From the NCBI RefSeq assembly GCF_037975245.1, contig NC_092577.1, positions 31,624,398-31,688,397 on the forward strand: a stretch of 64,000 nucleotides of DNA. The letters are read 5' to 3'. The DNA is from Apostichopus japonicus (lineage: Eukaryota; Echinodermata; Holothuroidea; Aspidochirotida; Stichopodidae). Shown piece after piece: positions 1 to 64,000 of this stretch. Below the pieces are notes generated by a model. The model was not told the origin of the DNA. It was given only the letters and a program-made list of their open reading frames with translations, and ran no database searches. Made by a program: the position numbers and the translations under genes. Position 1 is the stretch's first letter, and each line of letters opens with the position of its first letter.

Positions 1-243
1 ATGCACAGTGGCATGTTACATTCATTTCATATTTACTGCAGGCTTTACAAATCATCCCAAATGGCCAAATTGACTTACAAGTTACATAATTAAACACTTT
101 TTACGACTTGAGTGACACAGCACCTTACAATGACAGGTTCACTGCATGCTTATATGATTATATCCCATCATGAATTTATAATTTCCAAAAGTTGGTAATA
201 TTCATTATCTACATTTTCTTCTTGCCCTTTTTTTCCCGGCCAG

Positions 244-3200
244 GTTGAAGCTGCTCTAACAAATGATCCAGAAAATGAAGAATTATTAAAGCTCCAAGGA
301 GATTTACAGGTAAAAATATATCTTTTGGTGTTTTATTTTAAACATTTCAAATGCAAAATATGTAAGTTACATTGCGTTAATATTCAATAATATTGATATC
401 TTTACTATTTAAACCAAAATATTATGACTGTGACAACAAGCAGAAGAATGGTAAATGTCTCTTTCATCTTCTTCTTGATATCAACATGCATGGAACATGT
501 TAGTTACATCTGAAATGTCATGACGACATAAAGCAAAATTATGAATTTGGATCCTTGTAAATATATTGGATTGTCAACACACTACCTTCACTCCATTTCA
601 GTAGCTAAAATGAATAGAAAAAGAAAAGTTTGCACGACTTTCTAGTTTTTAATGAAACCTATTACTATTTGAAGGCATTTTCAGTGTGACATTCACCTCA
701 GCTTTTTGCAGGTCTTTGACGTATTATGATGTTATTATTGTCCCCCCCCCCCCCCCCCCGTGGAGTCTTTTTGCCTTGTTCACATTTCATATAATCCATG
801 TCTCTATTTCTTAGTTTCATATACTTGTGCCATAAGTATGGCAACTACTGTATTGGAAGCAAATGAAGACAAGAACCTGTATTTACCATAAATGAATGAA
901 TAATTTCATTAATTTATTTTCATTAATTAATCAATTGTATCGACAGGAAGTTATCGATTTAACCCAAGACCTCGTCAAAGCAGCCCCTGGGTCTGCCCTG
1001 ACCGAGGAGGAAATCGTCGAGTTGAAAGAAAAGTGGAAAGTAGGCGACAAATGTCAGGCAATTTGGAGCAAAGATGGAGGGTAAGTGAGATGAGACTTCA
1101 AGTTTAAGGGAAATCACATTTTCAGAAAATATAACAAAGTGACAAGCTGGAGGAACAGAACTGTTGCTTTGTAGTTTGATACTTGTTTTGCTAGAGGTTA
1201 AAGTAAAGATTGAACTGTTAGGCTTAACTTTAAAAATCTCTCTCTTATAGCTTTGAGGCTGTTAGTACTGGTTTGGCGTGTAATGGTTTTTTGGTGGGCT
1301 TTTGTGTTTAGAAGAAATTGATATTCAAAAGAGTTTTCTCTGCTCTTTGACAGCCATGCGACATATATTATAAAGACCTACATTGCACACTGACATTTTT
1401 CTTTGAATTAACCCTCAACTGTTAGATTGGGTCTACTGGCTGAAGAATGCAAATGCCGATTTTGTCTAATGGCAGATGGTCAAATCCACTGGCTTTTTAG
1501 CCAGTAATTAAACTGAATTTCAATTCCTGGTCACTTTCTTAAAGTACATCAGGAGGTCATGTGGGATGTATCTGAGCTCTTTAAAATTATATAAACAGTA
1601 GGGTTAAAGGACATTTTCAGACAGAAAACTTTCTGTAAATGTGTGCGATTTTTGTTTTCTGTTTATTTATTCATCTGTACCCATTGGGTCTTTGCACACT
1701 CAGTACTTTGATGGAGTCTGATAAAGAATTATGGCACATTTATTCTACTTAGCCCTCTTCACTCCCGCCTCTTATACTTAACCCCTCTCTTCTTCCTCCC
1801 TGCCTCCTGACTCACCCCATTTCTTCATCATCCAGCTTTCCTCATTCCCTCCTCTCCTCAACCCTCTGTTCTTTTTCACCTCCTCCTTTCCTCCTCCCCA
1901 TCAACTCCCATCCTCACCACCTCCCTTCCTCCCCTCCTCCCCACCACATCCTTACCACTACACCATTTCTCACCACTTGTGAGTCTTGTCCCTTAAAGAA
2001 ATGAGTGTACAGTACTGCACGGTCAAGACTAATAGTGATTCTTTTTTTTCTTCCTATTTCCCTCTCAGCCATTACAATGCAGTGATCGATGAGATTATGG
2101 ATGATGGTAAAGTCACAGTCACATTTGAATATTATGACCAGACAGAAGTAAATCAGGTACATTCCTCTTCTTATATTCTTCTTCTTTCAAATGTCCCTTA
2201 CACCCAAACTGGCTTTTAGCAGTGACTGAATGTATTGTTAAGTCATTCTTTATGATCTAGTGGTCACTGTTTTTTCCCTGTCACACTGTGACACATCACA
2301 TTGTGGATCAGTAAGACGCTTCCTTCGTGAGTTATTCTACAGCAGTCGGCTTTTATTATATAGAAACTACTGTATGCAAAGGGGAAGAAATATTTTGTCA
2401 CTTGCATCGTAGATAACCGTCATGGATTTTTCTAAATTTTCCAGAATTATACAACAGTAAAGTTATAGTTGATTCTCTATGTGTTTAGAAGGACACCAAG
2501 TCAACCTCTAAGTCATGATCCTGTTGCACCACCTGCGTTTCCACAAAATATGATTGAGAGTGCTTCGTCTGATTTTGTCTTCCTATCGTAGATCAGTAAA
2601 TTAAAACCGTACGTGGATAGAAAGGAATCTGCATCATCAGAAGCCGGAGGAAAAAGGGGCCTGTCAAAGTAAGTAACATTATAAATAAAAGTAGGGGAGG
2701 GAGAGGGGAGGTGGAGTAGGGAGGGGGGAGAGGCGAGTTGTAAAAGTTATCTTTATGCAAATAGTTGAGTTTTTTGGTCAGTTTGACCAAACTCTGCAAT
2801 ATTTGCACATAATCTGACTATTAGCAGATCATGTGGCTGCTCCAAATAATGTGCAAATATAGCTAATTTCATCGATTGCTCAGCAAGATTTTAAATTGAA
2901 TTTATCGTTATGTACTTTAGGTGTTTCATCTTTCAATCTTGAAAACTGTGGCCTAATTTCAGCAATCCTTGTAAAAGATTGGTTGACTGAAATTATGGTA
3001 AGATATTATGTAGAGGCCTTTTCTTCTCATCAGATTACCAGTGTTAAAAAAAAAGAGAGAATTTAGGGCAAAATGCAACTTTAGAACATGGAGAGGAATT
3101 TCACTCTAGATTCGACTTTTGGAAGCAGCGAAATATCTACTCGCTAGTTTTGGCAGCAGTCCCATTTGTTCAAAGTAACAGAGGTCCATGATTTGTTGTC

Positions 3201-4747
3201 GTAGTTTTAAGTTGGTAGTGTAGTCCGGTATCATTCATAACCATGCCCAAAAGTCGGACCACGAAATGACGTACAAAAGGCCAACAGTATCTTGATTGAT
3301 TCCAAATGGAACTCTATCATGAATTCAGTTTCACATATTATCATCTTACATTTGACAAGGTATGTCGCCAAAATGTGCTACAAAAGTAAACGATTGTCAA
3401 ATGTAACACTCCTAAATGTCTGGAAATAATCTGGAGTTCGGTCATTTTTTTTTTTTTTTTTTTTTTGAAGCACTCTTAAATTTGGAGTTGATATACTGAC
3501 CTATTTCTTTTTATTTTATTTTTTAAATTTTTTTTATTTTATTTTATTTTATTCTATTTTATTCTATTCTTTTCTATTCGATTTCTATTCGATTTTCTAT
3601 TTTATCGTATAAAGGAAACAACAGCTAGAAAAAGAAAGAGAGTACAAGAAGAGGAGACAACAGAAGAAAGCGGACAGACAAAAAAACTTGGAGGAACTCC
3701 ACGAAAAGGATAAAAAGAAATGGCAGAATTTCAATACAAAGGTGGGTTAAATAAAGTTCATTTTAATGTCGGGTTTTGGAGCATTTTTTAAAGGTAGGGT
3801 TGATTTTGTGCCAAGATGGGTTATGATCATTCCATGGTTTGGTGGGTTTGGTCAATTTTCAAGGTGACTGTTGATAATTTCAAGTGGGATTAAGGTCATT
3901 CAAGGTAGGGGGGGCAGGGGGGGTGGAACCATTCCATTTCAGATTTGGTTGAGTCATTTGCAAATGGGTTAAGTTCATTCCAAGGTGGGGGGCTTGAATC
4001 ATTTTGTGGTGTGGTTTGCAGTCACTTCAATGTGGACTTCAATAAAATCACTGCAGGGTGGCTTAAAATATGTCACTGATTTACACCCTTTGGTATAATG
4101 GTCATTTAGCGAATTGCTTCAGAGTTGGTGAAAGGTAGCAACTTTAATGGAAGTATATTGTCAGTCACAAGGTATGGAGGGAAATAGTACTCTAAACCTA
4201 TTGTTATTAGTCAGTTCTTTGTTTAATAAGACAACTTTTTGGAAATTCAAGTTCTTCATGTCCATTTGTTTGTATCAGCGTTGTGCACTTTGTCGTTAAC
4301 TTCTGGCAGAGGAATTTTAACCAACCTATGCAGCTTTAGTTTAAAAATTAAAAACTGCACATTGAGCAAGCTCAGCCACCTTCCTAACTATTAATATTCA
4401 CAAATTAAGAAATTCAGATATTTCTTTGGTGACTTCATAAAGTGAAATTTGACAAGCCACTCAAACAGACTGCCTTGTAAATAAGGTAATTTAATTTAGC
4501 ATGGATGTAAGAAAATTAATATGTACCAATACTCTACTCAAGTGCAGCACGCTCTTATAAACAAGTTTGGATTCATGCAATTTCGTCTCCCCCTCAGAAT
4601 GTGAAGAACAAGAAAGGTTTCGTCCGGAAGAGTATCTTCTCCTCGCCGGAGACCGTGGACGGTAAGGTCGGTGTGGGCACCTGCGGAACCAGTGGACAAC
4701 CCATGACCAAATTCAAGATGCCCAAGCACGTCGTCAACAGGAAATAG
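244..4747 (+). CDS. SMNDC1: SMNDC1 / SPF30 splicing factor (partial, first coding exon missing)
   Basis: Survival-motor-neuron-related splicing factor 30, a nuclear Tudor-domain protein needed for spliceosome assembly. Six exons join in frame: 244-309, 947-1080, 2069-2156, 2592-2668, 3615-3741 and 4598-4747 (TAG). All have AG acceptors and GT donors (GTAAAA, GTAAGT, GTACAT, GTAAGT, GTGGGT). They give 213 residues against about 238 in the human protein; from memory of the human protein only the first ~18 residues should be missing, on an exon left of base 1. The N-terminal part matches the family stretch VEAAL...LLKLQGDLQ. The Tudor domain (WKVGDKCQAIWS through the YYDQTEV strand to ISKLKP) spans exons 2-4. 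A Lys/Arg/Glu-rich coiled segment follows, and the conserved C-terminus reads KNKKGFVRKSIFSSPE then GKVGVGTCG. The pyrimidine-rich tract at 1740-1975 lies in intron 2. Identity is secure; only the N-terminus is unseen. Confidence 0.95.
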
Positions 4748-6665
4748 CCAAAGAGACATCTCGGGTGGAATTCATTGGGATGGGGGGTGAGATCATTCAA
4801 AGTCCTCTCTCCTCTGAATGTCGGTGTTTTTTGCCGCTGGGGTACCTACTTGAAACAGTGGGGAGCGACCAGAAGATGGAGGTGACCACCATAGTCCGTC
4901 GGTCATTTTCACAGGAAGTTTTAACTAGTGAAAATATAATTCCGACCGATTCTCGCAGCGCTCAAGAGTGGACCGATGCGACGACTCTCTTCACTTACCT
5001 ATCTCCACAAAACCGATGCACTCTTTCCACTACTAGGCTGTTCCGAGTTAACCATTACAAGTCTTTGTAATTCCTTTGGTGGCATAATTTATTACACGTC
5101 TCAGTGACTGCGCTGGGGCTTTCAAACAAACGGTTCATCCGGCACATTGGATGTAAATGGCCGCACCTCTCTCTACAAAGAGGAAAATAGACCTGGTGGT
5201 GCTTTCAGTGCCTGTTCCCAAGCAGGTATGCCTTGTGGCCGGTCTGCCCCGGCCATGCACGAACAAACACAAAAACTTGTTTTGGTGTTACACGTACGAT
5301 GTTACAACGTTTATCCTAAAGCTTCACTCGTGCGTTAGGACGTACCCATAATGATTCTGAATAATCCTTGTACTATTTTCACATATTTTGATATTCCTCC
5401 ATCAAACTGATTGATATGCACGGTTAAAAATAATTTTCTTTGTTCCGATTTAAGTGAGCTATCGACCTGTTACGTCAACGCAGAAATACGTCGTGTGCCA
5501 CTAAGATTTTGTGAAAATGTTGTTTCGTAAACCTTTGAATAGTATGCTTACTGCATTCCTGTTGTGTTTATGTTGAATTTGAAAGTAACAGGTGATGTTT
5601 TCAGTTACCTTGAGTTTTACTTTAACAATGCAGTATGGTATAAAAGACATCGTGCCACGAGATAAGGGGATAAGTGAAGTGGTCAAATTTTGGGAAGCAA
5701 ATTTTTTTTTATATTTGATTTTTTAGGCTCTGAAATTGTGTCTCTTATAAAATGCTATGGTACCTGTATGAGAAACTGCTATTCATCTTTGCACTTGTCT
5801 GGTACAGCAATGCGACCACTTCTTACACCTATTTGAGTGACACTGGATAAAATAATCCAGGCTGCCAGGTACTATCACTGGATGGTGTCACACACCAGAT
5901 CGTAACCATCAGATTGTACCATTAGGTGGCACCATCGGACGGTACAGCCAAATGATGGCAAATTCAATGCAACATGCCGCTGTGATCTATTCTTTGTGAC
6001 TAACAAGGGACAATTTAAGTATGTTGCCTAATCATTATTGATAATAACAATATTCTCCCCCCCCCCCTCTATTCTTCTATGTATGCAAATTAAGGTACAT
6101 GAGCTGAGCAAGTGTTGGTAATTTTCCTGTGAAGAAAAAAAATTGAGTTTTCCAAGTGATAGGAATGTTTTGATATCATCGGGGTGTAAAGTAGTTTTAT
6201 ATCTCAATATTGGTTTAGCATATTTTTCCCAATCAATACCTCGGAAGCAAAAAGTTCCATATCAATGGGACACCTACATCATCATAACACTACGGCAATT
6301 TGACTGAAAGAGTCGTCGGCAACAGGTGATTTGTTGAGGGCAGTACATCAAACTTTGAGGGCACAGAAGATGGCAGGTTCGAACACTCTCATATACATAT
6401 GATAGTTTGTTATCCGACAAGACATCATTTGGTCTGAGGGCTACGAATGAACTGTAAAGTCAGCGCTGAATGCTAAATGGCTTATCCGTGTACTACATAA
6501 TGGTGTCCTCACAAGCAGTACACAATTTGGTTTTCTTAAGAGGACTTTAGTAAGGATCATTTGTTTTTATATTTTTTGTTTACATTTTTGTTTATTTCTG
6601 GAGAGTCTGTAAATAGAAACATTGGAAAGTTAAAAATAAATGCTCTCGTCTGCTTCCTCTTTATA
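4748..6665 (+). other. Probable SMNDC1 3' UTR
   Basis: Sequence downstream of the SMNDC1 stop. The first clear AATAAA polyadenylation signal lies at 6635-6640, followed by a T/GT-rich stretch. Short open frames here (for example 4765-5070) have no recognisable protein content. The UTR limit is inferred from the signal only. Confidence 0.45.
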
Positions 6666-7510
6666 ACCAACAACAGAGATACGAGGTCTATTTTCTGATG
6701 TCCCTTCCTCAACATACTAAGTTTAAAGTTCAATTCAATCTTACTTCTTGAGATATAGTATTTACATGGTTTTCAGCTTTTGACCTCTGGTGACCTCACA
6801 TGACACTTGAACTCCATGAAAAACAATAGGGATCATCTACTCACCAAGGGCTACCCACACACCAAGTTTGAAGGCCATCCAATATTAACTTCTTGAGTTA
6901 TCGTGTTTACGAGCCAAAGCGTCACATATATACACACACACACACACGCCATCATGAATGCATAGGTTACGATTATCATTGAAACCAGAAATGGTGGTGG
7001 GGAAAAGGAAAAATGGGGTGGGGGAAGGGGAGGAATAAGAGGGAGGGGGAGGGAGGAAAAAATAGGGGAAGATTGCCAAATTAAAAGGAAACGAGGGAAA
7101 AACATTCAATCAGTAATTATTGACTAATTAATATTCATTCGGGTGATATAACACAGGTGGTCTTCTTAGATTGGTTGCAATCGAATAACACCCCAGTTGG
7201 CATGGCGACATCATGGAGCGACAATTAAACTCAAAGATGCTGCTATACATCTCAATGACCGCGTATGAAGTTTATCCACCACATTCTTGTTCAATTACAG
7301 TGTTTACAAGCCAAGATGTCACAGACACAAACACCATAACCAAGATTCTTTTTGCCTTCGACAATGAACCAAAAGGACAAATCAATATTTCGGTGAGAAA
7401 ACCTCATCTCAATATCTAGGTCATTCTAGGTATGGTTGTTTCAATCTGAATTTATCTTTGCCACGAGAACCCATCGATACTTTATAAAATGGATTACAGT
7501 AGGTGATCTG
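6666..7510. other. Intergenic, no gene seen
   Basis: Holds a short (CA)n run near 6932-6948 and a purine-rich tract (about 6985-7080) that produces antisense Pro-rich open frames. No coding, RNA or mobile signal recognised. Confidence 0.4.
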
Positions 7511-7880
7511 CATGGGCGGCGGTCCGTACTTCCGAGGGGGTGGGGGGGGGATATGATCTTGTTGACTATCAGAGCCGTATATAGAGATACTCTATATACG
7601 GCTCTGGTTGACTATCTAAGCGTAGCGCCACCATGAGTTGGCGCGAAGCGTAAAAGAAAATTTTGGGATTTACAAACCCTCTAGATGGCCGGAAACGGCA
7701 CTTCCCGAGGTTTCCAAGCGGCATATACCCAACTTTAAAATAGGGATATCATGTCCGAAATATCTCATAATCAGGATCCAAAATACTTTTTTTTTTAATT
7801 TCGGGTGTTATTTTGGGAAAATTGCCCCTGTCAATCTTGTTTCAGGCGCTACGTTAGAGCTCTTTTATATTATTCGATGA
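7511..7880. repeat. Dispersed repeat with GCGCCA...TGGCGC module
   Basis: Begins CATGGGCGGCGGTCCG and runs through a G-run into a module at about 7617-7720 (GCGCCACC, then TTGGCGCG, then AAAATTTTGGG and CGGAAACGGCACTTCCCGAG). The same module recurs near 10203, 29305 and 32318, each time inside or next to a hAT-like element. The right end is not resolved here. Confidence 0.5.
7561..7616. mobile_element. 36-bp palindromic micro-insertion with 10-bp target duplication
   Basis: A hairpin with 16-bp perfect arms (7571-7586 and 7590-7605, 3-nt loop) is flanked by the direct repeat GTTGACTATC at 7561-7570 and 7607-7616. Related repeats in the window carry the host sequence near ACTATCTAAGCG only once, so the hairpin looks inserted. 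A target duplication of 9-10 bp is typical of Mutator-like elements; assignment to that group is inference. Confidence 0.5.
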
Positions 7881-8398
7881 AGAAAATGGCCTCATGCAGG
7901 TTATTATAGGCCTATACACATGCAATACACAATTACACATAGTTACATTCCTAGGTACCGATTGCTAGGGCATCCAGGTGAAACGTGTGTTAAGCATTAC
8001 CCTGGTAACATGAGATTCTCAGCTGTTCGAGGGAACATGTACGTGTTTAGGCCTACTATAATGGCCTATATGAATACTATGAGGGTGCATATATGTACTA
8101 TATCAATACCGTGGGCGCAATAATACATTTTGTTGTTATAGGGCCAATGAAGCCTACAGTCAACTATTCTTGCTTTATAAAGACGGTTTATTTGAAAAGA
8201 TCGCACTGCGTTTATGGTAGGCGAGAAATGAAACTAAAAAAGAGCCGTACATTAACGATGATGCATAAATGTAGGCATGAAAATATTCTTATCCCTGGCA
8301 TTTATTTTGGAATTGGGTGTTGTGTGTGGGCGTGCAGGGGGGCCAAAAAAAAAACCTGATTTATGATTTATGAAAAAAATAGAAATCATATAGACAAA

Positions 8399-8761
8399 CA
8401 GTGGCGTAGGAAGGTACTTTTGAGTGGGGGGCTGAAGACTGATGGCCGGCCTGGGGGAGGGGTCTAAGGGGAGGGGTTCCCCCTCCCCTTTGGAATTTTT
8501 TGCATTTCCAGGTAGCCCCAGATGCAATTTGGTGCAATATAGCACACTTCAACACCCACTCCATTTTGTAAACTTAATTTTGTATTTTCACCAGGCCTTA
8601 GATGCAATTTGGTGCTCCAAATGAGATTTTTTTTCTCATTTGGAAATGAAAAAGGGGTTTTCTGACTTGCGAAGCGGGGGGGCGGAATGATACTTCCGCC
8701 CCTCCACATTTTTCACTGGGGGGCTGGCGCCCCCCCAGCCCCCCCGGTTCCTACGCCCTTG
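8399..8761. mobile_element. Non-autonomous hAT-type element, copy 1
   Basis: 363 bp. Inverted termini are CAGTGGCGTAGGAA (left) and the complement of CAAGGGCGTAGGAACC (right). Flanks are TAGACAAA (8391-8398) and TAGACAGA (8762-8769), an 8-bp target duplication with one change. No transposase. About 95% alike to 27165-27549. Contains the internal hairpin GGGGAGGGGT...CCCCTCCCC. Confidence 0.85.
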
Positions 8762-10134
8762 TAGACAGAAAGCCTTTCCCGGTCAGATAATTACACGAAA
8801 CTGGTGTAAAACAAAGACAAGGGTGTCTTCTACTCCACGTCTAATTTTAATGTCGATGGGTGTTTCAGAGAGGACAAGAGAGTGGGCTGAAAAGAGGGGG
8901 TTTTCCAAATAACTTATAAAGAACACGTATTTCTATCGGGTCCTTTGGGACCACGTATCTCCCGAACGGAAGCAGATATGGACCTGGGAATTGCAGATTT
9001 GGGCTCCTGAGCATCGATTACTCCCTGTTACGTCATTTGGGCGAAATCGATTTTTGGTCGATTTTGGGTCAGTTTTGGAAACCTGCAAATCAGGTTTTTG
9101 GCCCCCCACGCCCCCACACAACACCCGATTCCAAAATAAACTTCAGATTCGTAATCAGCGTGTCGCGAACTACCAGAAAAGATACACATTTATCGCATTT
9201 GCGACAACAAGTTTTTTCATCTCAAGAAAAAGTAAGACCGAAAAACTTTTACGACGAACAAAGGTTTAAAATCTTTTGTTGTCCCTAAAAGTTTTTCGCT
9301 TTTCTATTGTTCCTCTGAAAAGTTGCAAACTGAGCGAAATAAAAGGGCGCTCGACGCATCTTGCCAGTGATACGTGATTTCAAAGCAGTCAAATCAAACC
9401 TTTGTTTGTCATCTTGAGTTTTATCTTGACATTTATGAATAAATGGGTCAAATTTTGGCAAAAATTTTGGCAAAAACTGCTTACGGATTTTTTAGGCGAA
9501 AAACTTTTTGTCACAAAGGCGATAAATGTGTATCTTTTCTGGTAGTTTGCGACACGCTGATTACGAATCTGAAGTTTAGTTTGGTGGGGGGGGGGGGGGT
9601 ATGGTGTATTATATCCCCTCCACCCATTTTCATGGGGGATATATCCCCCTTCCCCCCAGGATCGCCGCCCAAGGTGATCTGTGTTTTATCATCACGCCAC
9701 AAATTCTACAAAAGCATTTTCAACCTTCTTTTATAAGTGTAACCGCACTTTTATAGTGATATGCTATACTCTCAACACTAGACTTCCTGGAAATTTATTT
9801 TATGCGATTCATACTGACCCATACGCAACAAAGCCATGATAATAGTATTCCAATGACATATACAGTATATAGACACAATCACTACCAATCAATGATGATT
9901 TTTTGTCAATAAAAATTGAAATCTGTCGATCCACACTTTGCCAGATACAAATTTCTGATGAATGTCATACTCTCCTGTGGATATTTCATCTGCACATTAT
10001 AAAGTATAACAAACCAAACTTTTTTTTATTTCTCCTTATTCCATTGCCAGAATAACATTCTCACTCAGTGTTTTAGCAGATAAATTCATCATAAAAAGCA
10101 TCAAATTTTAAAAATCCATATCTTGGCCCATAAA
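8762..10134. repeat. Intergenic with an imperfect inverted repeat
   Basis: Arms of about 75-80 bp at 9142-9215 and 9503-9582 are inverted copies (both contain CAGATTCGTAATCAGCGTGT and the complement of its partner), separated by about 290 bp. They produce the open frames at 8991-9288 and 9443-9736, which I do not regard as genes. The right arm is followed by a long G-run. Confidence 0.55.
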
Positions 10135-10623
10135 CAATGGCGGAGCTAGTGGTGTTGGTCGGGGGGGGGGGGGAGAGAATGGTCTGTAGGGGCGCTTTCA
10201 ACACTATCTACGCGGTGCGCCACCACAGGTTGGCGTGGAGCGTACAAAAAAATTTTGAGTAAAGATGCTCCCTAGATCGCCGGACTAAATTACCCTTTTC
10301 GGGCCTTGCTTATTTGCAGGTAAACAAAGAAAAAATGGGTGTCATCATCTAAAAATAGATCAAAAACGCTGTACAGTTCTTGGAAATAGTTTCGTACAAC
10401 GGAAGTGCCGATAAATTAAAGACCGCTGTTAGATCATTTTGTCAGACTTACACCAACAAAATGTGACAAATGTCAATAGGTATTTGAGAGCGCAATAAAA
10501 AAGTCAATAATCACGAATAAGTAAAAAGTTGTAAACAGCTGAAAAGGGCGCCAGCAGTCCATTTGAGTCCGTCAGGGGGGAGCATCCGCCCCTCCCCCTG
10601 ACTGTTTGGACGCTCCGCAACTG
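10135..10623. mobile_element. Non-autonomous hAT-like element
   Basis: 489 bp with termini CAATGGCGGAGC and complement of CAGTTGCGGAGCG. Flanks CCCATAAA (10127-10134) and CCCGTATA (10624-10631) agree at 6 of 8 positions, consistent with an aged 8-bp duplication. Carries a G-run and the GCGCCA...TGGCG module at about 10207. Confidence 0.6.
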
Positions 10624-11005
10624 CCCGTATACATAATATTAAGATGTGTATTTTCACCTACTTAGTAACAAGGACATCACGCCCTCCTTATTAATGTGTC
10701 GACATTTTCATCATTTTTTCCATCAATGTTATACAGTACACGACCTTAATTTTCAATAATTCGCATGGGTAGACCATAAAAAGAGACAGAGACATATTTG
10801 AGCTTTTATATTGTTCATGTTGCCAAACCAGATATTGTATATAACATAAAGTAAGAGAACACAATACCTTCAGTTCCCAGGTTTTCATAAATTTGATAAT
10901 ACAACTTTGAAAATAGAAATGAATTAATAACTAAAAAAAATAATACGCCTCAATGATTTACACAATAATTTGTACATTCCAAAAATTCGCTTTTTACACA
11001 TTTAA

Positions 11006-11037
<32 letters not shown>

Positions 11038-14000
11038 TACGAAGAACAAAAATGTCGTTGAAAATGATATTTAGTTAAAACGAGATTAAAAATCAACTAC
11101 TGGCAAGTAGAGTATGCAAAAGATTTAAATCCCTCGAGTATACATATCTCGGATAGAATAACGATAACAATTTTTGAGAGAATATTAAAATATAAAAACT
11201 TCCAAAAGGCAACTTGGAAATGAACCTAAGAAGAGAATTCATGTCATATTTTCTAACTTTAGATAGGGCTACCTACCATATATCATGATTGGGTAGATTG
11301 TCATGCTTTTCCAACAAAGCTAAATTGTCCTGATTTTCTACAAGCCTTTGTGACGTAAGAAAAGATATCACTGTTTTAACGAAAGGTAATCAAAAATAAG
11401 TGGCCCGAATATGTAGTATGCATCATAATACGTAACCGATTCAGAAGCATGATATAATCATTTTCAACACAAAATTAATTATCGATAGGTCAGTTATTAG
11501 TCCCACAAGCTTGGCAGGAAAACTTTGTAAACCATTTCAAAATTTTCTCACAGGAGGGCAGGGGGAAGGGGGGGGAAGGGGGGAGGGAGGGAGGGACACA
11601 AGTGTCTCACTTTTCAATCAAAGAAATGTAGTAACCCTACTTGTAGTATTATGTAAGACTGAAATGTTGAGAGTATTGATGTGATAAGTTTGCACAATAA
11701 CCATTGTAGATTAATTATTCAGCATATAACTACAGAGAGAGTTCCATGCCAACAAACAGTAATTAATTAATTAATTAATACAATTAATTAATAGAAACAT
11801 GCAAAGAAGAATCTTTCAACTTCTGCTTCTAAAATGTCTTAAAGTTTTCCATATCGGTTTCCGAATATTAGAAACCTAAATTCGCTATAAAATTTTTCAT
11901 CGAAAGTACATTACAAAAGCTTTGTGCCCATCTAAACCAAGGATTTCCAATTAATTTTCTACGAGGGTGGGGGAGGGGGGGGGGGGAGCAGAAAGAAACA
12001 TCTGTTAAAGCAAAGCAAAGATAGCCACAAAATAAAATCTACCTCCATACCATGATTGATCAATTCACAGGGTAGGCTAGTCCATACAAGATTGATCAAT
12101 TCACAGGGTAGGCTAGAAGGATGCTCAAGGCCAAAAGGCCTTGAAGGGCCACATACCTAACTAGCAATTTCTTCCATAGACAGGGCTGAAATCTTTTTTG
12201 TGGGCTCAATCTGGCGCACAGCCCACCAGTAGGGAACCCCTCACCTTAATTTGACCAAGATACTGTGGAGTGTTAATGCAGACAACCAAATGCTTTTGTG
12301 GGATAGCTATCTTCAATAGAATTACTTAACTACTTCACTACTTAATTGAAATTTGAGGATGTGTGATCATCATTTCACTATCTAACATTGTATACGAATC
12401 ATCTTTAAGTACTAATGAACGAATGCAAATTTTTATTTTCATCATCAACATCATTATCATCACTTTCAAACATTTTTTGAGTATGAATTTAATTTTGATA
12501 TTGTGAATCTTTTTATATATTCCAGAGTTAACTATTTATCTGAAAATGCTCAAAAGTTCTTATATCCATTGACCAGTAAACACCCAGTCACATCGAGAGA
12601 CCATGCCGATTTTGCAAACGGCCAACAAATTTGATGTAGGGACCAAACAAAAAACAAAAAAAATCTTTTGAGCTTTGTTAAACTGGAGAACTTTTCCCTG
12701 CCTGATATCATATTACAGATCTCTCCGCAGAAATGAAACCTTTTGAGAGATAAAATCAGAGAATTTTGGCACCATAAAGAAAAATATATTATATACTAAA
12801 GTACAGTACCCTGTTGGCTGTCCATGGTAGTCTGTCTGCGAAATAAGAATAACCAATTGTTCTACACACAACAAACTTAACTTGCAAACTGATTCCATTC
12901 TGAGAATGGAACTAAAGATTTCAATAACAAAAAATTATCACAATTTTAATTTTTTGGGCCAAATTTCTATTCCTATGATTGTCGTTTTATTTGGCAATTT
13001 GATAATATAAAATAAATGATTTTCTACTAGACCTTTAAGCACCGAAAAATTTAATTTAAATGAGTTCATTTCATTTTTACATTTACAACCAAATATTGCT
13101 AAAAAAAAAAGGACTAGAGCACTTGCGATACTTCTGATTTGAGCAACGCAAGGCAAAGATTTTCCCCGATAGCATCTCAAGCTTTGCCAACGTGTCAATC
13201 ATGAAGGTTGTCTGGAAATTAATAAAAAGGGTCTTGCATGGATGCTCCAAGTCTCAAACAATCCAAACTAAGCTTTAGGATGGAGGTGAAACAAAGGACA
13301 AAGATCAGTCCAAACAATCGGTTACCAAGGGCAACGTTAACGAAGGAGCCACTGACCAACAAGGACAGAGACTGAGAGACATACATTACTACCGGCTCAA
13401 TGATCAAAACGGCTGCACGAAGGCTTTGAAAGAAGCGCCTGGCATGAGACTAGCACCTGTGATGACTAACAGGAAATAGCCACCTTCTTTACTCCCACCT
13501 CCTATAACGGAGGTCACTTTTTTGTCTCATGTGTTAAAAATTCCCTCTCAAGTAGGCATGATTAAAAACGTAACTAAAGTTTTATCAAGATTTGGGTGAT
13601 TTTTTTGTTGTTCCCTATGTATTTTCAGTTTCATTTCCTCCTCATGTTCATAGCAGTATTAACTACAGCATAATATAGCGGTAGCATATTATTGCAAAAA
13701 TTCTGAATTCAAGATTATATTGCAATTATCTGTAATTTCTATTTATAGATTGTCTCTGTTTTAAAGTTCCAATCAAGTTGGCATTGTTAAAAATAACTAA
13801 TTAATAGCCAGCACAAAGTTTTATAAACAATGAGGTGATGGTTTTTCTGTCTTTTGAAGTTTCAGTTTCTACTCCTTATGTTCATCACAGTATTAACTAC
13901 AGTATATATTCAGCAGATATTATCCCAAAATTTTGAATTTTAAGATAATATTGGATTATTGCAACTATGAAGAGATGTCAATTTCTATTTATAAATTTCA

Positions 14001-15709
14001 ATGATTTGTAAGAAGGAAAAAAAGGAATAAAATCAAACAGCAGTTCTTATTTAGCAGTATTCAGGCTGTCCTTGTACCTTCACAGGCAAGATCGATATTA
14101 TCGGGAAAGAAATTAATTCTCTTACATGATGTAACATTTCCAATGATTATAAACCCAAAAAATGGTGAAATATTTAAAGCATTTCCCCTGCTATCCTTTT
14201 GTGTGTGTGTGTTTAACTGGCCAGAAATCTTCTCACATAATTGGAATATTTCATAAGAAAATGAAAGACTTTTACATAAAAATTCAAACATGGCCAGATG
14301 ATTGAAAATTGAGATTCTTCATGATGCTTAGGTTTAACAATAGAGTTGCTTAAATATCTCAACTGACTTTTACATATTCCCATCAAATTTGGGGATAAAT
14401 TCATTACACGCCTGACATTTTTCTATTTGAAAAAAAAACTATTAAGTTTTAGGATAGTTATAATATGAAAAGAAATTTTAAGAAATCTTGAATTTTTCTT
14501 TTCTTAGAAATATTTCAAATCTTATGCAATCTTTTTTTATTTTTATTTTTTACTTCTCTTATTAACATAATTTGCAACATTTTTGAAAGGCATTCTTGCA
14601 TCTAAAATAGACTGATAATAGCGAAAAAATATTTTTTAAATATTGTGTTTCTAAAACTTTCTATAGCAAAGACATGGATGAGAAACATCATCGCACGTGA
14701 TACACTGATAACTTCTTATGCGGTTAGACTTGCCTTAAGTTTAAGTTTAAACCCCCAAAAAATGTTATTAATTTAACTGCATGGCATATTTTGTTCAATA
14801 ATGACGTACTAGTAATGGTAATGAAGAAGCTATCACCTTTGGTTTCTTTTATGTATAGAATCTGCATAAAGCATGAAAGCCCACAGATGTATAAAATCAT
14901 CGTCACCTCAGCATTTATGGGATCGTTTGGTTTGAAAATTGGTCCGTTTTCAACTTTTGCGCTCTTGATTTAATTAGAATAGACTTTCATGCTGCCTGGT
15001 CGTACTGACAATTGAGTGAGTTCAACCCCGATGTTTCCCAAAAATGACAATTCCCAGTTGTTTGAATGATATAATATTTCTTGGGAATGTTTCTAGATAA
15101 CGGGTCCCTCTGGGGGCCTTCTGTCATATTTTAATAATCCATCAATACCTGAATAAAGTCATTTGGGAACTCACCTCCAAGGGAGCTATAAGATGGTTGT
15201 CCGATACGAATATATTACCGATAAGTAAAATTATAAGTATGGAACTATAAATGAGTCACCTTTGGAAATAACCAATTTCAGGCTACAGTCCTTCTCAAGT
15301 CTCCGATCCAGGCAGAACTATTCTCATCTTTCTCCCGTTGGAACGCCAATCACGTCTAAACGTTTGCCATTGGTAGAAATCCATAAACTCTCTGCTGGTA
15401 CAAAGCATGACACTTACATTCTTTGCAGATTCTCACCTTCAGAAACCAAAAATCTAGATTTTTTCAAATATGCCGTTTTGATGATTTTCTTTCCCTTTTT
15501 CCACATTCCAAGCTTTTTACTCTGTTGTGCCATTTCCATGGTACTAAACAATTTTTATCCCGGGTCAAAGGTCACACATTACCCATTCTCTCCTGCAGCA
15601 TTTTCTGTTCTTTGTAAATAATTTAGCCTGTCATGTATATCCTTTTGAGGGAAGGGTGTGGAGAGGATTGACAGGGTGGGGGAGGGGAGGAGGGGGGGGG
15701 CGGTAAATG
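10624..15709. other. Intergenic and probable Rab32 3' UTR; no other gene seen
   Basis: AT-rich. A poly-A run lies at 11010-11036, a G-rich run near 11560-11595, and a short tandem duplication at 12052-12113 (GATCAATTCACAGGGTAGGC twice). The 3' UTR of the minus-strand Rab32 must start at 15709 and run leftward, but I cannot place its end. Open frames such as 15262-15621 have no recognisable protein content. Confidence 0.4.
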
Positions 15710-18700
15710 CTAGCAGCAAGATCCCTTCCCCCTTCCCTCTGAACTCTCGGTAGAATCCAAGGCCAGTCTGTCCGGGTCTTGTTCTCTCTCGTTGTGACCT
15801 GCCGCCTTGTCGTTTTCCAAGATCTTCAACCGGGAGAGAAAAAAGAAAACGGAACGGATTAGAGATTTGCGAATCCTAGTTTTTTGTTAGAACTAATGTT
15901 CACCCAGCTGCACTTAAGTAATATCAACTTATATACTAATGACACAGGATCTTTTTAATGGCTCGGATTAAATTATGACGGCGTATGGCAAATTTAGCAA
16001 TCACAGTTTTCATACTTTTCTTCAAACTGTAAAATAACGTAAAATTTCTCGTCTTGGCATATCTTGGCATAACACATCTATGTTGCTATGGGATACCAGA
16101 TAACCCTGGCAACGTTTGCTTAGCAACAAGATTCCAATATAAGGTTAACACTGGCAACTATCACCTGGCAACAATGTGCTACTGTCTGTTGGTATCATGT
16201 GATACCAGATGTTAAAAAAAACCTGAATGCCAAAATGCATTGTGGTTGCTATGATGTCACATGAACAGTTTTCTTCATGAATCTGACGTAATGTATAGTG
16301 AGAGTGTACATGTTTACAAGGGTTTTACTATTTGATCTATGATGACCCAAAATGACCTTAAAAAAGGGCCCAACATTACTAGGTTGTTTTGTGACTTACG
16401 GAAGAAACTAAGAACCTGGAAGCTTCGTCTATGTTGATATTTTCCTTGGCGGATGTTTCGTACCAGCCGATGAACCCCTTGTCTCGACAGTATTCATCCA
16501 TCTGTGAGCTGTTGTTTACGAGACCCTCCTTGGATTGGTCGCACTGTCAAAATGTGATCAAATAAGAAAATCAATAATATAAATGTTAGGTGTGTTAGCT
16601 CAGTGGTTAACGCCGGTGACTTTCAATCATAAGGTCCCCGATTCGAGTCACTCAAAGATTAATGTATGTCGTCCAGTTACAGAGTTGTTGACAATTGACA
16701 ATCATGGACGTTAAATATGAATCTAAGAGACTGACTTCGGTCAGCTTGCGGCTTTGATAAGCCAATGATGGCTTCTTCGGGGGTTCCTTGCAGGAGGATC
16801 TAAAATACATACATACAAATACATACATAAATGAATGTAAATATAAATGATTGAACGGAGAGCTGCACAGACAGCTTTCTGCTAAATACTGTTCCTCTAA
16901 ATATTGAAAGAGTTGCTGCAATGGTTGGGAGGTCTTGTACAAAGTTTTTGAAAGCTTTGGGGAAGGGGAAGGGGACAGGAGGGAGGGGAGGGGAAGGGGA
17001 GGGAGGAGATGGGTGATGACTTCCTAAGAACTCATGTCTAAATTAATTCAATGTTCTACTTGTTGCACTGCTTTTCAATTCACTTTCTCATTTCTAGAAT
17101 CTTGCCAAAAATCTTCTAACCTACAACACCCCCCACTTTTCACCCCTCCTTTCCAATTTAAATTTAAACAATACCACTGGTTACTTACTGAACTGATGTT
17201 TTTTCTTGTGGGCAAGGAGGGGGGGGGGGGAAATTTTGTGCTATTTTACACCTTACTGTAATACAAAACCTATCGAACAAAGTTAAAACAGTTTAACAGG
17301 AAATCCTTCGCAGATTATCTAGTGATACAGTACGTCTTACTTGGAATTGAGGACTTTGATTGAGGTTTAAGTTGAAGAAGAATAAATCCGTAAGTTTAGA
17401 CTGAAATCAACCCTTATTCGCTGCTCATATTTCCTTGAATTCTGAGACTGAAATAACAGTCTGGGGAAGTACCGCTTAAAGTTGTATCAACATGCCCAGC
17501 CAGAATAGCTAGGATGCTCAAAACTGGTCACCAATGGCCAAGCTTACAATATGTACTGTATACATATATAAGTTACTGCCAACTTTTGCAACAATGTTGT
17601 TGTTCCTTCACTGACAGAGGTTTGCGCATTTCCCACACCACTGGCAGTGCAGGTTTGACGGGGAAGGTTTGGTTGTGCAGGTTTTGCAGCATAGGTTTGG
17701 CAGTGCAGGTTTGGCAGTGTAGGTTCTCAAAAGCGTAACAAAGACTATCTATTGTTTTGATCAAAATATAAACATACATTAAGAATACTTTTTTTTTTAA
17801 ATTTGGGGATACACTTTCACTCCTGACTTTGGACACAGAAATCACGGTTGCGCTGATGTGATTTGGTTTAGAGACAAAAAGTTACTGGATGATGACAATT
17901 TCCATAATAATCAATTTGACCTATTTTGTTTGATTTTTTTTGGTGAAAAACACACTGCGAAACTTGTTGGTACATTTCAAATATGAGCTTTCTTTCCAGT
18001 GATTAAATGATGAAAAGATGAAATTATATACAAATGTGTTAATACAACTCCTTAGTTACAATAGGATAGGTACCAGGCCCATAATAACACAGATACTGTA
18101 TGATATGTACTGTAGGCTATACTATGTACATTAAACTAAACACACACACAACATAAAACAATCTAGTATAATTTTTTGTGTAGCCATTTTGACATTTCTC
18201 AAATATTCTCATAAAATACTGAAAATGCTATATTTCTGTGTACTACAGAATCTCCCTACAAATCTTGTTACATATAACTTCTGTAAAAAACAATTTGCCC
18301 ATCTGGCATGCTAAATACTGTACGTGGCAGATGAGTTATTCCCGGGGCACGGTGATTGCAAAACAGATCTATAAATAGTCAACTGTCTCATTTTATTCTT
18401 TTTTTCCCTCCTTTTCCATGCATTTGTATAGCTGAAATATTGTATATCAATTATCATGATGAATGTTTGTTTTTCTTCTTTATAACTGTCTCTCTAGATT
18501 GTATTGTATGTCAAAATATTCGTTTATACTTTGTTAAACATTCATGTACTGTACAAAATTGCTTGAAACAAATTGTTGTCATTGTCATTTGTAGAGCTCT
18601 CCACATCATGTACATAGTACCCTACAGTACTGCAGCAATAACACCCTAATACACACACTGACAACTGTATAAAACAATACTGTACATACTGTAACTACTA

Positions 18701-21700
18701 CATGAGGAAGTACAACTGAAAGGTTATTATCAATTTTTTGCTTCAATTTCCTTCCTTTCTGCTGATAAAGTCAAAGTGGTACTCTCTATTCAGATAGCGT
18801 CGATTCGTAGTCTGAAATGGCAGAAAATTTATGGCATTCTTAGCTACTGATAAAGGCAGCTTTATAACAGCAAATCAACAATTCATTTTCAAAATTAGAT
18901 TCATGACGGGATGTCTAGTTTTGGGTTAGTTTCGTCACGGATGACAAAAAGGGGGTGGGGGAGCCTGGGAGGTGAAAGAAAGTTGTCCATAAACTTTAAA
19001 AGGGCATAAAACTGTTGAGGTATTGTATAATTTCAGAGAGGATTATTTGCTTCTGGTACATTATGAAAGTCTGCATTTATAATTGCTCTGCCTAAAACAG
19101 TTTGACAGATGGGCTAACAAAGTTTAAATAACATCGCTTCAAACTTTTTTGTAGAGACCACATAGCGGGTCGTCAGCACAAAAAAAAGCATGAATAATTC
19201 TTCAGGGTAAAGAGGTTAACAGGTTACCTTATTCGCAAGAAGGACGCATGGAATTTTTGAACCGTCTGGAAGCTGAACTTTGGCATCTAAATCGTTCTTC
19301 CATTTGGCGACGGCTTCAAAGGTCGATACCCTAGTGACGTCAAAGACGATGAAGCAGCCGACTGCCTCTTTGTAGTAGACTCTGGTCATATTGCCAAACC
19401 TCTCCTGACCTGAAGAAAAAAATATATTAGTAAATAAATAAATATAAATAAATATAATTAAATATAAATAAATATAGATAAATATAAATAAATATAAAAA
19501 TAAATAAATAAATATAAATAAATAAATATAAATAAACAAATATAAATATAAATATAAATAAATATATAAATATAAATAAAGATAAATAAAGAAAAATAAA
19601 GCTAAAGAAATATAAATAAATAAACATAAATAAATACATAAAATAAATATATGTAAATATAAATAAATAAATAAAATAAATGTATTTTTAGAAACACATG
19701 TCATATATGTAACATCTTTGTACCAGTTTTTTGTTGTTGTTGTTGTTGTCTGTTAAGGTAATTGATAGATGCAACTGTTTACTCAATAGTACAAGACATG
19801 CCAGTTCATTAAACAAGCAACTCATAATGTGCAATACATGTGTACCAAAAACAACCACAAGACTTTATCTTTATTCTTGGGTTATTAAAGACAGTGAGAC
19901 TGGTACATTACTTACAGCTAATAAAGAAATCATAAGCCAAACATGATTAATGAGAAGAAAATTCATGATTGGAATGGGAATCAACTCCCTTTATACTCCC
20001 CCTCCCACCCCCCCCACCATGTCTTGACTTCAACACCCAAACATGATTAATGAGAAGAAAATTCATGATTGAAGGAGGGGGAACCAACTCCCTTTATACA
20101 GCCCCTCCCCTCCCACCCCTCCACTCCCTCCCTCCCCCTCCAAGTCATGACTTCAACACCCAAACATGATTAATGAGAAGAAAATTCATGATTAAAGAAG
20201 GGGGAACCAACTCCCTTTATACTGCCCCTCCCACCCACCCACCATATCTTGACTTCAACACCCAAACATGATTAATGAGAAGAAAATTCATGATTGGAAT
20301 GGGAATCAACTCCCTTTATACTCCCCCTCCCACCCCCTCCCCACCATATCTTGACTTCAACACCCAAACATGATTAATGAGAAGAAAATTCATGATTGAA
20401 GGAGGGGGAACCAACTCCCTTTATACTCCCCTCCCCTCCCACCCCCTCCAAGTCATGACTTCAACACCCAAACATGATTAATGAGAAGAAAATTCATGAT
20501 TGAAGGAGGGGGAACCAACTCCCTTTATACTGCCCCTCCCCTCCCCTCCCACCCCTCCACTCCTCCCTCCCCCTCCAAGTCATGACTTCAACACCCAAAC
20601 ATGATTATTGAGAAGAAAATTCATGATTGAAGGGGGAACCAACTCCCTTTATACTCTCCCTATCCCCCACCCCCCCCCCCCTCCACTCCCTCCCCTCCCC
20701 CTCCAAGTCATGACTTCAACATCCAAACATGATTAATGAGAAGAAAATTCATGATTGAAGGAGTGGAACCAACTCCATTTATACTACCCCTCCCCTCCCC
20801 CTCCCACCCCTCCCCTCCCACCCCCCACCAAGTCCTGACTTCCACACCCACGTATCTTATGGGACTCCTTACTTCTCACTTCTGGTTTAAAATCCTTCTG
20901 ACCACATTCTTAGCATTTCTAGTTCCTGTTTTCTATTTTGTTTTTTCATGTCAAATGCTATCATATTCAAATGCAAACCTGCCCTGTACAAAGTTGTAAC
21001 AGTATCCATGCCATGTATGCAAGATACCGGCACAGAACTTTAACACTATGCAACTAGTGCTCACATCCATGCACATGCTTGACACTGTATTTATAAAAAA
21101 GGTTATAACCCACACAGCATTACAAGCAATCTGAAAACTGCTGACTGGCCTAAACTTTCCACATGCACAGGGTTCTGAATGATATTAAAACTGGATGCAA
21201 AATTTTCTAATCACTATATCAAATCTTTGTTCTTTGTACCTGCTTCTAATTAAACTAAGGCCTTTTCCAGCCGTTTGGAGATTATGCATTAGTTGCAGAT
21301 TAACACCATTAAGCAAAGAGAAAGAATATGAGATTAGCAGAGAAGTAAACTTTGAGGTCTAGCCTTTAGATTATGGGTCATCATAAACTAATACTCTAGC
21401 ACAGCACGGATCTAAACGGTATGGCAGAGGAACTGCGTAAAAATGAAAATACTGTTTGGTTTCATTGGAGTTATGATAGGACTTTGGGTTGGGCAGAGGG
21501 AGGAGGTGGTGGGGGGGGGAGGAGGTGGGGGAGGGGAAAAAAGTACCAAATATCAGATCAAAATGGATGTACTGTTTGATGGATGATAGGTGATCTTCTA
21601 TTTTTTCATACAATACTACATTATAGGCCTGGTGATGCATACAGCATGGTAAACTGCCATCGAGGCCTGGTGATGCATACAGTACGGTAAACTGCCAGTG

Positions 21701-23931
21701 GCAAGTACATACAGTTGACACCAGTGGCAAGTGCCTGCAGTTGACACCAGTGGCAAGTACATACAGTTGACACCAGTGGCAAGTACATACAGCTGACACC
21801 AGTGGCAAGTACATACAGTTGAAACCTGTGGCAAGTACGCAGAATATTATGGCATATGATAAAATATGATGAAACATAATAAAAATAACAGTGAAAAACC
21901 ATACCTGCTATATCCCATAACTGTAGTCGTATTAATGTGTCCGCATCCCAATTGATGACTTTTAAGGCAAAATCTACTCCAATCTGAGAGAGAGATGAAC
22001 TGTCAAGGAAAAACTTGGTGGGTGAAACCCTTCACACTGAGGTCTGTAAATTTATGTCGACAAGTACAGTAGACGTATTGCCCGACAGGAAATCACGACG
22101 TTTCGAGATGAAATTTTATGAAAGTCACAAGTAACAGTTTTTAAAACATATTTAAAGTAACATTTTTGTGTTTTATTTTTGGTTAAGTGACATGTTGACT
22201 ATCAAAGCACTAACCTACAGTAAGTTCAGGAAAGCTAAAAGTCATAAATTCAAGAATTTTAGTAAACTGATGTGATTTTAGATAGAATATATACAATTTA
22301 TCAATTGCTGGTTTTTTACAGAATTTGGAGTATATAAATTTATATAGTGGTACCTCACTCACAGTTAAATTGATTTTTTTCTCCATTTTTTGGGTTTGTT
22401 TGTTTGTTCTTCTGCTAACCTTTCTCTTAATTGCACATCAACGTGAATATTCAAAGTTAAGGTGGTGAGTATAAAGAGAGAATCGCAAAATTTATACTTC
22501 GTGAAACCTATCACTGTCTACTCTAATCGATTCAAATGTGAAAGTACCACAGTCCTGAACCAGGTACGGCAGCTCATAAATTGCGAGCATCGATGGGTTT
22601 GTTTCGGTTATAGTCGGAAAAACAAAGACAAAAGTTCTACGTTCGTCGATGGAAACAAAAAGAAAGGAAACCGATAATGGACCTGACTTTATATTGTTTT
22701 TGGGGATAAGTACACTAAGGAAGTACTTGAAACCTCATTTGATTACAAGAGTCGTTTTGGACAAGTATTCTTTTTCACGACAAAAAAAAAAAACAACAAC
22801 TGGGAAAGGGAGAGCGGTACAGTAGGGCTAGTGAGTGAGGTAATTAATACGCAATATATGCGTAATTCAAAGACAAAGTGAAAAAATATATTTGTACGCG
22901 ATCTCTTTAATCTGCGAGTCAGATGGTGTTCAAGTCGGGTACTTTGTGGCCACCTAAGAACTTCGAGATTTTGTGAGCTTGTCTTATTTAGTGCTCAGAT
23001 ATATAGTATCCACTGGGGGGTGCAACCACTACTTTGGTACTGTGGGTGGGGGCGGGAAGAGGACAAGATGTCATGGAGAGGAGTGTTTAATATACTTTGG
23101 AAAAAGTGGAGGGTGCTAAGATGAGAAACATCTGTGCTACATTTTGCAAGTTTTGAAACAACGTTGACGAATTTCTGCCTGTTTACAGTAGGTTGTACTG
23201 CACATAATATTTTTTATGTATTACACTTATACACTAGTATTATTATTATTTTTTGGCTGCAACATTTTGCCTGCCTGTGGAAATGGGGGTGGGGGAGGGG
23301 CTCCCCTGGTTTTTCTTCTGGTATAGGGGGCTGCACCCCAGTTACCCATAGGATTATTGTTATTTTTCCAACTACAATTTCAAAAACATTGAGCATGCAC
23401 TTTTAAGCTCAAAAACAAGGGGAACAAAGAAGCTACCTGTACCAATTTATCAATAAACTAATTACCTTGTGTTAATAGAAGCCTCAAACAGGTCAATGAA
23501 TTTATCTGTAAACAGACTTTGAACTTCACATAGCTACTAATAACAGGTCAACACTTAATCAAATAAAAACATATAAAGAAGCACAATCTGATGGCTAATA
23601 CCCAGGTACAGTAGGGCTTAAATCTTTACTGTACAAGCAACTGTCCTGATAAATCAGAATATCCTGAATAGCTTTAAAAAAAATTGGTACCAAAATTACC
23701 ACCTGCACTGACATACGCAATTCAGATTATTTCTTTATTTACAAATTATCATTTCTCTACAAAATATTCAGAGTTTCTAAACAAATTTTGGTACATGTAT
23801 AAAAAGGATACGGTCGCTCTGTAATGTTGTGAGAAAAACTGATGAACATATCGTTTGATGACACTGGTCTTGCCAACTCCTAGATCCCCGATGACCAGCA
23901 CTTTATACAGGTGCTCCCTCTTTTCTGCCAT
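15710..23931 (-). CDS. RAB32: Ras-related GTPase Rab32
   Basis: Small GTPase of the Rab32/38 group, which acts on mitochondria and lysosome-related organelles. Five exons on the minus strand: 23812-23931 (ATG), 21905-21983, 19228-19409, 16400-16543 and 15710-15823 (TAG). They splice in frame with GT donors and AG acceptors to give 212 aa (human about 225). Visible motifs: P-loop GDLGVGKTS (about residues 16-24); switch I SQHYRATIGVDF spanning exons 1-2; the Rab32/38-specific WDIAGQERFGNMTR, with Ile where most Rabs have Thr; LLANKCDQ at the exon 3/4 join; ETSAKENINIDEA; and a C-terminal GSCC double-cysteine prenylation site. Intron 2 holds two minisatellites plus an AAAT-type array, and intron 3 holds a SINE. 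It is convergent with SMNDC1. Rab32 and Rab38 cannot be fully separated by eye, but length and sequence favour Rab32. Confidence 0.95.
16590..16832 (+). repeat. tRNA-derived SINE, copy 1
   Basis: Head GTTAGCTCAGTGGTTAACG is a Pol III A box and GATTCGAGTC a B box, followed by a unique body and a tail of ATACATAC repeats. A second copy (26311-27164) shares head, body and tail. It lies in Rab32 intron 3, antisense to the gene. The tRNA part is too degenerate to be a functional tRNA. Confidence 0.8.
19428..19690. repeat. AAATA/AAAT tandem array abutting Rab32 exon 3
   Basis: About 260 bp of AAATA and AAATAT units. On the minus strand this is a T-rich tract ending within about 20 bases of the exon 3 acceptor (exon starts at 19409), so array length could affect branch-point placement. 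Confidence 0.85.
19938..20850. repeat. Minisatellite of about 100-130 bp units in Rab32 intron 2
   Basis: Eight copies of a unit containing ACATGATTAATGAGAAG, then a C/T-rich stretch and CTTCAACACCCAA. Copies begin near 19940, 20040, 20162, 20267, 20366, 20471, 20600 and 20727. The pyrimidine segment varies in length between copies. Confidence 0.9.
21686..21840. repeat. 26-bp minisatellite beside Rab32 exon 2
   Basis: Five to six copies of a 26-bp unit containing GACACCAGTGGCAAGTACAT. It begins about 65 bp inside intron 2 from the exon 2 donor (minus strand). Because 26 is not a multiple of three, it produces repetitive open frames in several frames. Confidence 0.85.
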
Positions 23932-25970
23932 AATTGACTATCGAAATATGAAAAAATGATAATAATAATATCACATGATTAACGATTAGATTCAGTTGTA
24001 TAGCAAATATACCAGTATGAGCACACTAGATGCCTACAGGTAGTACATACAGTATGTATAAAATTAAAGAATTATTTAAGTTATTTGGTCGTTTGAAACT
24101 TGTTTGTAAGATCTTAAACTGTCACATCACCATGTCCAGCATTATGAGAGCTCTGCCTAAACGTATAAGCCTTAAAACGTTAGCTACTGTACTAATTTTT
24201 GATTTCCAGAGGCAGTCGGAAGAGGGAGAGGCTAGGCTTCAGCCCCCCCCCCCCAAACCCCCCCCTGAACCCCTCTTCTCTCACCCTTAATGGAGTACTG
24301 TGGAAAGAAGCAGTGCTAGAATCTACTCAAAACAGAGAGTAGGATCGATCTGACATAGATTTAGATCGTAGACCTTCATAACTTTACAATTCACATTTTT
24401 AAAACGCATGGACGTTGTTTTTGATAAAGTTGTGCATGTCACATTGAATTGGTCGTTCTTGGTCCTTCTAAATTTGTTACCTTATCGACACCGAGTTTTA
24501 CTTCTTCGCAATGTGCACAGAATCCAACAGAATGATCTCGATCGCACATGGATCGTAGGCAAAAGGAGGTACACTGCTTTGCTTGGCTGAAGTTTCTTTC
24601 TTCACTTTGTCGGAAGGAGTTCAACGGAAGAAGAAAAAGTGGTCTGTCGAGACAATAGGAAAGATATTTGTAAGATACCATACGGCCTGAACCTACATTA
24701 ACAGTAATCACTTTGTGAGTATATCTACCTAAAAACAGAGTGATTCTTTTTCAATCATTGTTTAATCTATTTTTGTGGAAAGAAGAAAGTGTGATGGCAA
24801 ACCTTCCTGAACCATTGCTTTGTGACTATGACATGGAGTGTTGTGGTGGAAGTTGAGAGTTAACACTGACAGGTTTAGCTTTTTTTTTCAGCGGAAAGTA
24901 CCGTGTGCGGAGAATAAGTGAAACCGTCTTGGTGTAGCCCCTATAAGTAGCATGGTGGGCTCATAATTGTTGCACTTAAGGATTTGATCAACAATGTCTA
25001 TCAAGGAAAAACCCAAATCATTCAACTGTATGTGTTTTTCATATGTGTAGTTCCTCCAAAATGTTATGACCTCAAAATATTTAAGGTTCTGTGCTTATGC
25101 ACCGTACAATTGAGCAGAATTTGACCACAAAATGTCTGCCGTGTCAAGTTCTTTCATACCCCTAAATTGACACATCTATGCGTCATAAGGTAACTGTAGT
25201 GTAGGCCTTAGTATACATCCATTGACTTTTGATGCTGTTTGCTATGCTCTGAGCCTCTAAGCTCAGACAGGTCAGGTCCCAGAGAGTAGCGTTATCATTT
25301 TGAGGTAATGTTGGTTATTTTTAGAGTGTAAGATTTCCAAATGCCCAAAAATTGTGCAAAACTGGGGGGAGGGTGTTAAAAGCTTAAAAAATACCACAAT
25401 TTAGTCAGCAAATAGCTGAAATGGATTCAAACTCATGAAATATGTGATTCTGCTTGACTGCAAAAAGTTTAGGTGGCCTGCTGTATTGTTGCGAGTAATA
25501 ACTGAAGGTGCGTCAATTACGGGGGTGCGTCAATTATGAAGCCTTTACTATATATGTTGTTATGGCTCGAATATTGTTGCATTTCATTACTTTTGATTCC
25601 ACTTACTTGCTTCTGACTGCTTGAACTTACATGGAGACCGTTGGAGACAGCCAACATGGGTAATTGCTTAGTCTAACCTAACTTTGAACCTAAATTAGTC
25701 CTAGTCTAGCTTTTTACTAGCCCACTGACATGTTACTTGTTAATGTTATGTTAGGCCTATTCTGTAACTAGACTCACGACGGAGAGCTTACCATTTCAAT
25801 TTGCAAACGGAGAATAAAATGACAGCATATCAAGAAGATCTTGATGAGCCCTTTAAAACTGAAATAAATTGGTAGAAAACTCCTTCCAAACGTAGGTTCA
25901 CCTGAGGTTTGTGCTTGTTTTCTCCGCGGAAGGAAACTTTTGTTTTGTGCTACTACAGTACAGTATGTAT
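23932..25970. other. Upstream of Rab32, no gene seen
   Basis: The Rab32 promoter and 5' UTR should lie just right of 23931, but I see no TATA box or other decisive site. The C-run at 24240-24265 and short open frames (for example 24439-24711 minus) carry no recognisable protein. Confidence 0.35.
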
Positions 25971-26310
25971 TGGAAGGTAGCAGCCACTAACAGCAGACAC
26001 TAACAGCAGCCACTAAGAGAAAAAGGACAGTAAGACATAACACACAGTATTGCCACTGCGGTCGTGTTTGTGTTATCACTGACTGACACTGCGGTCGAGT
26101 GTGTTGTTCAATTAGTGCATAAATAAGAAAGGTGTTGTAAAAGAGGAACCTCTCTACTTTAATGTGGTGCTAACCGGAAATCTCATTAAGGTCGATAACT
26201 CAAATTAATCGATTTTGAAAAAAATAAATCATTTTTCGGATCATTAAGTGTTAGCTCAGTGTTAGATCATTAAGTGTTAGCTCAGTGGTCGGATCATTAA
26301 GTGTTAGCTC

Positions 26311-27164
26311 GGAGTGTTAGCTCAGTGGTTAACGCCGGTGCCTTTCAATCATAAGGTCCCCGGTTCGAGTCATTCCCAGCAGGGGCGTAGCGAAGGTTTT
26401 CTGTTGGGGGGGGGTGTGGAGAATTTGATTTGCCGACGGTTCTGGAAGTGGTGACTGAAATGGGGGAGGGGTCTAAGGGGAGGGGGTGACCCCCTCCCCT
26501 TTGGCAATTTTTTAGTTTTGAAACGTCCTTAGATGCAATCTGGTGCATATTTTAAGTCAAATTTGATTTGCCGACGGATCTGGAAGTGGTGACTGAAATG
26601 GGGGAGGGGTCTAATTTTTAGTTTTGAAACGTCCTTAGATGCAATCTGATGTACATTTTAAGTCAAATTTGATTTGCCGACGGATCTGGAAGTGGTGACT
26701 GAAATGGGGGAGGGGTCTAAGGGTAGGGGTCTACCCCTCCCCTTTGGAAAAATTTGTTTGAACGTCCTTAGATGCAATCTGGTGCATATTTTAAGTCAAA
26801 TTTGGCACGGAAGAAGCTCTCGTTCTCCTTTTTCTATTCAGCTTTCCTTCTTTCTTCCCCTTCCGCTCTCTTCACCTTTTCTCCTTTTGCCGACAGACCC
26901 AAAATTTGCCGACAGCGACCAAATTATTGGGGGGGGGGTGTGACACCCCCACACCCCCCGCTCGCTACGCCCCTGATTCCCAGATTAATGTATGTCGTCC
27001 AGTTACAGAGTTTTTGACAATTAACAATTCATAATCATGGACGTTAAATATGAATGTAAGAGACTGACTTCGGTCGGCTTGCGGCTCTGATAAGCCAATG
27101 AGGCTTCTTCTCGAATTCCTGCTTGCAGGAGGATCTAATATACATACATACATATACATACATT
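26311..27164 (+). repeat. tRNA-derived SINE, copy 2, split by a hAT element
   Basis: The head with A box TTAGCTCAGTGG and B box GGTTCGAGTC runs to 26379, and the body resumes at 26984 (ATTAATGTATGTCGTCCAG, as in copy 1) and ends in ATACATAC repeats. The head is preceded by partial tandem copies of TAAGTGTTAGCTCAGTG. The tail is broken by the hAT element at 27165. Confidence 0.85.
26380..26975. mobile_element. Non-autonomous hAT-type element inside the SINE
   Basis: 596 bp with termini CAGGGGCGTAGCGAAGG and complement of CAGGGGCGTAGCGAGCG. An exact 8-bp target duplication ATTCCCAG lies at 26372-26379 and 26976-26983. The interior holds three tandem copies of a block containing TTTGATTTGCCGACGG and the GGGGAGGGGTCTAAGGG hairpin module. 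No transposase. Confidence 0.92.
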
Positions 27165-27549
27165 CAGTGGCGTAGGAAGGTACTTTTGAGTGGGGGGGCC
27201 TGAAGATTGATGGCCCGCCTGGGGGAGGGGTCTAAGGGGAGGGGGTGTCCCCCTCCCCTTTGGAATTTTTTGCATTTCCAGGTGGCCTCAGATGCAATTT
27301 GGTGCAATATAGCACACTTCAACACCCACTCCATTTTGTAAACTTAATTTTGTATTTTCACCTGGCCTTAGATGCAATTTGGTGCTCCAAATGAGATTTT
27401 TTTTCTCATTTGGAAATGAAAAAGGGGTTTTCGGACTTGCGAAGCGGGGGGGCGGAATGATACTTCCGCCCCTCCACATTTTTCACTGGGGGGGGGGGGG
27501 GGCTGGCGCCCCCCCCCCCCCCCCCAGCCCCCCGGTTCCTACGCCCTTG
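27165..27549. mobile_element. Non-autonomous hAT-type element, copy 2
   Basis: 385 bp, the same family as 8399-8761 with termini CAGTGGCGTAGGAA. An exact 8-bp target duplication CATACATT lies at 27157-27164 and 27550-27557, in the SINE tail. Differences from copy 1 are concentrated in the G/C homopolymer near the right end. Confidence 0.92.
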
Positions 27550-28010
27550 CATACATTAAACATTAGGTATATACAGCGCGTTTAGAAATGTCCGTATCGG
27601 GGTTAAAATTTAAGGCCACTTTTTTTCAAGAAATCGGTTTCGTTACCGATAGTACTATACTAGAGATATACCACGTGAAAAGGGAACATTTCTACTTAAT
27701 GTGGTGCTATCCGGACCTCTCAACTAGATCGATAACTCAAATTAGTCGATTTAAAAACAACTTTGCACATTACTTATAATACCGCGCGTTTTGAGAGTTC
27801 CGTATCGAGGTTAAAACTTTCAGGCCACTTTTGGTCAATGAATCGGCCTTGTTACCGATAGTAGAGATATACCACGTGAACAAAAAAAAAAAACTTAATA
27901 ATGTGGTGCTAACCGGACTTCCTAACTAGGTCGATAACTCAAATTAATCGATTTTGAAATAATAATACGTTTAGATCATAACACATTACCGCGCGTTTCA
28001 ACTGAGCTAA

Positions 28011-29134
28011 TTCTATTCCCATTTACATCCCCTTCCCGGCCGTTAGGATCGAACGGTTTGTAGCCATCGATTTTCAATAAATCAAAGTGTTACTGACTGT
28101 GTTTTTCATACCACGTGTAAGAGGAATAACTTAACTTCGTCATTGTACCTCTCTTGATTGTTGCATATTCTCATAAATTAATTGTTTAGACATTTGGGAG
28201 AAAAATAAAACAAATTGGTATAAAAATTGCCGCAATTTACGCCTTTCTCCACAAGTTTTGGTAGGATTACAAGTTTAAGTTGACTATGGATGCAGAAATC
28301 GTCCACCATTCCATTCCAGAATTATATCACATGAAAGAACAACACCTCATCTCTCTTATGGTGCCATATTTGGCCTTTTACAGTATGCATAGCCTGAATT
28401 ATTATCGCTTTAAAACAGGTAAGAAAAAGGAACCGTCTTGTTATTGTCCGCTAGTTTAGTCTGCCCTTAGTGGCTGCTGGGGATCCACTTTCCCGCCACA
28501 GCGTACCCAGCGCTCGCCACAGTGTACAAACATCAGTGTACCAACGGCGCGTAACGTTGATGTATACACAAGGGCGCTGCTTCTCTAAAGTAGCAGCTCC
28601 CTGTATAACACCATTGAGGTAAATGAATTCATTAAACTCGTTGGTATACACTATTGGCTGCTGTTAGTGACTGCTCTTAATGGCTGCTACCTTCAAACAG
28701 GTATTGGATTGCTCTGAGCAAAGCCATGAATGAGGTGGCCACATTTTAAAGTTAAGTATCTGCTGTCAACTTTCAGTGGAAAAGTGTTCTTAGATTAGTT
28801 TATTTTTTCATAAAGAACTAATAAATAGCTACTTCACCCAACACCATATGTTAAGTCTCTCCTCTTCTTTTTCTTTCGTGTCCAAATCCAATTCCCGTTA
28901 CGACAAATGATACCCAAACAACAAAGCTGTTTTCATTTATTTGGCAGAAAAAAAATCTAAAGTGGTCATTGAAAAATTTAAAGAGTAGTGTTTGCCTAAT
29001 AGTCATGTGCTTCAGGCTACGTTGATGTCATGTGACTCTTTATTCAATTCGTGAACTTGAGTGTGGACAAGAATGAGCCAATGCTTACCAATATATTGTA
29101 ACATCAGTTTATTTAAAAAAAAAATACATGCGAT
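28011..29134. other. No gene seen
   Basis: Includes the right edge of the inverted-repeat block (28640-28697). The remainder is AT-rich with no recognisable coding, RNA or mobile signal. Confidence 0.35.
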
Positions 29135-29213
29135 GTCCGTTACAATGATGCTAACCAACTCGAAATCATTTGTGATTCCTAAAGCCGAATCTCAAAAGAG
29201 ATACTTTTAACAG
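29135..29213 (-). repeat. Fragment of the palindrome-type SINE
   Basis: Shares GATGCTAACCAACTCGAAAT, ATTTGTGATTCCTAAAGCCG and GAGATACTTTTAACAGAC with the centre of the palindrome at 35265-35342. Confidence 0.7.
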
Positions 29214-29239
29214 ACTTTTTTTTTTAAAATAAAATGGAG

Positions 29240-30238
29240 CAGGCGCGGCGGAACGGGAAAATTATTGGGGGGGGGGGGGGGCTAATGTGTGGAGACAATA
29301 TAAGCGGAGCGCCACCATCAGTTGGCGCGGTGCGTACAAGAAAATTTTGGGTTTTTCAAACCCCCAGATGACCGGAAACGGCACTTCCCGAGTGTTTTAT
29401 GCTGCGAATACCTAGCCCTAAAATATGGGTCTCAAGCCTGCAAATTCTCAGATTGCACGTTAAAATCTGTAAAAACATTGTAATTTGTATATTCGATGGT
29501 GTTTTAAGAGAGCAGCTATTACTCGTAGTGCACTCGCAAAGACGTTTTTGAGTGTAGTAAATTACTACTTGCAATTAAATGCAATAATTAAATAAATGTC
29601 ATAAGAAAAAAACTGAAAGCATTTCTTAATGTCAACAATTGGGTAATTCCAAAACCATGTGCAGTTGCCAACAAATTTCTACGAACCAAGCACTGTCACG
29701 AATGCATGTACCCTATACAGTACAGGTGAAATGCTAATATTGTGTTTTTGTTATCACACTTAAGACACTTTAGAAGGATAAACCCTACGAAAGATACATC
29801 TCCAATTGGAAGAAAATGTCCCTGAAGGATATATCCATGGGAAATGTGCTACCATTAGAAGGATATATCCTTCAGGGGATGTTGGAGAACTGGCTGAAAT
29901 GAGGCAAGTCATTGGCCTAAGACGAAGTTGTGTTGCGCTTACCGGTACTCACACACACTGCTTCCACTTTTCACGGGCGTGAAGACGCGGTTGGGGTTGT
30001 GGTCTATAGCCAGGGGACGGGCTGAGGGTCCCCCCAGCATTTACTAAAATTATTACACCTATATAGTATACGTGTGCATCGGACAGATCGACAAGTATGC
30101 ATTGAAAAATGGGCAGATGCACGTTTCGGAGCCTTGGTAAATATTGGGGGGGGGGGTTATTATGCATTTGCCCCCTCAACTTTTTTATTTGGGGGCTGAG
30201 CCCCCCCCCCCCCAAGCCCCCCGGTTCCGCCGCCACTG
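29240..30238. mobile_element. 1-kb non-autonomous hAT-type element
   Basis: 999 bp with termini CAGGCGCGGCGGAACGGG and complement of CAGTGGCGGCGGAACCGG. An exact 8-bp target duplication AAATGGAG lies at 29232-29239 and 30239-30246, the right copy at the end of a SINE. Carries the GCGCCA...TTGGCGCG module at about 29305. No transposase frame seen. Confidence 0.9.
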
Positions 30239-30246
30239 AAATGGAG

Positions 30247-30420
30247 GTAAACGACAAAGGCAAAATGAAAATATCTAGCCTATATTAAAATTGTAGTGGA
30301 CTGGAAAATCCAGAACAGCGACAAAACTTCCAGCCTCCACCGGGATTCGAACTTGGGCCTCCCGCTTCATATGCGGACAGCCTTACTAGGCTATGGACGC
30401 TGATTGTATGTCCAGATTGT
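30247..30420 (-). repeat. tRNA-like SINE fragment (palindrome family)
   Basis: On the minus strand it carries AGCCTAGTAAGG and GTTCGAATCCCGGTGGAGGC, the same tRNA-like unit as the palindrome arms, followed by the GTCGTTTACCTCCAT tail. It joins the hammerhead-bearing repeat at about 30420. Confidence 0.75.
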
Positions 30421-30462
30421 ATAGCCCAGCCGTGCTATGGAAGAAATAAGGTTACACGATCG

Positions 30463-30526
30463 TTTGCGTCCAGTTGTCTGATGATCGCCGCACAGGCGTG
30501 AAACTCGAGTTACAATTTGCTGTAGT
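30463..30526 (+). ncRNA. Type-I hammerhead ribozyme motif, copy 1
   Basis: The conserved core is present in order: CTGATGA at 30478-30484; stem II CGCC (30486-30489) / GGCG (30495-30498) with loop GCACA; GAAAC at 30500-30504; a self-complementary stem III ACTCGAGT at 30503-30510; then T30511 as the predicted cleavage base. Stem I pairs GTTGT (30473-30477) with ACAAT (30512-30516, last pair a wobble). The layout with a very short palindromic stem III is that of hammerheads in Penelope-like elements and animal retrozymes. Caution: the 10.1/11.1 pair closing stem II is T-T, not the usual pair. About 105 bp including this motif recur at 36966-37073. Confidence 0.7.
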
Positions 30527-30883
30527 TGGGTGGGTGGGTGGGGGGGGTATAATAATATCCTTTCCCAGTTTCCCAAGAGTATACGTGGCTGCTCCACTGA
30601 GGGGGAAAACTGATGTCATTGGGTCTTTGCAAATTGTTTTGGAAATTAGAGGGTGAAAAAAGTTGTACAAAACATGATCATGTTGTACAATTAGCAGATC
30701 CTAGGGCTTTTGCAATGTCCTGTCTATACTGGTATGCGGGGGTAGGGGTACGACCCTCCCTCAAAAGTATATGTGGTCGCGCAACTGCGATAGGGTGGGG
30801 ACAATATAATCTGCATCTGAGGTAAATGCGTATTCAAATTTCGAAGACCCATGGTACGACCAAACCTCCATTAATGTTTTTTT
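30527..30883. other. No gene seen
   Basis: G-rich runs and short open frames only. Confidence 0.35.
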
Positions 30884-31290
30884 TTTAATTTTTGTTATTA
30901 TTGTCATCTTTAATGAGGGTAGTCCTGCTCAGTGCAGAAGCACTGCTATCCAGAGGAGCCCTCAATACAAAAATACATATACAATATTATGCAGAAGAAA
31001 AACGGTAAACATCCAAAAGCACACAAAGGAAGGCCAAAAGATAGAGAAACAAATATATTATCAGACATCTTAACAAAATATAAGTTTTCATATTGCGATT
31101 AAAAATATATAACATTTGGCAAGCATTTCAAATTTTTGGGGAAGACTGTTCCACGACCTGCCTCCAGAAAATGTAAAGGACCTTTAACCTTTCCCAGATC
31201 TAACAGGAGCAAGTAAAACATTATTAGAGCAGCTTGATCATAGTTTTGTACGGAGTGGCTATCTCTCAGTAGAATTGAATGCATTGTACA
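30884..31290 (-). pseudogene. 3' end of a decayed non-LTR retrotransposon
   Basis: On the minus strand the frame near 31140-31195 reads SFTFSGGRSWNSLPQKFE, the motif that closes the reverse-transcriptase ORF of many CR1/L2-like LINEs. A 3' region follows with GGGCTCCTCTGGATAGCAGT and the terminus ATTAAAGATGACAATAATAA. Stops interrupt the frame. The RT core is not present. Confidence 0.65.
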
Positions 31291-32170
31291 GCATACTCGG
31301 ACTACAAACTATAGTTTGCTGTAAATTACTGGGTCTTCTGATAATTCCTGCAGACATGGCTACTTTATAACGAAAACATTATTAATATCACATTGCCTAT
31401 ATTTTAGTGGTTCATACACGAGGGTTAACTCCTATCTCTGTGAGTCGCTGTATATGAATTTCATCATTTTTAATTCTTATATTTACATGTGGTAGCTTTT
31501 TACATATTCCTAGTGTATGAAATATAATCAAATTAATTTTATCAGTTTTTTACTGAGGAGAGTTAATTACTACATCAAGACCGTGTTAAGAACAGAACAG
31601 AGAGAATAAATCTGCCCCTTCTGCGCGGTTTTTGTTGTGATTACTGTAGGTACTGTACGGGGCGTGGTTTATGTCGCAATCTGCATTAGCGTATAGATGA
31701 CGTCACTTTTTGTACTGTTCAAATCATATTGGAAATGTCCATCCTTAACGATTAAAAAAATCGTTTTTCTGTCAAACGCAACATTAGCGTTCTCATACTT
31801 TGACAACATGTTTGTAAAATTATTTATCATTTTTTTAAGGTAACTTCTTTGGGCCACCAGACAAACATTTTAATATTCACATATATACATATAGTGATGT
31901 GTGTAGTAATATATCAGTGTAGTCCTAAAGGCCAGCTATCTACATAGCAAAGACAGGTAAACGGCATGTATGGTTACTAAGTGGTGTCGTATACAACCCC
32001 TAGAAAGTCTAAATGATGGTCACCCATCTTGAACAAATAATTTACTGTCTTTACAGACTGACCACTTGTCTCTGCGAGCCCAAGGTAGTATACTTACTGA
32101 GTCTTGTATGGCGCCCAATCTCTATTAACATGAAATGAACAGAAATTGATTTTCTGTCGGGGGGGGGGGG
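31291..32170. other. No gene seen
   Basis: AT-rich sequence with short open frames and no recognisable protein. Confidence 0.35.
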
Positions 32171-32178
32171 GCTCCTGC

Positions 32179-33312
32179 CAGTGGCGTAACGATGAGCCCG
32201 GGGCCCGGCTCCTGGCCCAAAGGGCCCCATTCAGGAGGTCCAAGTAAGGGTCTCCGCAGAATTGTTCACAGGGGGGGGGGAGGGGGTGATGTAGGTGTAA
32301 CACACTACTTGATACTATCTAAGCGGAGCGCCACCACCATTTGGCACGGAGCGAACGACGAAGTTTTTTGCCAACAAGTACTCCTAGATCGTCGGAAAAG
32401 ACACTTTCCGTTCAAGTTGCATTTACACATCGGTTATTTTGAGATGTCTTAGGATATTGACTTTCAATAATTTCAGTAATGCATTTTGGGTCCGTATGCA
32501 ATGAACATAACTAGAGAACTGTTGTTTGGGTGAAATCATTGAAATGTCAAATGTTTTAACTTTATTTTCAATTTTTGAATTTCCAAGGGGGGTGCAAGTC
32601 CCCCCCCCCTTGCACCTCCCTGCGGACGCCCATGGGTTCAAGGATTTATGCAGGATCAATGCAGGGGGTCTTGGTTTAAAACATTTGAATGACCATTAAG
32701 CATTTACACATTGTTTCCAGCTGACAAATATGTTTTAATGCAAAAAAAGATCAAGGATACTGACAGAACAATACTATCAACATAGCTATTAAAAATCTTT
32801 ATAACTAGTATACCATGGAATGAGGATTGAGGAATTCGGCTACTGCAGGATACAACTTATAAGTTGTATGAGTGAGAAACAACATACGGTACTGAAACAA
32901 CTGATTACTGATATGTCCAATAAATGAACTCCGATCTCAAATGCTCATTTGAAATGATTAGAATTTTACAAAAAATCATATGTCCCGATGTGGTACTCAG
33001 TACAACATTTGCTGGGATTGGGTTTTTAATTATATACTTCGTTTTCATTATTATAATAAATAACACAACTAGCTCGATACATACAAATTAATACCCAATG
33101 AGCCCATGATCATGATGTCCGTATTCCGTATCACGTGAAAATATGTATATTGTCTTGTTCAGTCCTGCATGAGTTTTTCTTTTCCAGTAAAAACGAGCCC
33201 TCCCTATGCAAAGAGTTACCCCTTTTCTGTGCATCAGTATAACGGGCCGGGCCCCCTTTTGGTCGGGGCCCCCGGCTCAGCACGGTCCGAGCCCATAGGA
33301 GTTACGCTACTG
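32179..33312. mobile_element. hAT-like element with a nested repeat
   Basis: 1134 bp with termini CAGTGGCGTAAC and complement of CAGTAGCGTAAC, then GAGCCCGGGGCCCGG-type sequence at both ends in inverted order. Flanks GCTCCTGC (32171-32178) and CCTCCTGC (33313-33320) match at 7 of 8. A G-run repeat with the GCGCCACCACC module at about 32318 lies inside. No transposase. Confidence 0.75.
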
Positions 33313-33320
33313 CCTCCTGC

Positions 33321-34702
33321 TGAGAGTTTAACTCCACGGGCCGGACCCTTAAAAGTAGGCCCCAAGATAGATCTTAATGAAACATAAATTGGAATTAATC
33401 ATCAGATATTGTTATCTCGTTCTTTTAAACTCCGAAACCAAGGGCAACCGGTTTAATCTGTGGATTGTGAATATACGCGCGCAGGCGTCTATATAAACTT
33501 CCAGAATGGTACTTTTGAAAGCTTTAGCAAATTATTATAGCGTGCAAACCGTTTGGGCCAAATCATGATAATTAGAAAGGCTACCATTGGTCAATACTAA
33601 GAGAATCCTATATCATTCTGCTGTTAGCCCGGGTGTCTACCTTCTGTCCTTCACCCTGAGATAAGATGACATGTCTGTCACAGCCCTCCGTGACGTCGGC
33701 CTGATATGAAGATATTGCTATATTCTGCGGTTAAACTGTTGCCATATATATATACCTAATTTATTTTAGTCCGCAATACAGCGTGTCGTGAGAGAAGGAT
33801 GGAGTGCGCGAGCGTGGGGTGTGTTGATCCCTCCCCAGCTTTATTGTTAGTAGGGCAAGGTGTTCAATTGGGGGGGGGGGTAGAAATAGATCACCGATCG
33901 GGTCCAGTATACGCCCATTTATAAAGATTCATGCCGCTAACATCAGTGGAGAGATTATTAGACACCCTTCCATATTTCTCCCAAGTTGGATATCACTGCA
34001 TGCATGATGAGTCGATGTTACATCATCCTCCCAAAAATAAAATGCCAGTAAGATTTGACTATATATCAGCAAAGGATTTGCTTCTGTTTGCCCGACAGGA
34101 CAGCCTACTGTCCGAGCGGTATCGACCCCATAGATTTGATATTATCGATTGTCTTTGTTACCCTAATTAGGTTACTTAATTAGTGTCAAACCCGACCGAT
34201 GTCAATTATCTGAGAATCGACGATAAACCTTTGAAATGGCTGAGATTATTGATTATTTTTGTCATCCGTTAAGTTAACCTAATTTTGTTTATTGATGGGT
34301 AGTATAGTGGTATTTTGAAATGTGACTGCTAAAAAATAACGACACTTATTTTTATTATTAGTTTTGATATTTTTTTTTAGTTTGATAGTTTTATTCTTAT
34401 ATCTCATACTGGCATTCAAACATTGTGCCGTTGTTCAGTTATTATAAGTTTCCGTTTATTAATAGAGTTTATCCAGCAACATATATAAATACACTTTACA
34501 CAATAGTCAATACAGATTCTTTGAATATAAGTACTGAAAAGAGGACAACAAATTCGAATAATAATTATATATAGACGTAAGAAAACTGGTACACAAGAAA
34601 GACAGACATATAGATATGACTATGGAAGTGAAAGAAACAAGAAGTCGTAGAGAAAGACAAAAATATATTGTTGGACCAAAACTGAATGATAACCAAATCT
34701 AG
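33321..34702. other. No gene recognised
   Basis: A 79-codon frame at 33931-34170 (plus) is not recognisable. The rest is AT-rich with a G-run near 33870. Confidence 0.35.
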
Positions 34703-34934
34703 GGTCGATAACAATTTACGAGATTTCAAATTGCTTTGGAAAAAAACTCGATACTGAAAGTATTTATAGCTTTAAGAGAATTATTGATGTGATATTTCAC
34801 AATCATATATACGTATTGGTCATCCTACTATCAATCTGTATTAGCCGCATAAGCAAGACATATATACTGCAGGAATAACAGGTTCCTGAACGCAGTCCGT
34901 GTAAACATCATGTATGTGTTAATGTATATGTTAG

Positions 34935-34936
34935 TA

Positions 34937-34980
<44 letters not shown>
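34935..34980. repeat. (TA)n microsatellite
   Basis: Pure alternating TA left of the palindrome; a second (TA)n at 35666-35694 ends the right arm. Confidence 0.95.
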
Positions 34981-34983
<3 letters not shown>

Positions 34984-35069
34984 ATGGAGGTAAACGACAA
35001 AGGCAAATGAATATATATAAATGAAAATCGTAATGAGTTGGAAAATCAAGAACAGTGAAAAAACTTTCA

Positions 35070-35141
35070 GCCTCCACCGGGATTCGAACCACGGGCCTCC
35101 CGCTCTGTACGCGGACACCCTAACCACTAGGCTATGGACGC
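35070..35141 (-). repeat. tRNA-like SINE head, left arm
   Basis: Mirror copy of 35544-35615. Confidence 0.75.
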
Positions 35142-35543
35142 TGATTGTATGTCCAGAGGTTCGAAACCGGTAAGGAAGATCGTAATTCCACTGTAGGCGT
35201 TTGTCACCTATATCGAACAATACTAGTTCTGTTTTTGGTGACATATTTTGCCTTACTCTAGAGATCAAACATGATGCTATCCAACTCGAAAATCATTTGT
35301 GATTCCTAAAGCCGGATCTCGAAAGAGATACTTTGAACAGACGTCTGTTCAAAGTATCTCTTTCGAGATCCGGCTTTAGGAATCACAAATGATTTTCGAG
35401 TTGGATAGCATCATGTTTGATCTCTAGAGTAAGGCAAAATATGTCACCAAAAACAGAACTAGTATTGTTCGATATAGGTGACAAACGCCTACAGTGGAAT
35501 TACGATCTTCCTTACCGGTTTCGAACCTCTGGACATACAATCA

Positions 35544-35615
35544 GCGTCCATAGCCTAGTGGTTAGGGTGTCCGCGTACAGAGCGGGAGGCCCGTGGTTCG
35601 AATCCCGGTGGAGGC
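35544..35615 (+). repeat. tRNA-like SINE head, right arm
   Basis: 72 nt with acceptor arms GCGTCCA / TGGAGGC (six of seven pairs), anticodon stem TCCGC / GCGGG and loop GTACAGA, A box TAGCCTAGTGGTTAGG and B box GGTTCGAATCC. The T stem has two mismatches and the loop would give anticodon ACA, which is not a normal tRNA. I take it as a SINE promoter, not a tRNA gene. Confidence 0.7.
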
Positions 35616-35662
35616 TGAAAGTTTTTTCACTGTTCTTGATTTTCCAACTCATTACGATTTTC

Positions 35663-35696
<34 letters not shown>

Positions 35697-37005
35697 CATA
35701 TACACAGAGACGCATTCAACTATAACCATGCAGATAGGCAGTAACCGATGCGTTTGAAAATTGACGTCAACATTCATGTAATATCATGTTACTTTATAGC
35801 CACCATCTATCAAGTTTATGATTGGCTATTGTCCATTGATTTACCGATTCCGATTGGTCCGTGTATACGTGGGTGCTTATGGTAGCATACGCCCATTAAA
35901 AGCCCCATTGACTTACACACTAAATCACAAAAGTAAAGTGGTCTCTAAGTCTAGATAGAAGTTTCACTAGCTAAATGCTACCCATCACCGGATAGCTGAC
36001 AAGTTGGCCTTTTATGGCACCTTCAATTTTTTGTACCATGACCGCGCAGATTTTTTGCTATCCGAGCCGGAAGTTTTCGTCACTTGTAAACAAACCTCTT
36101 CACTCAGTAGTAAACAATTTTCCTACGCTACTCCTGGGAGGCCTAAAGGGGTCTAAAATTGCCTTAATTGACCCAATTTTCTCGCAACATGTACTTCCAT
36201 TCATGCTCTTCAACATGCAAGCCATAAACAAACTAGATCATGATTGATAACAGGTCAAAAAAGATGTTCTCCTGCTGCTTTTTGGCACTTTTCCTGAAAT
36301 GAGAACATCCGAGCTGATTGATATACACTCTAATATAGGAGGAGTATGCCACCTTATATGAATTTTGTACACGTTGAGTTTACTATATTTCGAAATAAAC
36401 AAGGTGTGGTTTAATCATAGAAATTGAAGTAGTTCAACTTCAATGGGTTCAATACATTTCTTGTTTTACCATCTCATTGTTTATGATTGTGTCAGCTTCA
36501 ATGTCAGATTTACTTTACAAAAAAAAAAAAAAAACCAGTGAATTTGAGAAGTGATTTGAAGACTTAACTTCTGCTTTACATTACTTATCGCTGATCGTAT
36601 ATACGAAAAGGGAATTCCCTCTTTCTTTAAAGAAAACGCATTAAATTGGATAGAGATATACTTATTGATAAAGAGATAGAGAGAAATAGAGATTGACAGT
36701 CTGTAAACTTGTTATTGTATTATTCCACCAAAATAACCCATGGCTGTCAAAGGCACGCTTTTGTATAGGGCCCGGAGAGATGTGTAAACGAACGCCTTCC
36801 CTCCAAGAGAAAAGAAAAATCCTTCCCTAGTAATTGTCATATATTAACTGTCAGTCTAATATATCTGGCCAGTACAACCTTTGCGTGGAAGAAATTAACA
36901 ACATGGACAGACAGAAAATAAAAACTGAGCTCATCTCAAAATATTGTCACCATGGTGAGAGACCGCCCACTCAGCCGTGCTATGGAAGAAATAAGGTTAC
37001 ACGAC

Positions 37006-37070
37006 CGTTTGCGTCCAGTTGTCTGATGATCGCCGCACAGGCGTGAAACTCGAGTTACAACGTGCTGTAG
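37006..37070 (+). ncRNA. Type-I hammerhead ribozyme motif, copy 2
   Basis: Same order as copy 1: CTGATGA at 37023-37029; stem II CGCC / GGCG around loop GCACA; GAAAC at 37045-37049; palindromic stem III ACTCGAGT at 37048-37055; T37056 as the predicted cleavage base. Stem I pairs GTTGT (37018-37022) perfectly with ACAAC (37057-37061), the better of the two copies. The shared repeat spans about 36966-37073, after which the sequence becomes ATT-rich and then (TA)n. No Penelope-type reverse transcriptase is seen nearby. Confidence 0.72.
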
Positions 37071-37106
37071 GTTACAATATAGGTTTATTATTATTGTTAT
37101 TATTAT

Positions 37107-37119
37107 CATTATTAAACAT

Positions 37120-37166
<47 letters not shown>

Positions 37167-37173
37167 TATATAT

Positions 37174-37205
<32 letters not shown>

Positions 37206-37218
37206 TATATATATATAA
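37107..37218. repeat. (TA)n microsatellite
   Basis: About 110 bp of TA with ATAAATA interruptions. It follows the second hammerhead motif. Confidence 0.95.
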
Positions 37219-37515
37219 TGCAGTTATGCCAATAAACAGCTTATGTATGACCTCTTTGCCATTTGCCTCAACGCTAGATTACTAAGAAATCCATGTCATT
37301 ACCCAAATAGGCTATGCTGATAGGGCCCGCCCCACAGTCTGGGCCCCATAAGCTAACTCCAGTCCCGTAGCCCATCCCACATCAAGAAAAAAGAGTTTAA
37401 AGGAAATAGATTAATATAGCCAGCAGTATTGAGATGAGCTGCTGTGAACACGCCCCCTCCCCCTCCCCCCTCTAACCCTCCACCTGATGGTGTTATGGTA
37501 ATTCACAACTCTAGT

Positions 37516-40500
37516 CTATATTGGTCTCACTTTCATTTCGGTGAACTTTATGTTAGCATTGCCACCACGTAGATTTTTCCACGACATTTTTGTTATGTAG
37601 GGTCCGTTAAGGTTCGACGAAGCACACGCATCATACCACCAGCCACCTTTATTAGAATCACGGGCACAGTGTCCGGACGCTTTGTTATCATTGTCTCGGT
37701 CCAAAGTCGAAAAGCCTATACCCAAGTGTCTTCTCATTGCATAGCCGTTCTCAAAGGGATCATCTAAAAGTATAAAAGGTGAATGCATATAAACTAGCAA
37801 TATAGAACATGTAGCTCATTCATGGGCGTCAGTATATAGCTAAAGAAACCCACTGAGAGGATGGCAAGCAAACTCCAGTTTTCAATAACCGGTGAAATGT
37901 AAATAGAATTAACCGGTTTACTAAAGGAGAGTCTAAATTCATCCGAGCCCAAACAAAAATAATTTAAAAAAATCTACATTAAATGACCGATATGCACATC
38001 ATCACAACATGTAGTACAGGCTAACCTATTCACTGTAGTAGGTATAGTACACGCCGTATTTGTCCCGGGAAGCACGGAACGCTTGGTGTTAAACTTGGAT
38101 CGCCCAGATCCAATGATTCTTTGTCAGTATACTACTTAATCACATTGCAATGTTAAGTTGGTTAGTCAAGCTAATAACCTATTCTTCAAAGAATTAGGTA
38201 CGGTTAAATATCTGCATTGCCATAATTTAGCAACGTTGCCCCCCCCCCCCCCCCTCTATAAGTCAGTTTCTCCACTATGGACCTTGTTTGGAATAAATTG
38301 TTTGTAGCTCATTTTGTTCGAGTTCCAAACGCATTTCAGAAGGGGAGACCTGGGCCCCCGAACTACCCACCTGGTCCCGCCCATGGAGAGCCTTTCGTCA
38401 TGTGTTATATGTGCTTATTTGGACTTATAGGCAGGCAGGGCGGATCCAGTATTTCATAAAGGAGAGGTCTGGAAATGAAGCCCTTGAAATAGACTAGTCT
38501 TGTAAACGCAAGGTTGTGCAGATTACTACTTTTGAATCTTTGTGAGCGTAGGGTTGAAAAGGGAGGGTCTGCAACCCACCCCACCCCTCAGTCCGGATTC
38601 GTGCCTGTAATGTTGGGTAAACAATAAATTAATTTACTTTAATTTGACTTGTTATACATATATGTTTCCATAAATTCTCGAACCTGAATTTCCACTGTAA
38701 TCTCCGAGTATTTCCAAGCGAAATTGATCGTTTTCGTTGCTGGTTCGAAAGCTATCAAACTTTGCGAAGTATGGATCTCCAAGAGTGTTGACGAAATCGA
38801 TGCGAAGTTCACACAGCTCTTGATTGGTAAGGTAATAAAGTTTTTCATTACCGATCCAAAACTCCTGATCTGCCTGACCAAAGCCTTGTTTGTAATCAGC
38901 CCAGTTGCGGTAAAAATCGACCGAACCGTCAACACGACGCTGAAAGACCTATAAATAACAAGTACCAAATATAGGAACAAATAATATCTAAAATTGACGG
39001 ACGATAACAAGTTGGACCATTTGTAGTTTTCAAGTTATCATCACGTGACAAACAGGGATCGGGTCGAGGCGGAAACCGGAGGAGGGGAGTGGGGATGGAT
39101 GGGGGGGGGGGGGCTCTGTCATGTGCCCCTCCAGTTTGGTAAGAAAAAGCCAAAGTCGTTTTGTTAAGAAGTGATCATTTATATATAATTAGAAAGAGCT
39201 CTTTTGTTGTACAATGAAAACAAAGTTTTTTAAAAGTACCGGTGTCATGCAAAACATACACATAATGGAAATTGTGGTACAGCATGAGCAGACAGTTTTG
39301 AGGTTTGATTCTCACACAGCTTCCACTACTTCTATCGAAGTTTGTGCCACCTCCCCTCTTCATCTCCTCTGAGACTGAACCCCACTCCCACGACCAAGTC
39401 CAAACTTAATTTGTCACGTGTACCAGACATGAAGGCCATTAATCATTGTCATACATAGTGTTTGTACGTTTGGGATTTCTACGTGGATGATATTCCGGTC
39501 AAAATTTGCCTAGTATAGAACGACCTAATATTAACAATCTTATCATTGGTTTATATCTTCTGTTGATCAACTATATACAAGGGTATGGAGCTATCCTTAT
39601 AATCACCCATCATTTCAAGACTACTGATTCCTAAAATGTGTATGCATGAATACAGCTTCTGCAGTGGGATTCATGACATATTAGGTAAACTCACCGTCCA
39701 TCCTCCTCCGTCTGACATATTGCAATAGACTTCAAAGGATGACCCGGGCCAGTTGATTGGTTTGATCTCGTATAGGCCACTATCAGTACATCCGGCGTTG
39801 TAGACCTCCAAACAGTTACGTAACATTCTGCAGCTGACAGCGGATGTTGTGTCAGCTTCAACGACGACAGAAGCAGAGGAGACCATGTCCTCTTGTTTCA
39901 GTGTGGACATGTCATGTTGCAGTGTGGACGTGTCCACATGCATTGTGGACACGTCATATTGCAGAGTTGACGTATCATCGTGCAGTGTGGTCATGACATG
40001 TTGCAGTGTGGACCTGTCGTTCTGCAGCGTTGACGTGTCCTCATACAGTGTGGACACGTCATATTGCAGTGTGGACTTTTCTTGTGGCAGTGTGGACGTG
40101 TCTTTATGCAGTGTGGACATGTCATGTAGCAGCGTGGACGTGTCATGTGGCAGTGTGGACCTGTCGTTCTGTAGCGTTGACGTGTCCTCATGCAGTGTGG
40201 ACACGTCATATTGCAGTGTGGACTTTTCTTGTGGCAGTGTGGACGTGTCTTTATGCAGTGTGGACATGTAGTGTAGCAGCGTGGACGTGTCATGTGGCAG
40301 TGTGGACCTGTCGTTCTGCAGCGTTGACGTGTCCTCATGCAGTGTGGACGTGTCATATTGCAGTGTGGACTTTTCTTGTGGCAGTGTGGACGTTTCTTTA
40401 TGCAGCGTGGACATGTCATGTAGCAGCGTGGACGTGTCATGTGGCAGTGTGGACCTGTCGTTCTGCAGCGTTGACGTGTCCTCATGCAGTGTGGACGTGT

Positions 40501-41180
40501 CATATTGCAGTGTGGACTTTTCTTGTGGCAGTGTGGACGTTTCTTTATGCAGCGTGGACATGTCATGTAGCAGCGTGGACGTGTCATGTGGCAGTGTGGA
40601 CCTGTCGATCTGCAGCGTTGACGTGTCCTCATGCAGTGTGGACATGTCATATTGCAGTGTGGAGTTTTCTTGTGGCAGTGTGGACGTTTCTTTATGCAGT
40701 GTGGACTTTTTATGTAGCAGTGTGGACCTGTCGTTCTGCAGCGTCGACGTGTCCTCATGCAGTGTGGACATTTCATATTGCAGTGTGGACTTTTCTTGTG
40801 GCAGTGTGGACGTATTCTCATGCAATGTGGACATGTCATGTAGCAGTGTGGACGTGTCATGTGGCAGTGTGGACCTGTCGTTATGCAGCGTTGACGTGTC
40901 CTCATGCAGTGTAGACGTGTCATGTGGCATTGTGGAAGTGTCATCATACAGCGTGGACCTATCATACTGCAGTGTGGACGTGTCCTTTTCCAAGTTGGTC
41001 GTGTACTCCAATACTGTTGACTTTCCCTCTGTCGCAGATGCATCATTTGGCAGCGTAAACTGGTCTGTATAAAAGCAATAAACGGTCCCCTCATCATGCG
41101 CAGTGTAACATTCAGATTACATACATGGCAAAAATAAACACAGATCAACCAGTCAGGCTATCTATAAATATATATGTATA

Positions 41181-41242
<62 letters not shown>

Positions 41243-41299
41243 TATCTATATCTATATGTATATATATATATATATATAAAGATATATATATATATATAA

Positions 41300-41395
<96 letters not shown>

Positions 41396-41632
41396 GTGCT
41401 ATATAGCCTGACAGCCGGAGCATACAAAGATCACGTGATGGTATCAAACCTATACAGTAATTCTTAGTGACTAGTTACTTAGTTGATTCTTCCTGGTAGG
41501 CTTGTTACAGAAACAAACAAAATCAAACAAACACGAATGAAACAAAATATGGCCAGCATAACTCACTTTGGTAAAAGGCACGTTGTCTCTTATGTTCCTC
41601 TGGAAACATCTCAGCAAATTTGCAGGCCTTAC
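37516..41632 (-). CDS. Fibrinogen-related protein with long heptad-repeat stalk (5' end unresolved)
   Basis: Secreted fibrinogen-domain protein of the FREP/ficolin/angiopoietin superfamily; the family includes innate-immune lectins. Exons (minus): 41567-41632, 39695-41064, 38684-38948 and 37516-37763 (TAG). Phases fit at each join. Order: [28 protein letters not shown]; 52 heptads of S-T-L-x-x-D-x; a linker with [10 protein letters not shown]; then a full fibrinogen C-terminal domain of about 210 aa. The domain shows [32 protein letters not shown], the calcium-site motif DRDNDN, and the second disulfide pair in GHCARD and WWYDAC followed by SSNLNGPY. The donor after 38684 is the weak GTTCGA, but the frame joins cleanly. 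A signal-peptide exon at 42177-42216 (MTMMFILTVCLIK, phase compatible) is a guess. The visible part is 648 codons. The fibrinogen domain is certain; the 5' structure is not. Confidence 0.88.
39887..40978 (-). repeat. Coding minisatellite: 52 x 21 bp, with 147-bp higher-order unit
   Basis: Each 21-bp unit encodes one heptad of the form STL-xx-D-x. Over 40076-40663 the heptads recur in a fixed order of seven (STLQYD, STLHED, STLQND, STLPHD, STLLHD, STLHKE, STLPQE), giving four near-identical 147-bp units. Edge heptads are more divergent. Leu falls on one hydrophobic position of a coiled-coil register and Thr/Met/Arg/Lys on the other; the region is also Ser/Thr-rich, so either a coiled coil or an O-glycosylated stalk is possible. 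Confidence 0.95.
41160..41392. repeat. (TA)n microsatellite
   Basis: About 230 bp of TA with GTA, CTA and AAA interruptions, in the intron upstream of the stalk exon. It produces spurious Tyr/Ile frames on both strands. Confidence 0.95.
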
Positions 41633-43083
41633 CTTCGAGAATGAAAAGAAGACAGTTTTGAAATGATGATGCAGTCAGATCTTGCAACAAGTTAACAGGT
41701 TTGCCTAAGTAATTCACAACAACTTTTCGTTCGAGTATTACTGCCTCTATCACAAGACTATTTCTACTTTGTATTCGAAACTTATAAGGGAGCAAACAAA
41801 AAACAACTAATTGTCATGAACTCATAACTACCACATTCCTGGTGAAGCTATGCGAACAATGAAATCTAGCTAAATTATAATTTTTTTGCAATATTTACCG
41901 CAATTTTAAATTCCACAATTTTATTACGGGTTTTTTTCTTTCAAACAATCGAACTGCAACTGGAGCGCACAATTGCTACTGGCTTATCAGGACTGCACAC
42001 AATCTTCACAAACACGAGTAGCAGACGACACGATTCGTTGCTCTTGAGAAACACAAGTCTCCTTGCCGTTTTTGCGCGTAAAAAAACATGACAGGATGGG
42101 ATTAACAGCCGTACGCAATCTATAAGACTCTGGCAGTAGATGTTCGACTAGCAGCCAGGGTCCATGCAGATCAAACCTTTTATGAGACAGACAGTTAATA
42201 TAAACATCATTGTCATCCAATTCAAAGCAATAATTCTTAACTTTACACAACAGAAAACCAGAGCCGTATCCCTGGAAGATGGACTTGAGATAGTAACCGA
42301 AATATTAAGATGAACAAAACAATGAATTGAGAAAACGTCATGAGAAAGCAGATAAGCAAGAGCTTACTTAAAGATCTGCTTTATTGGCTCCAATTATAGC
42401 ACGCTATAGCTAGGAAAGTTTTGTGATTACGTATTCGACCTGCCACGGTCGTAAATCGACCTCTGGGCTCTACAATTAGCCTGCATAGCTTCTTAACACA
42501 ATTCGGCTCTTTGTGTAAACACTGTGTGGAAATATGTTCATGACTACAGTGTAGTTAATCATATGGCGTTCACACAAAGACCCTCATACAAGAAAAATAT
42601 GTGGCAGGCGTTGCAGACTAATTGGTAAGCAGAGGTCATTTTACAACCATGGCAGGCCGATTACATAATCTCAAGAAACTTTTTCCATAATAGCGTGCTA
42701 TAGTTGGGATCTATACAGCAGACCTTTAACTTAAATTGGACATTATAACATGACAACACAATTCCCCATAGTCATGAAGTACTCCCGTCAACATATACTG
42801 TTAGTAACAATTCATGATAATATGCTTGATGTATTCCTCTACGACAGCCTATTTGACGATGACTTTTTTGTTTGAATTAATATCTTGATATTGACAAAAG
42901 TTCAGGCAATTTATATGAGGAAACTTGAGACATTTAAATATACAAATCACTTTGATTTTGATTTTCAGCAGATCAATATAGTGATCCGGACAAAACTTTC
43001 TTCAAAAAAGTGTATTTAAATTGCAGATATATGTTACACAAATACGCTTTTCGACAGGGGGAAAAAACAAAAAAACATCATGA
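41538..43083. repeat. Tandem duplication, copy 1 (carries the FREP upstream exon)
   Basis: Matches 43409-45148 directly, for example GAAACAAAATATGGCCAG, CTTTTCGTTCGAGTATTA, ACTGCAACTGGAGCGCACAA and ACACAAATACGC. It contains about 560 bp (roughly 42083-42640) that are missing in copy 2. An 87-codon Cys-containing open frame at 41987-42250 (minus) lies in this copy and is interrupted in copy 2; it is not recognised. Confidence 0.85.
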
Positions 43084-43437
43084 ACAAATCAAACCCCGGA
43101 TCTTGTGTCACAAACCGAAGTCCGTACCACTCGACCACAGTGATTCCTACCTTCGCCTGATGAGTCCCAAAAAAAGGACGAAACCGGTCGTTAAGTGGGA
43201 TTTTTCTTGTGTGTTATTGTTTACTTATTTGCTATATATCTGTCATACCACTTGCTACACATTCATTTCGTATTTACGGCTTGGCTTGCCTATAAAAAGA
43301 GTGGTTATTCTGTGTAACATTGTCAGATTCAAAGCACCAGAGGTGCACTCTGTACACTCATAACACTTGGGTAATACGCCCTCAATGACAGTTATTCAAA
43401 GCCACCAGTGAAACAAAATATGGCCAGTATAACTCAC

Positions 43438-43503
43438 TTTGGCAAATGACACGATGTCTGTTATGTTCCTCTGGAAATGTCTCAGCGAATTTGCAGGCCT
43501 TAC
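43438..43503 (-). CDS. Duplicate of the FREP upstream exon
   Basis: 66 bp, the same length and phases as 41567-41632, with the same acceptor context (TCTTTCTCGAAG) and donor GTGAGT. It reads [18 protein letters not shown] then VICQ: open, but six of 22 residues differ from copy 1. It may be an alternative exon of the fibrinogen-related gene or an unused duplicate; no other exon of a second gene is seen. Confidence 0.5.
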
Positions 43504-44062
43504 CTTCGAGAAAGAATAGAAGACAGTTTTGAAAATGATGATGCAGTCAGACCTTGCAACAAGTTAACAGGTATGCCTTAGTAATTTACAACAACTTTTC
43601 GTTCGAGTATTATCTGCCTCTATCACAAGACTATTTCTACTCTGTATTTGAAACTTATTAGGGAGCGATGTACGATGTACGGCGTATACGCAAATCTGGA
43701 CTGACTTTGTCAATGAGGAGACGCACATAAAAAAAAATTAAAAAAGGACATTACGTACAAACCATGGAAGGCCATGTGACTTGCTCCCTTTTGGCACTCA
43801 ACTCTTATACAGTACTCCGTACATGTGTATTCCAACAACAACAACAACAACAAAAAAAAACCCATGAACTCATAACTACCACATACCTGGTGAAGCTATG
43901 CGAACAATGTAATCTAGCTAAATGATCATTTTTTTCAATGTTTACCGCAATTTTAAATTCCACAATTTTATTACGGGGTATTTTCTTTTAAACAATCGAA
44001 CTGCAACTGGAGCGCACAATTGTTAGGCCTATTAGCTTATCAGGACTGAACACAATGTAAAC

Positions 44063-44525
44063 CAGGGTTTCCTTAACTTTATCCCCCCAAAAGCCCCCCG
44101 TGGATGTGAGAGTCCACGAACCCCCAACGTTTCGACACGATCTGAGTCATTATTATACTATCGAGTACGCATAACAGTGCTTCGTAAAAGATCAAGTTCG
44201 TAGTGTGATATTGTACTGTCATGCCTACACCAACTTCACCAGAGTCATGCAGCCTGTGTCTGTTTCATAATTCAGTTATTTATCACATGAACGGTACGGT
44301 AAGCGTTTTTTTTTTTTTTTTACGGTAATACTATGGCAACATATGCGTATGGAACGCGAAAAGAGTTTGTCGATAGGTACTTTTGTACATTACTAAATTA
44401 TATGATATCAGATTCTAGTTCAACAAAAAGTACTCTAGGTTTGACTTTTAGAACGTCTCACGCACCCCCTGGGATGGACTCACGCACCCCCTAGTGCTTC
44501 ATGCACCCCAGTTAGGGAACCCCTG
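44063..44525. mobile_element. 463-bp hAT-type element with an empty-site paralog
   Basis: Termini are CAGGGTTTCCTTAACT and complement of CAGGGGTTCCCTAACT. An exact 8-bp target duplication ATGTAAAC lies at 44055-44062 and 44526-44533. The duplicated copy at about 42000 (CACAATCTTCACAAACACG) lacks it, so it inserted after the tandem duplication. No transposase. Confidence 0.93.
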
Positions 44526-45174
44526 ATGTAAACAAAACACGAACAGCAGACGACACGGATCGTTGCTCTTGAGAAACACAAGTCTCCTTTCCGTTTTTGC
44601 GCGTAAAAAGCGCGTTACATAATAGAATTTACCGCCGATTACGTAACCTCAAGAAACTTTTCCATGATAGCGTACTATAGTTGGGGTCTATACAGCAGAC
44701 CTTTAACTTAAATTGGACATTATAACAATACAACATAATTCCTAATAGTCATGAAGTACTCCCGTCGCCATATTAAACACAATTCCTAATAGTCATGAAG
44801 TACTCCCGTCGCCATATTATGTTAGTAACAATTCATTATAATATGCTAGATGAATTCCCCAACAACAGCCTATTTGACGATGACTTTTTTCCCCTCTTGA
44901 ATTAATATCTTGATATTGACAAAAGTTCAGGCAATTTATATGAGCATGGAGGTAAAAACAGAACCTCCATGATATGAGGAAACTTGAGACATTTAAATAT
45001 ACAAATCACTATGCTATTGATTTTCAGCCGACCAATAAAGTGATCCGGACAAAACTTTCTTCAAAAAAGTTATTTTAAATTGCAGATATATGTATACTTA
45101 CACAAATACGCATTTGGACAGGGGGAAAACCCCCCAAAAACATCAGATACAAAAGGGCTTGTCCATCATTCACT

Positions 45175-46860
45175 TCAATTGTAGACGTCTTGGTGCAAAA
45201 TTCTTCCCATTTAGAAAACTACTTTAGAGGAGTTAGACTATAATTTTGAGTTAATAGTAATGCGGGAGACATGGCTATAGATTTCGATTCAAGTCCTGTA
45301 ATTTACAATATATCTGGATATGACGTGTGTCATAAAGATCGTAATAATAGGCAGGTGGTGGTGGAGTACCTATTTACATCGATAACCGAATTATAAAGTT
45401 ATAGAAGACATACAAATGTGCAGAAAAAAAATTACAGAAAAAAATGACGTTGTAATACCGAAATTTGATGTTAGGAAATATTTTTGCGTCGTTGTTATAT
45501 TATTTTACGTAGCTGCTGTATACATTCATGTTGTTATTGCACATAACTATAACATCATTATACATCAAATCACGTCGTCGTCATTTGAATTTATATAGTC
45601 ATCAATGTAATAAACGTTGTTGATGTTTGATTTTGCCCTTTATGCGTTCCATAGAGAGGCGACCTAGTTCTGCAATCGATAAATTATCATGTGGTACTAT
45701 TGAAGAGATGTGCAGACACAAAGAAGTCCGATGTTTACTTATTTGATGACTTTAAAGGGTGTGAAGCCTCACGCAAAAAGAAACGTCTAATGCCGGTAAT
45801 CTGACCTAGTTTCGAATGAGGTGTAACAAATTAGTGTTAGACACCACCATCGATCCCAGAAAATACACACACACAGCTTGCTACCATCGGTAATTAGACA
45901 CTAGTGTACAGTCAGTACATACAGCTGCGGTCAATACCCACAGCACAGTGTACCAAACAATACAGCGATGGACATCTCAGGTCCAGCTAAAGATAACAAG
46001 GTATCACGTTTCATTACTGTACTGTCTGCATTTTGTAGCGACACGAACAAAACGTCAATTGCAAGCAACGGAAAGTTAACTTTTTCATATGGCCGCACGC
46101 GGTTTGGGGCGAGTCTTCAATGCCTTTAAGTGACCATATCGTTGCAGCTTTCAGTGTCATTGATAATAGTATGCCTACCCATATATAAGATTGATTGAGT
46201 AGGCCTATATTAACCAGGAAAAGAGGTGGTGCATCTATACGACATTATTCGATCAAAAGTTAAATCAGGAATATGAGACTCAGAGTATAGCCTGCACAGC
46301 CAATGACATAAGTTGGACTCATATGATAATTTCATCAACATTGTACTGTATAATGATGAATGTTGTCTGATGAGAAAAAATCCCCAGTTAAACGAAGTAA
46401 TAGAGATATGCTATGGATTACAACGAGTTTGAAAAATGCATGTCAAAAGGAAGAAAAACAAATGTACATGAAATTTCTTACCGATAATACAACGGTATAA
46501 AAACGTATACCGAAAAAAAAACTGAACTCTATTTTGAAATTCCGCAAGGAGCATGCAGTATTATACAACACTTCTGGAAATTCATAAAAGTAATACCAGG
46601 GAAACATATGGGAAGTTCTTAATGGTATCATCAATGAAAGACAAAGGAACAAAAATGATTTTCCTGGTACATTTATCGACAATGATATGGAAGTTAAAGA
46701 CAAAAACAATTGTAAGTGGTTTGAATACGTTTTTCACCAAGGTAGTTCCTGATTTAGCTGCAACTATATTCCAAAACAAACTAGTTCTATTTATGATTAT
46801 CTGTTGATGAGAATAATACTAGTTCTGTGTTTAATATTTGGATACCACTGAAACTGAAGT
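45175..46860 (+). pseudogene. Decayed non-LTR retrotransposon (endonuclease and linker)
   Basis: Around 45177-45390 broken frames read FNCRRLGAKFFPFRKLL, RETWL and YNISGYDVCHKDRNN, the usual start of an APE-type endonuclease (the ETWL and GY...KDR motifs). At 46413-46440 WITTSLKNA matches the PWIT linker motif, and 46600-46710 reads WEVLNGIINERQRNKN then FPGTFIDN, typical of the region between endonuclease and reverse transcriptase. Stops and frameshifts are frequent and the RT is absent. A TTAA element interrupts it. Confidence 0.75.
45752..46129. mobile_element. TTAA-flanked element, copy 1
   Basis: 370 bp between TTAA sites at 45752-45755 and 46126-46129. Termini are AGGGTGTGAAGCCTCACGC and complement of AGGCATTGAAGACTCGCCC. 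TTAA duplications are used by piggyBac and Kolobok; the superfamily cannot be chosen here. Inserted in the LINE remnant. Confidence 0.8.
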
Positions 46861-47120
46861 ACTGGGTATTGTTTAAATTTAAGCGACAAATCATATATTG
46901 ACTGTTATCGATATATGAATTATCATATCCCTTATTATCGAACCTTTCACCTATATTTGTTATAAGTATTTCTTTTACAGTGGGTTTTACAAAAAGCGAG
47001 CCAGGTTCTAAATGGCGATGCATCTTATATTTTAAACTGTGCAAATGAGAGACTATAAGTAACTAAAGAAGAAGCAAGAAAACCCTTTAAAACAAAGCCT
47101 ACTGATGGACGAAATGAATA

Positions 47121-47780
47121 GCCAACTTTAGAGACGATAACAAATTTTACAAGATGATATTTCTTGTGGAAACTCGATCCTGAGAGTATTTATAGCTTTA
47201 AGAGATAAATATTGATATAATATTTCATAATCATACTTACAGGTCGTGCTACTTTCAATCTGCATTAGCCGCATAAGCAAGACATACTGCAGGAATAACA
47301 GGTTCCTGAACGCGGTCCGTGTAAACATCATGTATGTGCTAATATATATAGCAAATAAACAGAGACGCATAAAATTAACCATGCTATAGTAGTACAGCAG
47401 TAACCGATCCGTTTGAAAGTTGACGTCTTACGAATATGTTACTATACCGCGTAGGTTATGAATGGCTTATGGCTATCGATTTACCGATGTTTCCGTGTAT
47501 GTGGGTGCGTATATGTGTTTAAATATATATTATTGAGTTTAATATATTTCAAATCTACGAGGTCTGGTTCAATACACTTCTAGTACGATTTAAAAAAAAA
47601 AGGAAACATGAACTTGAAGGGATTTCAAGACTGTACTTATGTTGTAAGTGAATCATCCCTGATTATATATACGAAGGGGGTGGGGAAGGGGGTGGGGGAG
47701 GTGGGGGATTTAATTAGAAAGATATATACTTATCATTGGCCACCTGGAAATCTGTTAATTTATTATTCAACAAAATAACT
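47121..47780. repeat. Segmental duplication, copy B (right of the FREP gene)
   Basis: Same orientation as 34703-36740. The site of the palindrome insertion corresponds to about 47345 here and is empty. Confidence 0.7.
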
Positions 47781-48822
47781 CATACCCTGAGGAATTGCCA
47801 AGTATATCTATAATAATAATCATAATAATCAGCTAAAGATGAAAAAAAAAAATATTTACTTATGAAAAATTCATGGTTAAAAGGTTTTGGTTTGAGCCTT
47901 ACCAATCTTAAATTGAGTAATACTCGGGTAGGTTCGATAAAATTGCCAAGACGTTACCATTTAAATAGAGATAAAATAAAACATAAAAAAATTGACCTAC
48001 AGAAATACAGGTTTCATTTACATAGATACAATAGATAACGGAACTCGTTGAATATTTCAGTTTCATCATCTATTTCGAACCAAGATTAAAGACTTAAATA
48101 TTTTGAATAAAAGAATAAATACATAAATAACTTAATCATAAAATGAGACGATTTAGATTCGATTAGAAGGTAACAAAGTAACTCCTTCAATCTAACATGA
48201 AAACTTATTTTTCCCTTTTTTTTTTGTCCATGAGGATTCACAAGAAATGTATAACATGAGCAGGCAAACTGTAGAAATCTTTGCAAAAAAATAAAAACAA
48301 ATGAAGTATCCAAATGTGACCTTTGACCTGCTGACAACACTAAAAGTACAGAAGAACAAGCAAAGAAAACATTTTATCATATTCAATAAAAAGTATAAAA
48401 GACGATACCCTATGGCAAGGCCAGCTGTTTGATGTATTACAATCAGAAATAGTAAAAATGGTATTAAAAAATTACTACAAAAGTCTTAATGTCCATACTT
48501 TATATGATATATAACTTTTAGCACACAGAAAGCTAAAATTCATTGCTATACAGCCAACACACTGTGTTTTATTTATTGTAAACTTTCTCTCAACCTTACT
48601 TGACATAACAGCCCAAAGGTTATCAAGATTGTCTTTATAAAAGTTTTAAAAATTCCCCTACTGCATGTGGAATCTGATTCATGGATAACAGGTACTTCAG
48701 AAGTGCATGAATGTCCATGATAAAAAGAGTTCTAATGCTCAGCGCTCTGAGCCCAGATAAATTAACATGTTCCACCGCACCTCTTCACATGAGTTAAAAT
48801 ACTCTTACGGTTGCCACGGTGA
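47781..48822. other. No gene seen; probable MPV17 3' UTR at right edge
   Basis: AT-rich. The 3' UTR of the minus-strand MPV17 copy starts at 48822 and runs left, but I cannot place a polyadenylation site with confidence. Confidence 0.4.
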
Positions 48823-51800
48823 TCATGCGCTACTGCTGTTACCGCTGCTGTTGAATGTTTCAGGAATCTGTAAATTAAAGGAAAATGATCTGGATGGTCA
48901 ATAATCTTTCTCAAAAGATTTCGGAGGAACAAGCACATTTGTTTTCCTTTCTGAATTCCTATTGGTCTCATCACCCATATTCTTGTACTAACGATCACAA
49001 AATTTGCGTTTACTTTCTTTTCTATACTTTGTGCAGCTCACCTATTGTTCTTATAAACTCGTTTGTGCTGACACATTGTCTTCTTATATCCGCTTATGAA
49101 GGATATATTTTACTCCAAGAAATATCTTTCATTCTTTCCTACCAGTCTTTGCCCTCCTTGCATTCCTATTTTATTTTATTTCCGATGTTTTTATGATTAT
49201 TTATTATTTTAATTTTCACTTTGCGCTTATAAATTTTGTATTGATGCCCCTATTGTTCTGATTTTCTGTATCTCTATCAAATTGGTTTTCTTTTTGCCTC
49301 TTATGGATGATATCTTTTATCCTAAGAAAAACCTTTCGTTTTTCTCTACCAATTGTTTACCTGCGTTTTGTTCTTTAAAGTTAAAATTAAATTTAAATTA
49401 AAAATTATAAAATGATGGTATTATTACCTTCTGATCCGTTGGATTATTGGCCTTCCAACAGAGATAAGTATTCCAAAATATTGAAACGACATTGATCAGA
49501 ACTGGTCTGTGAAATAAAAATACAACAAAAGAGGTACTATACATTAACTTGCATTATAACAAAACAGTCACAGATGAAAATCAAGTTTCTTTTCAAAAAG
49601 AATACAAGCAAAAAAGAATTAAGTAAAAGTTAAAAGAACAGAAATAGTAATATGCAAAGACAAATAACTGTCCATCATATATTTATTCCTGTTAACATAA
49701 ATTGCTTTCATTCTGTTTTCCATTTCTTATTTTTGAGTACATCTAAGGGCACATGGCTGTATGCAATCAAATTTAAGAAGCACTATTTCCATTTATAATG
49801 CGAGACAAGTGTTCTCCTCACCGATGAGAAATGAATCCAGTAGCAGTTTAGGAGATATGCTTGTTTTGTTTAGACATGTAAGAAGTCGAATAAAAGCAGG
49901 GATGAGCCTGGGTTAAAAAAAATCACGAACTTTGCAAAAATTGCGGTAAAGGCTCCAGTTTGGGTATGCTACAGTGTGTTAGGATAATAGTTTTTGTCCC
50001 CGAGGTAGAAAAGAAATCACGGATATTCCGCGAATTCGCGGAAAAAGCTCATGCATGATAAAAGTCAGCTGGTTGAACTGGAAACAAATTGCACACAAGT
50101 TCCTGCAGAAGGCAGTGCACTGCACAGCATTTTAAAGGTGGGAGAGAGAGAGAGAGAGGGAGGAAGGGGGGATCCAAAATTCCTCTGACTGATTTAGGCA
50201 GGGGTGGAATATTAGTAGAGGGGAAGGCAATTCCCATGTAAGGGGGTTTTGGGGGTCATACCACATTTGCAAAAAAATGAAAATTTAGAATATCAAATGG
50301 TGAATTCTGAGGCCAAATTATAATATAAGGTTAGGGTTTTTATTAGATCTAAATGCAGGGCTAATAAAATGGAATGTTTTGTGTGAGTTTGAAACGGGTG
50401 TCCACCAATAGTTGGCTGAATGCCCCCCCCCCTCATAAAAAACAATCTGACTGTATGATGAACCATTCCCCCCCCCCCCCCCCCCTCCCTCTCTGCCTGG
50501 CCACCAGGCCCTTTCTGCATGCAGTGGCGCTAGGGGAGGATTCTAGACATTTTACTGTAATGGCCCCCAAATATAATGATCAGATGATAAGCAGTTTACT
50601 TGTCCTGGCCACATCCCTGTACATAAACATTACAAAGTAGTTCATCCGTACATTTTACCTCTACAGTGTACATGAAATGCAGAAAGGGAGATGTCCCATT
50701 GTTTTCATGACCAGAGCTCCATGAGTCTATAAATGTTTTTTTATGTTATGACTAATGAGAACTAAAACTCACCTATAATCTACAGGAAGGACATAAAAAT
50801 TGACAACTTGGACAGCAGGATAAATCTAGAGGTAACACAAGTAAAATGGATAATTTTTACAACTTTTAATTACTTGTACATCTGGTAAAAAAATCTCCAA
50901 ACATTACATCAAAATTATAAACTATCATGGGCTCTCATAGAGGGGTATTCTTAAAGCATAAAATATGATTTACAAAAGTAAAAGGAATTTGAAATAGCTT
51001 TATCATACACTCAAGTTACCAAAACCTACGCTCTTGAAATAACACTCGGTAATTGGACGATAATTAGAAGATAACACCTAAAAGGTATCAAAGACATAAA
51101 ACTTACCATATATGAAGTGAATAATGTAGGTAGAAAATCCTAGCGAGGAGAAAAATGAAAGAAAAATAAAAATATGAAAAGAAATAGATGGAAAATTTAC
51201 GAGAAATTAAAGAAATATCTCAAGAGAAGCATGTGATTGGTTTAAATATTTTGTTGCAAATTTTGAAAGGTTAAATAGAAGACTTTCAACGTTAGATCTC
51301 GTCTGGCTGTTTCTTCTGTTCCGACTGTACTCTCTTGCCATTGTCATGAGCTTTGTATATTGTGTTACTGCATGTTTTAAAATGTCTTATGTTTTCATAT
51401 TCTTACAATTATTTGATACTGTACGTTTAGGTTTTCATATTTTAATGTTTGTATCTCATATACTGTTTTAAAATGTCTTATGTTTTCATATTCTTACAAT
51501 TGTTTGATACTGTACGTTTTAGGTTTTCATATTTTAATGTTTGTATCTCATATCCTGTTTCATACGAGGATGCAATTACCCTCATGGTTTAATCAAGTTT
51601 ATCTAATCTAATCTAGATTGGAAGCCAAATATTACAGCAAGCATCCTTTAAATGATAAGGACAAGAATTTGGAAACTATTCAAATTCTACAACTTCCTAC
51701 ACTTCTACAGGTAAGAGAACGGTTGAGTGACGCAATCACACAGCTCATGAATAATTCAATAAAAGAAAGTCCTTTGCAATTGGAGCTTGAGGTTCATAAT

Positions 51801-54800
51801 TCTGTGGTATTGGGAAATAAATTTTCATACAGACATCTGTATGGCTTGTTAACAATTGCAACTCCTCCTACCCTTCCCCATCCCCGTCCCCAACCACAGC
51901 AAAGGGATTTCAAATTGGAAGGTTTGGTGACTGTTATTGTTAAGGATACTCACTGCTTTTAGTTGGGATTTTATCTGCGATCCTGTTCTGCCATTTCCCC
52001 AAGCTACGAAGGACATGAAACATGTTATCAGGACTGGAGCAAAAACAGCCTGAGGAGAGGAATACAAGAAAGTAAACAGGATGTGAAGGAAGACATGAGG
52101 ATACGAAGGTTAAGGAAGATAAATCTTCATGCCACTTTGTACAATCTACAATAAATACATATCAGAGGATGCACAGCCTGATAAAGAGGTGTGGCAGATT
52201 GAGCCCCCCCCCCCGGGCAGGCGGGATAAATTTAGGTGAACTTACACATGATGCTTATCCATGAAATGTTTTCTTTCCATTGAAATCCAAAAATGCTTCA
52301 ACCTCCCCTGTATTAGCTAGTCCCTTCTTAGTCTCCTCCTTCAATCTTTCAAACCAATGGTGTATCTACCCTTTCCCTCTCTACGTAGAGTATTTGACTA
52401 TTGACAAATCACCACCATTACGATCTCCCCTGCATATAGCAAATACCACCAGTCCCCTTTTTTGGCCAAAAATAGGGGAGATTGAATATTTACCTGAGTT
52501 GGTAATGCTAGCCATACTGAACACTCCCTCTGCACAAATTCATGATTAAACATACTGTGTATTATTTCAGTGGTCAAGCCAAACTTGTCTTCACACACAG
52601 AAAAGTAGTGCTGGCCATTAGAGCACTTGTGTTTACAATCATACAGGTGACTGGTCAATTAATTAGGTCCGCTCAAGGATGAATCCTAATGGCAGTATTT
52701 TGGAGTAGTTTAAGCTATCAAGTAACAATTATTAATGCTCAAGTGAATTTGAGGAGGACTGTTTTCCTATAGGCAGGCTTGACCGTCATGACAACTCAAA
52801 ATTTTTGATAAAAAGGCGACAAACTTTCTTACCTGATCAGTGATAACCTTGCACATGGGAACCAACTTCCCAGAACCTTTGTACAATCTATCTAGCACCT
52901 TGTACCAACTTATCATAGCTGGACCCTATGAGAAAACAGATGTACACCAAAACAAGAGAAAATATATATTAAAAGAATGTAGAAGCCATCTGGGCAAAGA
53001 AGAGAATGACAGGTAATCCGGATCAACAGTAATAAATCTGGTCAATGCTGAGGTCGGTTTTCAATTTTTGGGGGGGGGGGGGTGGGGGGTGGTGGGGCAA
53101 TGGTTGGAAATCACTACAGTCAATTTTAACAGCAAAAATGCAAATAATATTTAAGTAAATAGGGCAATTTTTCTCCTAAATTCCCTTTCTTCCTGCTCTC
53201 TGGATTGTATGAGATGAAACTACTGTAGGTGTTACTATTGATTGGCAGGGTATACAAGTTACTGTGCTATGGCTTGGTTAAATAGTGATTAGGGGTTAGA
53301 AAAGCTCACTTGGTTTAGGACAGCTTCTAATCCTTCAGTCAATCCTAGCCGATGATATCAGATCATATCACCAGAATATAAATCTTGTTGTACACTATTT
53401 CTTAGCATTCTTTCAGAATTTTTTCATAATCTCCCAACATCCTTTCTAAGTTTCAATGATTTGCTTAAGATAAAAGAATTATCTAAAGACAAAATATAAA
53501 AGAACACTCACAACAAAAAAAGCTCCGAACAAGGCCTGTCGAGATGTCCTTGCAAAGTCATGTCCCTTGATGCCCTTCTTTTCAACGACTTGCTGTGCTA
53601 AAATGTCACCGATGCCAATGAGAACACCTGACAAGATCGATATGTTGAGCAGAAATCAGTTCACAAAATGGAAAAGCCATGACAATTTAAAAATTAAAGG
53701 AATAAGCCGAAATTTTCATTTTGAAAAGAATATGGAGAGTGGGAGGAAGGGTGAAGGAAGGGGCTTGGAAGAGGGTTAACTTTTGTGAAATAAGTAATTT
53801 AAAATAACTAACATCACACACACTCCTGTACGTTAGTTTAGCTTAGTTAAGAGACCCAAGGATCAGGAAGCCTTACAGTAGCTTATTTGAGACCCTATCC
53901 TCTTTTAGATCTAGATGAACAATGGCCTATTTCAAGCTTTCTCTTTTCGATAAGTGTTCAGAGGATATGAAGCAGGGGAGTGAATTTGCTCCCATTCCTG
54001 CTCCCGGGACTACCATTTAATGTCCCCATCCGACGCACAAGGATGTATACCCCTGCATCTGACCACTTTCTCAAATACTGAGGTAGGCAAAGGCATCCCA
54101 TTCGACATCACTGCAGTGCAGCAGATAAACAAAGTTGTTTTAAAACCAAGTGAAGAATAGAAACAAACCCCTTTTTCAATGTTAACAGACCAGAAATACC
54201 AAATCTTCGGAAGACTTCGCACATCACCACTGCACTGCAGTGATTTTTGAATAGGTCAAGAGAATCTGGCGAAATTATGATCCTGGAACCTAAGGATTGT
54301 GAGGCATGGACACTCTTAAAAGGTGTGAAGACTCGCGCAAAAAGGAACGTCTAATGCTGGTAATTGACCTAGTTTCGAATGAGGTGTAACAGAAGTGTTA
54401 AACACCACCATCGATCCCAGAAAATACACACACAACTTGCTACCGTCGGTAATTAGACACTAGTGTACAGTCAGTACATATGGCTGCGGTCAATACCCAC
54501 AGCAGAGTAGACTGTAAAGAAAACAATTAAGGTATCACGTTTCATTACTGTCTGCATTTTGTCTGCATTTGTCAAATACTGTCACATATCACACACACAT
54601 ACATCATCACATACATCACATACTGTCTGCATTTTGTAGCGACACGAACAAAACGTCACTTGCAAGCAACAGAAAGTCAACTTTTTCAGATGGCCGCACG
54701 CGGTTTGGGGCGAGTCTTCAATGCCTTTAACCGCTGAACCAAGCCTTTGCATGCGTGTTTAATTCCATGCACTAATAATTTACAATATAACTGTAATACA

Positions 54801-54902
54801 ATTGACGCAATTAACTGTACCTGCAGTGAGCCCTTGGGCTTTGATTGGATGAGTGACAAGAAACCGCTGATAGGAACGCCACGCTAAGGTTATCTTTGAC
54901 AT
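48823..54902 (-). CDS. MPV17: MPV17 channel-family protein, copy 1 (complete)
   Basis: Mpv17/PMP22-family membrane protein; human MPV17 is an inner-mitochondrial channel whose loss depletes mitochondrial DNA. Eight exons: 54821-54902 (ATG), 53512-53627, 52833-52925, 51954-52049, 51117-51149, 50773-50825, 49428-49506 and 48823-48867 (TGA). All have GT/AG ends and consistent phases, giving 198 aa (human MPV17 176). The start reads MSKITLAWRSYQRFLVTHP, close to the human WRAYQRALAAHP. Further matches are GIGDILAQQVVEKKG, GPAMISWYKVLDRLY, ITDQAVFAP, YPAVQVVNFYVLPVDYRPV and the signature FWNTYLCWK. It differs from vertebrate MPV17 by a C-terminal extension ending in SSGNSSSA from its own small exon. 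Introns hold a MITE, a LINE 3' end and a TTAA element. It matches MPV17 better than PXMP2. Confidence 0.95.
49897..50057. mobile_element. 161-bp MITE, hAT/Ac-like ends
   Basis: Termini CAGGGATGAGC and complement of CATGCATGAGC. ATAAAAG is duplicated at 49890-49896 and 50058-50064. A partial copy lies at 59187-59318. It sits in an MPV17 intron. Confidence 0.75.
51290..51616 (+). repeat. 3' end of a non-LTR retrotransposon
   Basis: An A/T-rich 3' region ends in TTTATCTAATCTAATCTA, a typical LINE terminal repeat. It includes a 92-bp tandem duplication (about 51372-51462 and 51464-51556). It lies in an MPV17 intron, antisense to the gene. No coding part is seen. Confidence 0.6.
54316..54730. mobile_element. 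TTAA-flanked element, copy 2
   Basis: TTAA at 54316-54319 and 54727-54730, with termini AAGGTGTGAAGACTCGCGC and complement of AAGGCATTGAAGACTCGCC. The interior matches copy 1 (CACCACCATCGATCCCAGAA, GTAATTAGACACTAGTGTAC). It has an extra CA-rich expansion near 54590. Located in MPV17 intron 1. Confidence 0.82.
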
Positions 54903-55843
54903 GTTGGTATCGGTTTAATTGTCACTTGAAACAGACAAACAAAGAAGACACTGGCTAGCATTTATACATCACTAATACTGTTAGGTTTATAATCTTGTGT
55001 AGTCTTCCAAAATAGAAACAGCACTGTTTGGCCAGAAAACCTATGGAATGAAAGAAATCAAAGAACATTGCTCTTGAAGTTGAAATGTTTTGCACCCAGG
55101 TGTGATGTCATAGAAGCTGATAAACCACCTTTACATGTGGCTTCTTAAAACTTTACATCTAATTTCATACTCAGTCAAATTGGAATACATCACAATATGA
55201 TCATAGCTCAGTCATTGACATACATATTGTTAACTTCACATCCTGTTTGGGCAAAGTCGGAGCTCTATCAAATCTAAGGTAGAAAATTATATAGTGCCAA
55301 AATAAAGGGGAAAAAACAGTAGTTTTTCAGTGTGCAATATGACATCACACCTGTTTGATTCATATTCATATAAGGTACAATCTGTGACAATATTAATTTA
55401 ATTACCAATATCTATATATGCTATGTACTGTACAGTAGGAACTGCTGGCAACCTTTCCTCTGGATGATCCTTTTGAATAGCTACAGCAGGTCCAGAACCT
55501 AACTTAACATACATTAGATACTTTCCCCTTTCATATACCTAAGTCCAAAGGCAAGCTAGGGGATAACCCTCAGATTCGAAAAACAACCTTTAGTTTTAAA
55601 TAAGAACTACTGTATACTAGTTGCACTAACTTGCTTTGACCGTCGTACAGTCGTGTTAGCCTCGCTGAATCGGTAACAACAATGTCATGTACTGTACGAC
55701 TGTGCGCAGTTTGCTCTAGTAAGTGACGAGGTTATATCGGTAACCCCGAGCTTTATTGCAAAAGGGCGATAAAAGTTTCATTAAGCAAATGAACTGATTA
55801 AATTGATTCTAAAATGATTACTTCTTGATCTGAAAATACTTAC

Positions 55844-55976
55844 GTGTCAAAAAGTCTTTGTTGTGAATAAATAGTGCAAGAATAGCAGTTATGCAACCTT
55901 CAAAGATGAGGACAAGGTAGCATGTAACTTCTACAAAGTTTCTAATGTGTGTTCCGTACACGAACCCAAATACCGA
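55844..55976 (-). CDS. Isolated candidate exon, membrane-like, unrecognised
   Basis: 133 bp between an AG (a stop codon TAG doubles as the acceptor) and GTAAGT, reading SVFGFVYGTHIRNF, then EVTCYLVLIFEGCITAILAL (strongly hydrophobic), then FIHNKDFLT. It ends in phase 1, the phase MPV17 exon 2 would accept, but has no Met. It could be a 5' alternative exon, part of another gene, or chance. Confidence 0.25.
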
Positions 55977-58056
55977 CTATGATTTTTGTGATCCATCGTT
56001 ACTGATTCCAAAATCCAAAGGTTTCAAAATATATTACAGTAAGTTAATTCTGACACGTTACAAAATATGATGAATTGTTTTCTGTGGTAGTAATATGCTT
56101 GCAGTTTTATTGGGGGTAATACCCCGCCCCCCCCCCAAAAAAACCCTTTTGATGAAGTGGCAATAGAAACCAATTACATGCATATTTACTTTCCAACAAA
56201 ACGGATCCTCTGTGCTCCCCATAAACGTGGCACCATTAAATGACATAACGTTGGGAAAGGGCACACCTCGTTCATGAAAAGGGGCACTTTTGAGGAAGAT
56301 AATCACAGGTTGATTGTGTAGGCCTTCAGATCTTCACAATATCTTTATAAATGTATAATACAACCATGACCATTGGTTACTGTAGTTGATCAAAGAGTGT
56401 ACACCAGAATCAGAACCATGTTGTTGCCTATACTTCTGGGGGAGGTTTCGCCATTCACCATCCCCTCCCCCACCTCTCCACCACCCCCAAAAGAAAATCA
56501 AGGGCAATTCGCATCTACCGACAGACTATTACGAACAATTCCTAGTATAAAATGCATAGCTATATAACATGTAGGTCTATATAAGGGTAAATTAAACAGT
56601 TGAAAATTATTCAACATTCTTTCAAAAGTTAGTGCAAAAAAAGAGTAACATCTTGTATCTAAGCACCCCCCATTTGTACAAACATTTTTGAGGTCCCCTC
56701 CCACAGGGCAACACAACTTCAACTGGTTGCATTTAATGTCATGTTTTACGTAAAAACACCAAACTCCAGCCTGAGAAAAGGACAATTGTAAAATATAACA
56801 AAATATGTTATTTTCTTTATTTATTGATGATACCCATAATAAAATATGACAGTGTGAATAAAATAGTACACAAAACTGAATATAAGTTGATACAAGCAAC
56901 TCTGGTAGAGTAACTGAGGATTTAAGTAATTAATACAACATTATTTGCAGCATACTAGTACAAGTTATAATTACCTTACACAAAATTCTCACTACTATAC
57001 TCTGATTAATATTATCATATAAAACAAGGGAAATATTACAATAATTCAGACCATTTTTTGCATGCATAGGTGTAAGTTATTTCCGTGAAAATGTTGGCAA
57101 TAAAGTGATATCGTTTTGGGCATTACATGCAATGGAAATATTTATATTTATATATTAAAATTTGTATTGCTATGTATTTTTTTTAAATTAAATTCCTACT
57201 TGTTTTTAGGAGCTGAACATTTTATTCTTCAAGTTAAAAACCAAAACAGAATATATTCCCTATATGTTTAAAGAGAATGGTTTACATATTAATGCTTTCT
57301 TTTGTGCCATCCATTCATAAATAATTTAATTTCTTATGTATTAATAACTTTATAAATCTTTACATTCCACTGAGGAAACATAATTAACTATCTGGCCATA
57401 ATTTATGAAACATGCAAGTTCATTTTCAACCAAACCCTGACCTAATATGAGAAGGTATTACGATGAGTTACAGACTAGACAATTTACTTTTATCACATTT
57501 ATTCCCCCTCCCTGCCCTTTCCACACCACCCGACCAACCCCGTCTTCTTTGCAACATCATTGAAAAACCCAATGTTTAAGACATGACTCCCTCAAGGCCC
57601 GCCCATCCCCCACCCAACTCCTTAGCTCCCAACAGCATTTCCTTTTACACCTGCCTTTTATTTTCCCTCAGAATTAAACCAAAACTTTTTTAACCCTTAA
57701 CATAAACTGTACCAAAGATGAACAGCCATTCTAAGGGGGTGATGTAACCCCTAATAATGGCCTCTCTCTGCCCTCCACCGAAGACCAGATCTATTTTCAT
57801 TTCTTTAATATGATTGACCCCTCCAAGACTTGGAACATCTTTTTTATATTATGTTTCTTACTCTGTCCAAAACAAAACTTATAATTCCTGAATCAGTTTA
57901 CAAAGCTAGATAATATGTGTCAATATTAAGAACTAAAAGTACGGCTTTGTTGCAGCAACAAGTCAAGGTTTCAAAAAAATTACAATTTAATACAATTAAA
58001 GACTTTCCAGCTTATCATATTAAACTCTGTCAGCTTTTATCTGTTCCGTTGGAATC
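55977..58056. other. Intergenic, nothing recognised
   Basis: AT-rich with C-runs. Open frames such as 56498-56899 (minus) do not look like known proteins. Confidence 0.35.
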
Positions 58057-58428
58057 ATGACACATGTCTTTATGGTATCATCAGGGAGTTGTTATGGAAA
58101 CAACTCCCTGGTATCATGTTCAAATATAGAGCTGCAGAAGCTGCAAAATCCCCTGCAGCATGGCTGCATGACTCAATACCAAACAACAGACGTCAATCAA
58201 CAGTGCCTATTGTGTGAAACTAAGTTATATGTCACCGAGACAAAGCTCAATGAAGCTGAACAAGTAGTCGGAGGTTTCAACTCGTTTATTGCACACGTGG
58301 CTCAACAGGACCATGTGAAAAAATCGTTACCGGGCAAAACCAACCGCACAACAAACTGCGGTGTACAAGGGTTTACTGCGGCTTTCTGGGGTTTACGCCA
58401 GCTTTATACTAATGGTCTGCTAAAGTAG
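58057..58428 (+). CDS. Hypothetical 123-aa open frame
   Basis: An uninterrupted frame from ATG to TAG, of mixed composition rather than low-complexity, containing CLLCETKLYVTETKLNEAEQ. The 5' part overlaps a hairpin (CAGGGAGTTGTT / complementary arm, 58082-58110). Not recognised; it may be chance. Confidence 0.2.
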   Translation: MTHVFMVSSGSCYGNNSLVSCSNIELQKLQNPLQHGCMTQYQTTDVNQQCLLCETKLYVTETKLNEAEQVVGGFNSFIAHVAQQDHVKKSLPGKTNRTTNCGVQGFTAAFWGLRQLYTNGLLK

Positions 58429-58486
58429 CACATGCGACGCCTCTCTGAACCAGGAGAGGAATGAAGCATATGTACCTCACATAATG

Positions 58487-58558
58487 CGTAAGTATGCATC
58501 GATTATGTAAGTGTGCATCGATTACGTAAGTATGCAAATCGAGGAGGTGGGTATAAAA
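58487..58558 (+). promoter_or_regulatory. Promoter-like cluster: three repeated sites, octamer and TATA box
   Basis: Three tandem 18-bp motifs (GTAAGTATGCATCGATTA, its GTGTGC variant, and GTAAGTATGCAAATCGA). The third contains the POU octamer ATGCAAAT at 58532-58539, 12 bp upstream of TATAAAA at 58552-58558. This resembles octamer-TATA promoters of histone or snRNA genes. Transcription would start near 58583, but no known gene follows; a 72-codon frame at 58578-58796 is unrecognised. Confidence 0.45.
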
Positions 58559-59186
58559 GGTCACACCCTAAACACCATTGGGTGAGAGCAGCATTGACCT
58601 TTGCCCCCCCTCGACCAAGCGTAAATTTCCCCTTGGTCACGCTAAGGAAATAACACACATCGGCAATGATGACATTATATACTGTGCGAAACTGCACAGT
58701 ACGAAAGATTACATCCTATGCAGCCTCACTGCAGGATGCTGTAGACCCCACCCCCCCCCCCCCCCCGGCCTAATTACCTCAGATTTATACTTTTGACACA
58801 GTGCATAATTGGAATAACTAGAATTTACATGAATTATTCTACAAGATAATACCCATATTATCACCTTGGCAACAACTGATTTGCTCGACGTGATTATCTG
58901 ACGTGGTATCGTCGATGGTAAAAGCTAATTTTCACTAAATTCACTCTCAAGTTTCATGTATTAGGATAGAGGTAGTCAAGGATGTAAAACAGAGATAAAT
59001 AGATTAATTAAATAGATTGTCATCTCTTTCACGTTTATGCTCATCAAACTGGAAATACTCAAATCTTTTAACTTTGGAATGATTAGAAAATCTACATTAT
59101 TAATTATTTTATATATTAACGCATAACATTTTAAATCTTCAGAATACATATTATCTGTTGGCAGTCAACTGATGACCTCCATTGAT

Positions 59187-59318
59187 CAGGGATGAGCCTG
59201 GGGTAATAAAAAAATCACGGAACTTTGCAAAAATTGCGGTATAGGCTCCAGTTTGGATATGCTACAGTGTGTTAGGATAATAGTTTTTGTCCCCGAGGTA
59301 GAAAAGAAATCACGGATA
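59187..59318. repeat. Partial copy of the 49897 MITE
   Basis: Begins CAGGGATGAGCCTGGG and matches for about 130 bp, including CTACAGTGTGTTAGGATAAT; the right terminus is missing. Confidence 0.75.
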
Positions 59319-60267
59319 TGAAAGGCCTTAGGGGAATTACAGTGCAGTGTCATTGCAAATTGCCTTAGTGCCTCAGAATACTGCAATGCATGTGGCCTTT
59401 CGTTCGTGCCACTCAAGGTTGTGTTTGGAGTCACTCGTAAACCTCTGTTGTAATGTATGCTCGTAGCTCTTTGAGTAAGTCTTTCATTGTTTGTATTTTC
59501 CTTCATTCAAACTTTTTGTTGCAGAACCCTTTATTTTCTTTTTGAAATGCTCATTTTCTAGCAGAACGTCTTTCATTGTTTTTTGTTTCCTTGTTACTTG
59601 AACGCTGCGGATCAGTGACATCCTGGTTTATCATTAATTGGTTTATAAGTATCTCCAAAGACTCTCTTTTTGGGGGAGGGGGGGGGGCCTTGGCATTGAT
59701 TCTGTCCGTTTCATATGTTTCTGGGAATTAACAAATTGTTGGCACAGCATCCCTTTTAAGCCTTCTTCCTTCAATCTCTGGACCACTGACATAAGAAATA
59801 GAAGTAAAATGCTCACCACGCAGGATGGAGAACCTTTAACAATAGTGCTCACCCCCAGTCCACAACCATATCTCCTTGTAATTGGACTTGATAGAATACA
59901 TGATTGAGTAACAATCCGAATAAAATTACAAGAAAACCCAGAATTCCTCACTTTTGCATATTTGCTTCATATAGTTATTAACGTATTATCATTAGCCTAA
60001 CAGGTCCCTGTCAGATAATTCTATTAAATGAAAAAGCAAAACTTAGGTATAAATTACCTGAAAGGTTTGAAGGGAGTCCATGAGATATTGAACATCAAAT
60101 ATAGATATCATTTTAGCAGCCTCGAATAATTTTTGATCAAAAACAGTTCAAAGATTAATTTACTACAATTGTTTAATTTATTACATATAATTGCACTTGA
60201 TAAGAAAGTGGAAATAAAACCTCTCTGGTTAAAAGCCTGACATCTGATGTTATCAAACCTTCAGTGT
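59319..60267. other. Intergenic, nothing recognised
   Basis: Short overlapping open frames on both strands (59638-59951) only; a G-run lies near 59678. Confidence 0.35.
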
Positions 60268-61136
60268 TTAGGGCTTTGTACCGTCTACAGGAACCTATAG
60301 AAGAAAAAGAATGTTAGAGAGGTTTAGAATGTCCTCATCATCATAGCTCAGTTAAAAGGGCAGAGGATAACAGGCATATCGGGTACCTCCCCTCCCCCCC
60401 CCCCCTCCTTCTCAGCTTAGCACAATAATTCAAAAGTAGTTAGTAGTGCAACTTTGCATTTAGGCCTAAGTATAGTCATAATTTATAAGACATCTAAAAC
60501 ATAAATTTCTTTCTGGAGGTGGGGGGGGGGGGGAAGGGTTGGTTGATGCGGAAGGGGCCTCCAATTCCCTGAAATGGCAGTCATCTTCAATGACCCCAGG
60601 CCCACCCCCACTTTACAAAATCCTGGATCCGTTATTGGTAAATTCAACAAAGAGATACTGATTACGAATTAACAATAATTTTCAGTTCTTTTATAGCGCA
60701 ATTTACAATAAAGTCTCGCAGCGCTGTACTTAACCCTGGTCATTGGTAACTTGTCACACCTACACACCAAAGTGTGCACAATTTAAACAATCTCTCCTGG
60801 GGCACCAAGGTGCACACAGCCACGTGTCCCCTGGGAGACTTCCCATAGGGTGCAGCCACAAACCGGCGCACGCAACTATATGTAAAAGTCACCTCGCAAG
60901 TCCCCATTTAAACACCTGGGTGAAGAGAGGCAATGGAGATAAAGAGCCTTGCCCAAGGACACAACGCAATGATCTGGCCAGGGCTCGAACCTGTAATCCT
61001 TAGATCACAAGTCCACTGCCTTAACCACTTGACCACAATGCCCTCAAGTTAAGCTAGCTCATTGGCATTTGTCAACATATTGTATTTACAATTTATGCCT
61101 TAGTGTACTGCAATGGTCACACACCTATTAAAACAA

Positions 61137-61170
<34 letters not shown>

Positions 61171-62188
61171 GGCAATTATTTGCTAGCATATGTTTTCTTT
61201 GATGGAGTACAGACTGTTCAGGCCATTACAACCTGAGCTTTATCTTAATTTACCAAATTTCGGAATATTTGAGGAGAAAACGACAGAAAAACCTTCTTTG
61301 TAAAGCTTGATGGATCGACAGGGCTGTGGAAAAACTTGCGGCTCTCTTCAAATCTGAACATTCGAAGGCATTGCACGAAAGCTGCTATCAACTTGATTCA
61401 AGCTTGATTCAAGCTTCACTCAAGCTGGATAAAGTGGTTAAAGAAATAAGACAACTGGACTGACCTTTTGGTCTGTCGGATTGTTCGTTTTCCAGCTGAG
61501 GTAGGTGTTCCAGAATACCGAGACGATATTGATGACAACTGGTCTGAGAAAATCAATTCAAGAAACATGAAGACCTTTCTGGTACTAAATGGTACTACCT
61601 GTTTCCACTGACGGAATTTTGGGCACTTTGTGTTTTTCTTTAGAAATACACTCTTTGTTGACAAAAGAATTGTAATAATAAAAGGTGCCCTTGTGTTGAA
61701 AGAAATACAGGTACTAGTGGAATTTGTGGTACAGAATGCAAACAGGTTGTATTTTATTAGGAACTTGAGATTATTTTGTGGTTTGACCCCTCAAATCAAA
61801 GTTACATATCTCACTGCACCATAAAGCTTGTGACCTCCCCCCAAAAAAAGACCCCCCCCTACACTTTTTCCCTCCCTGTCACTAATATCCCATAACCAAG
61901 CCTGGCCAAATCCAACTGATATAGCATTAAGGGTTACTTACTTAAGTATTCTCTCTAATGAAATTGTTCATAGCATTGAAACTGATTATCATGAGGCCAA
62001 TGTCCCAGTTGAGTACACTCCCTCAATTTTCACTGTCCCTTCTACACAATGGATTCCTGTGCCATTATTTGCCAATAATCTGATCATAAAGACTTTACAA
62101 TATTCAAGAAGAAATGATTCAAATCTCAAACTCACCTGTAGTACAATGGAAGGATGTAAAAGTTAAAAAGCTGAACTGGTGGGAAAAC
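60268..62188 (-). CDS. MPV17 paralog, copy 2 (last three exons)
   Basis: Exons 62136-62188 (53 bp), 61465-61543 (79 bp) and 60268-60294 (stop TAA). The first two have exactly the lengths and phases of copy 1's exons 6 and 7. They encode VFPPVQLFNFYILPLYYRP and VVINIVSVFWNTYLSWKTNN then PTDQK, ending VPVDGTKP. It is in the same orientation as copy 1 and upstream of it: a tandem duplication. Earlier exons are not found between 62189 and 64000 and probably lie beyond the window. It lacks the Ser/Asn-rich tail of copy 1. All visible residues are intact, so I see no sign of decay. Confidence 0.85.
60664..61046 (-). repeat. tRNA-derived SINE in the MPV17 paralog
   Basis: On the minus strand: A box TGGTCAAGTGGTTAAGG, B box AGGTTCGAGCCC, a body with CTTGGGCAAGGCTCTTTATC, and a 3' part with ACAGCGCTGCGAGAC and GCGCTATAAAAGAA, a common LINE-like SINE tail. 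It is distinct from the other two SINE families here and lies between the last two exons. Confidence 0.8.
61141..61165. repeat. (TA)n microsatellite
   Basis: About 25 bp of pure TA. Confidence 0.9.
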
Positions 62189-62925
62189 CTGGGTACAGAA
62201 AAAGGAAATGTCTTCATCGATTTAAAAAAAACTTCGTAAATTTTTACCGATATCCCAGTGGTTAGAGCAAAGGGCCGGACAGGACCAAAACTGTTTTGCT
62301 ACAAATAGAATATAAATCGCTCAGGCCTATAAAGGCTGTAAGGGTGTGCATACCAGGATTAGTGCAAGTTTTCATGGACCGATTTCTTTATTTGTTGGCC
62401 CCCACCGAGAACCCCTGCCAGATGTAAACACCACAAATAATTTGAAACAATCTTTTCAAGTTCCCTTAATGAGTCAGCTATACAGATAGTGATGATTATC
62501 TTTTTCGTAAAAAGTTCATTAACGTAACCACACACCCCATTTTAGAGGTGCGATACTTGCTTTGAATTAAAACAATGTTTTTTTTTTTTCATTCCAAGAT
62601 ATCATAACATGGCACTTTTATTAGTTTTATTGACTAGTTTCATTTTTTTTTTATAACCATGGAATTTTTTTAAGCTTATGCAAAAATTTATTATGTGACC
62701 AAATTATCTAGGCAACAAGATTAAATTCTCAGAATAGTTGGAATTGTGTATTACTGGTTAATATAATATCAACTTGAATTGAAAAAGGTTACACAGGATC
62801 AATTGGAATCATATTTTAAATTACACTGATGGAACAGACACAAGCTATAGTGACTATAGACACGAAGCAAACCTCTCTGCAGAGTATCAAGAGCTGTCTA
62901 AATTGCAATCATTCAGTTCAATGAC

Positions 62926-63409
62926 CAGGGATGTGCCCAGGATTTCCTGAGTGCCGGGTATACTGTACTGATCACCATCCTGGGGGAGGGGTCTAAAGAG
63001 GAGGGGGTGTCCCCCTCCCCTTTGAGAAGGTGCTCAGATGCCAAATGCTGGCACTTGTCTAGCTTTTTAAGCACATACACAAAAGTACTAGTTTTGCTAA
63101 CAATTTACATTTTTAATTTTTTTTTAGTGAAATATATTACATACCTGGTAAAAGTTATTAGTTTGCTTCAAAGAAATTTTACAAGGGACCAATTGAGAGC
63201 CGTAAGTAAGGTTTCTCGCATGCGTAACTGATGCATTATTAGTCTGTATGATTTTGGCATAGGCTAGGCCCAATATATGTTGAATATATTGTTAGGAATG
63301 TTGGGATTTTAGATGAAAATAGTGGTGGGCAGGATTCACGATTTTTAAGACAGTGCTGGGCGGTAATTTTTAGTGCAGGGCGAGGCCGCCCAGCGTGGGC
63401 ACATCCCTG
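62926..63409. mobile_element. 484-bp hAT/Ac-like element
   Basis: A 14-bp perfect inverted terminus, CAGGGATGTGCCCA, at both ends. Flanks share AATGAC (62920-62925 and 63410-63415), 6 bp rather than the expected 8. The interior has the GGGGGAGGGGTCTAA / CCCCCTCCCCTTTG hairpin found in other elements of this window. Confidence 0.78.
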
Positions 63410-63415
63410 AATGAC

Positions 63416-64000
63416 CTTGACAGTCTTGGTCTTGCACCCTAATATGGATGCTGACCTTCTAAAGTAGAACTGGTGATGGAGATGAACAAAGGATGCTGAT
63501 CTTCGATCCCCAGTTGACCAATCAGCTACTGACACATTTGACTTATTTCGCAACAGACTGAGCTAAGGGTGACAGTGATACCTCTAGCCAGGAATTGACT
63601 GACAGATTCCTAGCAGTAACGGACAAAAGTGAAGATTTTCTGGGTGTAGACCAGCGGTTCCAAAAGAGGGGGTCGCCACCCAAAAGGGGGTAGCCAACGC
63701 ATTTCATGGGGAGCCAAAAAAAAAAAAAGGACGGGATCAAACGTCAAAATTTCTTTGATAAGAAGTTCTTTTGATTAATAGATATTTTGTTAAACCAAAT
63801 GCTACATTTCCGGCTATTGTTATCGATGACGTTTACATTTATACAAGCTGTATCTTAAAGAGGTTAGTTGCCATTTTGACATTGTGGTTACTTTATTTAA
63901 ACTGTACCCACTTGTTTCTGACATGGTCGTTATATGGAAAGCCAAGAAGATTTTAGCATAATTTTTTTTTTTTTTTTAATTTCTAATTTTTTTAGTATCA
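63416..64000. other. Right end of window, no gene seen
   Basis: A hAT-like left end (CAGCGGTTCCAAAAGAGG) occurs at 63652, with no partner inside the window. Confidence 0.35.

Follow-up and report, generated by a model that had tools for sequence, protein, structure and literature searches.

Hammerhead motifs with a U-U mismatch at the base of stem II in Penelope-like elements of the sea cucumber Apostichopus japonicus

Minimal type I hammerheads of Penelope-like elements (PLEs) were reportedly described by Cervera and de la Pena in 2014 and by Lunse in 2017. After A15.1-U16.1, the G10.1-C11.1 pair is the most conserved helical pair of the hammerhead. As far as the accessible passages go, published PLE hammerheads are of type I, have a very short stem III suited to dimers, belong to the pseudo-LTRs and are dispersed in thousands of copies (PMC7229834, PMC7761336, PMC6155905). 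The motifs described here are alike in all these respects, but in several families of one genome U-U takes the place of G-C at 10.1/11.1. The mismatch is shared with natural U10.1-U11.1 hammerheads, U-U being the best tolerated mispair at this place (PMC3088659 section 8); it was described as a surprising variation of some hammerheads (PMC3088659), whereas here it forms the largest of the four classes counted. For Aedes and Nematostella repeats, excerpts of the same paper propose that a palindromic stem III, such as is also found here, pairs in a dimer. The consulted parts of PMC11167929 report a direct and head-to-head layout of PLE pseudo-LTRs that agrees with the one found here, and an anole PLE whose hammerhead does not cleave without the PLE protein and is not needed for insertion in vitro; the anole ORF begins at stem II, whereas in the complete element presented below the hammerhead comes after the ORF stop. 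In the sections seen of PMC3846280, Penelope elements of bdelloids and other animals have direct and inverted pseudo-LTRs, with inverted copies lying head-to-head at palindromic junctions, as here, for which self-priming was suggested; the word hammerhead is absent from the main text of that paper, whereas here the junction lies just upstream of a hammerhead core. Animal non-LTR retrozymes likewise carry a type I hammerhead in a small repeat, but according to the available portion of PMC7229834 they form tandem repeats of 150-450 bp, which are not seen for the U-U families here.

Judging by these partial texts, the literature already contains PLE hammerheads, stems III of palindromic sequence, U-U as a tolerated mispair and PLE copies lying head-to-head. 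A multi-family set of U-U hammerheads was not met in the literature passages searched, which does not imply its absence from print. Hammerhead ribozyme and sea cucumber came together there only in one unrelated CRISPR review, and sequence words from the motif were not found in this literature, the scope of which did not take in the key PLE hammerhead papers.

The window, that is, the whole stretch of 64,000 nucleotides analysed here, contains the features collected in Table 1. The preliminary description had recognised all catalytic blocks of a hammerhead in the correct order at copy 1, and this is confirmed. A permissive scan of both strands of the whole window, tolerating a 10.1/11.1 mismatch, returned copy 1 and a site at 37023 only. 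The core CUGANGA...GAA, with A15.1-U16.1 and H17, is complete in copies 1 and 2; the stems of copy 1 are present, and U-U stands in place of the closing pair of stem II. Since natural U-U hammerheads have been reported (PMC3088659), U-U at 10.1/11.1 is treated as a variant and does not exclude the motif from type I hammerheads. The permissive motif is expected 1.2e-5 times per window (Markov simulation; 20 matches in 18.2 million CTGATGA contexts; 11 CTGATGA sites), a post hoc figure because its definition was drawn up after the motif had been seen. Copy 1 is a real hammerhead-type motif, far from chance.

Table 1. Positions of the hammerhead motifs and adjoining elements, counted from the first letter of the window.
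Feature	Position	Strand	Length	Remarks
Copy 1, very probable PLE fragment	30424-30525	+	102 bp	ORF end, stop region, hammerhead
tRNA-headed SINE	30237-30416	-		head-to-head with copy 1; outside the element
Hammerhead-type motif, copy 1	30473-30516	+		stem I, CTGATGA, stem II, GAA, palindromic stem III, T17, stem I
Copy 1 stem I, 5' strand GTTGT	30473-30477	+
Copy 1 CTGATGA	30478-30484	+
Copy 1 stem II hairpin	30485-30499	+		includes the U10.1/U11.1 mismatch at its base
Copy 1 U10.1 and U11.1	T 30485; T 30499	+
Copy 1 stem II strands CGCC / GGCG	30486-30489 / 30495-30498	+
Copy 1 stem II loop GCACA	30490-30494	+
Copy 1 GAA	30500-30502	+
Copy 1 palindromic stem III ACTCGAGT	30503-30510	+
Copy 1 T17	30511	+		predicted cleavage would come after T17
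Copy 1 stem I, 3' strand ACAAT	30512-30516	+
Copy 2, longer 3' PLE fragment	36864-37070	+		ORF C-terminal region and hammerhead; 5' limit approximate
Hammerhead-type motif, copy 2	37018-37061	+		permissive scan
Third hammerhead, other type	43139-43212	+		canonical G-C at 10.1/11.1; palindromic ACCGGT stem III

The covariance-model check proposed earlier for copy 1 failed: searches with the Rfam hammerhead models over 601 bases (30200-30800) and 63 bases (30464-30526) gave no match there even at E<=10, so that copy 1 falls into a blind spot of Rfam. The third hammerhead of the window is matched by Hammerhead_HH9 (31.1 bits, E 7.8e-4), below the gathering score of 52. At 43090-43212 this canonical G-C hammerhead directly adjoins, head-to-head as in copy 1, a degenerate opposite-strand sequence of tRNA-like character, in which the tRNA model found no match. 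At 41532-45153 the HH9-like hammerhead lies between two direct units, about 2 kb from each other, that have diverged (75-93% identity in pieces). Host exons on the minus strand at 19219-22031 and 37516-41116 belong to a Rab32/38-like GTPase gene and a fibrinogen-C-domain gene; the latter contains a repeat of 21-bp period, and some 450 bp separate its last recognised exon from copy 2, which is antisense to the gene and lies beyond that exon.

Copy 1 occupies a repeat that the preliminary description had rightly noticed and put at 105 bp, its length being about 102 bp; the copy 2 repeat (36972-37070) is 97% identical to it and has no SINE beside it. A genome search with the repeat gave at least 42 matches (40 of 157 candidates scored), and 37 stretches (L009-L045) were taken around 40 matches outside the window. 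Agreement among the copies typically begins about 42 bases ahead of the repeat start and ends about 130 bases past it, though some copies agree much further. This search, suggested earlier as a way to learn what normally flanks the repeat, revealed the end of a PLE ORF upstream in the longer copies and the SINE in none of the 41 other matches. The majority letters upstream of the repeat in 16 selected copies read KTELISKCRHGNRPPSRARKK followed by a stop. An ORF end of the K[CS]RH type lies within 160 nt upstream of the hammerhead in 12 of 64 motif occurrences, which correspond to 8 distinct places since four are held in two loci each, and a stop precedes CTGA by 28-52 nt in 11 of these 12 rows. 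Such an ORF end is found at five places in the family of copy 1 (the query family); the stop precedes CTGA by 28 nt at three of them and by 38 nt at one, and the fifth has no stop; where the stop is seen, the hammerhead of the longer copies thus lies 28-38 nt beyond that of a decayed PLE ORF.

Further upstream, L011, L013 and L043 have a decayed ORF in common. Its pieces in L043 and L013 are 49-53% identical over 39-91 residues to the ORFs of L092 and L091 (L043 against L092: 53% over 91 residues), and a protein search with an 81-residue L043 piece gave at least 150 matches (150 of 417 candidates scored), many in long open frames. One of these matches, L092, is a complete relative, in which an 821-aa ORF is flanked by two direct U-U hammerheads 2601 bp apart; the hammerhead core starts 13 nt beyond the stop that ends one unit, with 122 nt from this start to the next open frame. 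Among 14 ORF matches (C1 and C2 below 27.7 Mb, two C2 matches beyond the listed range being left out and the hammerhead places copied by hand from listings), nine have a same-strand hammerhead 346-2254 nt downstream, eight of them U-U and one G-C. We take the L092-type ORF to be Penelope-like, its YRDD, YIGL and SKCRH motifs looking like those of PLEs. Pfam found neither RT nor GIY-YIG in the L092 ORF, the L091 piece and the decayed L043 and L013 pieces, and the link of L092 to RT runs through a weak BLASTP match (E 2e-5) of its RT region to the L068 ORF, in which both RVT_1 and GIY-YIG were matched. When 30 GIY-YIG loci were scanned as possible parents, a role in which they were rejected, CTGATGA...GAAAC occurred in none; a CTGANGA scan of 17 of the 30 detected a hammerhead in L049, a locus above the GIY-YIG cut-off in which about 400 nt lie between the stop and a U-U hammerhead downstream, and the GIY-YIG locus L072 also carries one.

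The family of copy 1 is very probably that of a PLE with many relatives in this genome, and its motifs are linked to an ORF. The earlier suggestion of a short-stem-III type I hammerhead of Penelope-like origin holds, given the ORF end upstream and the complete two-hammerhead relative, and only the SINE as its carrier falls away. Copy 1 is very probably a short and likely inactive PLE fragment comprising the last ORF codons, the stop region and the pseudo-LTR type I hammerhead; it belongs to the PLE as a 102-bp fragment, by alignment to copies bearing the ORF end. Being truncated, it has no element to serve, with its core letters all kept; it is probably dead, and the site itself is an ordinary PLE remnant. 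Relatives of the repeat were not found in public collections of viral and genome contigs, and two bacterial plasmid matches were weak (E 0.08 and 0.9). Upstream of a decayed PLE end, L091:3-1868 holds a 621-aa open frame with no Pfam match at E<=1; the structure predicted for an 84-residue L091 piece was poor (mean pLDDT 55.7) and was not used. Two other candidates were rejected: CTGATGA lying over the tandem stops of a protein ending AMEEIRLHDRLRPVV (copy 2 frame), as the extra base that sets the frame is absent in most other copies and Pfam gave no match, and a tandem 85-bp unit within copies 2 and 1, whose alignment was not clearly above shuffles (45 and 214 of 1000 reach it).

The preliminary description had named, as one possible refutation, a T-T mismatch shown to abolish activity in all genomic copies. 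Comparison of the copies shows that the mismatch is not decay. In an alignment of 43 query-family copies (A2; four partial copies skipped, the second copy in L041 left out of 44), 85 of the 86 letters at 10.1/11.1 are T, with some bias towards U-U possible because the similarity search that yielded them started from a U-U query. Against this single departure in 86, the same copies depart at 28 of 470 core letters and 150 of 1160 other letters (Fisher p=0.07 and p=2e-4, respectively), and their hammerhead core is intact in 21 and broken in 22. A second family was retrieved with the pattern GTTGTCTGANGANCGCN6GCGNGAAAC (stem II CGC/GCG), which leaves 10.1/11.1 free: it has 537 matches, with 0 in the reversed control, and T at both positions in every one among the matches listed, which are the first part of the 537. 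The query-family result comes from the 43-copy alignment, the free-position search applying to the second family only. U-U occurs in two families independently of the search pattern; at the base of stem II it has been inherited by this set of families and does not reflect damage. Genome-wide, pattern searches located U-U at 1707 places (323 in the reversed control), G-C at 559 (101), C-G at 487 (355) and A-U at 730 (342), and a stricter U-U pattern at 1162 (20). A frequent listed A-U match is the hammerhead-core-like repeat CTGAAGAAGATCCTGCTAGGATTGAAAC; it stands at several listed places, and its possible stem II contains a bulged G; because of such matches U-U is not the sole non-G-C class.

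The listed matches of the stricter U-U pattern include families with stem II CGCC/GGCG, CGCT/AGCG, CGC/GCG and TGC/GCA and differing loops, and a family (L077, L085) with stem I GCTAT/ATAGC instead of GTTGT/ACAAC. In an alignment of 28 U-U hammerheads from several families (L090, having no stem I, was dropped ahead of the count), 95.5% of cells are paired (shuffled mean 92.6; 0/500 reach it), 16 cells are changed on both sides (shuffled mean 4.4; 0/500) and 4 pairs are changed on both sides (reached in 20/500), a control that overstates the case as the rows are related; slid structures pair 26-42%. Further pair types are not more numerous in this alignment than in shuffles (467/500 reach it). 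Since U-U, like the T before CTGA and GAAAC, was demanded by the search pattern for most rows, its constancy here is no evidence. Stems I and II change compensatorily between families, which supports the fold of a hammerhead despite the silence of the covariance models.

A more far-reaching reading, with a probability of about 0.35, is that of a PLE hammerhead lineage in which G10.1-C11.1 was replaced by a fixed U-U, kept while stems I and II drifted compensatorily, the mismatch being a working design; it might, for example, keep a single ribozyme silent until stem III pairing of two copies or binding of the PLE protein. Alternatively, although we think it rather unlikely, a formerly G-C PLE hammerhead could have become inactive lineage-wide, U-U being a defect spread by dead or protein-driven elements. 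Loss could be tolerable, as in vitro insertion of the anole PLE does not require its hammerhead to cleave (PMC11167929, accessible passages); G-C hammerheads coexist in the genome, one of them beside a PLE ORF, and in the 28-sequence alignment the constancy of U-U is in large part a product of the search pattern. However, U-U is the least variable column pair in the family found by similarity to a query that is itself U-U, it is invariant among the listed second-family matches with both positions free, and changes on both sides of stems I and II between families are not expected of a dead motif.

A hammerhead look arising by coincidence, or in a purely DNA-level repeat that is never cleaved, is very improbable. 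It would agree with the missing Rfam match, with the folding energies and with the variation inside the query family, where covariation among the 43 copies does not exceed shuffles (score reached in 113/500) and 87.2% of cells are paired against 86.1 in shuffles (reached in 9/500); a lack of covariation is also expected if inserted copies decay freely. Folded back on itself around a 4-base loop, stem III ACTCGAGT has 2 bp; between two molecules it has 8 bp. Free monomer folds of five stretches of copies 1 and 2 show no gain in stability over dinucleotide shuffles (z 0.63 to 1.28), and the hammerhead is calculated to lie 3.8 kcal/mol above the MFE as a monomer in both copies and 2.8-5.4 kcal/mol above the dimer MFE as a dimer; free folding does not favour the hammerhead in either copy. 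Against coincidence stand the expectation of 1.2e-5 per window and the recurrence of the architecture in several families whose stems differ, both sides of stems I and II having changed.

Adjacent pairs within 200 bp, taken from the first 100 places listed for the stricter U-U pattern, comprise 20 divergent, 0 convergent and 0 same-strand ones; in the divergent pairs spacers measure 6-53 nt, and the junction of the inverted copies is immediately upstream of the core. Direct (in L092) and head-to-head inverted (the 20 divergent close pairs) pseudo-LTRs, as in PLEs, are thus both present. The divergent pairs fit the picture given in the available text of PMC3846280, so that nothing new is needed to explain them.

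The SINE fragment noted earlier beside copy 1 exists, but it lies on the opposite strand, head-to-head with the motif and not fused to it. The tRNA model scores 33.9 bits at 30332-30400. All 41 matches besides copy 1 lie within query 24-128, that is 30423-30527 of the window, while the SINE ends at 30416; as they all start at query 24 or beyond, the junction is private to copy 1 among the matches. A second SINE copy in the window (34980-35157, 83% identity) has no hammerhead repeat, and the motif is not a recurrent part of the SINE body. Copy 1 stands beside an unrelated SINE by chance, in a placement that looks accidental. At 35011-35674, a perfect 332-bp inverted repeat without spacer, with a tRNA-Cys-like SINE head in both arms, is either an assembly fold-back or a very recent palindrome. 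Same-strand repetition in the query family amounts to one direct pair (L014, 318 bp apart), not tandem 150-450 bp units, a comparison made for the U-U families, with direct pairs of about 340 bp listed separately for the G-C class. Outside the window, contig C1:12105679-12119894 has directly paired G-C hammerheads with a distance of about 340 bp within the pair, and some of the pairs recur at about 5.3 kb; pairs like these occur on C1 and C4, and they are either retrozyme-like units or tandem PLEs. That the hammerhead serves a SINE or retrozyme, as a functional part that processes a tRNA-headed or small non-autonomous element, is scarcely credible and for the query family largely refuted. In favour of this reading, the motif lies 57 nt from the SINE 5' end, the 43139 hammerhead likewise abuts a tRNA-like stretch head-to-head, several U-U copies are short and in AT-rich repeats, and the 340-bp G-C pairs are of retrozyme-like size, but the other matches and the second SINE copy lack the combination, the strands are opposite, close U-U pairs are never same-strand among the 100 listed places, and the tRNA model does not match the tRNA-like stretch at 43 kb.

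For the PLE lineage itself, we infer cleavage, dimer use and a role in transposition from the sequences. Tandem PLE RNA would be cut at its hammerheads, one cut for every unit, into pieces of unit length, most likely by two hammerheads paired through the palindromic stem III. This palindrome is too short for good hairpin closure, for which reason two-hammerhead pairing or the PLE protein would be needed; help from the protein, proposed by analogy with the anole PLE, is plausible since both dimer and monomer hammerheads lie above the best folds.

In the portions seen of PMC11167929, insertion of one PLE in vitro proceeds without cleavage, and the hammerhead of this PLE depends on the PLE protein. 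What deserves a specialist's attention here is the set of PLE hammerheads that carry U-U, show compensatory changes in their stems and share one genome with G-C hammerheads; an intact PLE with U-U hammerheads in such a genome makes the role of PLE hammerheads testable. If the U-U members never cleave, the fold would be kept for some other reason; if they cleave only as dimers or with protein, the mismatch would be a switch.
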